DNA of 64,000 bases from Kineosporia succinea (GTDB lineage Bacteria; Actinomycetota; Actinomycetes; Actinomycetales; Kineosporiaceae): the NCBI RefSeq assembly GCF_030811555.1, contig NZ_JAUSQZ010000001.1, positions 558,001 to 622,000 on the forward strand, read 5' to 3'. This document shows positions 1-64,000 of this stretch, piece after piece; within the stretch, counting starts at the first letter, position 1; every line of letters starts with the position of its first letter. The translations under genes and the position numbers were made by a program. The notes under the pieces are model-generated. The model made no database searches and was not told the DNA's origin. It saw only the letters and a list, made by a program, of their open reading frames with translations.

Positions 1-366
1 CAGTTCGAGCAGGCCGCGGCCGAGGGCGTTCGAGCGGGCCAGGCGCTCGCGCAGGCGCACCAGCCGGCTGCGAGGGGCCTCGGGGCGGTCGAGCGTGGGA
101 ACCAGCAGTTCCGGTTCCGGTTCCGGCTGCGGCTCGACCTCGACGGTCGGTGCCGTGGTCGCGGTCTTCTCGGCCGACTTCTCGGCGGTCGGCGGGGCGT
201 CGAGAACCTCGGCGTCGTCACCGGGACGCTCGAGGGTGGTGGTGCCCGCGCCGCCCGGCGGGAGCGGAGGCTCCTTACGTCCGCGTCCGGCGACGAGCCC
301 GATCGTTCCGCCGAGACCGGCGAGCGCGACGATCGCGATGAGAATGATCCACTGGACGGTGTCCAC
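1..366 (-). CDS. ftsY: FtsY, signal recognition particle receptor, N-terminal part (runs off window)
   Basis: Only the first 122 residues are present; the GTPase (NG) domain lies beyond base 1. The start is GTG at 366 with an AGGAGG-type ribosome site about 10 nt upstream. The protein begins with one hydrophobic segment (about residues 5-28), then an acidic, proline-rich linker, then a basic stretch reading RLRERLARSNALGRGLLEL. That stretch matches the N-terminal helices leading into the FtsY NG domain. The family docks ribosome-SRP complexes on the membrane through a GTP-dependent FtsY-Ffh interaction. A membrane-anchored acidic N-terminus is typical of actinobacterial FtsY. The location downstream of smc supports the call, although a large repeat protein separates the two here. 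The GTPase motifs cannot be checked. Confidence 0.85.
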   Translation of the reverse strand, partial: MDTVQWIILIAIVALAGLGGTIGLVAGRGRKEPPLPPGGAGTTTLERPGDDAEVLDAPPTAEKSAEKTATTAPTVEVEPQPEPEPELLVPTLDRPEAPRSRLVRLRERLARSNALGRGLLEL

Positions 367-689
367 TCCGGACGAGCCTCCTCAGGCACAGGGTGGCGTC
401 GGCTCCCCCGACGCCGATGACGTGTCGGCCGTTGATGAGCATGCCAGCCCGTGTGCTGCGGCGCCCGCGCCGGGTGTCCCCCCGCCCGGCGCGTCACCCG
501 GTTACCGGGGTGGTGGTGGGGCGGGGGTCACGAGGGGGTCACAGATCGAGAGCCGACGGACGCGCGGTCGCACCGACGCCACGAAGGCGCGGCTCCCGGG
601 GCGGTCGCCGGGGCGACGGTTCCCGGAACCGCGCCTTCGTGAAGGTGCCGTTCGGATGCCGGTGCGGGTTGCCTTCTCTGCCGGTCGGA
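367..689. other. Intergenic gap between ftsY and the repeat protein
   Basis: No open frame here looks like a gene. The one clear structure is the terminator-like hairpin at 581-640. The part next to ftsY holds its ribosome-binding site and presumably its promoter, but no convincing -35/-10 pair was identified. Confidence 0.6.
581..640 (-). terminator. Hairpin terminator downstream of the repeat protein gene
   Basis: A perfect 12-bp inverted repeat (581-592 with 629-640) encloses a second, smaller GC-rich stem around 611-625. It lies about 50 nt past the stop codon of the minus-strand repeat protein. No long T-run follows, so it would be a U-poor terminator of the kind common in GC-rich actinobacteria. 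Confidence 0.55.
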
Positions 690-3404
690 TCAGCGCCCGT
701 GCCGGACGCGGCCCCCGCCGCGGACCTTCTTGCCCTTGGACCGGCCCTTGGTGTTGTCGTGGGCCCTGGGCTGCGGGCCGGTGGCCTCGACCGGCTCCAT
801 GACGGCAGTCTCGTCGGCGGCGGGAACGGGGGCCATGACCACGGTCTCGTCCGAAGAAGACGGGGCCTTCACCGGGGCCATGACCTCGGTCTCGGCCGCC
901 GCCGGGGGGACGGCGGCCTTGGCTGCCTTCTGCGGCTGGCCCGCCTTCGCTGCCTGGCCTGCCGAGGCTGCCTTCTGTGCCGTGGCCGCCTTCTGCGCCT
1001 GGCCCACCTTCTGCGCCTGGCCCAACTTCGCTGCCTGGCCTGCCTTCTGTGTCTGGCCTGCCTTCGCTGCCTGGCCTGCCTTGACCGGCGTCATGACCTC
1101 CGTCTCGGCCGGGGCCGACTCGACGGGCTTCATGACCTCGGTCGCCGCCTCGGCGGCCGGTTCGCTCTCGTTATTGCCGGTGTTCTCAGGCCTGCTGGTG
1201 TTCTCGTTCTTGCTGGTGTTCTCGTTCTTGCTGGTGTTCTCAGGCCTGCTCGTGGCCTTGGGCCTGGTCTGGTTCGCGGCCGGGTCGGGCGCCGAGGTGC
1301 TGCGGGCGATGGGCTCGCGCACCGGGGCGAACACCGCGGTCTCCGCCGCCGAGGGAACGGACGGCTCGGACGTCTCGATGACCTGAGTCTCCCGGGCGGC
1401 CTCTGCGTCCGCCGCGGCCTTCTCAGCCGCGGCCTTCTCAGCCGCGGCCTTCTCAGCCGCCGCCTTCTCAGCCGCCGCCTTCTCAGCCGCCGCCTTCTCA
1501 GCCGCCGCCTTCTCAGCCGCCGCCTTCTCAGCCGCCGCCTTCTCAGCCGCCGCCTTCTCAGCCGCCGCCTTCTCAGCCGCCGCCTTCTCAGCCGCCGCCT
1601 TCTCAGCCGCCGCCTTCTCAGCCGCCGCCTTCTCAGCCGCCGCCTTCTCAGCCGCCGCCTTCTCAGCCGCCGCCTTCTCAGCCGCCGCCTTCTCAGCCGC
1701 CGCCTTCTCAGCCGCCGCCTTCTCAGCCGCCGCCTTCTCAGCCGCCGCCTTCTCAGCCGCCGCCTTCTCAGCCGCCGCCTTCTCAGCCGCCGCCTTCTCA
1801 GCCGCCGCCTTCTCAGCCGCCGCCTTCTCAGCCTCGGCGACCGAGGTCGCCTCGTCCTTCACCGGGGCGATCATGACCGTCTCGTCGGACGGAGCCACCG
1901 GCTCGCTCTTCTTCGACTCGACCTTGGCCGACGACATGGACGCGGTGGGCTCCGGAGCCGCCGGGACACCGGGCTTCACCGTCGGGCTCTTCACGCCGGA
2001 GGTGGCGATCGGGTCCTTGACGGGGGCAATCATCACCGTCTCGTCGGCGGAGACGAGCGGCTCCTTCACGGGCTGGATCATCACGGTCTCGTCGGACGGG
2101 GCCACCGGCTCGGACACCCGATCGGACACCCGGGCCTCGACCTTCGGCGTGGCCTTGACCTCGGACTTCGCCGCGACCTTCTTCTTGGCCGGCTCGGCGG
2201 ACTTCTTGGCCGGCACGGCGGGCCTCTTCGCACCGGATCCGGCGATCTCCGCCTTCACCGGCTGGATCATCACCGTCTCGTCGGACGGGGCCACCGCCGG
2301 CTTCGCTGTGGGAGCACTGTCACCGGCAGGCGCCTCGGCACGGCCGGCGGCCTTCGCCTCGACGGCCTTCGCGTCGGTCTTCGCGTCGGTCTTCGCCTTG
2401 TTCTTGCCGCGGCTGCCGATGATCGCGGCCACGTCGAACCGGTCGCGCCGCGGACCCTTGGGCTTGCCCGCCGGCTTCGCCGCAGTGCTCGCGTGCCGCA
2501 CGCCGCTCTGGCCGGTATCCGCCGGGGAAGCGTCCTGACCGGCGGAGACACCGGCAGCGGAGACACCGGCACCGACAGCACCCGACCCCGGGCTCCCGGA
2601 AGCAGAGCCACCCGAGGCGGAACCCGAACCGCCCGCAGCAGAGCCACCGGCCCGCGCACTGACACCCGTGGTGATGCCACCCGTCGCCCGGGCCGCCGCC
2701 GCGGGCGAGGCCGCCGCGGCCGCACCCGGCGTCGCTCCCCGGCCGGCCGCACTCGCGACCTTCGCCCCGGCCTGCTTCGCGGACGGCACACCCTTCGGCG
2801 CCAGCCCCTTCAGCACCGGAGCCACACCCGCGCCAGCGCCCGCACCAGCCGGGACCGGCGCCATCGGCATCGTCATCTCGGTGTCGGGCACCTCGGCCGG
2901 CGGGCGGTCACCGTCGTCGGTCATCGGCGGGTCGTGGGGCACCGCGATGTCCCGCACCGGGATCTCACCGGTCTTGCCCAGCCACGCGGCGCCGGAGGAA
3001 CGGCCGTCCGTGGCGGAACGCGAGTGACCGCGGGGCTGCGTGCGGCCCATCGTGGAGGTGAGGCCGGCGACGCCGACCTCACGGACCGGCGCCTCGCTCT
3101 GCCCCGGCGCCACGGCGCCACGATTCTCGAGCTGGTCGAGACCGGAGTGCATCGCCTCGTTCAGCGGGTGCCAGATGCGCTGGAACCAGTGGGCTGTCGC
3201 GATCGAAGCGCGCCACGAAGCGATGGCACCCTTGGCCGTGCCCCGGCCCGCAGCCGTCGGCACCGAGGCGGCCGCGTTCACCGCCCGTTGCCCCTCGGGG
3301 GTGAGAACCCTTGAGCCCGAACGTAATTGAGGTGCAGCGATCAGGTACAGGAATCCGATCGCAATGGCCAGGATGAGCAGCAGTCCCACGATCGCGGCAA
3401 TCAC
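690..3404 (-). CDS. Membrane-anchored, low-complexity repeat protein of unknown function
   Basis: 904 residues from GTG at 3404; the ribosome site is poor. I do not recognise the family. Residues about 2-24 form one N-terminal membrane segment. A moderately conserved-looking part follows (to about residue 110, with several Trp and His). The rest is Ala/Pro/Lys/Glu-rich and probably disordered. Residues about 525-665 are 28 pentapeptide units of EKAAA type, encoded by a 15-bp tandem repeat (1411-1830), and should form a long single alpha helix. About ten copies of a motif of the form [DE]-T-x-V-M-x-P-V lie on either side of the helix (around residues 371, 435, 453, 505, 685, 752, 767, 837, 852 and 864). 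A spacer rich in Gly, Ser and Ala spans about 200-300. The gene sits between smc and ftsY, both terminated separately, so it is probably its own transcript. A role as an envelope scaffold or phosphothreonine hub is speculation. Confidence 0.75.
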   Translation of the reverse strand: MIAAIVGLLLILAIAIGFLYLIAAPQLRSGSRVLTPEGQRAVNAAASVPTAAGRGTAKGAIASWRASIATAHWFQRIWHPLNEAMHSGLDQLENRGAVAPGQSEAPVREVGVAGLTSTMGRTQPRGHSRSATDGRSSGAAWLGKTGEIPVRDIAVPHDPPMTDDGDRPPAEVPDTEMTMPMAPVPAGAGAGAGVAPVLKGLAPKGVPSAKQAGAKVASAAGRGATPGAAAAASPAAAARATGGITTGVSARAGGSAAGGSGSASGGSASGSPGSGAVGAGVSAAGVSAGQDASPADTGQSGVRHASTAAKPAGKPKGPRRDRFDVAAIIGSRGKNKAKTDAKTDAKAVEAKAAGRAEAPAGDSAPTAKPAVAPSDETVMIQPVKAEIAGSGAKRPAVPAKKSAEPAKKKVAAKSEVKATPKVEARVSDRVSEPVAPSDETVMIQPVKEPLVSADETVMIAPVKDPIATSGVKSPTVKPGVPAAPEPTASMSSAKVESKKSEPVAPSDETVMIAPVKDEATSVAEAEKAAAEKAAAEKAAAEKAAAEKAAAEKAAAEKAAAEKAAAEKAAAEKAAAEKAAAEKAAAEKAAAEKAAAEKAAAEKAAAEKAAAEKAAAEKAAAEKAAAEKAAAEKAAAEKAAAEKAAAEKAAAEKAAAEKAAAEKAAADAEAARETQVIETSEPSVPSAAETAVFAPVREPIARSTSAPDPAANQTRPKATSRPENTSKNENTSKNENTSRPENTGNNESEPAAEAATEVMKPVESAPAETEVMTPVKAGQAAKAGQTQKAGQAAKLGQAQKVGQAQKAATAQKAASAGQAAKAGQPQKAAKAAVPPAAAETEVMAPVKAPSSSDETVVMAPVPAADETAVMEPVEATGPQPRAHDNTKGRSKGKKVRGGGRVRHGR
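1411..1830 (-). repeat. 15-bp tandem repeat, 28 units, coding
   Basis: Twenty-eight consecutive 15-bp units lie inside the repeat protein gene. The three units at 1411-1455 share one variant (GCGGCC in place of GCCGCC) and the remaining 25 are identical, which suggests recent expansion by slippage or unequal recombination. Units are multiples of three, so copy-number change keeps the reading frame and changes only helix length. Confidence 0.95.
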
Positions 3405-3827
3405 ATGTCTACGTTACGAGGTATTTCGTCTCGACCCAATGGGAACGGCCCTGCCAATTGTTTCGATCGCGTCACTCTTGCCTGTCGATACTGGACACCC
3501 GGCCGATTTCGTGCCCATTCCCGCACCTTGAAAAGCCCCTCGCAACAAGCCTTTTCGCGAGCAACCGCAGGTCGGCCGAGTGTGTCCGAGGTCGCAGTCG
3601 ATCTTCGCCCGGCTGGAGTAGTCACAGGAACGACCCGGGCAACTACCGGAAAAGTCCCAGCCTGCAACAGGAACTGCCCGCGCATCGAAGTCGTTATCGG
3701 TGGGGAGCGAAAACTCGCCGTGGTCAAGACAATCGAAGAGTAGTCGCGGGTCAGGGAAAAGGCCCCCGGGATGCACCCGGGGGCCCTGGTGATGTCATGC
3801 CGACCTCAGCGGGACGTCATGATCACG
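3405..3827. other. Intergenic gap between smc and the repeat protein
   Basis: 423 bp, visibly less GC-rich than the genes. It contains the smc terminator (3757-3785) and must hold the promoter of the repeat protein, but no clear promoter could be assigned. Short open frames here overlap the terminator and show no recognisable protein. Confidence 0.6.
3757..3785 (-). terminator. Rho-independent terminator of smc
   Basis: A perfect 10-bp GC stem (3761-3770 with 3776-3785) with a 5-nt loop is followed on the minus strand by TTTT (3760-3757). It lies about 43 nt past the smc stop. Confidence 0.85.
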
Positions 3828-6800
3828 TCAGCCGGGCGATCCCGGCCCGTCCACCGTCGTCACCGAGACCTCAGCCGCCGCGTCAAGATCGATCACCCGA
3901 TCAGCCGCGCCGTCCCCGGCCACCCCGGCAGCCGCGCCGGTCCCGGGAAGCTCCACCACGTCCACCATTTCACCCGCGGGCCGCCGCCGCGACCGGGAAC
4001 CCGACTCGGGCTCGTCGTCCGCCAGCCGCTGACTGATCACCGTGGTCACACCGTCACCACGCATGGTCACGCCGTACAGCGCGTCGGCAACCTCCATGGT
4101 GCGCTTCTGGTGCGTGATCACGATCAGCTGCGACGACTCCCGCAGCTCCTCGAAGATCCCGATCAGACGCCCGAGGTTGACGTCGTCCAGCGCCGCCTCG
4201 ACCTCGTCCATCACGTAGAACGGGCTGGGGCGGGCCTTGAAGATCGACACCAGCAGCGCCACCGCGGTCAGCGAGCGCTCGCCACCGGACAGCAACGAGA
4301 GCCGCTTGACCTTCTTGCCCGGCGGCCGGGCCTCGACGTCGAGACCGGTGGTGAGCATGTTCGACGGGTCGGTCAGGATCAGCTTGCCCTCACCGCCCGG
4401 GAAGAGCCGCTGGAAGACCCCGACGAACTCGCGCGCGGTGTCGTTGAAGGCCTCGGTGAAGACCTCCTCGACCCGCTTGTCGACGTCTTCGATGATCTGC
4501 AGCAGGTCGCGCCGTGACACCTTGAGGTCGTCGAGCTGCTTGTTGAGGAACGTGTGCCGTTCCTCGAGCGCCGCGAACTCCTCCAGGGCCAGCGGGTTGA
4601 CCGTGCCCAGCAGGTTCAGGCCCCGCTCGGCCTTGCGCAGCCGCTTCTCCTGGGTCGCCCGGTCGAACGGCTTCGGCTCGGGCGGGGTGGCCGGCTCCGG
4701 GTCGCCGGGGGCCAGCAGGCTCGGCGGCACCAGCTGGTGCGGGCCGTACTCCTCGATCAGCACGTCCGGGTCCATACCCAGCTCGTCGACGCTGCGCTGC
4801 CGGAACGCGTCGATGCGCAGCCGCTGCTCGGTGCGCACGACCTCGTCGCGGTGCGCGGAGTCGATCAGCCGTGCCTGCTCCGCCGCCAGCCGCTGCTCGC
4901 TCTCGCGCACGGTGGTGAGCTCGACGTTGCGGGCGTCGCGCTCGGCCTCCAGCCGGTCCCGCACCGACTCGGCCGTGGCCAGCGTCTTCTCGAGCAGCAC
5001 GAGCATGTACTCGCCACCGGCCAGCACGGCCCGGGCGATCTGCATCTGCCGCCGGCGCCGTTCCTCACGGGCCACCGCCTTGGCCCGGGCGGCGCGTTCC
5101 TCGGCGGCCCGGCGCATCAGCTGCTCGGCCCGGCCGGCCACCGCGCGGGCCCGTTCCTCGGCGGTGCGCAGGGCCAGGCGCGCGTCGGTCTCCTCGCCGC
5201 GCAGCCGGGCCGTGGCCTCGATCAGCCGGTCACGCTCGGAGGTGTCCGGCTCCTCGTCCTCGGCCTCGAGAGACTCTGAGGCGGCCTCGAGCTGGGCCTC
5301 CAGCTCGAACAGGGCCTCGCGAGCGTCCGCCTCGGTCTGCCGGGAGCGCCCGAGCTGGTCGCGCAGCCGCTCCACCTCGGCCTCGGCCGCGCGGGCCGTG
5401 CCCGCGAGCCGCCCCCGTTCGGCGGCGACCTTCGCCGCGGCCTGGGCCCGGCGTCCCTCCAGCTCACCGATGCGGCTCTCGACCCGGCGCAGATCGCCCT
5501 GGGCCTGCTTGAGCGCACCCTGCAGATCACGGACCTGCTGCTGCACCGTCTGCTGCTGGTCGCGGGCCTGCGTCAGCGCGGCCCCCGCCTCCTCGGCCGT
5601 GGCCGCCGCCAGAGCCACCCGCTCGGCGGCCTGCTCGACCGCGGCCTGCGTCTCGATCGGCGAGGGCGCCGAGGCCGAGCCACCGCGCACCAGGGCCGCC
5701 GAGACCAGCTCACCGCCCGGCGTCACCGCGCGGACGTCGGGCCACAGGCGCACCAGCTCGGCGGCGGCGGCGAGATCCGGCACCACGGCGACGCGGTGCA
5801 GAAGACGGTCCAGGGCCGGCCTCAGAGCCGAGGGCTCGCGCACCAGCGACCGCACCCAGCGGCCCCCGGCCGGCAGCGAGGGCCAGCCGTCCGGATCCGA
5901 ATCGGCCGGTGACGTCACCGAGGCCGGCACCAGAACCGCCTGCCCCCCGTCTTCCGCGGCCAGCAGCGAGAGCGCAGCCAGGGCCCCGGACAGCTCTCCC
6001 ACCGCGACCGCCTCGGCCGCCGGCCCCAGTGCCGCCGCGACCGCGGTCTCGAAGCCCGGCTCCACCGCCAGCACCGCTGCCAGCGAGCCGATCAGCCCGG
6101 GCACCCGGTCGCCCGCGGCCAGCACCGCACCCGCACCGTCTTTGCGCCGCAGCCCGAGAGCAAGGGTGTCCCGCCGCGCCGACCACTCCTTGCGCTCACC
6201 GTGCGCCTCGCGCTCGGTGTGCCGCAGGCCCTCGAGCTCCCGGTTCAGCCCGGTGAGCCGGGACTGCAGCTCCTCCAGCTCGGTCTCCTGAGCCAGGATC
6301 CGCTCCGAGACGGACGCCGCCTCGACCTGGAGCGCCTCGGCCTGCTCAGCATCCGAATCGTCCGGATCGGCGACCGAGACCGACTCCAGCTCCGCCACCG
6401 ACGCCTGGGCCGCGAGCACCCGCTCCTCAGCGTCCGCGATCGTGCCCGACAGCCGCTCCACCGCGCCCACCGACGCGTCCACCGTGCTGCGGGCCGCCCC
6501 GACCCTGCCCGCCAGCCGGGCCAGCTGCTCACGCCGGTCGGCCGCGCGCCGGGCCAGCTCGACCAGCCGCTGCTCCTCGGCGCGAGCGGCCTGCTCGGCC
6601 TCGCGACGCCGGTCCTCGGCCGTGAGCATCAGCTCGTTGGCGCCCTCGACCTCGGCCTGGAGCTCTTCCTCCTGCTCCCGCACCAGCGCGGCCTGGGCCT
6701 CGAGGTCGTCGGGGTCACGCCCGTCACGGCGCTCGTCGGGCTCGGACTCGGACAGCAGCCGGAGCCGGTCGGCGGCCAGGCTGTTCGTGCCCCGCGTGCG

Positions 6801-7694
6801 CTCGCGCAACGACGAGAGCTGGTACCAGGTGTTCTGCGCCCGGGAGAGCTGCGGCGACGCGGCGCTGGCGGCCAGCTCCAACGAGGACAATCGGGCCCGT
6901 GTGGACGCCAGCTCCTGCTCCACCTCGGAACGCCGCTGGGTGATCGCCGCCTCGTCGGCCATCTCGGCCGCGATCGTCGACGTCAGCGTGACCAGGTCGT
7001 CGGCCAGCAGCCGGGCCTTGGCGTCGCGCAGGTCGGCCTGCACCACCTGGGCCTTGCGCGCCACCTCGGCCTGCCGGCCGAGAGGCTTGAGCTGACGCCG
7101 GATCTCGGTGGTGAGGTCGGCGAGACGCTGCAGATTGCCCTGCATCGCGTCGAGCTTGCGGATCGCCTTCTCTTTGCGCTTGCGGTGCTTCAGGACTCCC
7201 GCGGCCTCTTCGATGAACCCGCGCCGCTCCTCCGGGGTGGCCTGGAGCACCGCGTCGAGCTGGCCCTGCCCGACGATCACGTGCATCTCGCGGCCGATAC
7301 CGGAGTCGGACAGCAGTTCCTGGATGTCGAGCAGGCGGCACGGGGAGCCGTTGATCGCGTACTCGGAACCACCGGAGCGGAACATCGTGCGCGAGATCGT
7401 GACCTCGGTGTAGTCGATCGGCAGCGCACCGTCGGTGTTGTCGATCGTGAGCGCGACCTCGGCCCGGCCCAGGGGCGGGCGGCCGGAGGTGCCGGCGAAG
7501 ATGACGTCTTCCATCTTGCCGCCGCGCAGGCTCTTGGCGCCCTGCTCACCCATCACCCAGCTGAGGGCGTCGACCACGTTGGACTTGCCCGACCCGTTCG
7601 GCCCGACGACACACGTGATGCCCGGTTCGAGACGCAGAGTGGTGGCCGACGCGAACGACTTGAACCCGCGCAGGGTCAGGGTCTTCAGGTGCAC
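3828..7694 (-). CDS. smc: Chromosome segregation ATPase SMC
   Basis: 1288 residues. I chose GTG at 7694 because the protein then begins [14 protein letters not shown], as SMC proteins do, with a GAGGAG ribosome site just upstream. Walker A is GPNGSGKSN at residues 31-39. Two long coiled-coil arms (about 170-500 and 680-1000) flank a hinge domain (about 520-670). The ABC signature LSGGER is near residue 1135 and Walker B ([12 protein letters not shown]) near 1160. A roughly 75-residue acidic tail extends past the usual end. SMC dimers with ScpA and ScpB load at the origin and align chromosome arms. Length and motif order are normal, apart from the tail. The terminator at 3757-3785 shows it is not co-transcribed with the repeat protein or ftsY. 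Confidence 0.97.
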
Positions 7695-7840
7695 GGGCGG
7701 CTGGCTCCTCGGCTGATGCGGACCGCCCCAGGGTATCCGCGTTCGACCGGTGTTACTCGCACGACAACAAACCTGGACTGGCACACTTGGCCCCCACCGG
7801 AAGGCCGCCCCACCTCAGCAGCACGGAGGAAGAGCCCCAC

Positions 7841-8731
7841 ATGACCAGGTCCGGCTTCACCGTCCCCGATCACTCCGCGTCACAGGTCTGCATCGAAGCG
7901 CCAGGTTCCGGCCCGGGTTTCTGGGCGGGTGCCCCGAGCGTCTGCCTGCAGGACGGGGTGTACTGGCTGGCGTACCGGGTACGGCGGCCGCTGGACGAGG
8001 GTCGCGGGGTGGCGGTCACGATCGCCCGCAGCGACGACGGCGTGACGTTCGAGACGGTCACCTCGGTCGGACGGGACATCTTCGGCGCCGCCTCGCTCGA
8101 GCGCCCGGCCCTGCTGCCCACCGGTGACGGCGGCTGGCGGCTGTACCTGAGCTGCTCCACGCCGAACTCCAAGCACTGGTGGATCGAGGCGCTCGACGCG
8201 GCCGACGTGGTGGACCTGCCCACCGGCAAGCGCACGGTCGTGCTGCCGGGCGACGAGTCCTGGGGCGTGAAAGACCCGGTGGTGCACCGGAACGCCGCCG
8301 GCTGGCAGATGTGGGTGTGCTGCCATCCCCTCGACGACCCGGATGCCACCGATCGGATGAACTCCCGCTACGCCACGAGCGACGACGGGCTGGAGTGGGA
8401 GCTCGGGCCGGTGGCGATCGAGGGACGCGCGGGGCGGTGGGACGCCCGCGGCGCGCGGGTCACGGCGGTGGTCCCCCACGGTGACGGGCTCGCCGCCTAC
8501 TACGACGGGCGCGCGAGCGCGGCGGAGAACTGGTTCGAGCGCACCGGGGTGGCCCTGGGCCCGGCCGGGTCGTTCACGGCCGTCGGTGACGCGCCGATCG
8601 CCCAGTCGCCGCACGGTGACCACGCCCTGCGCTACCTCGACGTGGTCGACCTCCCCGACGGTGGCCGGCGTCTCTACTACGAGGCGGCGCTGCCGGACGG
8701 GTCGCACGACCTGCGCACGGAGCTGGTCTAG
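7841..8731 (+). CDS. GH43-like five-bladed beta-propeller protein
   Basis: 296 residues from ATG at 7841, preceded by GGAGGA about 10 nt upstream. There is no signal peptide, so it should be cytoplasmic. The sequence shows repeated blade-like motifs such as [29 protein letters not shown] and [10 protein letters not shown], the pattern of glycosyl hydrolase family 43/62/32-type propeller proteins. Acidic residues near blade starts (for example in VKDPVV) could be catalytic, but I cannot confirm a complete catalytic triad. The substrate cannot be told from sequence. It is divergent from smc (about 146 bp between starts) and is followed by a permease with its own ribosome site 37 nt later, so the two may be co-transcribed. 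Confidence 0.7.
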
Positions 8732-8768
8732 GCGCTTTTGTCACCGGGTGCAGATAAGGAGGCACCGG

Positions 8769-9827
8769 GTGCACAATGGCTGGGTGTCCACCCTTGCCAC
8801 GGTCCGTGGCTGGGGGCTGACCGAACTCCGACCCCACGAGCACGCCCACTGGGCAGCGTTGCGAGCCGTGCTCTCCGTGGGGGTGCCGGTCTCGGTGGTC
8901 CTCGCGCTCGGCCGGTCCGACCTCACCCTCTTCGCCAGCTTCGGGGCCTTCAACAGCCTCTACGGCCGGCACTCGATCTACGCCTCACGCCTGCGCATGC
9001 AGACCGAGAGCGGCCTGTTCATGGCCGCCTGCGTCACGCTCGGCGTGGTCGTCGCGGCGGTCGGCGGCACCCCGCTGGCGATCGCCGCGACCACGGCCGC
9101 CAGCGGGATCGCCTACCTGGTGGCCCGCTGGGCGCACTGGGCCCCGCCCGGTTCCCTGTTCGCGGTCTTCGCGGTCGGGGCCTGTTCCAGTCATCCGCAG
9201 GACTGGTCGACCGTGCCGCTCGCGCTCGCCGTGAGCCTCGGGGCAGCCTCGCTCGCGGTGCTCCTGGGCCAGTCCGGGCAGCTCTTCGCGGCGGGCCGGA
9301 ACCGCGAGAAAGCCTCCCGCAAGACACGTCTCAGCATCTCCGAGCTGTTCCGGGGTGAGGGCGTGCGCGGTGACCTGCTCGCCTGCACGGCCGGTCCGGC
9401 GATCGCGGGCACGGTCGCCGCGGCGGCCGGCGGTGCGCATCCGTACTGGGCGATGGTGTCGGCCGTGGCCCCGCTGATGAGCCCACCCGGCGCGCGCCAC
9501 CGGGTGACGCGCGCCCTGCACCGGGTCTGGGGCACGGCGCTGGGCGTGCTCATCAGCCTGGCCGTCCTCTCGACCGACCCGGGCGTCGTCACCACCCTGG
9601 TCCTGGCCCTGCTCGCCCAGGCCTTCGCCGAGCTCTTCGTGATGCGCAACTACGGGCTGGCGGTCATCGCGATCACGCCCCTGGCCCTGCTCATGCAGCA
9701 CCTGGCGGTGGAGAGCGATCCGCTCGCGACCACCACCGAGCGCATGACCGAGACCGCGCTCGGCGCGGCGATCGCGGTGGGGCTGATCCTGCTGGCGGGC
9801 CGCCCGAAGCACACCTCCACCGCCTGA
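8769..9827 (+). CDS. FUSC-family (aromatic acid exporter-like) membrane protein
   Basis: 352 residues. GTG at 8769 is preferred because a perfect AAGGAGG lies 6 nt upstream. Two blocks of hydrophobic segments (about residues 30-165 and 215-345) are separated by a charged cytoplasmic stretch (about 165-210, with RNREKASRKTRLS). This is the duplicated layout of FUSC/ArAE proteins such as YccS, AaeB or fusaric-acid resistance proteins, here in a compact form. The family is linked to export of aromatic or other weak acids; the substrate is unknown. The neighbouring genes (a propeller protein upstream and a convergent sulfotransferase) do not define a pathway. Confidence 0.75.
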   Translation: MHNGWVSTLATVRGWGLTELRPHEHAHWAALRAVLSVGVPVSVVLALGRSDLTLFASFGAFNSLYGRHSIYASRLRMQTESGLFMAACVTLGVVVAAVGGTPLAIAATTAASGIAYLVARWAHWAPPGSLFAVFAVGACSSHPQDWSTVPLALAVSLGAASLAVLLGQSGQLFAAGRNREKASRKTRLSISELFRGEGVRGDLLACTAGPAIAGTVAAAAGGAHPYWAMVSAVAPLMSPPGARHRVTRALHRVWGTALGVLISLAVLSTDPGVVTTLVLALLAQAFAELFVMRNYGLAVIAITPLALLMQHLAVESDPLATTTERMTETALGAAIAVGLILLAGRPKHTSTA

Positions 9828-9876
9828 GGACGTTTCGGTCGCCGGCGAGCGTCCGTCACCTCACCACCGGGTCACC

Positions 9877-10836
9877 TCAGGACTCGTTGCCCGACGGCGC
9901 GAACTGGCCGCGGGAGGTCGCGCCCATCCAGTCCGAGTACCCGACCCCCGCGATCTCGGTGAGCAGCGCGTTGTCGTCGCGGTAGAACTCGACCAGGCGC
10001 ATGCGCACCTCCGCGTCGAGCACCGGCCGCCGGGCCCCGCCCTTCTGCAGGTAGCTCAGCAGCGGACCGCTCGCGCGGCGCCAGACCTGCGGCGGCACCC
10101 AGGCTCCCGCCGCCGCGCCGGCCCGCACCACCCGTGACAGCACGGCCGTGCGCGGCCCCGGTTCCACGTAGGAGCGCGAGTTCTCGCGAGCGGGCTGGGC
10201 GACGTGACCGGTCTCCACCCCGAGGAAGCGGCAGACCTGGTCGATCGCGGCGTCGGGCGTCTCCACCAGGTCGCGGTAGCGCAGCACGTGCACCTGCTCA
10301 CGGCCGAACACCCCGATCAGGTCACGCAACTGCTCGCCGTAGAGCCCAAGGCCGCGGTAGTGCCAGAACGGGGCCCAGCCGGCGGCGACGCGCTGGGGTT
10401 CGGCCGCGAACGCGGAGGCGAAGTCCCCGATCGGCTCCAGCCCGTCGGCCCACAGGTGCATCCAGTTCGAGTACGCCCGGTCGATCGGATCCCGCAGCAC
10501 CACGAGCAGTTTCGCGTGCGGCACGTCGGCGTGGATGCGCCGGTGGGCGAGCCGGTCGTAGAGGTAGAAGGGCGTGCTCTCACCCCGGAGCGTGCCCGCG
10601 GGCGCCACGTCGAACAGCGACTCGTACTCCCGGCGGCGCCACACCCACTCCTGGGCGCTGTGCGCGTCGCCCGGCCCGCGCTGCCCGGATCGCCGGGGCG
10701 GGCCACCGTCGCACAGGTAGAACTTCGGCTCCTTCACCGCGGACAGGTACAGCTGCGGATGCTGGGCGAGAGCCGCGTGCAGCGCGGTGGTCCCGGCCTT
10801 GGGGGCACCGAGCAGGAAGAAGTCGGGCAGGGCCAT
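9877..10836 (-). CDS. PAPS-dependent sulfotransferase
   Basis: 319 residues from ATG at 10836, with GGAGG about 5 nt upstream. The 5'-phosphosulfate-binding loop GAPKAGTT is at residues 10-17 and a 3'-phosphate-binding motif (LRDPIDRAYSNW) is near residues 112-124. Both are hallmarks of cytosolic and bacterial sulfotransferases that move sulfate from PAPS to a hydroxyl or amine acceptor. The heparan-sulfotransferase-like layout suggests a carbohydrate or lipid acceptor, but the sequence cannot name it. It is convergent with the FUSC gene and divergent from a winged-helix regulator across an AT-richer 208-bp gap. This suggests, but does not prove, that the pair was acquired together or is co-regulated. 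Confidence 0.88.
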   Translation of the reverse strand: MALPDFFLLGAPKAGTTALHAALAQHPQLYLSAVKEPKFYLCDGGPPRRSGQRGPGDAHSAQEWVWRRREYESLFDVAPAGTLRGESTPFYLYDRLAHRRIHADVPHAKLLVVLRDPIDRAYSNWMHLWADGLEPIGDFASAFAAEPQRVAAGWAPFWHYRGLGLYGEQLRDLIGVFGREQVHVLRYRDLVETPDAAIDQVCRFLGVETGHVAQPARENSRSYVEPGPRTAVLSRVVRAGAAAGAWVPPQVWRRASGPLLSYLQKGGARRPVLDAEVRMRLVEFYRDDNALLTEIAGVGYSDWMGATSRGQFAPSGNES

Positions 10837-10908
10837 CTATGCCTCCGGGATCAGTATTCGCCAGAAATTCTAGACCAATCCGATAGAGTTACTTGTAGCT
10901 CAGCCGAA

Positions 10909-10923
10909 CGAGTGCTTCACTCG
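10909..10923. promoter_or_regulatory. Inverted repeat in divergent intergenic region (possible operator)
   Basis: CGAGTG-CTT-CACTCG, a perfect 6-bp inverted repeat with a 3-nt spacer, lies in the 208-bp gap between the sulfotransferase and the winged-helix regulator. The position suits an operator for the adjacent regulator. No binding evidence is available. Confidence 0.3.
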
Positions 10924-11044
10924 ATCTCATGGGTAGTTGTCCCGTCAGCTGATCCGAGCCTGGCGCCCTGGTCACGGCCGCTGCCGCCGTGACCGGTCGA
11001 TCGCCCGGGCTGTTCCTGCTGATCTACGCGACCGGAGCTTTTCA

Positions 11045-11767
11045 ATGTTGACCTCACCGGGACCAGATGCCAACCGAGGTGACCACGCGCAGGCCGGGCT
11101 GGTCGTGCGACTCAGCGTGCCCGGAGCTCCCGACGCCCGGCGCCCGGGAGTGAGCGGCGACGACAACGGCGGCCGCCGGCCGGGTCCCGACCTGCGCGGC
11201 ATCGCCCGCGCGGTGGAGGACCTGGTGCACGCGGTCGCTCCCGACGTGGTCACCAGCGTGGAGATCGAGCTGCGCGAGCCGGCCCGCCCGGGCCGGTCCA
11301 CCAACGGGGCCCGGCGCTGGGCCTCCCCCGGCGACGAGCCCGGCGACGCGTCGCCCACCCGCACCACCGCGCTCGCGCCGGTGCCCACCGCGGCGACCAC
11401 GACGTCCTCAAGCCGCACCGAGAGCCGCACCGAAGGCCGCGCGGAGAGCCGCGCCGGGAACCGCCCGGCAGGCGGTGAACCCGGCCGCCCGGCCGAGCCG
11501 TTCGACGTCGACATCACCCGCCGCACCCTCGAGCTCGACGGCGACCCGGTCGAGCTGACCCGCCGCGAGTTCGACCTGCTGGCCTTCCTCGAGCGGCACC
11601 GCGGGCAGGCCCTGGGCCGCGACGAGCTGATGCGCGCCGTCTGGCACACCGGCTACATCTCCGGCGACCGCACCATCGACGTGCACGTGCGGCGGCTGCG
11701 GGTGAAGCTCGGCCGGCACGCCGACCGGCTGGTCACGCTGCGCGGGTACGGCTACCGGCTCGACTGA
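11045..11767 (+). CDS. Winged-helix (OmpR/PhoB-type) DNA-binding protein without receiver domain
   Basis: 240 residues from ATG at 11045, with GGAG about 9 nt upstream. The C-terminal 90 residues (from FDVDITRRTLELDG) are a complete Trans_reg_C winged helix, including LTRREFDLLAFLERH, the recognition-helix region RTIDVHVRRLRVKLG and the closing GYGYRLD. The N-terminal 150 residues are Gly/Pro/Arg/Thr-rich and apparently disordered. They contain no CheY-like receiver and no phospho-acceptor Asp motif. It is therefore an atypical one-component regulator, and how it is controlled is not visible. The gene is divergent from the sulfotransferase and convergent with mutM. Confidence 0.8.
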   Translation: MLTSPGPDANRGDHAQAGLVVRLSVPGAPDARRPGVSGDDNGGRRPGPDLRGIARAVEDLVHAVAPDVVTSVEIELREPARPGRSTNGARRWASPGDEPGDASPTRTTALAPVPTAATTTSSSRTESRTEGRAESRAGNRPAGGEPGRPAEPFDVDITRRTLELDGDPVELTRREFDLLAFLERHRGQALGRDELMRAVWHTGYISGDRTIDVHVRRLRVKLGRHADRLVTLRGYGYRLD

Positions 11768-11776
11768 GCGCGACCG

Positions 11777-11834
11777 GGGCCTGTCCTGCTGATCACTGGC
11801 CCACCGCGATGCGCCCGTGACACCGGACAGGCCC
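11777..11834. terminator. Bidirectional hairpin between convergent regulator and mutM
   Basis: A perfect 10-bp inverted repeat (11777-11786 with 11825-11834) with a 38-nt loop fills the gap between the two convergent stop codons. It reaches the last base of the mutM stop. Confidence 0.45.
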
Positions 11835-12802
11835 TAGAAGCGCCCTTCGCGGGGCTTCGGCTGGCACTTCGGGCAGAAGAACGACGACCGGTTCATGAAG
11901 GTCTCGCGCCGCATCCGGCTGCCGCAGCGGTGACAGGCCTCGCCCTCGCGCCCGTACGCGTCCAGACCCCGCTCGAAATAACCACTCTGGCCGTTCACGT
12001 CGACGTAGAGACTGTCGAAGCTGGTGCCGCCCTGGGCCAGCGCCTCCCGCATCACGTCCTGCGCATGGGCCAGAACGCGGTTCAGCGTGGGCCGGTTCAG
12101 CTTCTCGGTGGGGCGCGCGTAGTGCAGCTTGGCCCGCCACAGCGCCTCGTCGGCGTAGATGTTGCCGATGCCCGAGATCAGCGTCTGGTCGAGAAGCGCT
12201 CGCTTGAGGCCGGTCTCGCGCCGCTTGAACCGGGCCGCGAGCAGGTCGACGTCGAGCGCGGGATCGAGCGCGTCGCGGGCGATGTGGGCCACCGGCGCCG
12301 GGATCAGCGCCTCACCGGCCTCGTACGTCCCCTCGATCACCCCGTCGTCTCGGGGCTCCTCGGTCGGCACCACGTCGGCCGGTGTTCCGCCGAGCCCACC
12401 CGGACCCCCGTCGGGCGTCGGCACCATCTCGACCACGGCCAGCCCGCCGAACATGCGCTGGTCGACGAATCGCAGCTCGCGGCCCTGCGCCCCGGCGAGC
12501 CCGAGCCGCACCCGCAGGTGCTTCTCGTCGGGGGCGTCCGGCTCTTCGAGCAGCATCTGCCCGCTCATGCCGAGGTGCGCGAGCAGCGCCTCACCGGAGT
12601 CGAGGTTCAGCCAGAGGAACTTGCCGCGCCGCACCGCGTCCACCACGGTGACGCCCTCGAGCCGGGAGACGAAGTCGTCGATCCCGGCCTCGTGACGGCG
12701 CACCGGCCGCGGGTGCAGCACCTCGACGCCCTCGAAGGTGGCACCGATGACCCAGCGGGCCAGGCCACGCCGCACCACCTCGACCTCGGGCAGCTCCGGC
12801 AC
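11834..12802 (-). CDS. mutM: Formamidopyrimidine-DNA glycosylase (Fpg/MutM)
   Basis: 322 residues from GTG at 12802. The mature N-terminus [13 protein letters not shown] carries the catalytic Pro and Glu. The zinc finger CHRCG-x-CPKC is at about residues 287-313 with the usual C-terminus. The enzyme excises 8-oxoguanine and formamidopyrimidines and cleaves the abasic strand. It is about 35-40 residues longer than usual because of an insertion around residues 115-165, rich in Gly, Pro and Glu, between the N-terminal sandwich and the helical domain. It lies 3 nt after the rnc stop, so the genes are co-transcribed. Confidence 0.96.
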
Positions 12803-12805
12803 GGC

Positions 12806-13615
12806 TCAGGCCTCTTCGGCGGGAGTCTCTTCCGCGGCGCGGGCCGCGCGGTCGGCCGTGAGCCGGCCGAAGGCGGCGGCGGCGGCCTCCTGCTCGGCCT
12901 CTTTCTTGCTGCGCCCGCTGCCCTCGCCCCGCGACCGGCCCTGCACCAGCGCCGAGGCGTGGAAGAGCTTGGCGTGGTCGGGACCCTCTTCGGTGACCGC
13001 GTACTCCGGCACCCCGAGGCTCTCCATGGCGGTGAGTTCCTGCAGGCTGGTCTTCCAGTCCAGGCCGGCGCCGAGTTCGGCGCTGGTCTCGAGCAGCGGG
13101 TCGACCAGGCGGTGCACGAGCTCACCGGCGATGTCCATGCCGGACTCGAGGAAGACGGCACCGATCAGGGCCTCGACCGTGTCGGCGAGGATCGACGACT
13201 TGTCGCGGCCCCCGCTGGCCTCTTCACCCCGGCCGAGCATCAGGTACTCACCGAGGCCGAGGCGACGGCCGACGCCGGCCAGCGCGCGCATGTTGACCAC
13301 CGCGGCGCGCAGTTTGGCCAGCTGCCCCTCGGGCAGTGTGGGATGGCTGTTGTACAGGGCCGAGGTCACGACCAGGCCCAGTACGGAGTCGCCAAGGAAC
13401 TCCAGCCGCTCGTTCGTGGGGAGCCCACCGTTCTCGTACGCGTACGAGCGGTGGGTCAGCGCCTTGAAGAGCAGCCCATGACTGACCTGGACGCCGAGGA
13501 CCTCGACAAGCTTGTCCTGCTTGGCGAGCGCCTCGGCGTCCAGGCCGGCGGACGATGCATCGGTCGGGTCGGTCACGGTTACGGATGCCCCGTCAGATGC
13601 ATGCCCGGTGGTCAT
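12806..13615 (-). CDS. rnc: Ribonuclease III
   Basis: 269 residues from ATG at 13615. The RNase III signature [15 protein letters not shown] is near residues 70-85, a second acidic cluster ([13 protein letters not shown]) carries the remaining metal ligands, and the C-terminal part is a double-stranded RNA-binding domain with an Ala-rich end. It processes rRNA precursors and other structured RNAs. The N-terminal 30 residues are Ser/Thr/Asp-rich and not conserved. rpmF lies 8 nt upstream and mutM 3 nt downstream, the standard actinobacterial rpmF-rnc-mutM order. Confidence 0.96.
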
Positions 13616-13623
13616 GCTCAGAC

Positions 13624-13827
13624 TCAGAGGTCCTTGACCTTGCGACCCTTGTACTCGAGGTACAGCGGGGTGCCGGCGGAGTCGGTGACGACCTGCGCCT
13701 GGTGGGGCCGGGAGTAGGTGGTGGTGCCGCCCGACGTCGTGGCGGTGAGCGCCGTCGGCGTCGCCTTCCACTGCGCCCGGCGAGACCGCGTGTTGCTGCG
13801 GGACATCTTCCGCTTCGGAACGGCCAC
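13624..13827 (-). CDS. rpmF: 50S ribosomal protein L32, cysteine-free form
   Basis: 67 residues from GTG at 13827. The N-terminus [20 protein letters not shown] is the L32 signature. The usual zinc ribbon is gone: there are no cysteines. The C-terminal half still ends in [12 protein letters not shown] and keeps a Pro-His pair, so it looks like a zinc ribbon that lost its ligands. It lies 4 nt after yceD and 8 nt before rnc, so it is the operon copy rather than an obviously Zur-regulated extra copy. Whether a second L32 exists elsewhere cannot be seen. Confidence 0.95.
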
Positions 13828-13831
13828 GCCG

Positions 13832-14428
13832 TCAGCTCTCCTTCGGTTCGTCCGGGTTGCCCACTGCGGGCGATCCGGAATCTTTCGGTGACACCCCGTC
13901 GGTCAGGATGCCCTGAAGTGCCGCCCAGCGCGGGTCGGCGACCTCGTGACTGTGGTCCGGGTCGTCTGCGAGCCGTGCTCCGCACTCGGAGCACAGGCCC
14001 GGGCAGTCTTCCCGGCAGACCGGCTGGAACGGCAGTTCGGAAACCACCGCGTCGCGCAGGGCGGGCTCGAGGTTGATCATCTCTTCCTCGACCTCCTGCC
14101 GGTCGTCGTCCTGGTCTTCGGCGACTCGGTTCTCCGGGTAGCTGAACAGCTCCGCGATGCGGACGTCCAGCTCCTGCCGGACCCCGTCGAGGCAGCGGAT
14201 GCACTCACCCGTTGCCACGGCCGAGACCGTGCCACTGACCAGCACACCCTCCATCACCGCCTCGAGCCGGAGATCCAGCTCGACGTCGGTGCCCTCAGGA
14301 ACGCCGATCACCTCGGTGCCGAGCTCGGCCGGGGCCGGGACGGTCCGCTGCACCTTCCGCATCATGCCCGGGCGCCGGCCGAGTTCCCGGGTGTCGAGAA
14401 CATAGGGCGATCGGGCATTCAGACGAAT
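13832..14428 (-). CDS. yceD: YceD/DUF177 family protein with a non-standard start codon
   Basis: 198 residues if translation begins at ATT (14428-14426). The conserved actinobacterial N-terminus ([16 protein letters not shown]) lies upstream of the first ATG (14365). An in-frame stop (14473-14471) lies further upstream, and the interval has no ATG, GTG or TTG in frame. AAGGAG (14440-14435) sits exactly 6 nt before the ATT; the only other candidate is CTG at 14422. Conserved features include [30 protein letters not shown] and the Cys pairs [13 protein letters not shown], which probably bind zinc. YceD is co-transcribed with rpmF across bacteria and is linked to 23S rRNA maturation. If the start is wrong, the alternative is a truncated 177-residue protein from 14365. 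Confidence 0.85.
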
Positions 14429-14551
14429 GGTGCACTCCTTACGAGAAACTGACGGACCAGCCCCGTTCCTTCAGCGGGCTCTCCACCGCCTTCGACGGTG
14501 ATCACACGCAGGGATCGGGCTGACACACTAAGACCAGCTAGGAAGATTACT

Positions 14552-15349
14552 TCAGGTCGCCCGGTCGACCAAACCGGAGCGCTCGGCGGCCCGTTCCACG
14601 GCCGTCAGATCGATCACCCGGTGCTCCGTCCCCGCCCCGGCCGGCACCAGTTCGGGCTCCCGCACCTCGACAGCCGGCGCCGGGGCCGGGTCGGCCCCCG
14701 CGTCGTCCGGCTTGGGCGCCTCCCGCTCCTGGTCGTACGCGTCTTCAGTGTCGGCCTGGTGGTCGTAGGCCTCGTCGCGGCCGCGGTTGCGTTCTTCCCA
14801 CGACTCCTGCTCGCGCCGCTGCTCGACCGCCTGCTCGTGCCCGGCCTGCACGTCCCGACCCTCGGGGTCGGACTCGTCGGCCAGGGACTCGAGGTAGTCG
14901 AGCTCACTGCGCTCACGCAGGCGGTCACGGCCGCGCCGCACCTGGCCCATCGTGCGCTGCAGGTCGGCCTCGAGGGCCGCGAGCCGGTTGTCGGTGTACA
15001 TGTCGCACTCGCGCAGCAGCCGGGCGGCCTCCGCGCGGGCGGCGTCGAGAATCTGCTCCGAGCGGGCGCGGGCGCCGGCCACCAGGGCGCTCTCGGCGAT
15101 CATCGCCTCGGCGTCGGCCTGGGCCTGGGCCAGGAGGCCCTCAGCCTCGTTCTCGGCCCGGGCGATCACCTCCTGGTGCGCCACGAGCAGCTCGGCCGCC
15201 TGGTCGAGCTCGACGGGCAGCTCGGCCCGGGCCCGTTCCACCAGAGCCAGCATCTCGGCGCGGTTGACCATGCAGGAAGCCGACAGCGGTACGGACGACG
15301 CCCGCTCCACCATCGCACCCATTGCATCCAAGGTTCGGCGAAGACTCAC
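14552..15349 (-). CDS. sepIVA: DivIVA-like septation protein, SepIVA-type
   Basis: 265 residues from GTG at 15349, with GGGAGGT upstream. Residues 1-45 resemble the SepIVA N-terminus (LDAMGAMVERASSVPLSASCMVNRAEMLALVE). They are followed by a continuous coiled coil of about 100 residues and an acidic, low-complexity tail. In mycobacteria the equivalent gene lies beside the yceD-rnc-fpg cluster, as here, and acts in septation and envelope assembly through a DivIVA-like coiled coil. The function is transferred from that family and position. The tail (about residues 150-265) is rich in Glu, Asp, Arg and Pro and is probably disordered. Confidence 0.75.
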   Translation of the reverse strand: MSLRRTLDAMGAMVERASSVPLSASCMVNRAEMLALVERARAELPVELDQAAELLVAHQEVIARAENEAEGLLAQAQADAEAMIAESALVAGARARSEQILDAARAEAARLLRECDMYTDNRLAALEADLQRTMGQVRRGRDRLRERSELDYLESLADESDPEGRDVQAGHEQAVEQRREQESWEERNRGRDEAYDHQADTEDAYDQEREAPKPDDAGADPAPAPAVEVREPELVPAGAGTEHRVIDLTAVERAAERSGLVDRAT

Positions 15350-15431
15350 CGGGGACCTCCCTCCACGCTTCGGACCGATGCGAGGGGAAGTGGAAATGAA
15401 CCCAGAGTAACTTTATTGTTACGGAGAGCTC

Positions 15432-15953
15432 TTAACCGGCCGCATCGGGCTGACCGTTTTCAGTCTGACCAACCCGCCCGAGTCGATCCAGGAGGCGCGC
15501 CAGGACATGGTCCGGGACAAGTCCGGACACGTCACCCCCATGCGCAGCAACCTCTTTGATCAAACTACTCGAAACATGCTCGAACCGGGGCTCTCCGGGC
15601 AGAAACACCGTTTCCACGCCGCTCAAGTGCCGGTTCATCAGGGCCATCGGCAGTTCATAGGCGAAGTCCGTGCCGCCCCGCAGGCCCTTCACCACGGCCA
15701 CCGCGCCGACCCGGCGGCAGAAGTCGACGAGCAACCCACCGTCGACGGTCTGCACGCTCACCTCCGGCCGGCCCGCGAAGCTGCGCTCGATCAGCTCGAC
15801 CCGTTCCGGCACGGTGAACAGCGACTTCTTGGCGGGGTTGCTGGCCACCGCGACGATCACCTCGTCGAACAGCACGGTCGCCCGCTCGATCACGTCGAGG
15901 TGACCGTTGGTCACCGGGTCGAAACTGCCGGGGCACACGCAACGTCGGGTCAC
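15432..15953 (-). CDS. coaD: Phosphopantetheine adenylyltransferase
   Basis: 173 residues from GTG at 15953, which overlaps the rsmD stop as GTGA. The nucleotidyltransferase motif PGSFDPVTNGHLDVIERA is at residues 8-25, and the conserved KGLRGGTDFAYELPMALMNRHL and the late SSSLIKEVAAHGGDVSGLVP are present. It makes dephospho-CoA from 4'-phosphopantetheine and ATP, the penultimate step of CoA synthesis. Translational coupling to rsmD is normal for this pair. Confidence 0.97.
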   Translation of the reverse strand: MTRRCVCPGSFDPVTNGHLDVIERATVLFDEVIVAVASNPAKKSLFTVPERVELIERSFAGRPEVSVQTVDGGLLVDFCRRVGAVAVVKGLRGGTDFAYELPMALMNRHLSGVETVFLPGEPRFEHVSSSLIKEVAAHGGDVSGLVPDHVLARLLDRLGRVGQTENGQPDAAG

Positions 15954-16576
15954 GGGTTCGACGCTACCGGGGCCGGCTCGGGCTGGGGCTCGGCCGGCTC
16001 CGGGTCCGGCTCCGGCTCCGGGTCCCAGACCGCCTGCCAGAGCATGGTGTCGCCGTAACGCCGCTGTTTCTCGACGTACAGGCCCTGCGGCCACGACGGC
16101 TCGGGCGAACGCCGCCCGCGCTCGAGCACCAGGGTGGCGTCGGGCGCCAGCCAGCCGCGACCGGCCAGGGAGGCGAGCATCACGGTGATCTCGGCGTCGG
16201 TGAGCGGGTAGGGCGGGTCGGCGAAGACCAGGCCCATCGGCACCGCGGCCCGCCCGTCGAGGAACTTCTGCACCGGCGACAGCACCACCTCGGCCGAGCC
16301 GAACCCCAGCGTGGACACGTTCGCCCGCGCCGCCTCGACCGCAGGCTTCCCCGCGTCGACCAGCACCACCGAGGCACCGCCCCGGCTCACCGCCTCGAGC
16401 CCGAGCGCGCCCGAGCCGCAGAACAGGTCGAGCACCGGCATCCCCTCGATCAGGCCGCGTGCGTCGAGCGCCGCGAACAGCGCCTCCCGCACCCGGTCGC
16501 TGGTGGGACGGGTGGCGTCGCCCTTCGGCACGACCAGCGTGCGGCCCCCGGCCGAGCCACTGATGATCCGCGTCAT
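15950..16576 (-). CDS. rsmD: 16S rRNA (guanine-N2)-methyltransferase RsmD
   Basis: 208 residues. It begins MTRIISGSAGGRTL, followed by the SAM-binding motif LDLFCGSGALGLEAVSRG (about residues 48-66) and the catalytic DPPY motif (about residues 120-123). It methylates G966 of 16S rRNA (E. coli numbering). The C-terminal 25 residues are a Pro-Glu repeat not needed for the fold. The start lies 3 nt from the recG stop, and the stop overlaps coaD by four bases. Confidence 0.95.
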   Translation of the reverse strand: MTRIISGSAGGRTLVVPKGDATRPTSDRVREALFAALDARGLIEGMPVLDLFCGSGALGLEAVSRGGASVVLVDAGKPAVEAARANVSTLGFGSAEVVLSPVQKFLDGRAAVPMGLVFADPPYPLTDAEITVMLASLAGRGWLAPDATLVLERGRRSPEPSWPQGLYVEKQRRYGDTMLWQAVWDPEPEPDPEPAEPQPEPAPVASNP

Positions 16577-16579
16577 CGT

Positions 16580-18832
16580 CTACCCCCGGTCCAGGAAGGC
16601 CGCGCGGTCGGACCCGAGCCACGGGTCCAGCGCCTCGGCCAGCTCGGGATGGGCCCGCAGGCCCATGTCTTCGTCGATCAGCTCGGTGGCCACCTGCCGG
16701 GCCTCCACGATCACCTTCTCGTCACGCAGCACACGCAGCAGTTTGAGCGACGAGTTCAGCCCCGACTGCCGCGCCCCCAGCACATCGCCCTCACGGCGGG
16801 TCTCCAGGTCGATGCGGGCCAGCTCGAACCCGTCGCGGGTGCTCGCGACCGCGGTGAGCCGGTCGAGCGAGGGCCCCTGCCCGGCCTCGGTGAGCAGCAG
16901 GCAGATGCCCGCCGCCCTGCCCCGGCCCACCCGGCCGCGCAGCTGGTGCAGCTGCGAGACCCCGAACCGGTCGGCGTCGGTGATCACCATCGCGGTGGCG
17001 TTGGGCACGTCGACGCCGACCTCGATCACGGTGGTGGCGACCAGCACGTGCACCTCGTTGGCGGCGAAGCGGCGCATCACCTCCTCGCGCTCGTCGGCGG
17101 GCATCCGGCCGTGCAGCATCTCGATCACCAGGCCGTCGAGCTCGGGCTGGATGCGCAGCGCGGCCAGCACGTCGATCGCGGCGGCGGCCGGGCGCTTCTC
17201 GTCGCCCACCTTGGCCAGCTCGGCGTCGCTCAGCATCCGGACCGAGCCGTCTTCGTCGAACAGGTCCTCCTCGGCCGGCTCGTCGTCGGAGCCGATGCGC
17301 GCGCAGACCACGTAGGCCTGGTGCCCGGCCTTGCACTCCTCGGCCACGCGCTGCCAGGTGCGGGTCATCCAGCGCGGGTCGCGGGCGGGCACCACGTGGG
17401 TCTTGATCTCGCTGCGGCCGGCCGGGAGCTGGTCGAGCACCGAGGTCTCCAGGTCGCCGAAGACCGTCATCGCGACCGTGCGCGGGATCGGCGTGGCCGT
17501 CATGACCAGCAGGTGCGGCGTGTTCTCGCCCTTGCGGCGCAACGCGTCACGCTGCTCGACGCCGAACCGGTGCTGCTCGTCGACCACCACCAGGCCGAGC
17601 TCGGAGAACTGCACGGTGTCTTGGATCAGCGCGTGGGTGCCGATCACGATGCCCGCGTCGCCGGAGGCCGCCTCGAGCAGGGCCTTGCGGCGCTGGGCGG
17701 TGTTCATCGAGCCGGTGAGCAGCGTGACCCGGGTGCCGCGGTCGTCTCCACCGAGCAGGCCACCGGCCGCCAGGTCGCCGAGCATCGCCGTGATGGACCG
17801 GTGGTGCTGCGTGGCGAGCACCTCGGTGGGCGCGAGAAGTGCCGCCTGACCGCCGGAGTCGACCACCCGGGCCATCGCCCGCAGCGCCACGAGCGTCTTG
17901 CCGGAACCGACCTCGCCCTGCAGCAGCCGGTGCATCGGGTGTTGCTGCGCCAGGTCGGCGGCGATCTCGTCGCCCACCTTCTGCTGGCCCTCGGTGAGCT
18001 GGAACGGCAGCCGCTCGTCGAGCGCGTCGAGAAAGCCGCCGGGCACGTGCAGCCGGGGCGTCGCCTGCTGCTGCCGGTCGTTGGCCTTTCGCCAGACCAG
18101 CAGCGTCTGCAGGATGAACGCCTCCTCGAACTTCAGCCGCCGCTGCGCCGCCGCCAGCTGGGCGCGGTCGCCGGGCCGGTGGATCTGCCGCAGCGCCGAG
18201 CTCAGGTCGATCAGGCGCAGCCGCCTGCGGATCTCGGCCGGCACCGGGTCGGGCAGGTCGGTGGGCAGGGTGTCGAGCACCACGCGCACCGAGTTCCGGA
18301 TCAGGTTGGAGCCGACCTTGCCGGTGGCCGGGTAGATCGGCAGCGGCATGTGGAGGCGCTCGGCCAGACGCTCCTCGGAGGCGTCCTCCTCCTCGTCGAG
18401 CAGCTCGTACATGGGCTGGGCCAGCTGCTTCTTGTTCTGGTAGCGGCTGACCTTGCCGCTGAACAGCGCCCGCGTGCCCACGGTGAGCTCTTTCTGCGGC
18501 TTGTAGACGTTGTTGAAGAACGTCAGGTCGAGCGTGCCGTGCCCGTCGGTGACCTCGACGTTCATGATCTTGCTGCGCCGCGTCTTCATCTCGCGGACGC
18601 TGACCTTGCGCACCTCGGCGACCAGGCTGACCGGGACGTCCTCGGGCAGCGAGTCCATCGGGGTGAGCTCGCCGAGTTCCATGTAGCGGCGCGGGTAGTG
18701 CCGCAGCAGGTCGCCCACGGTCTCCAGGCCGAGCTCCCGCTCGAGGGGTTTCGCGGTGCGGCTGCCGACGGCCTTGGTCAGGGGTTCCCTGAGACGTTCC
18801 GGCATCGATTCCGTCGGCCCCGCTGTCGCCAC
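16580..18832 (-). CDS. recG: ATP-dependent DNA helicase RecG
   Basis: 750 residues. The N-terminal wedge/OB part contains YPRRYMELGEL and VTDGHGTLDLTFFNN. Helicase motifs follow: GEVGSGKT (Walker A, near residue 305), DEQHRFG (motif II, near 417), TATPIPRT (motif III) and QLRGRVGRG (motif VI), then the RecG-specific C-terminus. RecG regresses stalled replication forks and branch-migrates Holliday junctions. Length and motifs are standard for the actinobacterial form. An acidic insertion (EPAEEDLFDEDG) lies near residue 520. It follows the DAK2 gene by about 30 nt. Confidence 0.97.
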   Translation of the reverse strand: MATAGPTESMPERLREPLTKAVGSRTAKPLERELGLETVGDLLRHYPRRYMELGELTPMDSLPEDVPVSLVAEVRKVSVREMKTRRSKIMNVEVTDGHGTLDLTFFNNVYKPQKELTVGTRALFSGKVSRYQNKKQLAQPMYELLDEEEDASEERLAERLHMPLPIYPATGKVGSNLIRNSVRVVLDTLPTDLPDPVPAEIRRRLRLIDLSSALRQIHRPGDRAQLAAAQRRLKFEEAFILQTLLVWRKANDRQQQATPRLHVPGGFLDALDERLPFQLTEGQQKVGDEIAADLAQQHPMHRLLQGEVGSGKTLVALRAMARVVDSGGQAALLAPTEVLATQHHRSITAMLGDLAAGGLLGGDDRGTRVTLLTGSMNTAQRRKALLEAASGDAGIVIGTHALIQDTVQFSELGLVVVDEQHRFGVEQRDALRRKGENTPHLLVMTATPIPRTVAMTVFGDLETSVLDQLPAGRSEIKTHVVPARDPRWMTRTWQRVAEECKAGHQAYVVCARIGSDDEPAEEDLFDEDGSVRMLSDAELAKVGDEKRPAAAAIDVLAALRIQPELDGLVIEMLHGRMPADEREEVMRRFAANEVHVLVATTVIEVGVDVPNATAMVITDADRFGVSQLHQLRGRVGRGRAAGICLLLTEAGQGPSLDRLTAVASTRDGFELARIDLETRREGDVLGARQSGLNSSLKLLRVLRDEKVIVEARQVATELIDEDMGLRAHPELAEALDPWLGSDRAAFLDRG

Positions 18833-18862
18833 CGAGCTCTCACCCCTGTTCGCCTGCTGCTG

Positions 18863-20743
18863 TCACTCCACCCCGATCAGGAGCGGGTACCGGGGCTGAC
18901 CGCCGTCGACGACGTTCACCTCCAGGCCCCGGCCGAGACCACGGGCGTGGGCCGCCACCGAGCGGCCAAGAGCATCATGCCCGCCGGCACCGACAACGAT
19001 GGTGACGAGCTCCCCGCCCGAGGCCAGCAGCCGGTCCAGCACCTCGGTCGCGACCTGCGCCAGATCGGCGCCGACCACCGCGAAGTCGCCGTCGACCACA
19101 CCCAGGGCGTCGCCGATCCTGCACTCCCCCGCGCTGGTGAGTCCATTCCGCACGGCCACGGTCACGGCGCCGTCGCGGGCCCCGCCGGCCGCCGCGGACA
19201 TCGACACCACGTCGTCGTCGAAGCGCCGCTGCCCGTCGTGCACCGCCGCCGCGGCGAGCCCCTGCACCTGGGCCCGGGTCGGGACCACCGTCACGCGGAC
19301 CCCCTCGGCCCGGGCCGAGGCCGCCGCGATCCGCGCCACGCTCAGGGTGTCGGCGTCGTTGGGCAGCACCGCCACCTCGGCCGCGCCGGTGCGGTGGATG
19401 GCCGCCAGGATCGCCGCCGTCGACGCCCGCCGCCCCGGGCCACCCGCCACCACGACCGCTCCCGTGCTCGCGAACAACTCGGCCAGACCGGGCCCGGCCG
19501 CGCAGGCCACCAGACCGGTCGAGCGGCTGCGGGGTCTCGGCGCGGCGGTGGTTTCCGGGGCGGCCGCCGACGGACGCCCGAGATGGCTGATGCGGATCTG
19601 GTGCGGGTGCCCGGTGGCGATGGCCCGTTCCACCACCGCCCCCGCGTCGGGGGTGTGCACATGCACCTGCCAGAGCCCCGGCCCGCCCACGATGACCAGC
19701 GAGTCGCCGAGTGCGTCGAGCTCGTCGCGCAGGTGGCCGACCAGCTCGTCGCCCCGGTCGGCGTCGGTGTCGAGCAGGAACATCACCTCGAAGAGGTCGC
19801 CGGCCGGTTCGCCCGGGGCGGCGACGATGGACGCGGCGGTCGCCTCGGCGGGGTGGCTCACCTCGGAGGGGGCGGTCAGCTCGCCGGTCTCGGCCGCCGG
19901 TTCGTCCGGGGGCCCGACGGTGGACGCGGCGGTCGCCTCCGCGGGGCCACCGCCCCCGCGGTGGTGGGTGGGTTCGCCCGACCCCCGTGGCGTGCCCAGC
20001 GGGATGCCGACGGCGGGTGTGCCGGGCGGCACGGCCGTCAGCCCGTGACAGGAGGTGAAGTCCAGCGCGGGCAGACTGGCCGGACGGCGGTGCCGGTACT
20101 GACGGTGCTGCCGGTGGTGGGCGTGACCGGCGGCGACCACCTCGGCCAGGGTGTCGAGGAGCACGACCAGGCCCCGCCCCCCGGCGTCGACCACCCCGGC
20201 GGCGGCCAGGGCGGGCAGCTGGGCCGGGGTGCGGGCCAGCGCCACCCGGGCGGCCTCGGCGGCGGCGCTGATCACGGCCTCCAGGTCGGCGCCGATGTCG
20301 GCCGCGGCCGCGGCGGCCTGCGCGGCGGCCCGGCTGACCGACAGGATCGTGCCCTCGACCGGATGGTGCACGGCCTTCCAGGCCTGCTCGTCGGCCCGGC
20401 GGAAGCACTCGACGGCGGTCCGCGCGCTGAGCTCGGTGTGCTCGGCCAGCACCTGGGCCCAGCCCCGCAGCAGTTGCGCCCCGATCACGCCGGAGTTGCC
20501 CCGGGCCCCCAGCAGCGCACCGCGGGCGAAGGTGGCGGCCACCTCGGCGACCGGGGCGTCGGGCGGAAGCGCCTGGGCCGCGGCGACCGCCGATTCGAGG
20601 GTCAGGTACATGTTCGTGCCGGTGTCACCGTCGGGCACCGGGAAGACGTTGAGGGCGTCGATCTCCTCGCGGGCGTCGGCGAGCGCCCCCAGGGCCGTCA
20701 TCGCCCAGCGCCGCGCGGCGGGCGGATCGAGAACGCTCAGCAC
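18863..20743 (-). CDS. DAK2-domain protein, FakA-like (fatty acid kinase / YloV family)
   Basis: About 626 residues. I prefer GTG at 20743 because GGAGG lies 7 nt upstream; an in-frame GTG at 20770 is the longer alternative. The DAK2 ATP/Mg site is intact: NVFPVPDGDTGTNM near residues 30-45 and ARGNSGVIGAQLLRGW near 85-100. The central part has two near-duplicate Pro/Ala/Glu-rich segments (AEATAAST- and AEATAASI-) that look like a linker expansion. The C-terminal part resembles the YloV middle and C-terminal domains (LVIVGGPGLWQVHVHTPD). In Firmicutes, FakA phosphorylates fatty acids bound to a DegV-like FakB; that partner is not visible here. The position next to recG is conserved in actinobacteria. 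Confidence 0.85.
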   Translation of the reverse strand: MLSVLDPPAARRWAMTALGALADAREEIDALNVFPVPDGDTGTNMYLTLESAVAAAQALPPDAPVAEVAATFARGALLGARGNSGVIGAQLLRGWAQVLAEHTELSARTAVECFRRADEQAWKAVHHPVEGTILSVSRAAAQAAAAAADIGADLEAVISAAAEAARVALARTPAQLPALAAAGVVDAGGRGLVVLLDTLAEVVAAGHAHHRQHRQYRHRRPASLPALDFTSCHGLTAVPPGTPAVGIPLGTPRGSGEPTHHRGGGGPAEATAASTVGPPDEPAAETGELTAPSEVSHPAEATAASIVAAPGEPAGDLFEVMFLLDTDADRGDELVGHLRDELDALGDSLVIVGGPGLWQVHVHTPDAGAVVERAIATGHPHQIRISHLGRPSAAAPETTAAPRPRSRSTGLVACAAGPGLAELFASTGAVVVAGGPGRRASTAAILAAIHRTGAAEVAVLPNDADTLSVARIAAASARAEGVRVTVVPTRAQVQGLAAAAVHDGQRRFDDDVVSMSAAAGGARDGAVTVAVRNGLTSAGECRIGDALGVVDGDFAVVGADLAQVATEVLDRLLASGGELVTIVVGAGGHDALGRSVAAHARGLGRGLEVNVVDGGQPRYPLLIGVE

Positions 20744-20760
20744 CCGCACCCCTCCGTCAC

Positions 20761-20790
20761 CTGAGGACACCCGTGGACACCCGAGGACAC
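20761..20790. repeat. 10-bp tandem repeat, three units, at the DAK2 gene start
   Basis: Three tandem 10-bp units of the form CCGNGGACAC (the first degenerate) overlap the longer alternative start of the DAK2 gene at 20770. This is another reason to prefer the downstream start. Confidence 0.6.
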
Positions 20791-20942
20791 CCGGTCGTCA
20801 CCGGGCCGCCGATAGAGACTCTGCTTTCAGCCGGACAGTAGCCGTCCCCGCGGCTCACCGGCCATTCATGCACCGTTCACCCGAATTGGACACTGATTGC
20901 CCTCGTCTGTCATCCAGAGCCGCTGCCCGCCCCGGCTCGGGT

Positions 20943-20971
20943 TTGGGACAGGGACACGGTTCGGCTACTCT
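20943..20971 (+). promoter_or_regulatory. Predicted promoter of rpmB
   Basis: TTGGGA (20943-20948) and TACTCT (20966-20971) are separated by exactly 17 nt, a good housekeeping sigma match in a region with no other gene. It would give a 5' leader of about 105 nt before rpmB. Confidence 0.5.
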
Positions 20972-21081
20972 GCTCAAAGGCGTGGTAGGTCGTCGCTGCC
21001 CGCGGCTGCCCTCTAGCGCAGCCGGGCAAGCAGAACCGACCGCCCGCACATGACATCAGTTCGATACCTCAGGAGAAGAAC

Positions 21082-21267
21082 GTGGCCGCCAACTGCGACG
21101 TCTGCCAGAAGGGGCCGGGCTTCGGCTTCAGCGTCTCGCACTCGCACCGCCGGACGAAGCGTCGCTGGAACCCCAACATCCAGCGCGTCCGCACCACCAT
21201 CGGTGGTACCCCGCAGCGCATCAACGTCTGCACCTCCTGCCTGAAGGCCGGCAAGGTCAGCCGCTGA
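21082..21267 (+). CDS. rpmB: 50S ribosomal protein L28, zinc-ribbon (four-cysteine) form
   Basis: 61 residues from GTG at 21082, with AGGAG 6 nt upstream. The sequence [15 protein letters not shown] and the late CTSCLKAGK give the two Cys pairs of the zinc-binding C+ form. This is the primary, non-Zur-type L28, in contrast to the cysteine-free L32 of this window. It is monocistronic, divergent from the DAK2 gene, and ends at a strong terminator (21282-21316). Confidence 0.98.
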
Positions 21268-21281
21268 CGTTTCCGCTTCGC

Positions 21282-21316
21282 GAACCGCCGGGCCCCGTAA
21301 GGGTGCCCGGCGGTTC
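21282..21316 (+). terminator. Terminator of rpmB
   Basis: A 12-bp perfect stem (21282-21293 with 21305-21316) and an 11-nt loop are followed by TCGTTTG. Confidence 0.8.
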
Positions 21317-21545
21317 TCGTTTGCCCGGCCCCTCTCGTTTGCCCGCCGCTCGGTGACCACGCCGGGCAATGGGGGACGCGGCGGCACGGGTTCACATAGC
21401 GGCCCACCTCCGAGTGCCCCGGAACCGCGGAGACCCGACGGAACGGGTTGACGGAACGACCCACCGGCGAGCGGCTCGGCGCCGAAGGGACGCGCACCAC
21501 CGGGCCGACGGGTGGGGCCGGATCCGGGACCTCCGCACGAGGCCA

Positions 21546-21608
21546 CGCCGCACCGCCGCACCGCCGCACCGCGCACCGCCGCACCGCCGCACCGCCGCAC
21601 CGCCGCAC
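21546..21608. repeat. 8-bp tandem repeat (CGCCGCAC), about eight units
   Basis: Seven perfect octamers plus one 7-bp unit (21570-21576) run up to 10 bp from the thiL stop codon. Such a short pure repeat is prone to slippage. It is non-coding as far as can be seen. Confidence 0.9.
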
Positions 21609-21618
21609 CGACACGGCC

Positions 21619-22725
21619 TCAGGTCCAGTGCCGCCAGCCGCCCTCACCGGTGAACGGGCGTCCCCCGACCCACACCCCCGGCTCCCCCTCGCGCACCACC
21701 CCGATCGCGCGGAACGCGGCCGGCAGCGTCACCGAGGGCGGGAAGCAGGCCAGCAGGGCGTGGTCCTCTCCCCCGGTCAGCACCCAGTCCTGGGCGACGT
21801 CGGTGGCCGAGGCCCCGCCGTGCCCCAGGGCTTTCGCAGCGTGCAGCAGGTCGTCACCGGGGTTCAGCGCCGCCGGGTCGAGGTCGAGCACCACGCCCGA
21901 CGACACGGCGATCCGGGTGGCGTCGCGCACCAGGCCGTCACTGGTGTCGATCATCGCGGTCGCGCCGGCCAGCGCCGCCTCCACCCCCGCGGAGTACGGG
22001 GGCACCGGTGCGCGGTGCTCGGCGACCAGCGTCTCCAGAACCGGGTCGCCCAGCACCAGGTCGCCCAGAACCGGGTCGCCCAGAACCGGGTCTCTCAGCA
22101 CCGGGTCTCCCGAGGGCACACCGCCCTTCACCACGCCCTCCCGGAGCAGCGCCCACCCGGCACCCGACCGGCCGCTGCCCGCGGTGACGGCCACCACGTC
22201 CCCCGTCGACGCCCCTGACCGCAGCACCGCCCGCCCAACCGCCAGCGTGCCCAGTGCGGTGCCGGTCACCACGATCTCCGACCCGGCCGACACGTCCCCA
22301 CCCGCCACCACCGCACCGGCGCGGGCGCACTCGGCGACCAGACCGTCCGCCATCTCGTTCGCCCAGGACGCCGGGACATCTGCGGGAGTGGTCAGGCTCA
22401 CCAGAAGCGTGTGAGGCCTGCCACCCATGGCCGCGACGTCGGCGAAGTTCTGCGCGGCGACCTTGATTCCGATGTCACGGGCTGTCGACCAGGAGCGCAG
22501 GAAGTCCTGCCCCTCGACCAGGGTGTCCGTGCACGCGACCACCGGGCCCGCGAGGGAACCGCTCAGGTCGAGAACTGCTGCGTCGTCGCCCGGCCCGACG
22601 GTCAGCCAGGGCGCCGGAGGATAACGATCGATCACCCCGGCAACGAGGGGATCCTCACCCAGAGTGCCGATCGTGAGGTCGTTAGGGACCGGTTCGTCCG
22701 CACCCGTACCCAAACTCGTCCCCAA
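21619..22725 (-). CDS. thiL: Thiamine-monophosphate kinase with internal pentapeptide insertion
   Basis: 368 residues; the start is a TTG at 22725 and is uncertain. PurM-like fold markers are present: GDDAAVLD (Mg/ATP site), NFADVAAMGGRPH, AGGDVSAGSE, MIDTSDGLVRDATRIA and WVLTGGEDHALLA. It phosphorylates thiamine monophosphate to thiamine diphosphate. The protein is about 30-40 residues longer than typical. Most of the excess is five copies of a GDPVL-type pentapeptide encoded by a 15-bp tandem repeat (22036-22110), inserted between the nucleotide-binding half and the PPYSAGVEAALAGATAMIDTSDG segment. The insertion keeps the frame, so the enzyme is probably still active. Confidence 0.93.
   Translation of the reverse strand: MGTSLGTGADEPVPNDLTIGTLGEDPLVAGVIDRYPPAPWLTVGPGDDAAVLDLSGSLAGPVVACTDTLVEGQDFLRSWSTARDIGIKVAAQNFADVAAMGGRPHTLLVSLTTPADVPASWANEMADGLVAECARAGAVVAGGDVSAGSEIVVTGTALGTLAVGRAVLRSGASTGDVVAVTAGSGRSGAGWALLREGVVKGGVPSGDPVLRDPVLGDPVLGDLVLGDPVLETLVAEHRAPVPPYSAGVEAALAGATAMIDTSDGLVRDATRIAVSSGVVLDLDPAALNPGDDLLHAAKALGHGGASATDVAQDWVLTGGEDHALLACFPPSVTLPAAFRAIGVVREGEPGVWVGGRPFTGEGGWRHWT
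22036..22110 (-). repeat. 15-bp tandem repeat, five units, inside thiL
   Basis: Five 15-bp units with a few substitutions encode repeated GDPVL-like pentapeptides. The length is a multiple of three, so the thiL frame is kept. Confidence 0.95.
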
Positions 22726-22857
22726 CCTTCGGCCTCGATCCGGTCAACCCTCTACGGCGTCTGCGGATCGACACGGTAGCGTGACCGCCCAATGTCTGGG
22801 ATCGGCCCGCGTATGGAGCCTCTGCAGACCCTCAGGCAGTTCGGACAGGAGAAATAC

Positions 22858-23094
22858 GTGGTGGTGCAGGCTTACATCTTGATCCAGACCGAGGTCGGGC
22901 GCTCGACGTCCATCGTCACGGAGATCGCACAGATCCCGGGCGTGACCTTGGCCGAGGACGTCACGGGTCCGTACGACGTCATCGCCCGGATCGAGGCGCC
23001 GTCCGTCGACGAGCTCGGCTCCGGCGTGATCGCGAAGATCCAGGACGTGAAGGGCATTACCCGCACGCTCACCTGCACCGTTGTGAAGATGTGA
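22858..23094 (+). CDS. Lrp/AsnC-type ligand-binding (RAM) domain protein, stand-alone
   Basis: 78 residues from GTG at 22858, with AGGAG 6 nt upstream. The whole protein is one RAM domain (QAYILIQTEVGRSTSIVTEI, IPGVTLAEDVTGPYDVIARIEA, KGITRTLTC) with no helix-turn-helix. Stand-alone RAM proteins beside thiL and ddl are conserved in actinobacteria and probably bind an amino acid and modulate a full-length Lrp protein. An alternative ATG at 22792, with a TAGCGT -10-like element 9 nt upstream, would add 22 residues that do not belong to the domain. Confidence 0.85.
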   Translation: MVVQAYILIQTEVGRSTSIVTEIAQIPGVTLAEDVTGPYDVIARIEAPSVDELGSGVIAKIQDVKGITRTLTCTVVKM

Positions 23095-23098
23095 GCTG

Positions 23099-23650
23099 AT
23101 GCGCCTGGTCCTGCCAGACATCGCGCGCCTCGGGGTCCGGCCACCGCGCCGGGCCCTGATCGCTGTACCGGTGACTCTCGGGACGATCGTGGCGCTGGCC
23201 GGATGCGGATCCGGGTCGTCGTCCGGGGACACCGCCGTCCCCGCCCTCACCTCAGGTCCCGACGCCTCCAGCGCCGCGTGCACCGACCTGGCCGACCGTC
23301 TGCCGGAGAAGGTGCTCTCCCGGGCCCGCAACCCCGCCCAGGAGCCCACCGGCATCGCCACCTGGGGTGATCCCGCCATCTCGCTGAGCTGCGGCGCGAC
23401 ACCGACCGGCCCGACCACCGACGAGTGCATCGACATCAACGACGTGGCCTGGGTCTTCCGGGAGAGCGCGAGCGCGTACACGTTCCTCACCTACGGCCGG
23501 GACCCGGCCGTGCAGGTGCAGGTGCCCAGCTCGATCGAGCGCAGCACCGCCACCGGGGCACTGGTCGATCTGGAAGAGGCCGTCAGGCCTCTGGAGACGA
23601 CCGAGCGCCGCTGCTACGACGTGACCGACCCGGTCCCGAGCAGCGGCTGA
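23099..23650 (+). CDS. DUF3515 family protein (probable lipoprotein)
   Basis: 183 residues starting 4 nt after the RAM gene, so co-transcribed. An N-terminal hydrophobic segment (about 18-34) ends in LAGCGS, a lipoprotein-type cysteine. The exported part has ACTDLADRLPEKVLSRARNP, WGDPAISLSCG and the closing RCYDVTDP, the hallmarks of actinobacterial DUF3515. Function is unknown. Its constant position next to ddl and thiL suggests an envelope role. It is convergent with ddl across a strong terminator. Confidence 0.85.
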   Translation: MRLVLPDIARLGVRPPRRALIAVPVTLGTIVALAGCGSGSSSGDTAVPALTSGPDASSAACTDLADRLPEKVLSRARNPAQEPTGIATWGDPAISLSCGATPTGPTTDECIDINDVAWVFRESASAYTFLTYGRDPAVQVQVPSSIERSTATGALVDLEEAVRPLETTERRCYDVTDPVPSSG

Positions 23651-23660
23651 GCAACTGAGA

Positions 23661-23691
23661 AGGGGTGCCCGGTCCACGACCAGGCACCCCT
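23661..23691. terminator. Bidirectional terminator between DUF3515 gene and ddl
   Basis: A 9-bp stem AGGGGTGCC (23661-23669) with GGCACCCCT (23683-23691) contains an inner GGTC/GACC stem and lies between two convergent genes. Confidence 0.8.
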
Positions 23692-23709
23692 CATCCAGTG
23701 GCGGAACCC

Positions 23710-24861
23710 TCAGCGCAGCCCGGTCGGCCGCGCCAGGGCGGCCTTGATCAGCCGGTCGATCAGCTCCGGGTACTCCAGCCCGGTCGCCGCCCACATCCGC
23801 GGGTACATCGACGAACTCGTGAAGCCCGGCATCGTGTTGATCTCGTTGACCACGACCCCACCGTCGGGCAGCACGAAGAAGTCCACCCGGGACAGGCCCT
23901 CGCAGTTCATCGCCTCGAACGTGCGCACCGACAGCTCGCGCACCCGGGCGAGCACCTCGTCGGGCAGGTCGGCCGGGCAGCTGAGCTTGGTGGTGTTGTC
24001 GAGGTACTTGGCCTCGAAGTCGTAGAAGCCGTGGTCACCGACGAACTCGATCTCGCCGGGCAGGCTGGTGGCGACGCTGCCGTCGGCCGACTGCAGCACC
24101 GCGCACTCGATCTCGCGGCCGACCACGGCAGCCTCGATCACCAGCTTGCGGTCGTGCTTCAGCGCCTCGGTGATCGCGGCCTCGAGCTCGTCCGGGCCGT
24201 CGACCTTGCTGATGCCGACGCTCGACCCGGCCCGGGCCGGCTTCACGAACACCGGCCAGCCGAGCTCCTCCACGTCGTCGCGCACGGCGTCGGGATCGCG
24301 CTCCCAGGCACCCGGGCGCACCACGACGTACTCGCCGATCGGCAGGCCCGCGCCCTTCAGCATGACCTTCATCACGGCCTTGTCCATGCTCGCCGCGGAG
24401 GCCAGCACACCGGCCCCGACGTAGCGCACGTCGGCCAGCTCGAGCAGTCCCTGCACCGTGCCGTCCTCACCGAACGGGCCGTGCAGCAGCGGGAAGACGA
24501 CGTCGACCGTGCCGAGCTCCTGTGGCACCTGCCCGGGCTCGAGCACCTTGAGGTTGCTGTCGCCGGTCTCGACCGGGGCGATGACTCCCGGGCCGTCGCC
24601 GTCCTTCACCTCGGGCAGCGCCCCCGCCGTGATGGCCCAGCGGTCGGGGTCGTCGGCCGCGAGCACCCAGCGGCCGGTGCGGGTGACCCCGATCGGGATC
24701 ACGTCGTACGCGTCGTGGTCGATCGCGCGCAGCACCGACGAGGCGGTGGCGCAGCTGACCGCGTGCTCGCTCGAGCGACCGCCGAAGAGCACGGCCACCC
24801 GGGGCTTGCGGGCGGCCGTGTTTCCCGGATCCGTGGCAGTCACGGGCTGGATAGCGTCCAT
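23710..24861 (-). CDS. ddlA: D-alanine--D-alanine ligase
   Basis: 383 residues from ATG at 24861; a longer frame from TTG at 24927 is possible but adds a non-conserved stretch. ATP-grasp motifs are present: VAVLFGGRSSEHAVSC (N-terminus), FPLLHGPFGEDGTVQGLLE, FVKPARAGSSVGISKV (ATP-binding) and NEINTMPGFTSSSMYP (substrate and metal site). It makes the D-Ala-D-Ala dipeptide for peptidoglycan. In actinobacteria it typically lies between gpsA and thiL; here a transsulfuration gene is inserted between ddl and gpsA. Confidence 0.96.
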   Translation of the reverse strand: MDAIQPVTATDPGNTAARKPRVAVLFGGRSSEHAVSCATASSVLRAIDHDAYDVIPIGVTRTGRWVLAADDPDRWAITAGALPEVKDGDGPGVIAPVETGDSNLKVLEPGQVPQELGTVDVVFPLLHGPFGEDGTVQGLLELADVRYVGAGVLASAASMDKAVMKVMLKGAGLPIGEYVVVRPGAWERDPDAVRDDVEELGWPVFVKPARAGSSVGISKVDGPDELEAAITEALKHDRKLVIEAAVVGREIECAVLQSADGSVATSLPGEIEFVGDHGFYDFEAKYLDNTTKLSCPADLPDEVLARVRELSVRTFEAMNCEGLSRVDFFVLPDGGVVVNEINTMPGFTSSSMYPRMWAATGLEYPELIDRLIKAALARPTGLR

Positions 24862-24950
24862 GACCGGGGAGAGTACCGGGGATCGGCTCGGCGCATTTCC
24901 GCCGGACGGGGCCTCCCCGGGTGACAACGAGCACCCCCTACTCTGAGCGC

Positions 24951-26099
24951 ATGAGCGACTCCTCCCCGGGCAAGCTGGCTTCCGCCACCGTGGCGGTCAC
25001 GGCGGGCCGCCCCGCGAGCTCCCCGAACCAGCCGATGAACGTCCCGGTGGTGCTGACCTCCACGTACACCGCGTCCGACTTCTCCCCGCAGCCGGGTGAT
25101 CTGGGCTACGGGCGCTGGGGCAACCCGACCTGGACCGCCCTGGAAGACACCGTGGGCGCGCTGGAGGGCGGCCGGGCGCTGGCCTTCGGCTCCGGCATGG
25201 CCGCGATCTCGGCGGTCTACGGGCTGGTCCCGCTGGGTGGCACGGTCGTGATCCCGGACGCGCCCTACTCCGGAACCTCGCAGCTGGCCGGTGAACTCGT
25301 GGCGGCCGGGCGGATCACCGTGCGCGCGGTGCCGATGGCCGACACCGCGGCCGTGGTGGCGGCCCTCGACGGCGCCGACCTGGTGCTGCTGGAGAGCCCG
25401 ACCAACCCCCTGATGGACGTCGCCGACCTGGGCACGATCATCGCCGCGGCCCGCGAGAAGGGTGTCCTGACGGCGGTCGACAACACCTTCGCCACCCCTC
25501 TTCTGCAGCAACCCCTGTCACTGGGCGCACACGTCGTGGTGCACTCCGCCACGAAGTACCTCAGCGGTCACAGCGATGTCCTGCTGGGAATCGTTGTCAC
25601 GGCCGAGGACTCGGCCGGGATCCACGAGAAGCTGCACGGCCACCGCACCATCAACGGCGCGATCCCCGGCCCGATGGAGGCCTGGCTGGCCCTGCGCGGT
25701 ATCCGCACCCTCGCCCTGCGGGTGGAGCGGGCGAGCGCGAACGCGGCCGAACTGGCCCGCCGGCTGGGCGATCACCCGGCCGTCACCCGGGTGCGCTACC
25801 CCGGGCTGGAGAACCACCCGCAGCACGAACTGGCCCGCACCCAGATGAGGGGCTTCGGCGCGATGCTCTCGTTCGAGCTCGCCGGCCCGGCCGAGCAGGC
25901 CGAGAAGGTCTGCGCCGCCACCGGGCTCTGGATCCACACCACCAGCCTGGGGGGCGTGGAGTCGAGCCTCGAGCGGCGGCGCCGTCACGGCGGGGAGTCG
26001 AAGGTCGTGCCGGAGACCCTGATCCGGCTCTCCACCGGCATCGAAGACGTCGAGGACCTGTGGGCCGACCTGTCGCAGGCCCTCGACACGATCAGCTAG
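24951..26099 (+). CDS. PLP-dependent transsulfuration enzyme (cystathionine gamma-synthase/lyase-like)
   Basis: 382 residues from ATG at 24951. Fold type I PLP enzyme of the Cys/Met metabolism family: [14 protein letters not shown] near 53-66, [10 protein letters not shown], the D-N-T-F-ATP cofactor aspartate region, and the PLP lysine in [16 protein letters not shown] (Lys near 201). It could be a cystathionine gamma-lyase, gamma-synthase or methionine gamma-lyase; sequence alone does not settle this. It is divergent from ddl and convergent with gpsA, and the two stop codons share the palindrome CTAG (26096-26099), so there is no spacer for a separate terminator. Confidence 0.9.
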
Positions 26100-27097
26100 G
26101 CCAGCTCCGACTTCCGGGCTCGCGACAGCAGACTCGTCGCGAGCTCGGACAGCGGGACCTCGCCACGCACCACCCCGGTCACCGCCTCCGCGATCGGCAT
26201 CTCCACCCCGTGCTCGCGGGCCAGGCCCAGCACGGCCCCGGCGCTCTTGACCCCCTCGGCCGTGCGGTTCGTGATGGCGACCACCTCGTCCACACTCATG
26301 CCCTGCCCGAGGTGCACCCCGAAGGTGCGGTTGCGCGACAGCGGCGACGCACAGGTCGCGACCAGGTCGCCCATCCCGGCCAGCCCGGCGAACGTGGCCG
26401 GCTCGGCACCGAGAGCGACGCCCAGCCGGGTGATCTCGGCCAGGCCCCGGGTGATGATCGAGGCCTTCGAGTTGTCGCCCAGGCCCATCCCCTCGACCAT
26501 GCCCACGGCCAGCGCGATCACGTTCTTCACTGCGCCCGCCAGTTCCACGCCGACCACGTCGTGGTTGGTGTAGGGCCGGAAATAGGGCGCGGAACAGGCC
26601 GCGGCGACCTGCTCCGCGGTGTCGTGGTCGGTGCACGCCACCACCGTGGCGGTGGGCTGGCGGGCGGCGATCTCGGCGGCCAGGTTGGGCCCCGACACCA
26701 CCGCGTTGCGCTCGGGCCCGATCTCCAGCACCTCGCCGATCACCTCGCTCATCCGCTTGAGCGTGCCGTTCTCGACGCCCTTCATCAGGCTGACGGTCAC
26801 CGCCGACGGCCCGATCAGCGGCTTCCAGGCGGCCAGGTTGGTGCGCAGGGTCTGGGCCGGCACGGCCAGCACCACGATGTCGGCGCCGTCGAGCGCGACC
26901 CCCGCGTCGGGATGGGCCGTGACCGTGGCCGGGAGCTCGAGTCCGGGCAGGTAGTCGGGGTTCTCGTGGCGGTCGGCGATGGCGGCGCAGACCTCCGGGC
27001 GGCGGCCCCACATCGTCACCTTCGCGCCCGCGTCGGCCAGCACCACCGCGAACGTGGTGCCCCAGGAACCGGTGCCCATCACCGCGACGCGACTCAT
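26096..27097 (-). CDS. gpsA: Glycerol-3-phosphate dehydrogenase (NAD(P)+)
   Basis: 333 residues from ATG at 27097, whose ATGA overlaps the plsC stop. The Rossmann motif [19 protein letters not shown] is at residues 6-24, then NLAAEIA, the catalytic-Lys segment [20 protein letters not shown], and [18 protein letters not shown]. It makes sn-glycerol-3-phosphate for phospholipid synthesis. With the adjacent acyltransferase it forms the start of the phosphatidate pathway. Confidence 0.97.
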
Positions 27098-27894
27098 CGT
27101 CCAGACCTCTTCCGCTTCTGCAGTCCCGGGAAATTCCGGGCCTTCGGGGTTTTCGGGGTTCTCGGGTTCGGGTTGCCGTACCGCGGCTTCCCACGGTTTC
27201 TCGGGTCGTACCGCTCGGCCGGGGCGCTCTCGCCCCGCATCTCCTCGACCAGGGCCGTGAGCTCGGCCATCACCTGCTCGGTGGCCTCGGTGAGCAGCGG
27301 CAGCGTCATCGGGCGCCCGGCGAACCGGCTGAGGTCGACCGGCGGGCCGGCCGTCACCCAGATCCGGTGCGGCGGGAACAGGCTCAGCCGTTTCGAGTAC
27401 GGCGGTAGCAGGTCCTGAGCTCCCCACTGGGCCACCGGGATCAGCGGCGCCCCGGTCTCCAGGGCCACCCGCACCGCGCCGCTCTTGCCCCGCATCGGCC
27501 AGCCGTCGGGGTCACGGGTGAGCGTGCCCTCCGGGAAGATCGCGACGAGCTCCCCGGCCCGGACCGCGGCCACCGCCGCCGAGTAGGCTGCGCCGGCGTC
27601 GCGGGTCTCCCGGTAGACCGGGATCTGCCGTGCCCCCCGCACGATCCGGCCGAGCAACGGCAACCGGAACAGGCTCTCCTTGGCCATGAAGCGCGGCAGC
27701 CGGCCGCTGTCGTAGACGAAGTGCGCGTAGGTGAAGGGATCCGCGTAGGAGATGTGGTTCGACACCGTGATCACCCCGCCGGTGGCCGGAAGATTCTCGG
27801 CGCCCTTCCAGTTCCTTCTCGTGGACAGCAACAGCACCGGCTTCAGCAGGATCACGACCAGCCGGTACCACGCACCGATCCTCCGCCCCTTCAC
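27094..27894 (-). CDS. plsC: 1-acylglycerol-3-phosphate O-acyltransferase (PlsC family)
   Basis: 266 residues from GTG at 27894. The acyltransferase motif NHISYAD (the HX4D motif) is near residues 46-52, FPEGT is near 119-123, and the N-terminus is amphipathic and hydrophobic. It acylates lysophosphatidate, or in some actinobacteria glycerol-3-phosphate. The C-terminal 35 residues are basic and low-complexity (Arg/Pro/Lys/Asn). Translationally coupled to gpsA by an ATGA overlap. Confidence 0.93.
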
Positions 27895-28056
27895 CAGCGT
27901 TCCACCTTCCGGTCCGAATCCGACGACTTCAGGGACATCCGAGACTGCCGCGCATGAACCGACACGACGTCATCAGACCATCTTGCCGTTTCCGGGCGGT
28001 GCTGCCGACCGGCGGCCCCCGGCTCCCCGGCGACCGGGCGTCGACGGCGGACGTTC

Positions 28057-28704
28057 GTGATGACGAACGCTGACGCCCCACCGGAAGTGCCGTCCCCCGG
28101 CTGGACCACGGTGCTCCCGTTCAAGGGGGGCCCGAACGCCAAGTCGCGTCTGGGCGCTCCGGCCGGCTTGGCCACCGCCATCGCGCTCGACTGCCTGGAC
28201 GCGGTGCTGGCCGCGCGCCTGGTCAGCCGGGTGATCGTGGTGACCGCGGATCCCGGCCTGGCCCGGGCCGCCTCGGCCGCGGGAGCGGGTGTGCGGGGTG
28301 AGTCCCGGCCCGGGGCGGGGTTGCTCGCGGCGATCGACGACGGACTGCGCGGGCTCGAGGGGCCGTGTGCCGTCCTGCTGGGCGACCTCCCGGCCCTGAG
28401 GGCGCCCGACCTCGACGAGGCGCTCCGGAAGGCCTGGGAGACGCTGACAACGACGGTCCCCTCCCCCGCGATGGTTTTCGTGCCGGACGCGGACGAGGTC
28501 GGCACCGTCCTGCTCGCTGCCGCCGCACCGCACGCGATGCGCCCCTCGTTCGGCCCGGCCTCGGCCCGCTCGCACGCCGATTCCGGTGCTCGGAGGCTGG
28601 ATCTGGACCTCCCGGCCCTGCGCCGCGACGTGGACACCCAGGCCGATCTGGCCGCCGCGCGGGCGCTGGGCCTGGGCCGTCGCACCCGCGAAGCCCTAGG
28701 CTGA
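28057..28704 (+). CDS. cofC: CofC/FbiD guanylyltransferase of coenzyme F420 synthesis
   Basis: 215 residues. The substrate motif WTTVLPFKGGPNAKSRL is near residues 16-32. Nucleotide-sugar-transferase-like features follow: VVTADPGLARAA, GAGLLAAIDDGL, LLGDLPALRAPDLDEAL and the C-terminal RRDVDTQADLAAA. The family activates 2-phospholactate or phosphoenolpyruvate with GTP for F420 assembly. Its presence implies F420 in this organism; other fbi genes are outside the window. It is followed by a small cold-shock-like gene 4 nt later. Confidence 0.9.
   Translation: MMTNADAPPEVPSPGWTTVLPFKGGPNAKSRLGAPAGLATAIALDCLDAVLAARLVSRVIVVTADPGLARAASAAGAGVRGESRPGAGLLAAIDDGLRGLEGPCAVLLGDLPALRAPDLDEALRKAWETLTTTVPSPAMVFVPDADEVGTVLLAAAAPHAMRPSFGPASARSHADSGARRLDLDLPALRRDVDTQADLAAARALGLGRRTREALG
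28697..28702 (+). promoter_or_regulatory. -10 element (TAGGCT) of a leaderless transcript
   Basis: TAGGCT lies 6 nt before the GTG start of the cold-shock-like gene and overlaps the cofC stop codon. The spacing places transcription start at the start codon, giving a leaderless mRNA. Confidence 0.4.
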
Positions 28705-28708
28705 TCCC

Positions 28709-28924
28709 GTGCAGGCCACCGTGCACCGCTTCGACGCCGCAACCGGTTCCGGCTCCGTGCTGACCGATTCCGGCGAGGTGCTGCCGTTCACCGGGCGTGC
28801 CCTGCAGGGCAGTGGGCTGCGGCACCTGCGCCCGGGTCAGCGTCTGTCGGCCGTGCGCGAGGGCGACGAGGTCGTCGAACTGCGCCTGGGCACGATCCGC
28901 GGGCCCGAAGAGTTCACTCCGTAA
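28709..28924 (+). CDS. Small cold-shock-domain-like protein
   Basis: 71 residues from GTG at 28709. The sequence matches a divergent cold-shock fold (VHRFDAATGSGSVLTDSGEVLPFTG then LRPGQRLSAV). The RNA-binding RNP1 and RNP2 aromatic residues of ordinary CspA proteins are largely missing. Similar short proteins accompany cofC in actinobacteria. It either follows cofC in one transcript (4-nt gap) or starts from its own leaderless promoter. Confidence 0.75.
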   Translation: MQATVHRFDAATGSGSVLTDSGEVLPFTGRALQGSGLRHLRPGQRLSAVREGDEVVELRLGTIRGPEEFTP

Positions 28925-29090
28925 AGGGTTGTTTCTCGGGGCAACTGCTGTTCGTGCTTGAGGACGCCCCGGTCGGGGTCGGCGCGACGGGGAACCTCCG
29001 GTGCCCACGGGCGTCCGCACCGCTCGAGGTGCCCCGTGACGCTCCGGTGACCGCAACGTCCTCACGCAGGATAGTTCTCCCGCACAGCAG

Positions 29091-29125
29091 CGATCCCCGG
29101 CGGGCCAGTGGCCCACCGGGGATCG
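29091..29125 (-). terminator. Terminator of murA
   Basis: A 10-bp stem CGATCCCCGG/CCGGGGATCG (29091-29100 with 29116-29125) encloses a second stem GGGCC/GGCCC. It is 22 nt downstream of the murA stop and may also serve the convergent cold-shock-like gene. Confidence 0.75.
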
Positions 29126-29146
29126 TGACGCAGTTGAAACGGGTGA

Positions 29147-30463
29147 TCAGCGCTCGTAGTTGGCGCCGAGCATCTGCAGCTTCTGCTGGAAGTGCTCGTA
29201 TCCCCGGTCGATCAGGCCGATCCCACGCACCCGGGAGGTGCCCTCGGCGGCCAGCGCGGCGATCAGGTGGCTGAAGCCGCCCCGCAGGTCGGGAACCGTG
29301 ATGTCGGCGCCGTGCAGCTTGGCCGGACCCGAGATGACGGCGGAGTGCATGAAGTTGCGCTGACCGAAACGGCACGGCCGGCCACCGAGGCACTCACGGT
29401 AGAGCTGGATCTGGGCGCCCATCTCACGCAGCGCGTGGGTGAAGCCCAGCCGGTTCTCGTAGACCGTCTCGTGCACGATGCTCAGGCCGCTGGCCTGGGT
29501 CAGGGCCACGACCAGGGGCTGCTGCCAGTCGGTGGCGAAGCCCGGGTGCACGTCGGTCTCGAGCACGAGCGAGTTCAGCTCGCCGCCCGGGTGACTGAAC
29601 CGGATGCCGTCGTCGCCGATGTCGAGCAGGCCACCGACCTTCCGGAACACGTTGAGGAACGTCATCATCTCCTGCTGGCGGGCACCCAGCACGGTGATGT
29701 CACCCTTGGTCGCCAGAGCGGCACTGGCCCAGCTCGCGGCCTCGATGCGGTCGGGCATCGCACGGTGGGTGAAACCGCCGAGCCGGTCGACACCTTCGAT
29801 CCGGATGGTGCGGTCGGTGTCGACGCTGATGATGGCGCCCATCTTCTGCAGCACCGCGATCAGGTCCATGATCTCGGGCTCGATGGCCGCGTTGGTGAGC
29901 TCGGTGACGCCCTCGGCCAGCACGCTCGTGAGCAGGACCTGCTCGGTGGTGCCCACACTCGGGTACTTCAGCGCGAGTTTCGTGCCCTTGAGCCGCTGCG
30001 GTGCGCGCAGGGCGATTCCGTTCGGCTCCTTCTCGACCACCGCACCGAATTGCCGGAGCACATCCATGTGGTAATTGATCGGACGGTCACCGATCCGGCA
30101 CCCACCGAGATCAGGAATGAATGCCTCACCCAGACGGTGAAGCAGAGGACCGCAGAAAAGAATGGGGATACGACTCGAGCCGGCGTGCGCGTCGATGTCG
30201 GCGACGTGAGCCTGAATCACATTGCTCGGGTCGAGGCGGAGTTCACCCTCGGGACCGGGAACTTCCTCGACCTGAACGCCGTGGAGTTCCAGCAGACCGC
30301 TCACGACCCCGACGTCGCGGATCTGCGGGACGTTACGCAGCACGCTCGGCTCCTCACCGAGGAGCGCGGCCACCATCGCCTTGGAAACCAGGTTCTTGGC
30401 ACCTCGCACCTGGATGCTGCCGACCAGCGGGGTGCCGCCGTGCACGGTGAGTACGTCGTTCAT
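29147..30463 (-). CDS. murA: UDP-N-acetylglucosamine 1-carboxyvinyltransferase
   Basis: 438 residues from ATG at 30463. It begins MNDVLTVHGGTPLVGSIQVRGAKN, the MurA N-terminus with the catalytic Lys-Asn. The active-site loop is LGGCRIGDRPINYHMDV, with Cys near residue 120. So this is the fosfomycin-sensitive cysteine type, not the Asp variant of mycobacteria. Substrate-binding blocks such as EAASWASAALATKGDITV and DVHPGFATDWQQP are intact. It performs the first committed step of peptidoglycan synthesis. It is downstream of the HU gene on the same strand but separated by a strong terminator. Confidence 0.96.
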   Translation of the reverse strand: MNDVLTVHGGTPLVGSIQVRGAKNLVSKAMVAALLGEEPSVLRNVPQIRDVGVVSGLLELHGVQVEEVPGPEGELRLDPSNVIQAHVADIDAHAGSSRIPILFCGPLLHRLGEAFIPDLGGCRIGDRPINYHMDVLRQFGAVVEKEPNGIALRAPQRLKGTKLALKYPSVGTTEQVLLTSVLAEGVTELTNAAIEPEIMDLIAVLQKMGAIISVDTDRTIRIEGVDRLGGFTHRAMPDRIEAASWASAALATKGDITVLGARQQEMMTFLNVFRKVGGLLDIGDDGIRFSHPGGELNSLVLETDVHPGFATDWQQPLVVALTQASGLSIVHETVYENRLGFTHALREMGAQIQLYRECLGGRPCRFGQRNFMHSAVISGPAKLHGADITVPDLRGGFSHLIAALAAEGTSRVRGIGLIDRGYEHFQQKLQMLGANYER

Positions 30464-30574
30464 GAGGAACATCGTGGACCACGCCGGGCCAGGTACCAAT
30501 TCCGGCCCGCCCTAAACCTCATGTGCGCATCGTCGGCGCCCGCCGGGCGGAACTGTAGGCAGGCGCCAAAACAG

Positions 30575-30618
30575 CCACGTGGCGGGCGTCCCGGGGATCC
30601 CGGGCCGCCCGCCACGTG
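30575..30618 (-). terminator. Terminator of the HU gene
   Basis: A 13-bp perfect stem (30576-30588 with 30606-30618) has a second CCCGGG/CCCGGG stem inside the loop. TTTT follows shortly after on the minus strand. It lies about 40 nt past the HU stop. Confidence 0.85.
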
Positions 30619-30656
30619 TGGAGGGGTGGTGCTGCTGTGCTGTGGCGCTGCTGAAC

Positions 30657-31421
30657 TCAGGCCGTGGTGCTGCGACGACGCGTGGTGGTGCGCTTCGCGG
30701 CGGTGGGGGCCGGGGTCTTCGCGGCGGCGGTGCTGCGGGAAGCCGTGGTGGCGGTCTTCTTCGCGGCCGTCTTGCGCGCGGTGGTGGTCTTGGCCGCGGT
30801 GGTCTTCGCCGCCGTGGTCTTGGCCGGCGTGGCCTTGGTGGCGGTCGCGGTCTTGCGCGCGGTGGTGGTCTTGGCCGGAGCGGCCTTCGTCGCCGTGGTC
30901 TTCTTCGCGGCGGCAGTGGTCTTCGCGGCGGTGGTCTTGGCCGGGGCCGCCTTGGTGGCGGTCGCGGTCTTGCGCGCGGTGGTGGTCTTCGCGGCGGTGG
31001 TCTTCGCCGGGGTGGCCTTGGTCGCCGTGGCCTTCTTGGCGGCCGTGGTCTTCGTGGCGCGGGCCGGGGTCGCGGCCTTGGCGGCGGCGGCCACACCACG
31101 CGTGGTGGCGGCGCGGGTCGAACCGGCGACCGGCTTCGGAAGGGTGCGCGGCTCGGCCACGTACGCCTTGAAGCTCGTGCCGGCGCGGAAGCGCGGGACC
31201 GAGGTCTTCTTGATGCGGACCTTCTCGCCGGTACGCGGGTTACGGCCGGTACGGGCGTTGCGGACGGCCTTCTCGAAGGAACCGAAGCCGCTGATGGTCA
31301 CCTTCTCGCCACGGACAACGGCGCGGGTGATCGTGTCGATCACGGCGTCGAGAGCGTCCGCGGCGGCCTGACGGCCACCCAGGCGTTCCTGGAGAAGCTC
31401 GACGATATCTGCCTTGTTCAC
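30657..31421 (-). CDS. hup: HU-family DNA-binding protein with long lysine/alanine-rich tail
   Basis: 254 residues from GTG at 31421, with GGAGG upstream. Residues 1-90 are a complete HU domain (NKADIVELLQERLGG, GEKVTISGFGSFE, RNPRTGEKVRIKKTSVPRFRAG). The remaining 160 residues are Ala/Thr/Lys repeats (AKTTA-, ARKTA- and PAKTT-type), like the histone-H1-like tails of HupB and HupS in actinobacteria. It compacts and protects DNA and is expected to be abundant. It lies between leuD and murA, the conserved actinobacterial place. Confidence 0.95.
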   Translation of the reverse strand: MNKADIVELLQERLGGRQAAADALDAVIDTITRAVVRGEKVTISGFGSFEKAVRNARTGRNPRTGEKVRIKKTSVPRFRAGTSFKAYVAEPRTLPKPVAGSTRAATTRGVAAAAKAATPARATKTTAAKKATATKATPAKTTAAKTTTARKTATATKAAPAKTTAAKTTAAAKKTTATKAAPAKTTTARKTATATKATPAKTTAAKTTAAKTTTARKTAAKKTATTASRSTAAAKTPAPTAAKRTTTRRRSTTA

Positions 31422-31505
31422 TTTCAATCCTCCGGTACGTGGGAACGAGCGAACACTCGTTGTCGAAGATGAAGATAAACGCACTCCGGCTTATAAATCC
31501 AATAC

Positions 31506-31533
31506 AGAGTGAGGTTTTGTCGTTGTGTCTCAA
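31506..31533 (-). promoter_or_regulatory. Possible promoter of the HU gene
   Basis: On the minus strand TTGAGA (31533-31528) and CACTCT (31511-31506) are 16 nt apart. They sit in a locally AT-rich 258-bp gap between leuD and hup. A second candidate (TTGGAT ... TATCTT) lies closer to the gene, so the assignment is tentative. Confidence 0.35.
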
Positions 31534-31679
31534 CGCAAAACCGCCCCGCAAACGCCCTCGGCGGCCCTCGCACGGCCCCCGGCAGGGGGCGCGCGAAGAC
31601 CGCCGATGTTTGCGAAATCCATTCCCTCAGAACAAATTACGAGAATGAATTTCGATTCCGGTTGGCCGGCCGGGGAAGC

Positions 31680-32276
31680 TCAGCGGGCCGGGAGGGTGGT
31701 CGGCAGAAACTGTGGCCGATTCGACTCGAAAGCAGTCACGTCGTCGACGTGCCGGAGGGTCAGGCCGATGTCGTCCAGGCCCTCCAGCAGCCGCCAGCGG
31801 GTGTAGTCGTCGACCTCGAACGGCACCGTCAGGTCGCCGGCGACGGCGGTGCGGGTCTCCAGGTCGACCGTCACCTCAGTGCCAGGGCGGGTTTCCAGCA
31901 CCGACCACAGGTTCTCGATGTCGGCCTGCTCGACGATCCCGGTCAGCAGCCCCGCCTTTCCCGAGTTCCCCCGGAAGATGTCGGCGAAGCGTGACGACAG
32001 GACGACCCGGAAGCCGTAGTCGTTGAGGGCCCAGACCGCGTGCTCCCGGCTGGATCCGGTGCCGAAGTCGGGGCCCGCCACGAGCACCGAACCGGCCTTG
32101 TAGGCCTCCTGGTTCAGGACGAACTCCGGGTCCTGGCGCCAGGCGGCGAACAGCCCGTCCTCGAAACCGGTGCGCGTCACCCGCTTGAGGTACACCGCCG
32201 GGATGATCTGGTCGGTGTCGACGTTCGAGCGGCGCAGCGGGACACCGATACCGGTGTGGGTGCTGAACTTCTCCAT
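31680..32276 (-). CDS. leuD: 3-isopropylmalate dehydratase small subunit
   Basis: 198 residues from ATG at 32276. The N-terminus [32 protein letters not shown] and the swivel-domain block [25 protein letters not shown] are diagnostic. With LeuC it isomerises 2-isopropylmalate to 3-isopropylmalate. The same pair can also act on citramalate/3-methylmalate for isoleucine synthesis when cimA is present, as here. It follows leuC by 68 nt. Confidence 0.97.
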
Positions 32277-32344
32277 GATTTTGCTGTCCCTTCGATGTGA
32301 GGACTTGAGTGTCGGGAGGGGCCTGCCGAGGTTTCTGACGAATG

Positions 32345-33799
32345 TCAGCGGGCGGTGGAAGCGCCCTGCTGGGAGGAAACCTCGAGTCCCGGACCCGTCT
32401 CCAGGTCGGACGGCGAGGACAACGTGCCCCTCACCGCCGTGGCCGCGGCCACCGCCGGCGAGACCAGGTGGGTGCGGCCGCCCTTGCCCTGACGTCCTTC
32501 GAAGTTACGGTTGGAGGTCGACGCACTGCGTTCACCCGGCGCCAGCTGGTCGGGGTTCATGCCCAGGCACATCGAGCAGCCGGCCTGACGCCACTCGGCG
32601 CCGAACTCGGTGAAGACCTTGTCCAGCCCCTCGGACTCGGCCTGCAGACGCACCCGCGCCGAACCGGGGACGACCAGAACCCGCACCGAGGCCGCCTTCT
32701 GCCGGCCCTGCACCACCGCGGCGGCGGTGCGCAGGTCTTCGATGCGGCCGTTGGTGCACGAGCCGATGAACACCGTGTCGACGGCGATCTGCCGCAGCGG
32801 GGTGCCGGCGGTCAGGTCCATGTAGGCCAGGGCCCGCTCGGCGGCGCCGCGCTGGTCGGGGTCGTCGATCGTGGCCGGGTCGGGCACGTTCGCCGAGAGC
32901 GGCGAACCCTGACCGGGATTCGTGCCCCAGGTGACGAACGGTTCCAGGTCGGGTGCGGAGAGGTGAACCTCGGTGTCGAAGGTGGCGTCGTCATCCGTGC
33001 GCAGGGTGCGCCAGTACTCGACGGCGGCGTCCCAGTCGTCACCCTCGGCGGCGTGACGGCGGCCCTTCACGTAGTCGAACGTGGTGTCGTCGGGCGCGAT
33101 CATGCCCGCCCGGGCGCCCGCTTCGATGGACATGTTGCAGATCGTCATGCGGGCCTCCATCGAGAGGGCCCGGATGGCGGAACCGCGGTACTCCAGGACG
33201 TAACCCTGGCCACCACCGGTGCCGATCTTGGCGATCACCGCGAGAATGATGTCCTTGGCGCTGGTTCCGGCCGGCAGGTCACCGTCCACGTTGATCGCCA
33301 TCGTCTTGAACGGCTTCAGCGGGAGCGTCTGGGTGGCCAGCACGTGCTCCACCTCGCTGGTGCCGATACCGAAAGCCAGGGCCCCGAAGGCGCCGTGGGT
33401 GGAGGTGTGCGAATCGCCGCAGACCACGGTCATACCCGGCTGGGTCAGGCCCAGCTGCGGGCCGACGACGTGCACGATGCCCTGGTCGAGGTCACCCAGC
33501 GGGTGCAGACGCACACCGAACTCGGCGCAGTTCCTCCGCAGGGTCTCGATCTGGGTGCGGCTGACCGGGTCGGCGATCGGCTGGTCGATGTCGATCGTCG
33601 GGGTGTTGTGATCCTCGGTGGCGATGGTGAGGTCGAGGCGGCGGACCGGGCGGCCGGCCAGACGCAGCCCGTCGAACGCCTGCGGACTGGTCACCTCGTG
33701 CAGCAGGTGCAGATCGATGTAGAGCAGGTCGGGTTCGCCGTTCTCCCCGGCGCGCACGACGTGCGCGTCCCAGACCTTCTCCGCCAGCGTGCGGCCCAC
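32345..33799 (-). CDS. leuC: 3-isopropylmalate dehydratase large subunit
   Basis: 484 residues from GTG at 33799, chosen because GGAGG lies about 9 nt upstream and the protein then begins [16 protein letters not shown] as in homologues. Aconitase-family features: [36 protein letters not shown] and [33 protein letters not shown], containing the three Cys ligands of the [4Fe-4S] cluster. It is transcribed away from the IclR regulator. Confidence 0.97.
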
Positions 33800-33904
33800 G
33801 ATCATCATCCTCCATCCGGGCCTGCGGCCCGTTCGGTCATTCCCGGGCAAGGTTGGGTCGCCCGGGGGTTTTCAGCGACGTCCGGCCCCCGCCCGGCGCC
33901 GGAC

Positions 33905-33934
33905 TTGCGTCTCGCTTCGTGAGACGCCAGTATC
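33905..33934. promoter_or_regulatory. Divergent leuC / IclR-regulator promoter with inverted-repeat operator
   Basis: CGTCTC (33908-33913) and GAGACG (33921-33926), 7 nt apart, form a perfect inverted repeat. A plus-strand -10 CAGTAT (33928-33933) lies 6 nt before the regulator's ATG, with TTGCGT 17 nt upstream, so the operator fills the -35/-10 spacer. On the minus strand GATACT (33934-33929) is a -10 for leuC, and the same operator would cover its transcription start. One bound protein could control both genes. Confidence 0.5.
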
Positions 33935-33939
33935 GCTCC

Positions 33940-34665
33940 ATGGACAAGAGTAGCGGAGTCGGCGTCCTGGACAAGGCAGCCGTGCTGCTCGACGCCCTGG
34001 AGGCGGGGCCGGCGACGCTGGCCCAGCTGGTGACCGCGACCGGGCTGGCCCGGCCGACCGCGCACCGCCTGGCCGTCGCGCTGGAGCACCACCGGCTCGT
34101 GGGCCGTGACCTGCAGGGCCGTTTCGTGCTCGGGCCGCGCCTGGGCGAACTCGCCGCCGCCGCGGGGGAAGACCGGCTTCTCGCCGCCGCCGGCCCGGTG
34201 CTGGCGGCACTGCGCGACCACACCGGCGAGAGCGCGCAGCTGTTCCGCCGGCAGGGCGACCAGCGCATCTGTGTGGCCGCCGCCGAAAGGCCGGTCGGGC
34301 TGCGTGATTCGATCCCGGTCGGTTCGGCCCTGTCGATGCACGCCGGTTCCGCCGCGCAGACCCTGCTCGCCTGGGAGGAGCCGGACCGCCTGCACCGTGG
34401 GCTGAACGGCGCCAAGTTCACCGCGAGCACGTTGTCGGCGGTGCGGCGCCGGGGCTGGGCGCAGAGCATCGCCGAGCGCGAGCCGGGGGTGGCGTCGGTG
34501 TCGGCGCCGGTGCGGGGGCCGTCGGGGCGGGTGGTCGCGGCGGTGTCGATCTCCGGCCCGGTCGAGCGTTTCACCCGTCAGCCCGGTCGTCAGCACGCCA
34601 CCGCGGTGGTCGCGGCGGCCGGCCGGCTGACCGAGGTGCTGCGGCGGGGGCAGATCCAGGCCTGA
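33940..34665 (+). CDS. ltbR: IclR-family regulator of leucine biosynthesis (LtbR/NdgR-like)
   Basis: 241 residues from ATG at 33940. An N-terminal winged helix (VLDKAAVLLDALEAGPATLAQLVTATGLARPTAHRLAVALEHH) is followed by the IclR effector domain (SAQLFRRQGDQRICVAAAE, LRDSIPVGSALSMHAGSAAQTLLAW, VSVSAPVRGPSGRVVAAVSISGP). The IclR protein divergent to leuCD in actinobacteria is the regulator called LtbR in Corynebacterium and NdgR in Streptomyces, which controls leucine and other amino-acid genes. Function is transferred by family and position. The mRNA is probably leaderless. A strong terminator follows. Confidence 0.88.
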   Translation: MDKSSGVGVLDKAAVLLDALEAGPATLAQLVTATGLARPTAHRLAVALEHHRLVGRDLQGRFVLGPRLGELAAAAGEDRLLAAAGPVLAALRDHTGESAQLFRRQGDQRICVAAAERPVGLRDSIPVGSALSMHAGSAAQTLLAWEEPDRLHRGLNGAKFTASTLSAVRRRGWAQSIAEREPGVASVSAPVRGPSGRVVAAVSISGPVERFTRQPGRQHATAVVAAAGRLTEVLRRGQIQA

Positions 34666-34681
34666 CCGCTCGTGGTTCCGC

Positions 34682-34714
34682 AAGCGCCGGGCCCTGGGGC
34701 CCGGCGCTTCTTTT
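34682..34714 (+). terminator. Rho-independent terminator of the IclR regulator
   Basis: A 13-bp perfect stem (34682-34694 with 34697-34709) is followed by CTTTT. Confidence 0.9.
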
Positions 34715-34988
34715 CGCGCGGATTCACAGCACATCCCGCCAGGACGACGCGAATTCACACGACGGACGCGGCGCGTGCCCGGCGCCCTGCGCAGGGTTCT
34801 GTCAGCGGCCGGCCCCGACCCGCCGAAACCCCGCACGTATCAAGATCACGGCCCCACCACTCTTTTCACCGGGCGGGCCTTCCGCGGCTCCGAAGGGCAC
34901 CACCGGCCCACCGTCGGTGACCGGGTCGCGGCCACCGGGCGTCCCCCACCGCTCCGTTTCACCCGTTCGGCGCACGACCGCAAACGGG

Positions 34989-35021
34989 TCGAGCCCGCCA
35001 CCACGAAGGTGACGGGCTCGA
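34989..35021 (-). terminator. Hairpin terminator of the 149-residue protein gene
   Basis: A 9-bp stem TCGAGCCCG/CGGGCTCGA (34989-34997 with 35013-35021) plus an inner CACC/GGTG pairing lies 24 nt past the stop on the minus strand. Confidence 0.7.
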
Positions 35022-35044
35022 AACCGGTGGTGCGGCTTACCGGA

Positions 35045-35494
35045 TCAGGAGACCCCGGCCTCGCCGCTGAACTCGGCGGCCTCGTCCTGGGCGGAGGAGA
35101 CCAGTGCGTCGACCGTGATCTCGCCGTTGCCGTCGGCGATCAGGCGGCGCAGCAGCACCAGCTCGATGCGGGCCAGGTCGGGCTCGTCGAGCTGCTCGAG
35201 CACCTCACCGACGGTGGCGTCGTCGCCGAGCACCGAGCGCACCAGGGCCTGCGCGGCCGACTCGTCGATCGCGACGGGCGAGGAGGCGTACGGCGCGGCC
35301 GCGGCCGACACGAAGGCCGGCACGTCGGACGACTGCCCGGCGAGACGGCTGCCCACGGCACTGTAGAAGGCCGCGCCGACGATCTCGCCGAAGGCGTTCC
35401 AGCCCTGCTCGTCGAGCTCCTTGGTCCGCTCCGGGTAGGCGTTGAGATCGCCTTCCAGCAATTCCCGAACCAGCTGGCCGATCTGGGCCGTCAT
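35045..35494 (-). CDS. Small hypothetical acidic protein
   Basis: 149 residues from ATG at 35494, with GGAGG 8 nt upstream. I do not recognise a family. It is acidic, predicted mostly helical, with no signal peptide, membrane segment or Cys. It contains QIGQLVRELLEGDLNAYPERTKELDEQGWNAFGEIVGAAFYSAV, then a C-terminal half with VGEVLEQLDEPDLARIELVLLRRLIADG. It lies between leuC/ltbR and tRNA-Glu, has its own ribosome site and terminator, and appears to be a single-gene unit. The good start context and consistent GC-rich codon use argue that it is real. Confidence 0.65.
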   Translation of the reverse strand: MTAQIGQLVRELLEGDLNAYPERTKELDEQGWNAFGEIVGAAFYSAVGSRLAGQSSDVPAFVSAAAAPYASSPVAIDESAAQALVRSVLGDDATVGEVLEQLDEPDLARIELVLLRRLIADGNGEITVDALVSSAQDEAAEFSGEAGVS

Positions 35495-35594
35495 GAGCAT
35501 TACCTCCATACGATTGTGGCGCCCCCGCGGTGGTGCTCCACCCCCGAGCATCCATTGGTTCTCGCAGGTCGGCGAGAGAGTACTAGACATGAAG

Positions 35595-35626
35595 ACGGCC
35601 CTCGACCGGTGAGGGTCGAGGGCCGT
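35595..35626 (-). terminator. Terminator downstream of tRNA-Glu
   Basis: A 13-bp perfect stem (35595-35607 with 35614-35626) with a 6-nt loop starts 8 nt beyond the tRNA 3' end on the minus strand, followed by TCTTCAT. Confidence 0.85.
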
Positions 35627-35633
35627 TCTCGTG

Positions 35634-35706
35634 TAGCCCCGACGGGATTCGAACCCGCGCTACCGCCTTGAGAGGGCGACGTGCTAGGCCACTACACAAC
35701 GGGGCC
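35634..35706 (-). tRNA. tRNA-Glu (CTC anticodon)
   Basis: A 73-nt cloverleaf can be drawn on the minus strand: acceptor GGCCCCG/CGGGGCT, anticodon loop with CTC, T-arm GGGTTCGAATCCC, discriminator A. CCA is not encoded. It is followed by a strong terminator. Confidence 0.97.
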
Positions 35707-35826
35707 ATGGCCTTACTCGCTGACCAGGTCAGCCGTTCGATTCTAGCCAACTGCTTGGCTTTCACCGAATCGATCTGATCTGTCCGGACCGGGGCTGAAC
35801 GCCCACAGTCTGACGATCTGACCGCG

Positions 35827-35898
35827 CTGGGGTACCAGGACTCGAACCTAGACTAACTGAACCAGAATCAGTCGTGCTGCCAATTACACCATACCCCA
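35827..35898 (-). tRNA. tRNA-Gln (CTG anticodon)
   Basis: A 72-nt cloverleaf on the minus strand: acceptor TGGGGTA/TACCCCA, anticodon stem ACTGA/TCAGT with loop TTCTGGT (anticodon CTG), T-loop GTTCGAGTC, discriminator G. CCA is not encoded. It lies 120 nt upstream of tRNA-Glu on the same strand, probably in the same precursor. Confidence 0.97.
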
Positions 35899-35905
35899 AG
35901 GGAGT

Positions 35906-35963
35906 GCTCGCCCGACGCACAGAACATCCTCGGTGAGGAGGACTTTCTGTCCGTTGGGCGAGC
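35906..35963 (-). other. Large three-tier hairpin directly upstream of tRNA-Gln
   Basis: GCTCGCCCGAC (35906-35916) pairs with GTTGGGCGAGC (35953-35963) with one G-U pair, ACAGAA (35919-35924) with TTCTGT (35945-35950), and TCCTC (35927-35931) with GAGGA (35935-35939). The result is a nearly continuous 58-nt hairpin ending 8 nt before the tRNA 5' end. Function unknown: perhaps a 5'-leader processing element, or a terminator for an upstream transcript. Confidence 0.6.
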
Positions 35964-36223
35964 GCCCTGGAAGAAGATTAGCGGTCCGCGAGCCCGGACC
36001 CAAATCAGATCCCCCCGGGGGCGCGCCGCCACCACTCCCCCGAGGGGCGACGACCCACCAAAGATGCACTGGGGGAAGGTGAAACGGCTGCGACCGAAGT
36101 GCTCGACCGATCCTGGATTCAGGGGCTTGAGGACGCTTCGGGAGACCTGGGCGGCGCCGGAACCGTGGGACGAGGGTCCCGGAACGAGCTCGACCGGGCC
36201 CCTCCGAAGCGGGGCCACCCCCT

Positions 36224-36384
36224 CACAGGGACGCTCCTTCACAGGGACGCTCCTTCACAGGGCCGCTCCTTCGCAGGCCGCCCCCTCACGGGCCGCTCCC
36301 TCACGGGGCACTCCCTCACGGGTCGCTCCCTCACGGGGCACTCCCTCACGGGCCGCTCCCTCACGGGGCACTCCCTCACGAGGG
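36224..36384. repeat. 15/16-bp minisatellite, about ten units
   Basis: The first units have a 16-bp period (ACAGGGACGCTCCTTC) and later ones a 15-bp period, alternating between ACGGGCCGCTCCCTC and ACGGGGCACTCCCTC. The alternation shows that a two-unit block was amplified. The change of period argues against a coding repeat. Confidence 0.9.
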
Positions 36385-37042
36385 GCGGGGAACGGGGCAC
36401 GCCCCCTCTCCTCACCTCTTGCCCCCTGAGAAGCAAGGGACCACCGCCCCTGCTCCACCGCGTCCTTGCTCGTGCGACCGGTGCCACACCGGGCATCACC
36501 CGGCAACCCGTACATGTGGCCCACATCTCGCCCCGCAGTCACCACCGACCCCCGAGACCCCCTCTCGTGGAGCGGGTTCGAGACCGGGCCGGCGCCGGTG
36601 ACGGTCACGACCGAGATCAACTCGTTACGGCACCCCCGCGAACAGGACGTAGGACTCTCTCCGTCACACGACTTTCCATTACTTTGCGTCATCCGCACGA
36701 ACTCCACGCCGCACGGGCACCGCCCCGCGCGTGCCCCCGGGACGACGGAATGTGTCCGACATCTCCGAGCGGCGACATGACTATGGGTAAGGTGTCCACT
36801 ACAGGTTTCGTCCGGACTTCCGCGCTTGGCGTATCGGCGATTCAGCTGCGCCCCGATCGGGGGCGTGATCACCGGGGGACGGGGATGTTCACAGTTCAAG
36901 CACTGGTTTTCGGGTGTGGCGCTCGACCGGGAACGGCCTGATGCCGCGCCTGGTCGCGGTCCGGCCGGCTCGGGTCGCTCCGATCGCCGATCCGGCCCGG
37001 GCTCAGGCACGCCTCCGCGACCCCGGTCGCAGGGGGTGACGA

Positions 37043-39640
37043 GTGGCGGTCTCGGGCATCCGACTCTCCGATCTCTCCCCGTCGGCCGCACGGCCGGGTG
37101 CGGGGCGCACCGGCACCCGCCTCCGTCCTGACTTCACCCAGCTGCGCATCGTCGGGGTCAGCGTGCTGCTGCTCGGGCTCGGTGCACTGCTGTGGCTGGC
37201 CCCGCCGACCCAGGCGATGGGCGCACGCGGCGAGCTGATGCGGCTCGACTGGTACACGGTCGCCGTGCTCGCCGCCGTCTGCGAGGTCGTCGTGCAGATG
37301 GTGCAGGTCAACGGGCACCGGCAGGTCCGCGCGGTCTCGATGAGCGAGATCGCCACGGTGCTGGGCCTGTTCTTCGCCACGCCGGGCAGTTTCGTGGTGG
37401 GGCGCCTGGTCGGCGGGCTGGCCGTGCTGGTGCTCTGGCGCCGGCAGGGGCCGCTCAAGGTGTTCTTCAACGGCTCGCTGCTGTTCGCCGAGTCGGTGCT
37501 GTCGCTGCTGCTGTTCAACCTGGTGCGCGGCTCCGGGGTGCACATCGACCCGCGGGCCTGGGCCGCCGCGCTGATCGCGACCATCTGCGGCGGGCTGTTC
37601 TCGGCCGTCGCCGTCAACGTGGTGATCGCGATGGTCGACGGTGAGACCAAGCGGCGCGACCTGCTTCTCGAGGCCGCGCGGGGCGCCGCCACCTCGGCCT
37701 GGGTCACCTGCATCGCGGTGGTCGCCGTGCACGCCCTGAACGCCGAGGCCCGCGCCGCGGTGCCGCTGGCCATCTCCGGGGTGCTGCTCCTGCTGGCCTA
37801 CCGCAACTACTGCTCCCTGTCCGAGCGGCACCTCAGCCTGGAACGGCTCTACCGCTTCAGTCACGCCGTGAGCAGCACGCCCGAGGTCAACGAGATCCTC
37901 ACCGGTGTGCTCCAGCACGCCCGCGAGGTGCTTCGCGCCGACTACGCCGAGATCGTCTTCGTCTCCTCCGAGGCCGGCCACCAGCCGCTGCGCATCGACA
38001 GCCGGGGCTCCGGCGGCAAGCTGCGCCGGGTGCGCCTGAGCGAGGCCGCGGCCAACGAGCCGAGCTGGGCCGGGGTGGTCAACAGCGGTGGCCCGCTGCT
38101 GATCCCGCGCGGCGACCGGTCGCACCGCTCGCTGCTGGGCGACCGCGACCTGCGCGACGCCGTGCTCGTGCCGCTGCGCGGTGAGGCGGGCATCGTCGGC
38201 ACGATCCTGGTCGGCGACCGCATCAGCGACGTGCGCTCGTTCGACTCCGACGACGTGCAGCTCCTGATGACCGTGGCCAACCACGCGAGCATGGCGCTGC
38301 AGAACGGCCAGCTCGTCGACCGGCTGAAACACGATGCTCTGCACGACAAGCTCACCGGTCTGCCCAACCGCAACCTGCTGCAGCAGGAGATGGTCATCGC
38401 GATCGGTGACATGCGGGGCGACCGCTCCCCCGGCCTGGCCGTGCTCAACCTCGACCTGGTCAACTTCAAGCAGGTCAACGACACGTTCGGCCTGGCTCTG
38501 GGCGACCTGCTGCTGCAGGAGGTGGGGCAGCGGCTGCGCACGAAGCTCAACGGCCGGGGCATCCTCGCCCGCACCGGGGGCGACGAGTTCTCCGTGCTGC
38601 TGCCCGCTGTCGACACCGTGGCCGCCGCCCTCGAGGTCGCCGCGAGCCTGCGTTGCGGGCTGGAGCAGCCGGTCAGCATCCAGGAGGTCGACGTCGAGGT
38701 CGGCGTCTCGATCGGCATCGCCGTGGCCCCGCTGCACGGTTCCGACGGTCACACGTTGCTCAAGCGGGCCGACGCGGCGATGTACTACGCCAAGAACTCC
38801 GGCAACGGGCTGCACGTCTACGACAAGGGGCTCGACGCCAACGAGACCCCGGAGCGCCTGGCGCTGACGGCCGAACTACGGCAGGGCATCTCGACCGGTC
38901 AGCTCGAGGTCTACGTGCAGCCCCAGGCCAGTCTGCGCACCGGCATGGTGCTCGGCGTCGAGGCCCTGGTGCGCTGGCGTCACCCGCGTCACGGGCTCCT
39001 CTTCCCCGACACCTTCATCCCGCTGGCCGAACGCAACGGCCTGATCCCGCAACTCACCGACGCCGTGCTCGAACAGGCCGTGGCCGCCTGCGGTCGCTGG
39101 CGGCGGGCCGGGCACCGGCTCACGGTCAGCGTGAACCTCTCGGCCCGCAGCAATCTCAACGAGACGCTGATCGAGAACGTCCAGTCGCTGCTCAACCGCC
39201 ACGGGGTGCCGGCCAAGTCGCTGATCCTCGAGATCACCGAGAGCTCGGTCATCCGCGACCCGGCGCGCACCCAGATCGTGCTCGACCAGCTGCACTCACT
39301 CGGGGTGGGCCTGTCCATCGACGATTTCGGCACCGGCTATTCGTCGCTGTCCTACCTGCGCCAGCTCCCGGTGCAAGAGGTCAAGATCGACAAGAGCTTC
39401 GTGATGAACATGCTGGCCGAGCCCAACGACGCCGCGATCGTGCGCTCCATCGTGGATCTCGGCACCAACCTGCGCCTGGCCGTGGTGGCCGAGGGCGTCG
39501 AAGACGCCGCCACCCGCGCCGAGCTGCAGCGCATGGGCTGTTCCAACATGCAGGGCTTCTTCCTCGCCGCCCCGATGCCTCTCGACAGCTTCATGGACTG
39601 GCTCGCCGCCCGCGAAGGCCATCTCGCCGAGGCTCGCTGA
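37043..39640 (+). CDS. Membrane GAF-GGDEF-EAL protein (c-di-GMP turnover)
   Basis: 865 residues from GTG at 37043. Residues about 33-235 contain six to seven membrane segments, then a GAF-like domain (about 265-410), a GGDEF domain with intact GGDEF near 512-516 and NLDLVNFKQVNDTFGLALGD, and an EAL domain with intact EAL near 640, DDFGTGYSS and EVKIDKSFV. Both catalytic signatures look usable, so it could make or degrade c-di-GMP. The first 30 residues are Arg/Gly-rich. It stands where gltX is usually found in actinobacteria (between the tRNA-Glu/Gln genes and an FAH gene). A 36-bp direct repeat begins at its last codons. Confidence 0.95.
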   Translation: MAVSGIRLSDLSPSAARPGAGRTGTRLRPDFTQLRIVGVSVLLLGLGALLWLAPPTQAMGARGELMRLDWYTVAVLAAVCEVVVQMVQVNGHRQVRAVSMSEIATVLGLFFATPGSFVVGRLVGGLAVLVLWRRQGPLKVFFNGSLLFAESVLSLLLFNLVRGSGVHIDPRAWAAALIATICGGLFSAVAVNVVIAMVDGETKRRDLLLEAARGAATSAWVTCIAVVAVHALNAEARAAVPLAISGVLLLLAYRNYCSLSERHLSLERLYRFSHAVSSTPEVNEILTGVLQHAREVLRADYAEIVFVSSEAGHQPLRIDSRGSGGKLRRVRLSEAAANEPSWAGVVNSGGPLLIPRGDRSHRSLLGDRDLRDAVLVPLRGEAGIVGTILVGDRISDVRSFDSDDVQLLMTVANHASMALQNGQLVDRLKHDALHDKLTGLPNRNLLQQEMVIAIGDMRGDRSPGLAVLNLDLVNFKQVNDTFGLALGDLLLQEVGQRLRTKLNGRGILARTGGDEFSVLLPAVDTVAAALEVAASLRCGLEQPVSIQEVDVEVGVSIGIAVAPLHGSDGHTLLKRADAAMYYAKNSGNGLHVYDKGLDANETPERLALTAELRQGISTGQLEVYVQPQASLRTGMVLGVEALVRWRHPRHGLLFPDTFIPLAERNGLIPQLTDAVLEQAVAACGRWRRAGHRLTVSVNLSARSNLNETLIENVQSLLNRHGVPAKSLILEITESSVIRDPARTQIVLDQLHSLGVGLSIDDFGTGYSSLSYLRQLPVQEVKIDKSFVMNMLAEPNDAAIVRSIVDLGTNLRLAVVAEGVEDAATRAELQRMGCSNMQGFFLAAPMPLDSFMDWLAAREGHLAEAR

Positions 39641-39707
39641 GACCCCACAGGCAGCGCTGCAGACGCACCTGGCTGAGACCCCACCGGCAGCGCTGCGAGA
39701 CCCACCT
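39636..39707. repeat. 36-bp direct tandem repeat at the end of the GGDEF-EAL gene
   Basis: Two copies (39636-39671 and 39672-39707) differ at a few bases. The first copy contains the gene's stop codon, so the 3' end of the gene was duplicated into the intergenic region. Confidence 0.85.
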
Positions 39708-39853
39708 GGGCACCCGGATCGATGCCTCGAGTAAGCGGAGTTCGTGGTCGGGTGTTCCGGCGGCCTCGTTCTTCCGCTCAAGGTCACTGCGGGCGAAACG
39801 TGCTTGGTCACGGCCGAACTGGTGGGCGTCGGCTATTCGAGCTGAAAGCGAAG

Positions 39854-39893
39854 GAGCGGTGCTTTCGATTATCGATAATCGAAAGCACCGCTC
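39854..39893. repeat. 40-bp perfect palindrome
   Basis: Two 20-base halves are exact reverse complements with no spacer; the centre is TTATCGATAA. The core is AT-rich in a GC-rich region. It lies about 215 bp past the GGDEF-EAL gene and 440 bp from the convergent FAH gene. It could be a bidirectional terminator, an operator, or a recombination or segregation site. Confidence 0.95.
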
Positions 39894-39980
39894 TCCAACG
39901 CACCGTGCCCGTGGTTCGACCCGTCGTGGTTCAACCCGTCTCGCGCAATCGGCAGAGCTGGACAGGCCCGACGTGTCAGC

Positions 39981-40019
39981 CAGACGTGCCAGGCAGACGT
40001 GCCAGGCAGACGTGCCCAG
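39981..40019. repeat. 13-bp tandem repeat, three units
   Basis: CAGACGTGCCAGG is repeated twice exactly and a third time with one change, immediately before the 32-bp repeat array. Confidence 0.85.
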
Positions 40020-40034
40020 CCGGCCTCAGCGCTC

Positions 40035-40130
40035 AGCCAGACAAGCCCGCGCCAACCTCAGCCCCCAGCCAGACAAGCCCACGCCAACCTCAACACCCTG
40101 TTGGACAAGCCCACGCCAACCCCAGCGTCG
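40035..40130. repeat. 32-bp tandem repeat, three units
   Basis: Three units with period 32 share the core GACAAGCCC[AG]CGCCAACC. The third unit is also the start of the 103-bp duplication. Confidence 0.85.
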
Positions 40131-40309
40131 AGAGGGGTGGGCGCGAGCCGGTATCTGGTGACGACGGCGCACCCTCGCCCTCGACGCCCGGCACAACACC
40201 CAGCCAGACAAACCCATGCCAACCCCAGCGTCGAGAAGGGTGGGCGCGAGCCCGTACCTGGTGACGACAGCGCACCCTCGCCCTCGACGCCCGGCAGAAC
40301 ACCCGGCCG
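40104..40309. repeat. 103-bp direct tandem duplication
   Basis: Copies at 40104-40206 and 40207-40309 match closely with a handful of substitutions. Each begins with the GACAA core of the 32-bp repeat, so the array is nested. The second copy ends 28 bp before the FAH stop codon. Confidence 0.9.
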
Positions 40310-40337
40310 CACGGGGCGGAGAAGGCGCTCGGCTTCG

Positions 40338-41132
40338 TCAGTCGCGCGAGACGACCGGGTTGCTCAGCACGCCCATGCCCTCGATCTCGACCTCGACGCG
40401 GTCGCCCGCGACCATGGGGCCGACACCGGCGGGCGTGCCGGTGAGGATGATGTCACCCGGCAACAGCGTGAACGCGGCCGAGATGTAGGCGACGATCTCG
40501 GGGATCTTGTGGATGAGCTGCGACGTGCGGCCGTCTTGCCGGGTCTCGCCGTTGAGGCGTGTGGTGACGCGCACGTCGGTGGGGTCGGCGTCGAGCACGA
40601 GGTAGGGGCCGATCGGGCAGAACGTGTCGAACCCCTTGGCGCGCGCCCACTGACCGTCGGACTTCTGCAGGTCGCGGGCCGTGATGTCGTTCGCGACCGT
40701 GTAGCCGAGGATGACCTCGTTCACACGCTCGACCGGCACGTCCTTGCAGAGCTTGCCGATCACGATGGCGAGCTCGCCCTCGTAGTGCACGTTCGTGGAC
40801 TGGCGGGGCAGCACGATCGGATCGCCCGGGCCGATGACCGAGGTGTTCGGCTTGAAGAACAGCAGCGGCTCGGCGGGCGGGGCCTCACCCGGCGTGGAGG
40901 CCATCTCGGCGACGTGGTCGGCGTAGTTCTTGCCGACCGCCACCACCTTGCTCCGCGGGATGACCGGCGCGAGCAGGCGCACCGAGTCGTCGAACCGGAC
41001 CTTCTCACCGGTCATCTGGACGGTCTGGTAGAGCGGATCGCCGCTGATGACGTGCAGGAAACCGCTGCCCTGCCCGCCCTCCACGATCGCGTACCGAGGG
41101 TCTTCGCCGGTGGTGAATCTCGCGATGAGCAC
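40338..41132 (-). CDS. Fumarylacetoacetate hydrolase (FAH) family protein
   Basis: 264 residues from GTG at 41132. The FAH fold is complete: [33 protein letters not shown], the metal-binding [26 protein letters not shown] and the closing [29 protein letters not shown]. Such enzymes hydrolyse acylpyruvates or decarboxylate oxaloacetate; the substrate cannot be assigned. In many actinobacteria it directly precedes gltX; here no gltX follows. A TAGGTT element 7 nt before the start suggests a leaderless transcript. Confidence 0.93.
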
Positions 41133-41175
41133 GACGCCAAACCTATGCCATTACCCCCTGGGAGATACTGGGGCG

Positions 41176-42045
41176 GTGACCACGCTCCTGACCCGGCCCG
41201 AATGGCACCCCCTTCAGGAGCAGCACGAGGCCCGCGCCGACGCCCTCACCGCCGGCCACCGCGAGCGCCGGGCCACGCACACCAAGCACGCCGTCGAAGA
41301 CTTCCTCTACGACTACTACTCCACCCGCCCGGCCGTGCTGCGGCGCTGGCACCCGGGGGTCGGCTCGCGGCTCGACCGGAGCGAGCAGCACGAGAACTGG
41401 CGCTGGTACTCCAAAGCACAGGACGGCAGCGTCGGCTTCGACGCCGACCAGTTCATGCGCGACCGGGGTGACTCGGTGCGGTTCATCCACCGGCTGCTCA
41501 CCTCGATCTCAGAGCGTCCCGTGTTCACCGGGTGTTTCGGGCTGCACGAGTGGGCCATGGTCTACCGCCAGGGTGAGCACCGGCACCCGCTCCCCCTGCG
41601 CCTGGGGCAGGACGGCACCGACGCGGTGGTCGAGAGGCACCAGATCCGCTGCACCCACTTCGACGCGTTCCGGTTCTTCACTCCGGAGGCGGTGGGTCTC
41701 AACAAGCTGCAGCCCACGCGCGACACCCAGGTCGACCTGGATCAGCCCGGCTGCCTGCACGCCTCGATGGACAGCCACAAGTGGGCCACCAAGCTGGGCC
41801 CGGCCGTGCCCGGCGACCTGTCGCTCGACTGTTTCGAGCTGGCGCGCGACATCCGGATGCTCGACATGCAGGCCTCGCCCTACGACCTCACGTCCTACGG
41901 CGAGCCGGCCGTGAAGATCGAGACGCCGGAGGGCAAGGCCGAGTACGCGCGGCGTCAGCGAGAATTCGCCGAGCGGTCGCAGGCTCTGCGGGCCCGGCTG
42001 ATCGCGGTGACAGCGGTGCTCACGGGGGCCGAGGTGCTCAGTTGA
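41176..42045 (+). CDS. Putative 3-methyladenine DNA glycosylase-family protein (actinobacterial)
   Basis: 289 residues from GTG at 41176; there is no Shine-Dalgarno site, but GATACT lies 7 nt upstream, so it is probably leaderless. It has the conserved blocks of an actinobacterial family usually named 3-methyladenine DNA glycosylase: HAVEDFLYDYYSTRPAVLRRWHPG, GCFGLHEWAMVYR, RCTHFDAFRFFTPEA, QPGCLHASMDSHKWA and ARDIRMLDMQASPYDL. The many conserved His, Asp and Trp residues suggest an enzyme, but the glycosylase name rests on weak database precedent and I cannot see a helix-hairpin-helix motif. It is divergent from the FAH gene, with 43 bp between starts. Confidence 0.7.
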   Translation: MTTLLTRPEWHPLQEQHEARADALTAGHRERRATHTKHAVEDFLYDYYSTRPAVLRRWHPGVGSRLDRSEQHENWRWYSKAQDGSVGFDADQFMRDRGDSVRFIHRLLTSISERPVFTGCFGLHEWAMVYRQGEHRHPLPLRLGQDGTDAVVERHQIRCTHFDAFRFFTPEAVGLNKLQPTRDTQVDLDQPGCLHASMDSHKWATKLGPAVPGDLSLDCFELARDIRMLDMQASPYDLTSYGEPAVKIETPEGKAEYARRQREFAERSQALRARLIAVTAVLTGAEVLS

Positions 42046-42128
42046 CCGACCAGTTGACGTGCCAGTAGGCCAAACGTTCGGTGTGTTCCCAGCCGCGTCC
42101 CAGCGCGATCTGAATGACCCTGTGACGT

Positions 42129-43229
42129 ATGAATACGAGAAGGCTCACGTATCTCGGGCGCGTCCGCATCGCCGCCGGCGCGGCGGTGATCGGCACGGCC
42201 CTGCTCGCTTCCCCCGCACTCGCCGGGGAGTCCTCCGCCGCGACCCCGGCGGTCTCCCCGGCGGGCTCGGCGCTGTCCCCCCAGCTCAACTCGGTCCAGC
42301 CCGACCAAGCACGCCTGGGCACAGCGTCGAGCAGCACATCCCTCAAGCCGATCAGCCTTCCCACCGGCTTCCGGCCCGAGGGCATCACGTCCGGTGCCGC
42401 CCGCGCGTTCTACGTCGGCTCGCTCGCCGACGGCCGGATCCTGGCCGGCAGCTTCAAGACCGGCACCACGCGTCAGCTCACGGCCGGTGTCACGGGCCGC
42501 TCGGTGCGTGGCATGGAGTGGGACAAGCGCTCGAACCTGCTGTGGGTCGCCGGTCAGGACGGCAGCCAGGGCATCGTTCTCGCGGTCGACGTGACCACCG
42601 GTGCGGTCAAGCACCGCATCGAGATCCCCGGCGCGAAGTTCCTCAACGACGTGCTGGTCGAGCCGCACGGCGTGTGGGTGACCGACTCCCAGGTCGACCG
42701 GCTGCTGCGCCTCGACCTGAGCCCGAAGACCGGCGCCTGGACCGGCCGCCAGGACCTCGTCCCGCTCAAGGGTGAGTGGCCGGCGACCGTCGCGGGCAAG
42801 AACGGCGCCAACGGCATCAGCAACCTGTGGGACGGCACGATCCTGCTGAACAACAGCACCGCGGGCGGCATCTACACCGTCAGCCCGTACACCGGTCAGG
42901 CCAGGAACATCCTGGTCAAGCGCGGTCCCGGGATCACCGGCGGCGACGGCCTGGAGCGCAAGGGCCACACGCTCTTCGTGGTGCGCGGCAACAGCCAGAA
43001 CGCCGTGGAGGCGCTCAAGCTGCACCACAACAGCAAGGGCTGGCGCGCCACCTGGAAGAAGACGCTGACGTCCCCGCAGCTCGACGTCCCGAGCACGGGC
43101 GCGTTCGTCAACCACACGCTGTGGACCGTGAACGCCCGCTTCGGCGTGGCGAACCCGGAGTCGGCGAGCTACCAGATCGTGCCGCTGGGCAAGAAGACGA
43201 TGCGCGGCATCGAGACCCTGCTGAAGTAA
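42129..43229 (+). CDS. Secreted SMP-30/gluconolactonase-like beta-propeller protein
   Basis: 366 residues from ATG at 42129. A typical Sec signal peptide (basic start, hydrophobic stretch, ALA cleavage near residue 33) is followed by a Ser/Ala/Pro linker. The propeller has blade motifs such as FRPEGITSGAARAFYVGSLADGRILAG, FLNDVLVEPHGVWVTDSQ and NGANGISNLWDGTILLNNST. The layout resembles SMP-30/strictosidine synthase-like proteins; catalytic activity is not evident. It would act outside the cell. It ends at an exceptionally long hairpin (43231-43283) shared with cimA. Confidence 0.8.
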   Translation: MNTRRLTYLGRVRIAAGAAVIGTALLASPALAGESSAATPAVSPAGSALSPQLNSVQPDQARLGTASSSTSLKPISLPTGFRPEGITSGAARAFYVGSLADGRILAGSFKTGTTRQLTAGVTGRSVRGMEWDKRSNLLWVAGQDGSQGIVLAVDVTTGAVKHRIEIPGAKFLNDVLVEPHGVWVTDSQVDRLLRLDLSPKTGAWTGRQDLVPLKGEWPATVAGKNGANGISNLWDGTILLNNSTAGGIYTVSPYTGQARNILVKRGPGITGGDGLERKGHTLFVVRGNSQNAVEALKLHHNSKGWRATWKKTLTSPQLDVPSTGAFVNHTLWTVNARFGVANPESASYQIVPLGKKTMRGIETLLK

Positions 43230-43230
43230 G

Positions 43231-43283
43231 ACCAGGAACGGACGACGTGGGCACCCGGGGTGCCCACGTCGTCCGTTCCTGGT
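43231..43283. terminator. Very long bidirectional hairpin between propeller gene and cimA
   Basis: Bases 43231-43256 are the exact reverse complement of 43258-43283, a 26-bp arm with a single central base. It starts 2 nt after one stop codon and ends 15 nt before the convergent cimA stop. No T-run follows on either side. Confidence 0.8.
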
Positions 43284-43298
43284 GCCGGGCACAAGAGA

Positions 43299-44891
43299 TC
43301 AGACCTGCGACCGGACCCCGGAGGACGCCAGCCCGTAGACGAAACTCTCCAGCAGCGCCTGCCAGCTCGCGTCGACCATGTTCGTGCCGACACCCACGGT
43401 CTGCCACACCGCACCGGCCCCGGTGGTCTCGACCAGCACCCGGGTCACCGCGTCGGTGGCCGATTCCCCGTCGAGGATGCGGACCTTGAAGTCGGTCAGC
43501 TTCATCCGCTCCAGCTCCGGGTAGACCGGCAGCAGCGCCTGACGCAGCGCGTGGTCGAGTGCACTGACCGGGCCGTTGCCCTCGGCCGTGGCCACCCGTC
43601 GCTCTCCCCCGGCGGTCAGCTTCACCGTGGCCTCGCAAACCGATTCCGGACCGCGGGATTCCGTGATCACCCGCCAGCTCTCCACCTCGCAGAACAGTGG
43701 GCGGGTGCCGTGCACCTCCTCGTGCAGCAGCAGCGAGAACGACGCGTCCGCGGCCTCGAACGTGTAACCGCGGGCCTCCAGGTGCTTCACCCGGTCGGTG
43801 ACCCGGCCCAGCAGTTCGCGGTCGCTGGACAGGTCGAAACCCAGCTCCCGGCCCTTGAGCTCGATCGACGCCCGCCCGGCCATGTCCGAGACCAGCATGC
43901 GCATGTCGTTGCCCACGGCCTCCGGATCGATGTGCTGGTAGAGGTCCGGGTCGACCTTGATCGCGCTGGCGTGCAGGCCGGCCTTGTGCGCGAACGCCGA
44001 GGCCCCCACGTAGGGCTGACGGTTGTACGGCGTCACGTTGGCGATCTCGTTGACCGCGTGCGCGATGCGGGTGATGTCGCGGATCCGGCCGTCGGGCAGC
44101 ACGAGCCGGTTCAGCTTCAGCTCGAGATCGGCGAGAACCGTGATCAGGTCGGCGTTCCCGGTGCGCTCGCCGTAACCGTTGAGCGTGCCCTGCACCTGGA
44201 TGACGCCCGCGTCGACCGCCGCCAGCGAGTTCGCGACGGCGCAGCCGGTGTCGTTGTGGCAGTGGATGCCCAGGTCGGCACCCGAGGCCGAGCGGACGTC
44301 GTGCACCACGTCGGCCACCTGGTTCGGCAGCATGCCGCCGTTGGTGTCGCACAGCACGATCGCCTCGGCCCCCGCCTCGGCCGCGGCCCGCACGACCTCG
44401 AGGGCGTAGGCCTGGTCGAAGGCGTAACCGTCGAAGAAGTGCTCGGCGTCGAGGAACACGCGGCGTCCCTGCTCGCGCAGATGCCGCACGGTCTCGGTGA
44501 CCATGGCCAGGTTCTCGTCGCCGGTGGTGCGCAGAGCGCGCTCCACGTGCCGGATGTCGCTCTTGGCCACGAGTGTGACGGCCGGGGCGAGGGAGTCGAG
44601 GAGGGCCCGCACCTGCGGGTCCTCGTGCACCTTCACGCCCGCCTTGCGGGTGGCGCCGAACGCGGTGAGCACCGCGTTCTTCAGGTCGAGTTCGGTGGTG
44701 GCGCGGCGGAAGAACTCGGTGTCCTTCGGAATCGCGCCCGGCCAGCCACCTTCGATGAAGCCGACGCCCAGTTCGTCCAGATGACCCGCGATCGCCAGCT
44801 TGTCCTGCACCGAGAGGCTGAGCCCCTCCTGCTGGGCGCCGTCGCGCAGGGTGGTGTCGTAGACCTGGAAGGTACTGGGGTTGCTCTCCAT
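43299..44891 (-). CDS. cimA: Citramalate synthase
   Basis: 530 residues from ATG at 44891. HMGL-like TIM barrel: YDTTLRDGAQQEG near 11-23, the citramalate-type FIEGGWPGAIPKDTEFF, metal-binding GIHCHNDTG, NGYGERTGNADL, and an LeuA-type C-terminal regulatory domain (ATVKLTAGGERRVATAEGNGPVSALDHALRQAL). It condenses pyruvate and acetyl-CoA to citramalate, the threonine-independent route to 2-oxobutyrate and isoleucine. The GGWPG signature separates it from 2-isopropylmalate synthase. It is the last gene of the leuB-ilvE-cimA group and is preceded by an attenuator with a Val-Val-Ile-Ile leader peptide. Confidence 0.95.
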   Translation of the reverse strand: MESNPSTFQVYDTTLRDGAQQEGLSLSVQDKLAIAGHLDELGVGFIEGGWPGAIPKDTEFFRRATTELDLKNAVLTAFGATRKAGVKVHEDPQVRALLDSLAPAVTLVAKSDIRHVERALRTTGDENLAMVTETVRHLREQGRRVFLDAEHFFDGYAFDQAYALEVVRAAAEAGAEAIVLCDTNGGMLPNQVADVVHDVRSASGADLGIHCHNDTGCAVANSLAAVDAGVIQVQGTLNGYGERTGNADLITVLADLELKLNRLVLPDGRIRDITRIAHAVNEIANVTPYNRQPYVGASAFAHKAGLHASAIKVDPDLYQHIDPEAVGNDMRMLVSDMAGRASIELKGRELGFDLSSDRELLGRVTDRVKHLEARGYTFEAADASFSLLLHEEVHGTRPLFCEVESWRVITESRGPESVCEATVKLTAGGERRVATAEGNGPVSALDHALRQALLPVYPELERMKLTDFKVRILDGESATDAVTRVLVETTGAGAVWQTVGVGTNMVDASWQALLESFVYGLASSGVRSQV

Positions 44892-44930
44892 CGGATGCTC
44901 GCCTCTGGTCGTGGGTGCTGGTTTCAGCAT

Positions 44931-44962
44931 GAAAAAAGACCCCCCGCGAATGCGAGAGGTCT
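44931..44962 (-). terminator. Attenuator terminator in the cimA leader
   Basis: On the minus strand AGACCTCTCGC (44962-44952) pairs with GCGGGGGGTCT (44947-44937), with a loop ATTC, and six T residues (44937-44932) include the last stem base. It lies between the leader peptide stop and the cimA start (about 40 nt before ATG), as expected for transcription attenuation. Confidence 0.88.
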
Positions 44963-44983
44963 GCGCGTCGACGATGCCCGTGT

Positions 44984-45031
44984 CTAGGCCGTGCCGACGC
45001 GCCCGCGAATAATCACGACGCTGGTGTTCAT
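44984..45031 (-). CDS. Leader peptide of the cimA attenuator
   Basis: Fifteen codons from ATG at 45031 to TAG at 44986-44984 read MNTSVVIIRGRVGTA. Four consecutive Val-Val-Ile-Ile codons fit sensing of charged tRNA-Val and tRNA-Ile. There is no Shine-Dalgarno site. A CAGAAT -10-like element (45047-45042) 10 nt upstream suggests a nearly leaderless start. It is too short for ordinary gene calling. Confidence 0.8.
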   Translation of the reverse strand: MNTSVVIIRGRVGTA

Positions 45032-45084
45032 GCTGGGGGTGATTCTGCCACAGCCGTTTATGAAAACCCTCCACAGAATGAGGG

Positions 45085-45114
45085 ACGCGTCGGCACCCGT
45101 GGGTGCCGACGCGT
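45085..45114 (-). terminator. Hairpin terminator of ilvE
   Basis: A 14-bp perfect stem (45085-45098 with 45101-45114) with a 2-nt centre lies 27 nt past the ilvE stop. It separates ilvE from the cimA leader, so cimA has its own promoter. No T-run. Confidence 0.7.
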
Positions 45115-45141
45115 GCTCAGTGCGGTGGTCGCCGAAGAGGA

Positions 45142-46227
45142 TCAGGCGAGCTTGCGCATCCAGCCGTGGGTGTCCTCGGCCCGGCCGTACTGCACGTCGA
45201 GCAGCGAGGCCCGGATCTTCATCGCGACCTCGCCGGTGGGGATCTCGAGCTCCCCGCCCTCCCAGGCCAGGCGGCCCAGCGGCGTGATGACCGCGGCCGT
45301 GCCGCAGGCGAAGACCTCGGTGATCTCGCCGGAGGCGACGCCGTCACGCCACTCGTCGATGCTGATCGGGCGCTCCTCGACCTTCAGCCCCATCTCGCCC
45401 GCCAGGGTGAGGATCGACGAACGCGTGATGCCCTCGAGGATCGTGCCCGAGACCGTCGGCGTGACCAGCGTGCCGTCGTTCTTGACGAAGTAGATGTTCA
45501 TGCCGCCGAGCTCCTCGACCCAGCGGTGCTCGGCCGCGTCGAGGAAGCAGACCTGCTCGCAACCGTGCGCCTCGGCCTCGAGCTGCGCCGCCAGACCGGC
45601 CGCGTAGTTGCCGCCGCACTTGGCCGCCCCGGTGCCGCCGGCCGCGGCGCGGGTGTAGGTGCTCGACAGCCAGATGCTGACCGGCTTGACCCCGCCGGAG
45701 AAGTACGGGCCGACCGGCGACGCGATCAGCAGGTAGCGCACCTGCTTGCTCGGGCGGACGCCCAGGAAGGTCTCCGACGCGTACATGAACGGCCGCAGGT
45801 AGAGGCTGCTCTCACCGCTCGCGTGGTCGGGGACCCAGGCCTGGTCGGTGTTGACGAGCAGGTCGATGCTGGCCAGGAAGTCTTCTTCGGGCAGCTCGGG
45901 CAGCGCCAGACGACGGGCCGACCGGGCCAGCCGGGCCGCGTTGGCCTCGGGCCGGAACGCCCAGACCGAGCCGTCGGCGTGCCGGTAGGCCTTGAGCCCC
46001 TCGAAGATCTCCTGGGCGTAGTGCAGCACCGCGGCGGCCGGGTCGAGCTGGATCGGGCCGTAGGGGATCAGACCGGCGTCGTGCCAGCCCTTCTCGGCGT
46101 CCCAGTCGATCGAGACCATGTGGTCGGTGAAGTACTTGCCGAACCCGGGCTGGGCATGGATCGCCGCGCGCCGCTCATCGGTGGCGGGCCGCGGGTTACG
46201 GGTCGAGCTGAACGTGAGCGCTGTCAT
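45142..46227 (-). CDS. ilvE: Branched-chain amino acid aminotransferase
   Basis: 361 residues from ATG at 46227, with GGGAG upstream. Fold type IV PLP enzyme: [48 protein letters not shown] (with the likely PLP lysine), [13 protein letters not shown] and [15 protein letters not shown]. It performs the last step of Leu, Ile and Val synthesis. It lies 188 nt after leuB behind a terminator and ahead of cimA. Confidence 0.97.
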
Positions 46228-46362
46228 CGCGATACTCCCTCGCAAACCGGTCCGGGTGGAGGACCGGAAAGAATCTGCTGACGACGGTAGCAGCGGGGAA
46301 AGCGCGTGAGCCTGGTGAGTACCGGGCGGCCGGCTTTCTTGCGGCAACCGTCCCGGACGTGA

Positions 46363-46395
46363 CTCGGCCGGTCGGGTTTCACCCGACCGGCCGAG
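46363..46395 (-). terminator. Hairpin terminator of leuB
   Basis: A 15-bp perfect stem (46363-46377 with 46381-46395) with a TTC loop starts 20 nt past the leuB stop. Confidence 0.8.
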
Positions 46396-46415
46396 GTGGT
46401 GCTTCAGGCTTGCGG

Positions 46416-47480
46416 TCAGGCGAGACGCGAGGCGATGGCCTCGCCGATCTCCGACGTGGTGCGTACTCGGTCGCCACGCGCGGCGAGGTCTTCGGCCACG
46501 GCCTGCTCGACCTTCTGGGCGGCCTTGTCGAGGCCGATGTGCTCGAGGAGCATGCCGACGGACAGCACGGTGGCGGTCGGGTCGGCCTTGCCCTGACCGG
46601 CGATGTCGGGCGCGGAGCCGTGGACCGGCTCGAACATGCTCGGGGCGGCGCTGCGGTCGGGGTTGATGTTGCCCGACGCGGCCAGGCCGATGCCGCCGGC
46701 GATGGCACCCGCGATGTCGGTGATGATGTCGCCGAACAGGTTGTCGGTGACGATCACGTCGAACCGGCCCGGGTTCTGCACCATGAAGATGGTGGCCGCG
46801 TCGACGTGCAGGTAGTCGGTGGTGACGTCGGGGAACTCGGCGTTGACCGCTTCGACTGTGCGACGCCACAGGTGCCCGGCGTGGGTGAGCACGTTGTGCT
46901 TGTGCACCAGGGTGAGGTGCTTGCGCGGACGGGCGGCGGCGCGACGGAACGCGTCACGCACCACCCGGTCGATACCGAACGCGGTGTTGACGCTGACCTC
47001 GGTGGCGATCTCGTGGGGCGTACCCGTGCGCACCGCGCCGCCGTTGCCGACGTACGGACCCTCGGTGCCCTCGCGGACCACGACGAAGTCGAGGCCGTTC
47101 TCGAGGACGTGAGGAGCCAGGGGCGAGGTGACGCCCGGGTACAGCCGCGCCGGGCGCAGGTTCACGTAGTGGTCGAGTGTGAACCGCAGGCGCAGCAGGA
47201 GGCCCCGCTCCAGAACACCGCTGGGCACACCGGGATCACCGATCGCGCCGAGCAGGATGACGTCGTGCTGCCGGATCTCGGCCAGCACGGAGTCGGGCAG
47301 TGTCTCGCCGGTCTTGTGCCAGAGGCGAGCACCGAGGTCGTACTCGGTGGTCTCGAAGGACACCTCGTTGCCGACCGCCGCGTTGAGGACCTTGAGGCCC
47401 TCGTTCACCACCTCCGGGCCGATGCCGTCGCCCGGGATGACGGCGAGGCGGACGGACGTGGGGGCGGTCGAGGTGCTCAT
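46416..47480 (-). CDS. leuB: 3-isopropylmalate dehydrogenase
   Basis: 354 residues from ATG at 47480, with GGAGG about 13 nt upstream. Isocitrate/isopropylmalate dehydrogenase family: [61 protein letters not shown] and [28 protein letters not shown]. It oxidises 3-isopropylmalate to 2-oxoisocaproate, and the homologous methylmalate in the citramalate route. It is separate from leuCD (13 kb away) and grouped with ilvE and cimA, so it can serve both leucine and isoleucine branches. Confidence 0.97.
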
Positions 47481-47591
47481 GGCCGCGATATTACCTCCCG
47501 CGTCCGGATGCCGGTCGCCGGATCTCATTATGTGGATAGGGTTTTTGGTGGACGGACGCGCGTCCCGGCTGGCCCGCGCCTCTCACCTGCA

Positions 47592-47597
47592 TAGGGT
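47592..47597 (+). promoter_or_regulatory. -10 element (TAGGGT) of the VOC-protein gene
   Basis: TAGGGT lies 7 nt before the ATG and there is no ribosome-binding site, a leaderless arrangement. Confidence 0.35.
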
Positions 47598-47604
47598 GAC
47601 CGCC

Positions 47605-47988
47605 ATGGGATTCCGGATGGACGCCGTCGGTGTGGTGGTCGCCGACCTGGACAAGTCGATCGCCTTCTACCAGCGCCTGGGGGTCTCGTTCTCCCCCGGC
47701 GGGAGGGACGGCACGGTGATCGCCGACCTGGGCGGGTTCCGCCTGCGGCTCTACACCGAGGACCTGCTGCGCGAGCTCAGCTGGGACATCGACGCCGACG
47801 CCCCGCGCACCGGGGTCACGCTGGCGGTGGGCTGCGACTCGCCCGAGGCCCTCAACGAGCTCTACTCCTGGCTCGACGACGACGGTTACGGGTTCCGGGA
47901 GCCGCTCGACGCCCCGTGGGGACGCCGCCACGCGACGGTTCAGGATCCGGACGGCACCCATATCGACCTGTACGCCCCGCTGCCCTGA
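47605..47988 (+). CDS. VOC-fold (glyoxalase/bleomycin resistance family) protein
   Basis: 127 residues from ATG at 47605. Two beta-alpha-beta-beta-beta modules are visible: VGVVVADLDKSIAFYQRLGVSF and VTLAVGCDSPEALNELYSWLDDDGYG, closing with DPDGTHIDLYAPLP. Family members bind a metal through His/Glu residues; here the His in the closing motif is present. The substrate is unknown. It is divergent from leuB and convergent with ilvC. Confidence 0.85.
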   Translation: MGFRMDAVGVVVADLDKSIAFYQRLGVSFSPGGRDGTVIADLGGFRLRLYTEDLLRELSWDIDADAPRTGVTLAVGCDSPEALNELYSWLDDDGYGFREPLDAPWGRRHATVQDPDGTHIDLYAPLP

Positions 47989-48077
47989 CGCCTCGTGCGT
48001 GAGGGGCGCCGCCGCGTCCCTCGTTCTCGTGGTTCGCGACCGCGCACGATCAGGGAGAAGCCGTCGTGGACGTGCGA

Positions 48078-48110
48078 AGGCCCCCGGCGCCTCGTGGGCA
48101 GCGGGGGCCT
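48078..48110. terminator. Terminator between VOC gene and ilvC
   Basis: An 8-bp stem AGGCCCCC/GGGGGCCT (48078-48085 with 48103-48110) lies in the 140-bp convergent gap, 19 nt from the ilvC stop. Confidence 0.7.
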
Positions 48111-48128
48111 GACGCGTGAGGTCCGGGA

Positions 48129-49187
<1,059 letters not shown>

Positions 49188-49202
49188 TCAGACGGTTAGA
49201 GG

Positions 49203-49718
49203 TTAGGCGCTGCGGAGCGCCCGGTCGGTGATCGAGCGGTTGCCGCGGCCGATACCGATCAGGCCCGACTGCGCGAGCTCGCGGATGCCGAACGGCTCGA
49301 GCACCTTGAGGAAGGCGGCGAGCTTGTCCGGGCTGCCGGTGGCCTCGATCGTCACCGCGTCGGGCGCGACGTCGACGACGTGCCCCCGGAACAGCTCGAC
49401 GGTCTCGAGCACGTGGCTGCGGGTCGTGGCGTCGGCGCGGACCTTCACCAGCAGCATCTCGCGCTGCACCGAGGCCCCGGGCTCGAGCTCGACGATCTTG
49501 ATCACGTTGATCAGCTTGTTGAGCTGCTTCGTGACCTGCTCGAGCGGCAGCTCGTCGACGTCGACCACGACGGTCATCCGGCTCACGCCCGGGTGCTCGG
49601 TCGGGCCGACCGCCAGCGAGTGGATGTTGAAACCACGCCGGGCGAACAGGCCCGCGACCCGGGTGAGGACACCGGGCCGGTCTTCGACCAGCACGGACAG
49701 GGTGTGCTTGTGCGTCAC
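49203..49718 (-). CDS. ilvN: Acetolactate synthase small (regulatory) subunit
   Basis: 171 residues from GTG at 49718, 11 nt after the ilvB stop. An N-terminal ACT domain (HTLSVLVEDRPGVLTRVAGLFARRGFNIHSLAVG), which binds valine for feedback inhibition, is followed by the C-terminal ALS_ss domain (DVAPDAVTIEATGSPDKLAAFLKVLEPFGIRELAQSG). It activates IlvB and confers feedback control. Confidence 0.97.
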   Translation of the reverse strand: MTHKHTLSVLVEDRPGVLTRVAGLFARRGFNIHSLAVGPTEHPGVSRMTVVVDVDELPLEQVTKQLNKLINVIKIVELEPGASVQREMLLVKVRADATTRSHVLETVELFRGHVVDVAPDAVTIEATGSPDKLAAFLKVLEPFGIRELAQSGLIGIGRGNRSITDRALRSA

Positions 49719-49729
49719 TTGTTTCGTCC

Positions 49730-51538
49730 TCAGCCTTCGCTGTCGAATTCCGGGCGGGTGTCACGGGCGATCTGGATCAGGTCGTTGCTGACCCCGGCCG
49801 GCACCATCGGCCAGACCATCGCGTCACGGAACACGACGAAGTCGATGACGACGGGGACGTCGTTGATCTCCATCGCCTTCTTGATCGTCGCGTCGACGTC
49901 TTCCGGGCTCTCGCACCGCAGGCCGACGCAGCCGTAGGCCTCGGCCAGCTTCACGAAGTCGGGGATCCGGCTGCCGACCGAGGTGTGCAGGTCGGTGTTG
50001 GAGAAACGCCCGTTGTAGAACAGGTTCTGCCACTGCCGGACCATGCCCAGGCTGGAGTTGTTGATGACGGCGACCTTGATCGGGATCTGGTTGATCACGC
50101 AGGTGGCCAGTTCCTGATTGGTCATCTGGAAGCAGCCGTCGCCGTCGATGGCCCAGACCACGCTGTCAGGGCTGCCGGCCTTCGCGCCCATCGCGGCCGG
50201 CACCGCGAAGCCCATCGTGCCCGCGCCGCCGGAGTTGATCCAGGTGTGCGGGTTCTCGTACTTGATGAACTGCGAGGCCCACATCTGGTGCTGGCCCACG
50301 CCGGCCACGTAGATCGACTCCGGCCCGGAGATCTCACCGATGCGGCGGATCACGTCCTGCGGGGAGACCTCGCCCTCCGGGGCCGGGGCGTGGCCCAGCG
50401 GGAAGGACTCGCGCCAGCCGTCGAGCTGGGTCCACCAGGCGGTGAGGTCGGCACGGTGGCCGGCCTGGTGCTCCGCCTCGACGGCCAGGGTCAGCTCGGC
50501 GATGACCTCCTTGGCGTCACCGACGATGGGCACGTCGGCGATGCGGTTCTTGCCGATCTCGGCCGGGTCGATGTCCGCGTGCACGACCTTGGCGTGCGGG
50601 GCGAACGAGTCGAGGTTGCCGGTGACCCGGTCGTCGAAACGCGCCGCCAGGCTGACGATCAGGTCGGCCTTCTGCAGCGCGGTCACCGCCGCGACGGTGC
50701 CGTGCATGCCCGGCATGCCCAGGTTCTGCTGGTGCGAGTCGGGCAGGGCGCCGAGGGCCATCAGGGTGGTGACGACCGGGGCGCCGGTGGCCTCGGTGAG
50801 GCGCTTGAGCTCGGCGCTGGCCTGCGCCTTGAGCACACCGCCGCCGACGTAGAGCACCGGGCGCGAGGCCGTGGTGAGCAGGCGGGCGGCCTCGCGGATC
50901 TGCTTGTTGTGCGGCCGGGTCACGGCGCGGTAGCCGGGCAGGTCGAGCTTCGGCGGCCAGGAGAAGGTGGTCTGCGCCTGGAGGATGTCCTTCGGCACGT
51001 CGACCAGGACCGGGCCCGGGCGGCCGGTGCCGGCGATGTGGAAGGCCTCGGCGATCGCCTGCGGGATGTCCGCGGCGTCGGTGATCAGCATGTTGTGCTT
51101 GGTGATCGGCATGGTGATGCCGACGATGTCCGCCTCCTGGAACCCGTCGGTCCCGATCAGCTTGCTGTTGACCTGGCCCGTGATCGCGACCATCGGCACC
51201 GAGTCCATGTAGGCGTCGGCGATGGCGGTGACCAGGTTGGTCGCCCCCGGGCCGGACGTGGCCATGCAGACCCCGACCCGGCCGGTGGCCTGGGCGTAGC
51301 CCTCGGCCGCGTGCCCGGCACCCTGCTCGTGGCGGACCAGGATGTGACGAATCTTCGTGGAGTCCATCAACGGGTCGTAGAGCGGGAGGATCGCCCCGCC
51401 GGGGATACCGAAAACCGTGTCTACACCGACCGACTCGAGCGAGCGGACGAGGCTCTGGGCCCCGGTCATCGGCTCGGCGGCGACCTGGGGCGCGGTGGAC
51501 GCGGCGCGGGTGGGCTCGGTGTGGGACTGGCCGGGCAT
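49730..51538 (-). CDS. ilvB: Acetolactate synthase large subunit
   Basis: 602 residues from ATG at 51538, with AAGGA 8 nt upstream. ThDP-dependent enzyme: [16 protein letters not shown] and [23 protein letters not shown] (activating Glu), a FAD-binding central domain, and the ThDP/Mg site [19 protein letters not shown]. It makes acetolactate and acetohydroxybutyrate, the first common step of BCAA synthesis. It is preceded by a classic attenuator (leader peptide plus terminator), so expression falls when Leu/Val tRNAs are charged. Confidence 0.98.
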
Positions 51539-51626
51539 CAGGGGGTTCCTTCGCTCGTCGGATCACTGCTGTGCATCGGACTGGTCGGTGCCAACAGGTG
51601 AACGGCGTGCAACTGTCGGCAGGGAC

Positions 51627-51661
51627 GAAAAGACCCCTCGGCCCAATGGGCACAAGGGGTC
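51627..51661 (-). terminator. Attenuator terminator in the ilvB leader
   Basis: GACCCCT/AGGGGTC (51632-51638 with 51655-51661) encloses GCCC/GGGC, followed on the minus strand by TTTT. It is located between the leader peptide stop (51686) and ilvB (51538). A competing GACCCGCGAG segment just upstream could form the alternative pairing. Confidence 0.88.
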
Positions 51662-51685
51662 GCGCGCTCGCGGGTCTTCATGACC

Positions 51686-51724
51686 TCAGCGGGCGCGCCG
51701 TCCAAGTACGAGAGTCTTACGCAC
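51686..51724 (-). CDS. Leader peptide of the ilvBNC attenuator
   Basis: From GTG at 51724 the peptide reads MRKTLVLGRRAR and stops at 51688-51686. The core LVLG-[KR]-R matches ilvB leader peptides of Streptomyces-type actinobacteria as I recall them (ILVLGKR). The start coincides with the predicted transcription start, so the leader mRNA is probably leaderless. A GTG six bases upstream would add two residues. Confidence 0.8.
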   Translation of the reverse strand: MRKTLVLGRRAR

Positions 51725-51730
51725 GCTCAC

Positions 51731-51759
51731 ACGTTGCCCCCGGATGACGGGGATGTCAA
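51731..51759 (-). promoter_or_regulatory. Promoter of the ilvBNC operon
   Basis: A perfect -35 TTGACA (51759-51754) and CAACGT (51736-51731) are separated by 17 nt, placing +1 about 7 nt downstream at the leader-peptide start (51724). The promoter lies within 60 bp of the stop of the upstream GGDEF-EAL gene. Confidence 0.7.
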
Positions 51760-51776
51760 TCGGGACGCGGATGGTC

Positions 51777-54557
51777 TCACTGACTGAGACGGCCTGACCG
51801 TTCCTCGGGCACCGGCACCACCCGCGGCGAAACGGGCAGATCGAGCACCCGTGAGGCACCGGCGTTTTCCGGTCTTTCGCCCGTTTCCCCCGCGGGTGAC
51901 GGGCCCGCCCCGGTGACCGCGTCGTCCGTCGGCGGCCCCTCCAGATCGATCGGGCCGGACCGCAGCAGCGCCCGCACCCGGGAGGCCGGCAGCGGTTTCG
52001 ACAGCGCGAAACCCTGACCGGCCTGCACCCCGAGATCACGCAGGGCGCGGGCGGTGGCCAGGTCTTCCATGCCCTCGGCAACGGTCGCCAGCTCGAGCCC
52101 GCGCGCCATCAGCACCACCCCCTCGAGCAGCCGGGCGGCCCGCGGGTCGGTGCCCAGCCCGGCCAGCAGCGAGCGGTCGATCTTGACCGCGGTGACCGGC
52201 ATCCGCAGCAGGTAGGACAGCGACGAGTAGCCGGTGCCGAAGTCGTCGATGGCCAGGCGGATGCCGGCGTCGCGCAGGGCCTGCAGGGCGGCGGGCGCGG
52301 GGCCGGTGTGGTCGACGAGCTGGCTCTCGGTCAGCTCCAGCACCAGACGCGACGGGGGCAGGCCGGCCGCGTCGAGCATTCCGGTGACCAGCTGCACGAA
52401 GGCCGGGGAGACCAACTGCGCCACCGACATGTTGACGCTCACCGAGATACCCGGCCAGCTCGCGGCCTGGGTCACGGCCTGGCGCAGCACCCACTCGCCG
52501 AGCTCGGTGATCGCCCCGGTGTCCTCGGCGATCTCGACCAGCTCGGCCGGGCTGACCACGCCGTCGCGCTCGAAGCCGGGGGGCAGCCTCAGCAGGGCCT
52601 CGACCCCCTGGACGTGCCCGTCGGCCAGCCGCACGATCGGCTGGTAGGCCACCGACAGGTGCCCCCGCCGCAACGCGTCACGCAGGCCGATGGCCAGGTC
52701 GACCCGGCGACGCACCCGCTCCTCGAGCTCGGGCCGCCAGCGTTCCCAGCGGCTGCGGCCGTCGGCCTTGGCGGCGTACATGGCCAGGTCGGCGCGGTGC
52801 ACGAGGGCGGCCTCGTCGGCCGTGCCGTCGCCCTGGGCCAGGCCCACGCTGACGCCCAGCTCGACGGTGCGCCCACCCACCCGGAACGGCGGGGTGACCG
52901 CCTCGACGAGCCGCTGGGCGGCGGTCTCGGCGGTGGCCGCGTCGACCCCCTCCAGCGCGAGGACGAACTCGTCGCCGCCGACCCGCGCGACGATCACGCG
53001 CCGCGCGTCCACTCCCCCGGCGACCGCGTCGAGGCGGGCCGACACGTCCACCAGCACCCGGTCGCCCCAGGCGTGCCCGAAACGGTCGTTGACGGCCTTG
53101 AACCCGTCGAGGTCGGCGTAGAGCACGGCGACCGGCTCACCGGGCCCCGGGGCCAGCCAGGTGCGGACCTCCTCGAGCAGGTGGTTGCGGTTGGCCAGGC
53201 CGGTCATCTGGTCGAAGCGGGCCAGACGCTCCAGCCGCTGCCGCAGCTCGACCGAGTCGGTGACGTCGTTGAGGTTGGCCACGGCGCCGCCCTCGACCGC
53301 GCGCAGCCGCAGCTGGGCGGTGCCGGTGGCGGGCGGGGCCAGGCGCACCTCGATCTCGGCGGCCTCGCGGTGCCCGCGAGTCACCTCGAGCACCCGCTCG
53401 CGCACGGCCCGCTGGTCGTGGGCGAGCTCCTCGAAGGGTCGGTGCACGACGGACGCGGGACGCCGGTGCAGGAGACGGGTGACGGCGCCGTTGACGGCGA
53501 GCACGCGGCCGTTGGTGTCCAGCCGCAGCAGCAGGTCGCTGGTGTTCTCGACCAGGGCGGCCAGCCGGCCCCGGGCCTCGACCTGGGCGCGCAGCAGGTC
53601 GTCCTGCTCCAGCAGCAGAAGGGTCTGCCAGACCACGAAGGCGACGGCCAGGCACCCCAGCGACGAGTAGACGATCGGCCCGGCGGCGCCCGCGGCCGCC
53701 TGCATCGCCACGGCCAGCGGGGCGGCGAGCGCCACGCCGTAGGGCACGACCCGGCCCCGGCGGCGGGGCAGGAACCGGACGTCGTCGGCGGAGCGTTCCG
53801 GCCGGCCGGGGGAGGACACCGGCACCCGGCTCAGGCGCACGTTGTAGACGGTGAGCAGGAGGCAGCCGAGCACCACGGCCGACACCAGCACGGCGTCGGG
53901 AACCCCCGGCCAGCGCGGGATGCCGAGCACCCGGGGGCCGCGCAGCAGGTCGGCGGCGAGCACGGCGGTGAGGGCCGTGACGAGCAGGCCCCAGCTGCGG
54001 CCCGGCGCGCGGTTGCCCTCCGGCCCGACGTAGCCGATCAGCCCGGCGCGGGACGCCTCGAAGGAGGTGCGGGTGGGCAGGCGCAGCACGGTGAGCAGGG
54101 CGACGAGGTCGAGAACGGCGGGCAGGAGCGAGAACACGGTGCTGGGCGGCAGGCGGGGCGGGCCGTCGACGGCGACCCAGGTCAGGGTGGCGGCGCTGAG
54201 ACTCAGCACGGCGGCCTCGGCCACGCCGACGCCCGGGCGGCGCACCGGCACGATGCGGTCGGTGTTGATGGCCGTCGCGGTCGCCAGCCCGGCCGCGGCC
54301 GTCACCATCAGGAAGTCGGCGACCTGCCCGGCGAGCAGCCCGTCGACGGGGTCGAGCAGCCGGGCCCCGGCCGAGCCGAGGGCCCAGCACAGCCCGGCGG
54401 CGGCGATGGCCGGGGTGAGCAGGTTGCGCGCGCGGCCCCGCGCCCGGATCACGGCGTACAGCCAGGAGGCCCCGGCCCCGACGGCCGCGGCCGCCATCAG
54501 GATCGCCGGCACCACGGTGACGACAGTAACCGCCGCGCGGGTGGGCGACCCGCACAA
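51777..54557 (-). CDS. Membrane PAS-GGDEF-EAL protein (c-di-GMP turnover), ilvB-proximal
   Basis: 926 residues from ATG at 54557. The N-terminal roughly 320 residues contain about eight to nine hydrophobic segments. Then a PAS-like domain (about 330-440, LVENTSDLLLRLDTNGRVLAVNGAVTRLL), GGDEF (YADLDGFKAVNDRFGHAWGD, intact GGDEF near 527) and EAL (intact EAL near 652, DDFGTGYSSLSYLLRMPVTAVKIDRSLL). Both signatures are intact. The last 60 residues are a disordered Pro/Gly/Arg tail. It starts 46 nt after the other GGDEF-EAL gene and ends about 18 nt before the ilvB promoter, all on the same strand. Confidence 0.95.
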   Translation of the reverse strand: MCGSPTRAAVTVVTVVPAILMAAAAVGAGASWLYAVIRARGRARNLLTPAIAAAGLCWALGSAGARLLDPVDGLLAGQVADFLMVTAAAGLATATAINTDRIVPVRRPGVGVAEAAVLSLSAATLTWVAVDGPPRLPPSTVFSLLPAVLDLVALLTVLRLPTRTSFEASRAGLIGYVGPEGNRAPGRSWGLLVTALTAVLAADLLRGPRVLGIPRWPGVPDAVLVSAVVLGCLLLTVYNVRLSRVPVSSPGRPERSADDVRFLPRRRGRVVPYGVALAAPLAVAMQAAAGAAGPIVYSSLGCLAVAFVVWQTLLLLEQDDLLRAQVEARGRLAALVENTSDLLLRLDTNGRVLAVNGAVTRLLHRRPASVVHRPFEELAHDQRAVRERVLEVTRGHREAAEIEVRLAPPATGTAQLRLRAVEGGAVANLNDVTDSVELRQRLERLARFDQMTGLANRNHLLEEVRTWLAPGPGEPVAVLYADLDGFKAVNDRFGHAWGDRVLVDVSARLDAVAGGVDARRVIVARVGGDEFVLALEGVDAATAETAAQRLVEAVTPPFRVGGRTVELGVSVGLAQGDGTADEAALVHRADLAMYAAKADGRSRWERWRPELEERVRRRVDLAIGLRDALRRGHLSVAYQPIVRLADGHVQGVEALLRLPPGFERDGVVSPAELVEIAEDTGAITELGEWVLRQAVTQAASWPGISVSVNMSVAQLVSPAFVQLVTGMLDAAGLPPSRLVLELTESQLVDHTGPAPAALQALRDAGIRLAIDDFGTGYSSLSYLLRMPVTAVKIDRSLLAGLGTDPRAARLLEGVVLMARGLELATVAEGMEDLATARALRDLGVQAGQGFALSKPLPASRVRALLRSGPIDLEGPPTDDAVTGAGPSPAGETGERPENAGASRVLDLPVSPRVVPVPEERSGRLSQ

Positions 54558-54603
54558 ATGCCCCGGACGCGCGCGGTCTCAACCGTTGGTGATCATGCGG
54601 TTC

Positions 54604-57174
54604 TCAACCGGTCACCGGCTGGTCGCTCGAGGGCCGCGGATAGGGCATCGCGAGCATCGGAGGGGCCGGGCTGACGAACGGGTCGCTCGCCCTCAGCTCC
54701 TCGATCGGGCGGGGCGGGGAGAACAGGAAGCCCTGGGCCAGGCGGCAGCCGTACTCCAGCAGCAGCTCGGCCTGACGCCGGGTCTCGACGCCCTCGGCGA
54801 TCACCTCCAGGCCCAGTTCGGCGGCCAGGCCCAGCATCGAGCGCACCAGCACGTCGTCCTCGGCCTGCTGCCCCAGCCCCCAGACGAACTTGCGGTCGAT
54901 CTTGAGGATGTCGACGGGCAGCCGGGACAGGTACTGCAGCGACGAGAAGCCGGTGCCGAAGTCGTCGATCGCCACGTGCACGCCCTCGGAGCGCAGCAGC
55001 TCCAGGCGGGACGCGGTGCGGCCCAGGTCCTGGATCGCGGCCTGCTCGGTGATCTCCAGGGTGAGCCGGTCGGGTGCGATGCCGCTGTCGGTCAGGGCCT
55101 CCATGGTGATGTCGTAGAAGTCGGTGCCGACCAGCTGCTGCGCCGAGACGTTCACCGCCATGCCCAGCCGGGGGTCGCGCCAGCCGGCCAGCTGCCGCAG
55201 CGACTCGCGCAGCACCCAGGCGCCCATCGGCACGATCAGGCCGCTCTCCTCGGCCACCGGCAGGAACTGGGCGGGAGACCAGGTCTCGGCCCCGACCGGC
55301 CAGCGCACCAGCGCCTCGAAGCCCTCCCACTGCCGGGTGTGCAGGTCGACCACCGGCTGCAGGTACAGCGACAGGCTCTCGTCGCGCACCGCCGTCTCCA
55401 GGTCACCGCGCAGCCGGTGGTGCTCCATCACCCGCTCCGACATCCACGGCTCGAAGTCCACGACCCCGGCGCCGCCCCGCTGCTTGGCCCGGTACATCGC
55501 CAGGTCGGCGTCGCGCAGCACCTCGCGGGCGGTGCGGGTGACGGCCGGGTCGGCGATCACCAGGCCCAGGCTGGCCGAGACCGAGGGCCGGCCGTGCGCC
55601 GACTCGTCGAACCCGTTGAAGGCGGTGACCACCGCGTCCGCCGCCGCCCGGGCGGCGTCCTCGGTGGCCGAGGCCGGCATCACCGCGAACTCGTCGCCGC
55701 CGAGCCGGGCCACCGCGTCGCCCGGGCCGGCCGCCTGCCGCAGGCACTCGGCCGCGCGGTGCAGCAGCCGGTCGCCCTCGGCGTGGCCCATCGTGTCGTT
55801 GACCTCCTTGAAGTTGTCGAGGTCGATGAACATGACGGCGACCGGTTCCCCGGCCGCGAGCCGGGTGTTGACCGCCTCCAGGAAGGCCGTGCGGTTGAGA
55901 AGGCCGGTGAGGGAGTCGGTCTGGGCGGCGTCGAGGAGTTCGCCCTGCATGCGCACCCGGTCCGAGACGTCCCGGCCGACGAGCACCGCACCACCGTCGT
56001 CGCGGGGCGTGATGCCCCACTCGATCACCCGCCAGCGGGACTCGTGCGCGGCCCACAGGTTGCCCAGGACGCCCTGCTGCCGGGGCGGTTCGGGAACCTC
56101 GGCGGGCACGCCGGGCAGCACGGGCAGGAACCGCGTCTCGACCCGCTGCTCGCCCCGGCGCCACTGCGGCGCCCCGGCCACGGTGCCGGCCATCCGCTGG
56201 TCGTCACGGTGCAGGTAGTCCATCAGAGTGGTGCCGACCAGCTGCTCCGGGCGCATGCCGAGCACGCGCTGCGAGGCCGGGTTGGCGAACTCGATCACCC
56301 CGAAGTCGTCGACCTGGAGGATCACGTCCTGGGTGTCCTCCAGCAGCTCCTCGTACAGCTCGCTGCGGGCGGTCAGGTCGTCCCAGAGCCGCTCGCTCTG
56401 CCCGGACTGGCCGATCATGTTGGCGAACACGGCGATCGAGATGCCGGTGAGCAGCACGCCGGTGACCGGGTCGGCGGGCTGACCGGGAAAGAGCACGAGC
56501 AGGGCCGCGAACGGGATCGGCAGCTGCCACCAGCGCAGGCGGCGGGGCCGGATCGCCAGCACCGGGTTGCGGAAGACGTTGCCGGCGTCCCAGACCGTGC
56601 TCTGGGCCATCACCACGGCGGAGGCCGCCCAGAGCGGGATGCCCGCCTCGGTGCGGGTGGCCAGGGCCAGCACGTCACCGAGCAGGGCCAGGACCGCCGC
56701 GGCGACCGCCATCGCGGCCGCCCGGCGCTGGCCGCGCTCGGCCCGCACCGCGATGCCGCAGGCGAAGCTCGACATCAGCAGCACCGGCAGCAGCCAGGCC
56801 AGGGTCCAGGCGACGTCCTCCCGGACCGGCAGCCAGTTCTGCTCGCGCACCAGGATCCAGGCGAACCCGACCAGACCGGCCATCTGCAGCCAGCCCTCGA
56901 CCAGGGTCTCCCACGCCTCACGGGGCGAGACCGCATGCCCGAGGCCGGAACTCGCGGCCAGGAAGACGAGCAGGACGGCGGGACGGCCCAGGCCCCAGAA
57001 CCAGGCGTCGGGCATCCCGGTCAGGGTCCCGACCGAGATACCACCCCAGATCAGGCACCCGAGGCCGGACAGCGCCGAGGCGCGGCGGTAGTCCGGCTCG
57101 CGCACGGCGACGGCGACGTTCGCCAGGGCGACGCCCCCGAACACCACCACGGTCGCGATCAGCCACATCAGCAT
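54604..57174 (-). CDS. Membrane PAS-GGDEF-EAL protein (c-di-GMP turnover), ilvD-proximal
   Basis: 856 residues from ATG at 57174. About nine N-terminal hydrophobic segments (to about residue 265) are followed by a PAS domain (about 285-420, with LEDTQDVILQVDDFGVIEFANPASQRVLGM), GGDEF (FIDLDNFKEVNDTMGHAEGD, intact GGDEF near 491) and EAL (intact EAL near 618, DDFGTGFSSLQYLSRLPVDILKIDRKFV). Domain order matches the next gene downstream, so the two are probably ancient paralogues, but sequence similarity outside the catalytic domains is low. It lies 87 nt after ilvD on the same strand, with only a weak 7-bp hairpin (57236-57255) between. Confidence 0.95.
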   Translation of the reverse strand: MLMWLIATVVVFGGVALANVAVAVREPDYRRASALSGLGCLIWGGISVGTLTGMPDAWFWGLGRPAVLLVFLAASSGLGHAVSPREAWETLVEGWLQMAGLVGFAWILVREQNWLPVREDVAWTLAWLLPVLLMSSFACGIAVRAERGQRRAAAMAVAAAVLALLGDVLALATRTEAGIPLWAASAVVMAQSTVWDAGNVFRNPVLAIRPRRLRWWQLPIPFAALLVLFPGQPADPVTGVLLTGISIAVFANMIGQSGQSERLWDDLTARSELYEELLEDTQDVILQVDDFGVIEFANPASQRVLGMRPEQLVGTTLMDYLHRDDQRMAGTVAGAPQWRRGEQRVETRFLPVLPGVPAEVPEPPRQQGVLGNLWAAHESRWRVIEWGITPRDDGGAVLVGRDVSDRVRMQGELLDAAQTDSLTGLLNRTAFLEAVNTRLAAGEPVAVMFIDLDNFKEVNDTMGHAEGDRLLHRAAECLRQAAGPGDAVARLGGDEFAVMPASATEDAARAAADAVVTAFNGFDESAHGRPSVSASLGLVIADPAVTRTAREVLRDADLAMYRAKQRGGAGVVDFEPWMSERVMEHHRLRGDLETAVRDESLSLYLQPVVDLHTRQWEGFEALVRWPVGAETWSPAQFLPVAEESGLIVPMGAWVLRESLRQLAGWRDPRLGMAVNVSAQQLVGTDFYDITMEALTDSGIAPDRLTLEITEQAAIQDLGRTASRLELLRSEGVHVAIDDFGTGFSSLQYLSRLPVDILKIDRKFVWGLGQQAEDDVLVRSMLGLAAELGLEVIAEGVETRRQAELLLEYGCRLAQGFLFSPPRPIEELRASDPFVSPAPPMLAMPYPRPSSDQPVTG

Positions 57175-57261
57175 GAGTCCACCCGTGAACCACTTTCCCC
57201 CGTCGGACCCACCGGGTCCTGGGAAGGAGGTTCGGCAACCGGGTGACGCCGGTTGAGCGTC

Positions 57262-58950
57262 CTAACCCAGGACGGCGCCCCCGGAGGCCGATCCGACCAG
57301 TTTCGTGTACTTGGCCAGGACGCCCCGGGTGTACTTGTGCGGTAACGGCGCGAAATCACGCATACGGGAATCGATCTCGTCGGCCGGCACCAGCAGGTCG
57401 AGCGTGCCGGAGGCGACGTCCAGCCGGATCCGGTCACCGTCCCGCACGGCCGCGATCGGCCCGCGGTCCACCGCCTCCGGCGTCACGTGCCCTACGCACA
57501 ACCCGGTGGTGCCGCCCGAGAACCGCCCGTCGGTCAGCAGCAGCACGTCCTTGCCCAGCCCGGCGCCCTTGATCGCCCCGGTGATCGCCAGCATCTCGCG
57601 CATCCCGGGCCCGCCCTTCGGCCCCTCGAACCGGATGACCACCACGTCCCCGGCCGCGATCGTGCCGTCCTCCAGCGCGTCGAGCGCCGCCCGCTCCCGC
57701 TCGAACACCCGCGCGGTGCCCTCGAACACGTCACTGTCGAACCCGGCGCTCTTCACCACCGCGCCCTCGGGTGCCAGCGAACCGTGCAGCACGGTGATGC
57801 CGCCGGTGCGGTGGATCGGCTCGCCCAGCGCCCGGACGACCTTGCCGTCCAGGTCGGGCGGGTCGATCCCGGCCAGGTTCTCGGCCATGGTCGACCCGGT
57901 CACGGTGAGCACGTCGCCGTGCATCAGCCCGGCGTCGAGCAGGGCCTTCATCACCACCGGCACGCCACCCACCCGGTCGACGTCGAACATCACGTAGCGC
58001 CCGAACGGTTTCACGTCGGCCAGGTGCGGCACCCGGGCCCCGACCCGGGCGAAGTCGTCGAGCGTCAGCGGCACCTCGGCCTCGTGCGCGATCGCCAGCA
58101 GGTGCAGCACCGCGTTGGTCGAGCCGCCGAACGCCATCACCACCGCGATCGCGTTCTCGAAGGCCTCCTTGGTCAGGATGTCCCGCGCCGTGATCCCCCG
58201 GCGCAGCAGGTTGATCACCGCCTCCCCGGACTTCCGCGCGAACCCGTCACGCCGCCGGTCGGTGGCCGGGGGCGCCGCCGAACCGGGCAGGGACATGCCC
58301 AGCGCCTCGGCCGCGCTCGCCATCGTGTTGGCCGTGTACATCCCGCCGCAGGCACCCTCACCGGGGCAGATGGCGCGTTCCAGGATGTCCAGGTCCTCGC
58401 GGCTCATCAGGCCCCGGGCGCAGGCGCCGACCCCCTCGAAGGCGTCGATCAGCGTGACGTCCTTCTCGGTGCCGTCGGTGAACGTGGCCTTGCCCGGCAG
58501 GATCGACCCGGCGTAGAGGAACACGGACGCCAGGTCGAGCCGGGCCGCGGCCATCAGCATGCCCGGCAGCGACTTGTCGCACCCGGCCAGCAGCACGCTG
58601 CCGTCGAGGCGCTCGGCCTGCATGACGGTCTCGACGCTGTCGGCGATCACCTCGCGCGACACCAGCGAGAAGTGCATGCCCTCGTGCCCCATCGAGATGC
58701 CGTCGCTGACGCTGATCGTGCCGAACTCGAGCGGATAGCCGCCGCCGGCGTGCACCCCGTCCTTCACGGCCTTGGCCAGCCGGTCGAGACTGAGGTTGCA
58801 CGGGGTGATCTCGTTCCACGAACTGGCCACGCCGATCTGGGGTTTCACCCAGTCGTCGTCGCCCATGCCGACCGCGCGGAGCATGCCCCGCGAGGCCGTG
58901 GCCTCGATCCCGTCCGTCACCTGCCGGCTGCGCGGCTTGATGTCAGTCAC
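57262..58950 (-). CDS. ilvD: Dihydroxy-acid dehydratase
   Basis: 562 residues from GTG at 58950 (longer in-frame starts exist but are not conserved). Fe-S cysteines occur in [34 protein letters not shown] and [14 protein letters not shown], and C-terminal ELFLL-type blocks ([19 protein letters not shown]) are intact. It dehydrates dihydroxyisovalerate and dihydroxymethylvalerate, the third step of Val/Ile synthesis. A TACAGT -10 element 8 nt before the start suggests a leaderless transcript. Confidence 0.97.
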
Positions 58951-58964
58951 GTCACGTGACTGTA
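58944..58964 (-). promoter_or_regulatory. ilvD -10 element and overlapping inverted repeat
   Basis: TACAGT (58964-58959) is the likely -10. CAGTCAC (58944-58950) and GTGACTG (58956-58962), separated by 5 nt, form an inverted repeat covering the -10, the predicted transcription start and the GTG codon, a good place for a repressor. Confidence 0.4.
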
Positions 58965-58975
58965 CGCCGCGCCGC

Positions 58976-59005
58976 CGGGCGGGCTCCGGAACCGGAGCCC
59001 GCCCG
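58976..59005 (-). terminator. Hairpin downstream of the sigma-factor partner gene
   Basis: A 14-bp perfect stem (58976-58989 with 58992-59005) with a two-base centre lies between the 59023 stop and the ilvD promoter. No T-run on the minus strand. Confidence 0.65.
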
Positions 59006-59022
59006 CGTTTTCCCAAGGGTTC

Positions 59023-60534
59023 TCAGAACCCGGCCAGGCCGTCCTCGATCTCCGGGAGCTGCCAGGCCGCGATCAGGTCGGGAGCCTCGAGCGTCTGCTC
59101 ACCGAACTCCCTCTCGATCCCGGCCGCCGGCTCCAGCACCGTCTGCACCCCGAGTTCCTTCCCCTGGCCGTCGAGGAAGCGCACCGAGGTGATGTCGTCG
59201 TGGTCGATCGTGGCCAGCGTGTCGACGGCCGGCCCGGAGAGCTTCTGGCCGTCGGCCGTGGTCCACCCCACCGACTCGGTGCCGGCAGGCCCCACCGCGA
59301 CCGTGCGCGAGTCCGCCGCACGCCACGCGATCGCCACGTCGCCCATGTCACCGGCCGGCAGCAGCCGCGCCGTGTCGAGCCAGGAGAGCCCGGCCGACCC
59401 GTCGTCGGAGGTGTCCGCCTCGACCTGCCCGGCCCCGACCACCCGGGCCCCGCTCGGCAGGGTCAGCACCCCCACGACCACCCGCTTCGGCCCGGTGGCC
59501 GTCAGCCCACCCGGCTCGGCCAGCAGCAGCTGCCACTCCCCTGTGTCGGTCGGCTGCCGCACCGCCATCCAGGTGGACAGCGCCAGCTGCTCCACGATCG
59601 CGGCGACGCGACTCTGGTTGCCGCGCACCGGATCCGCCGTGATCGGCAAACGGCCCGGGTCGACCCCGGCCCCGGCCGTGAAGTCCTGGTACCCCTCCTG
59701 CACCGCGTACTCACTCCCGCTGCGCATCACCGACGGGATGACCACCGCGTAGTGCCCACCCGCCGAGATGTCCGCCTGGGCCGCACCGCCGTCGAACTCC
59801 AGGATGCGGGTGTTCTGCGTGACCTTGCCGTCGGCGGCGATCGTCGGCGGCTGCTGCAGCTGCACCGTCGGCACGTCGCCGGTGGCCAGCACGTAGACGG
59901 CGGCCGAGTCCGGGTCCACCGTCGTGCCCTCGGGCAGCAGGTCCGGGGCGACGATCCCCTGGTAGAGGCTCCCGCTGTCCGCGAGCGACGTGGCGCCGTT
60001 GTCCCCCGGTACCAGAGCGTCGGCGGCGGCCCCGCGCACGCCGATGAACTCGGCGATCTGGGTGTCCTCGTTCGACGCCCAGTCGGCCGTCACCACCGCG
60101 ACCCGGTACTCACCGATGTCCGAGGCGAACAGCACCTTCACGTTCCGGCCGGGCTCCGGGAGAGGTTCTCCGGTGCTCTCCGGGCCGGCCACGTCGCTGG
60201 AGGCCGCGAAGTCGCGGAAGTCGGAGAGCCAGCCGTCGTCGTCCTTCAGCGATCCCCGCGTCGTGTCCCACTTCTCGAACGAGGGCGCCGCCGGCTGCGG
60301 CCGCCCCTGGTCGGACGACTGAAGGACCCTCACCTGCGTGACGACGACCCCGATCAGGAGAGCGGCCGCCGCCACCAGAGCGACCCGCCGCCGGCGCCGT
60401 TCCCGTGAGCGCCTCACGAACGCCTGGATGTCCTCCCACGGCGGCGTCGGGGCGGGACGGGCCGCGAGCGCCTGGTCCACGTCGTCGAGCACGGCCTTCA
60501 CCTCACGCACCAGCCGATCGTCGGTGTTCCTCAT
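59023..60534 (-). CDS. Single-pass membrane protein co-encoded with a SigE-family sigma factor
   Basis: 503 residues from ATG at 60534, whose ATGA overlaps the sigma-factor stop. About 45 cytoplasmic residues with a basic stretch (RRSRERRRRR) precede one membrane segment (about 50-66), followed by a roughly 435-residue exported part rich in beta-type sequence and without Cys pairs. The topology and coupling fit an anti-sigma factor or sigma-associated sensor, but I see no zinc-binding ZAS motif (HXXXCXXC). No family recognised. The exported part might sense an envelope signal; that is inference. Confidence 0.75.
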   Translation of the reverse strand: MRNTDDRLVREVKAVLDDVDQALAARPAPTPPWEDIQAFVRRSRERRRRRVALVAAAALLIGVVVTQVRVLQSSDQGRPQPAAPSFEKWDTTRGSLKDDDGWLSDFRDFAASSDVAGPESTGEPLPEPGRNVKVLFASDIGEYRVAVVTADWASNEDTQIAEFIGVRGAAADALVPGDNGATSLADSGSLYQGIVAPDLLPEGTTVDPDSAAVYVLATGDVPTVQLQQPPTIAADGKVTQNTRILEFDGGAAQADISAGGHYAVVIPSVMRSGSEYAVQEGYQDFTAGAGVDPGRLPITADPVRGNQSRVAAIVEQLALSTWMAVRQPTDTGEWQLLLAEPGGLTATGPKRVVVGVLTLPSGARVVGAGQVEADTSDDGSAGLSWLDTARLLPAGDMGDVAIAWRAADSRTVAVGPAGTESVGWTTADGQKLSGPAVDTLATIDHDDITSVRFLDGQGKELGVQTVLEPAAGIEREFGEQTLEAPDLIAAWQLPEIEDGLAGF

Positions 60535-61160
60535 CGGACGGCCTCCCCACCGGTGTTCTGGAGCAGGTCACGGACCCCGGGATGCTCCCTGAGGGTCGAG
60601 ACCGCCTTGGACAGCTGGGACTTCACCGCGCCGGTCGAGATGCCCAGCATCCGCGCGGTCTCCTCGACCGAGCGGTCCTCCCACAGCCGCAGCACCACGA
60701 TCGTGCGCCGGCGCGGAGGCAGGTCACGCAGACCGGCCCAGAGCCCGGACCGCAGGGCGTGCGTCTCCGCGTGGTCGTGGGGTGCGGCCGGGGGGACCAG
60801 CAGACTGTCGAGCGACGTCTCCGGCACCGTGCGCCGGCGCCGGCGGGACGCCGCGGTGTTCGCGATCGCGGCCCGCACGTAGCCCTCGGGCGAGTCGTTG
60901 CGGATCTTCTCCCAGCGCCGCCAGCACTTCTCCAGCGCCGCCTGCACCACGTCCTCGGCGAGCTGGTGGTCGCCGGTGAGCAGGAACGCGTACCGCTGCA
61001 GGGCACCCCAGCGGGCCGCCACGAACCGCCGGAATCCGAGCTCGGCCGACTCCTCGTCCAGGTCGAGGGCCGCCGTTCCCTCCCCCCGGAAGGATTCCGG
61101 TGGTGGCACCGGTCGGGACAGCATGCGCCGGAAGCGCAGCGCTGGTAGCAAGGCGATCAC
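60531..61160 (-). CDS. SigE-family ECF RNA polymerase sigma factor
   Basis: 209 residues from GTG at 61160, with GGGGGAG 5 nt upstream. Sigma-70 region 2 (RWGALQRYAFLLTGDHQLAEDVVQAALEKCWRRWEKI) and region 4 (LRDLPPRRRTIVVLRLWEDRSVEETARMLGISTGAVKSQLSKAVSTLRE) are complete. This is the actinobacterial SigE/Sig70-like group normally paired with a membrane partner, as here. The N-terminal 25 residues before region 2 are Pro/Arg-rich. Target promoters are not known. It is divergent from the CbiX-like gene. Confidence 0.93.
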   Translation of the reverse strand: MIALLPALRFRRMLSRPVPPPESFRGEGTAALDLDEESAELGFRRFVAARWGALQRYAFLLTGDHQLAEDVVQAALEKCWRRWEKIRNDSPEGYVRAAIANTAASRRRRRTVPETSLDSLLVPPAAPHDHAETHALRSGLWAGLRDLPPRRRTIVVLRLWEDRSVEETARMLGISTGAVKSQLSKAVSTLREHPGVRDLLQNTGGEAVR

Positions 61161-61269
61161 GTGGACTCCCCCACAGGCAACAACTTGGACAGCAACCAGG
61201 ACGCTGCTGATGCCCCTGGGGTTTGCTCGTCCGCCGGAATCTTTTCTCGATCTGCCGGGCCCGGCGTGC

Positions 61270-61275
61270 CAGACT
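61270..61275 (+). promoter_or_regulatory. -10-like element (CAGACT) of the CbiX-like gene
   Basis: CAGACT is 8 nt before the ATG and no ribosome site is present, suggesting a leaderless mRNA. Confidence 0.3.
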
Positions 61276-61283
61276 GCGCGACC

Positions 61284-61970
61284 ATGCCGGATCCCGTTCT
61301 GATCGCCTGCTCGCACGGCACCCGCTCAGCCTCCGGGCAGGAGGTGATCGAGCAGTTCCGCGACGACCTGGCCCGGGCGCGGCCGGGTCTGCGGGTGGCC
61401 GAGGCCTACGTCGACGTGCAGGAGCCGTCGATCGCGGACGTGGTGGACGGGCTGGTCTCGCGGGGTACGCCGAGTGTGGTGGTCCCGTTGCTGCTCTCGA
61501 CCGGTTTCCACGTGAAGAACGACATCGGCCGGGCGGTGGCCGGCACCGGTGGGCTGGCCCGGGCGGCCGGTCCGCTCGGCCCCGACCCGGTGCTCGTCGA
61601 GGTCCTGCAGCACCGCCTGGCCGAGTCCGGGGCGGGTGACGACGACGCGATCGTGCTGGCCGCCACCGGTTCCAGCGATCCGGAGGCCGCGCGGGCGGTG
61701 GAGCGGATGGCCGCCACGCTGTCCTCCGCGCGCGGCGGGGTCGCCGTGGTCCCGGCGTACGCCGCGGCCGGGAACCCGGACGTGGCCGAGGCCGTCGCGA
61801 CGCTGCGGCAGGACCACGAGCACGTCACGGTCGCCGGATATCTCCTGGCCCCCGGGTACTTCGGCAGCAAGCTGCACCGCGCGGGCGCCGACCGGGTCAC
61901 CGCTCCGCTGGCACCGCACGACGCCCTGGTCGAGCTGGCGCTGCGGCGTTTCGACGAGGCCCTCGGGTGA
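61284..61970 (+). CDS. CbiX/SirB-like sirohydrochlorin chelatase family protein
   Basis: 228 residues from ATG at 61284. Two CbiX-type halves are visible: LIACSHGTRSASGQEVIEQF with the first metal-binding His, VVVPLLLSTGFHVKNDIG with the second, and a second repeat with IVLAATGSSDPEA and VTVAGYLLAPGYFGSKLHRAGADRV. Members insert Co or Fe into sirohydrochlorin for cobalamin or siroheme, though many actinobacterial copies sit with sulfite reductase genes. No such neighbours are present, so the metal is undecided. Confidence 0.85.
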   Translation: MPDPVLIACSHGTRSASGQEVIEQFRDDLARARPGLRVAEAYVDVQEPSIADVVDGLVSRGTPSVVVPLLLSTGFHVKNDIGRAVAGTGGLARAAGPLGPDPVLVEVLQHRLAESGAGDDDAIVLAATGSSDPEAARAVERMAATLSSARGGVAVVPAYAAAGNPDVAEAVATLRQDHEHVTVAGYLLAPGYFGSKLHRAGADRVTAPLAPHDALVELALRRFDEALG

Positions 61971-62038
61971 GGGGCTGACTGCGCCGTCCGGTGCGTGACG
62001 GCTCGCACAACGCGGCCGGTTCCAGCAGGATCAGGCAG

Positions 62039-63217
62039 GTGAAGACGTCACGTTCGATCGCCGCCGGGTCACTCGTCGTGTTCGCGCTGACCGGGTGTGC
62101 CGGAGGATCGGAACCCGCGAAGTCCGCCCTGCCTCCGGGATCGGCGGGTGAGCCGATCACCCGGCCCGCCACGACCGTTCCGGAAGGTGGGCCGAGCGCC
62201 TCGGCGACCGGCGCGTCCTCGAGCCGGATCCCGAAGAAGATCACGCTGGGCCGGACGCTGGCGACGAAACTGGACGTGCCCTGGGGCGTGACGTTCCTGG
62301 CCGACGGCTCGGCGCTGGTGTCGGAGCGGCCCAGCGGTGACGTGGTGCGCATCAGCAGGACCGGGAAGAAGACGGCCGTGGGCACCGTGCCGGGTGTCAG
62401 TGACGACGGCGAGGGGGGCCTGCTGGGGCTCGCGACGAAACCGAGCGCGAAGCCGACCCGGGCCCAGCCCGTCAATGTCTGGGCCTACGTTCACAGCACG
62501 CGGGGTGACAACCGGGTCGTGCGGATGAGTTTCGACGGCAGCCGGCTCAGCCGCCCGAAGGCGGTGCTGACCGGGATCCCGGCCTCGAGCATCCACAACG
62601 GCGGGGCCCTGAAGATCGGGCCGGACAACAAGCTCTGGATCGGCACGGGCGACGGCGCGCAGACCAGCAACGCGCAGGACCGGAAGAACCTGGGCGGCAA
62701 GATCCTGCGCGTCAACGGCGACGGAACGGTGCCGGACGACAACCCGTTCAGGGATTCACCGGTCTACTCGATGGGCCACCGCAACGTGCAGGGCATCGCG
62801 TTCGACTCGAAGAAGCGGCCCTGGGCGGCCGAGTTCGGGCAGGACACCTGGGACGAGCTGAACCGCATCCTGCCCGGTAAGAACTACGGCTGGCCGGTGG
62901 TCGAGGGCAAGAAGACCAAGGCGGGATTCGTGTCGCCGAAGGTGCAGTGGCACACCGATGTCGCGTCCCCCAGCGGTCTCGCGATAGTGGACGACGTGGC
63001 CTACCTGGGTGCCCTGCGCGGGGAACGCCTGTGGGCGGTTCCGTTGAAGGACAAGAGCGCCGGGACGCCGAAGAGCTTCTTCCGCGGTCGTTTCGGGCGC
63101 ATCCGCAGCGTGGCCGCGGCCCCCGGAGGGAACCTGTGGATCACGACGTCCAACACCGACGGACGCGGTGACCCCGGCCGTCTCGACGACCGGGTGCTGC
63201 GCGTCGACCTGAAGTAG
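62039..63217 (+). CDS. PQQ-dependent sugar dehydrogenase-type lipoprotein
   Basis: 392 residues from GTG at 62039, with AGG-rich sequence upstream. A lipoprotein signal (VVFALTGC, lipobox Cys near residue 20) and a Ser/Pro/Ala linker lead into a six-bladed GSDH propeller: LDVPWGVTFLADGSALVSERPSGDVVRI, IHNGGALKIGPDNKLWIGTGDG, YSMGHRNVQGIAFDS, EFGQDTWDELNRILPGKNYGWPVVEG. Soluble aldose dehydrogenases of this family oxidise sugars with PQQ. The conserved His in the IHNGG and MGHRN motifs is retained. It would be anchored outside the membrane. It ends 10 nt from the convergent acyltransferase stop. Confidence 0.87.
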   Translation: MKTSRSIAAGSLVVFALTGCAGGSEPAKSALPPGSAGEPITRPATTVPEGGPSASATGASSSRIPKKITLGRTLATKLDVPWGVTFLADGSALVSERPSGDVVRISRTGKKTAVGTVPGVSDDGEGGLLGLATKPSAKPTRAQPVNVWAYVHSTRGDNRVVRMSFDGSRLSRPKAVLTGIPASSIHNGGALKIGPDNKLWIGTGDGAQTSNAQDRKNLGGKILRVNGDGTVPDDNPFRDSPVYSMGHRNVQGIAFDSKKRPWAAEFGQDTWDELNRILPGKNYGWPVVEGKKTKAGFVSPKVQWHTDVASPSGLAIVDDVAYLGALRGERLWAVPLKDKSAGTPKSFFRGRFGRIRSVAAAPGGNLWITTSNTDGRGDPGRLDDRVLRVDLK

Positions 63218-63227
63218 CCACGAGCAG

Positions 63228-64000
63228 CTACATCAGCACGTTCTCGAGCTGCCGGTCGAACGGCTGCCGGGTCAGGCCGGGCACCATGTCCTTCGGCATC
63301 GGCTGCGCGCCCCGGGGCCGTCCGCCGACCGTGTCCCGCACGAGATCGGTGAGATTCTGCGGAGGTTCGTAGAGCATCCGCGCCGGGGTCTTCATCAGCC
63401 CCTCGTTCACCTTCAGCGCCAGCCAGATCGCCGGGACGGTCAGCACGAACGGCAGGATCCACTTGACCGCCTGCACCGCACCGGAACTCGCGACCGGGTC
63501 GAGCACGGCCACCATGACCACGAGGATCGGGGTGTGGGCCAGGTAGATCGGCAGGGTGCGGGAGCCCAGGTAGGCGAACAGCTTCACGTCCTGCAGCAGC
63601 ACCGCCAGGCCGATGCCCGTGACCAGGCCCAGGATGCGCACGACCACACCGACCAGCGGCAGGTAGAGCACACCGGTGAAGTAGGCGACCGACGCCAGCA
63701 CCAGCCAGCCCACGATCGCCCCGATCGCCAACTGCCGGGTGACGCGTGCGGCCAGGGCCAGCAGCAGCGGACGGTAGTAGCAGCCGATCAGGAAGAACAG
63801 GTAGTACTTCGGCACGCCGTTCCAGCCCAGGTTGACCTCCGGCACCAGGTGCGAGAACGCGACCCCGCCGAGCAGCGCGCCGATCGCGAGCTGCGGGGCC
63901 AGGGGGAACCGGGAACAGAGGCGGGCCACGACGAAGAAGATGGCCAGGGCCCAGATGAACCACAGCTCGAAGCGGGGGCGGGCCGGAGTCAGGGCCAGCG
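63228..64000 (-). CDS. Acyltransferase-3 family membrane protein, C-terminal part (runs off window)
   Basis: Only the C-terminal part, at least 257 residues, is present; the frame is open to the right edge. Several hydrophobic segments occur with motifs such as KYYLFFLIGCYYRPLL and YLGSRTLPIYLAHTPILVVM, the latter typical of the last helices of acyltransferase-3 (OafA/NodX-like) proteins. A cytoplasmic tail of about 60 residues rich in Pro, Arg and Asp ends the protein. The family O-acetylates or acylates extracellular sugars; the catalytic N-terminal His is outside the window. Confidence 0.85.
   Translation of the reverse strand, partial: LALTPARPRFELWFIWALAIFFVVARLCSRFPLAPQLAIGALLGGVAFSHLVPEVNLGWNGVPKYYLFFLIGCYYRPLLLALAARVTRQLAIGAIVGWLVLASVAYFTGVLYLPLVGVVVRILGLVTGIGLAVLLQDVKLFAYLGSRTLPIYLAHTPILVVMVAVLDPVASSGAVQAVKWILPFVLTVPAIWLALKVNEGLMKTPARMLYEPPQNLTDLVRDTVGGRPRGAQPMPKDMVPGLTRQPFDRQLENVLM

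Follow-up and report, generated by a model that had tools for sequence, protein, structure and literature searches.

The leader of cimA in the window (the whole 64-kb stretch of DNA analysed here) is very probably a ribosome-mediated transcription attenuator of this gene, which would sense isoleucine by way of charged tRNA-Ile. Comparison of related leaders supports a short, probably leaderless open reading frame with an Ile-Ile codon pair, a near-fixed spacing and a conserved hairpin abutting a conserved terminator; from these we infer that a ribosome running to the stop codon leads to termination, that a stalled ribosome leads to read-through and that antitermination is positional. The best explanation of the whole, which we consider likely, is an isoleucine-sensing attenuator in which the abutting upstream hairpin serves as a positional antiterminator. 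Judged from sequence, the back-to-back hairpins and the Ile-codon ORF would thus probably let the cell make citramalate synthase only when isoleucine is short.

All parts of the leader are situated on the minus strand, between ilvE and cimA, the latter being the last gene of the minus-strand run ilvB, ilvH, ilvC, leuB, ilvE, cimA. The gene itself (43299..44891, ATG at 44891) was identified as citramalate synthase by TIGR00977 with 611.6 bits at a cut-off of 450. The sequence-only reading had described here, without stating the strand, a 15-codon open frame, an 11-bp stem, six T residues and cimA 40 nt further on, and each of these could be located. The leader ORF MNTSVVIIRGRVGTA (44984..45031, ATG at 45031 and TAG at 44986-44984) carries the control codons ATT ATT at 45008..45013, which are conserved across the cimA leaders. 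The intrinsic terminator hairpin, recognised by terminator scan, folding and covariation, occupies 44937..44962, its 11 bp joining 44962-44952 with 44947-44937 around the loop ATTC; the six T read after it (44932..44937), the first of which is paired in the stem, are separated from the ATG of cimA by 40 nt (44931-44892). What that reading missed is a 10-bp upstream hairpin abutting the terminator: arm 1, the 5' arm of the proposed antiterminator (44993..45002, minimum free energy fold, two-sided changes in 5 of 9 pairs), pairs as 45002-44993 with arm 2, the 3' arm (44972-44963), which ends directly at the terminator according to the fold, the covariation and the gap counts. Folding of the 116-nt leader gave -62.6 kcal/mol (z = -7.65) and none of 200 shuffles was as low, and a terminator scan over 2 kb around the element returned 4 sites against 0.7 expected. 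A 9-bp long-range helix of the window fold (CAGCATGAA at 45035-45027 with TTCATGCTG at 44933-44925) was rejected, being apparently not conserved in the genus relatives as compared by eye only. On both sides of cimA there are also gene-end palindromes with the core GGCACC...GGTGCC and no T-run (window positions 43250-43264 and 45092-45107); GGGCACC(N2-6)GGTGCCC is present 14 times in the genome against one occurrence of the reversed pattern, and these palindromes are perhaps U-less terminators.

The conserved part of the leader peptide is its isoleucine pair. In 119 cimA leaders, L073 alone being left out of this count, Ile occupies the penultimate control position in 115 cases and the last one in 101, and the position before these two is mixed (I in 46, L in 31, V in 22, so that one of the three is found in 99 of 119). 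The proposal that the leader senses valine together with isoleucine was therefore upheld for isoleucine and abandoned for valine, which is not conserved at the control position; among the leaders read, the Val-Val of the window is particular to its species. The cimA leader possesses the ORF with end-product codons that is expected of a ribosome-mediated transcription attenuator, and the match between these codons and the end product of the pathway is, at the level of sequence, the strongest sign of function. The control codons lie moreover in one common register in the Ile-Ile pairs of the 119 cimA leaders, the V/L/I mixtures of 29 ilvB leaders and the Leu runs of 5 leuA/leuS leaders.

For the start of the ORF, the 112 leaders with a recognised Ile pair and T-run were used, 6 leaders without an Ile pair having been dropped. 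An in-frame ATG or GTG without intervening stop was present in 112 of 112, and the other two frames gave 36 and 78, the latter number showing that the frame test is weak alone. A -10-like hexamer 6-10 nt before the start could be assigned in 109 of the 112 by a rule which is permissive by construction, and a TG-extended [CT]AnnnT was found ahead of the in-frame start in 95 of the 112 leaders against 166 of 2240 shuffles. Since so many leaders carry the TG-extended element, transcription probably begins at the start codon itself or very shortly before it. In the window the corresponding extended -10-like promoter element, predicted as read from the sequence, is TGGCAGAAT (45042..45050, minus strand), the start codon at 45031 lying 10 nt after it; transcription is predicted to start at about 45036-45033, which would leave a 5' untranslated region of a few nt at most. 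A sigma-70 scan of this region of the window found no promoter at the leader.

In order to follow the element in other genomes, the regions upstream of cimA in relatives were scanned, 45 leaders were aligned (A1) and the covariance model R1 was built from these 45. In the genome of the window (8.07 Mb) the model scores 79.8 bits at the cimA element, and the next best match, 23.0 bits, is at the ilvB leader. Under stricter filters, 261 of 394 Actinomycetes genomes match at E <= 0.01, ilvB-type matches being counted in. At 69 fetched loci with within-class matches of at least 44.9 bits (67 distinct places and 64 distinct sequences) the element is followed on the same strand, in 69 of 69, by a cimA called at an identity of at least 60%, whose start is 12-227 nt away; another within-class match of comparable strength, L147 (49.1 bits), stands upstream of ilvB, not of cimA. 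The sequence-only reading had made its proposal depend on the conservation of leader peptide and stem in close relatives, and a protein-first search from cimA found the element in all 13 same-family genomes, in 26 of the 29 loci L084-L112 (12 of which belong to the same family) and in 33 of 80 named records, the 45 leaders of the model belonging to these same protein-first sets. The named carriers include Pedococcus, Cellulomonas, Cellulosimicrobium, Isoptericola, Nonomuraea, Planotetraspora and Amycolatopsis, and further Kutzneria, Lentzea, Pseudonocardia, Nocardioides, Motilibacter and Demequina. Among the 32 order-level genomes listed, a list which leaves out 113 further genomes without a model match, cimA is present in 12; 10 of these match the model at E <= 1.1e-11 and two (G023 and G087) do not match, and the 20 genomes without cimA gave weaker matches in 2 cases. 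Among the loci compared, none of the 59 with the element has the end of another gene 60 nt or less from cimA, as against 15 of the 49 without it.

Both the upstream hairpin and the terminator show compensatory changes. In the A1 alignment two-sided changes were observed in 12 of 20 pairs and 96.2% of the cells were paired, a value which fell to 39-59% when the partner was slid by 1-3 columns; a further alignment made with the model (102 rows, 95 of them distinct) gave two-sided changes in 13 of 20 pairs. Such counts are numbers of sequences, not of independent events, and are inflated by the kinship of the leaders. The expectation of co-varying terminator and antiterminator stems was thus borne out as to the covariation of both stems, and in the place of an antiterminator sharing bases with the terminator an abutting hairpin was found. 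The 137 model rows were reduced to 130 by dropping 7 partial matches and to 120 by dropping identical sequences. Two loci deserve separate mention. Genome G294 has two strong model matches, one (L146, on G294:C15) ahead of a cimA with 50.4 bits and the other at G294:C6:196629-196726 with 62 bits, and may hold two attenuated cimA genes. At L073:312-400 a match of 24.7 bits with a Val-Ile-Ile-Ile leader lies about 1.1 kb upstream of cimA and probably serves another gene.

Between the Ile codons and the T-run exactly two outer helices were formed in 118 of 118 leaders (L073, with its distant element, and L194, whose T-run was not recognised, were dropped from this set), and the gap between them is 0 nt in 107, 1 in 9, 2 in 1 and 4 in 1. 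Six of these 118 have no Ile pair, and the spacing was therefore taken from the 112-leader set, where the first Ile codon is 11 nt from arm 1 in 81 leaders (range 9-14). The stop codon falls between -4 and +16 relative to arm 1 in 106 of 112; in the remaining 6 it is at +22 to +55, too far downstream for a terminating ribosome to cover arm 1 well. Arm 2 begins at least 12 nt past the stop in 98 of 112 leaders, against about 75 expected from permuted loops, and closer than that in 14; this clearance is in part a necessity, as a loop which contains the stop must be long enough to do so, and kinship inflates the count as well. The length of the upstream-hairpin loop, which varies from 2 to 62 nt, rises with the position of the stop (Spearman 0.71).

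The footprint of a bacterial ribosome extends approximately 12-13 nt beyond the first base of the A site, so that a ribosome stalled at the first Ile codon would end about at arm 1. We propose that, when isoleucine is sufficient, the ribosome would run to the stop codon, where its footprint would cover arm 1 and mostly neither arm 2 nor the terminator; with arm 1 covered the upstream hairpin would not form, the terminator would close and transcription would end before cimA. When isoleucine is short, the ribosome would wait with the first Ile codon in the A site and its leading edge approximately at the start of arm 1, the upstream hairpin could form, and RNA polymerase would read through into cimA. 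Only one assignment gives a physiologically sensible sign, namely that the formed upstream hairpin means cimA on, and we are inclined to regard this hairpin as the antiterminator. Nearest-neighbour folding gave the closing pair of the terminator a probability of 0.87 with arm 1 free and 0.85 with arm 1 masked, so that both hairpins are predicted to coexist and the switch is not explained by pairing energies; a conserved hairpin thus stands at footprint spacing, where its formation could depend on the position of the ribosome, yet its fold coexists with the terminator. Unusually, the upstream hairpin shares no bases with the terminator, and it would therefore act through its position: a helix that adjoins the foot of the terminator with no linker between could not enter the RNA exit channel of the polymerase, and the last pairs of the terminator would be left unclosed. 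This steric junction is put forward tentatively, with somewhat less than even confidence, as the physical cause of antitermination.

The main alternative to the steric junction is a pause role: the upstream hairpin would keep RNA polymerase waiting for the ribosome, and the switch would be a kinetic one. As the 5' arm of the terminator follows immediately on the hairpin, the polymerase would have moved about 10 nt past the hairpin by the time this arm is synthesised; in C. glutamicum ilvBNC, too, the first hairpin has been proposed to cause pausing (accessible text of PMC11857589). By itself, however, a pause gives no reason for the zero gap or for the other outcome in starvation, and we regard it as an unlikely full account, although pausing could act together with the steric explanation.

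In a classical attenuator of the E. coli type, the segment after arm 1 would on stalling pair with a terminator arm (2:3). A general family resemblance speaks for it, as does the loop-to-terminator antiterminator drawn for the Corynebacterium ilvB-II motif in the accessible part of PMC10272879. When loop and arm 2 were compared with both terminator arms against mononucleotide shuffles in the 112 leaders, no such 2:3 antiterminator was found: pairing with arm 3 had a mean z of +0.58, weaker than that of shuffled loops, and pairing with arm 4 a mean z of +0.11, equal to it. The terminating ribosome would moreover mask arm 1 rather than arm 2, and the classical arrangement is quite improbable here. 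In 2% of the leaders the upstream hairpin could be extended by one pair at its base.

It could also be supposed that the two hairpins are a plain, unregulated terminator which ends the upstream ilvE transcript. The position between ilvE and cimA would suit it, and adjacent hairpins appear to be discussed as terminators in PMC8355165. As a control, 35 terminator-like sites were collected from 844 kb of other actinobacterial-genome DNA, the window included. With 60 nt upstream also folded, a zero gap together with a strong upstream hairpin was found in 90 of 116 leaders (those of the 120 which the terminator finder recognised) and in 4 of the 35 control sites; this abutment at control sites agrees with a plain terminator. 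A zero gap of any strength was present in 7 control sites and a measurable gap was absent in 13, so that the zero gap is enriched at the leaders, not unique to them, and the enrichment is indicative rather than a probability, because the leaders are related and the seed scan for them allowed only inter-hairpin gaps of 0-3. An earlier, smaller control of 10 sites, with a zero gap in 7, was superseded by the set of 35, as sister attenuators in the loci are suspected to be among those 10. The 4 control sites at which a strong hairpin abuts the terminator without gap come from the window and from L206-L244, and some of them may be further attenuators. A plain terminator leaves unexplained the Ile-Ile ORF, the -10 element, the register common with the ilvB, leuA and leuS leaders and the placement ahead of cimA whatever gene is upstream, and is highly improbable; the isoleucine-sensing attenuator, in turn, has its intrinsic terminator between ORF and gene in the covarying stem with the T-run. 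A ligand-binding riboswitch (e.g. for ppGpp) or a protein-binding RNA can hardly be the case, for all the strong conserved structure and the ppGpp riboswitches that control ilv genes in some bacteria according to the accessible part of PMC10272879, since Rfam gave no match at gathering score at the element in the window or in six loci (at E <= 1 nothing but sub-threshold sRNA matches overlapped the element in these six, namely in L117 and L001), the unpaired bases that do not vary fall in the Ile codons and the T-run, and the loop is so variable in length.

If the isoleucine attenuator is true, the citramalate route to isoleucine would throughout the Actinomycetes be under an amino-acid-specific control of its own, distinct from the general branched-chain control at ilvB. 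The genome of the window also possesses a threonine deaminase-type gene (G000:C1:2183182-2184309, minus strand, TIGR01127 439.2 bits, over cut-off), which coexists with cimA, and the two routes to 2-ketobutyrate may thus be tuned separately. With 120 distinct natural variants of a single switch, and with spacing rules of about 11 nt from the first Ile codon to the hairpin, a zero gap to the terminator and a stop near arm 1, the coupling of ribosome and terminator in actinobacteria becomes accessible to tests. For production strains, the leader would mark a removable block on cimA.

The second best match in the genome is a sister attenuator ahead of ilvB (51632..51724, minus strand), where a leader ORF MRKTLVLGRRAR was read at 51724-51686, followed by a hairpin abutting a terminator in a two-helix fold with gap 0. 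The common layout was recognised in 29 ilvB leaders: 12 come from fetched Actinomycetes loci, one is that of the window, and 16 belong to the 20 loci which were fetched outside the class. Three leuS leaders (L150, L154 and L162) have gap 0 and Leu-Leu-Leu in the same register, and two leuA leaders (L204 and L251) have the same layout with Leu-Leu(-Leu) control codons; in 17 sister leaders (13 ilvB, 3 leuS and 1 leuA) the gap is 0 in 15 and 1 in 2. In a phylum-wide draw 40 of 149 genomes match the model at E <= 0.001, and the 20 loci fetched outside the class (L251-L270) comprise 16 ilvB, 1 cimA (L263), 1 leuA and 2 without an identified gene, matches of up to 51.0 bits preceding leuA or ilvB. 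Since the element outside the class stands mostly before ilvB, it would seem to have been attached to ilvB first and to have branched to cimA afterwards. It is a possibility, one we hold to be less likely than not, that the cimA, ilvB, leuA and leuS leaders form an Actinomycetota-wide class with an antiterminator free of base competition, in which a linker-free helix blocks the exit channel and the ribosome caps one arm, cimA being the isoleucine-specific member.

Among the known systems, M. tuberculosis ilvB1, Corynebacterium ilvB-II, C. glutamicum ilvBNC and Streptomyces ilvL likewise have a short ORF with branched-chain codons, a hairpin and a terminator with U-run, and some actinobacterial ilvB leader ORFs are reported as leaderless or as starting 1 nt from the transcript start (accessible parts of PMC13236596, PMC10272879, PMC11857589 and PMC8079986). 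The logic proposed for M. tuberculosis ilvB1, where a ribosome at the stop blocks the antiterminator and a stall allows it, is the same that we infer for the cimA leader (PMC13236596, in its accessible part). The cimA leaders differ from these ilvB leaders in the gene and in control codons which are Ile-Ile only. In C. glutamicum ilvBNC a GCC trinucleotide is reported to belong to antiterminator and terminator alike (accessible text of PMC11857589), whereas in the cimA leaders they abut without common bases. By analogy, one published result would count against the isoleucine attenuator: leader codon mutations of S. coelicolor ilvB are reported to be without effect on regulation, which does not fit classical attenuation (accessible part of PMC1262725). 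A search of open-licence papers for cimA or citramalate attenuation, leader peptides and Streptomyces cimA found no cimA attenuator; the S. lividans reannotation reports eight leader peptides, none of them at cimA, in the accessible text of PMC8079986, and that of PMC10272879 covers ilvB motifs. The cimA attenuator thus looks like an unreported relative of the known amino-acid attenuators.

Enterobacterial attenuators such as trp likewise combine an intrinsic terminator with a leader peptide in which control codons stand in tandem. Unlike these, the cimA leader has no 2:3 antiterminator that we could find and its ORF is probably leaderless, and a ribosome terminating on it would cover arm 1 while arm 2 stays accessible. 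The actinobacterial leuS attenuators (accessible parts of PMC1262725, and of PMC8079986 for leuL2) likewise consist of a leader ORF, two hairpins and a terminator, and differ from the cimA leader in their Leu codons and in the aminoacyl-tRNA synthetase gene which they precede; the terminator of our two leuA leaders is an ordinary one, in contrast to the LEU element of PMC1262725 (accessible text). The cimA leader shares with the actinobacterial ilvB and leuS types both the codon register and the hairpin abutting the terminator, and on account of the layout held in common with the ilvB, leuS and leuA leaders it appears as a new, isoleucine-specific member of the actinobacterial branched-chain attenuators.
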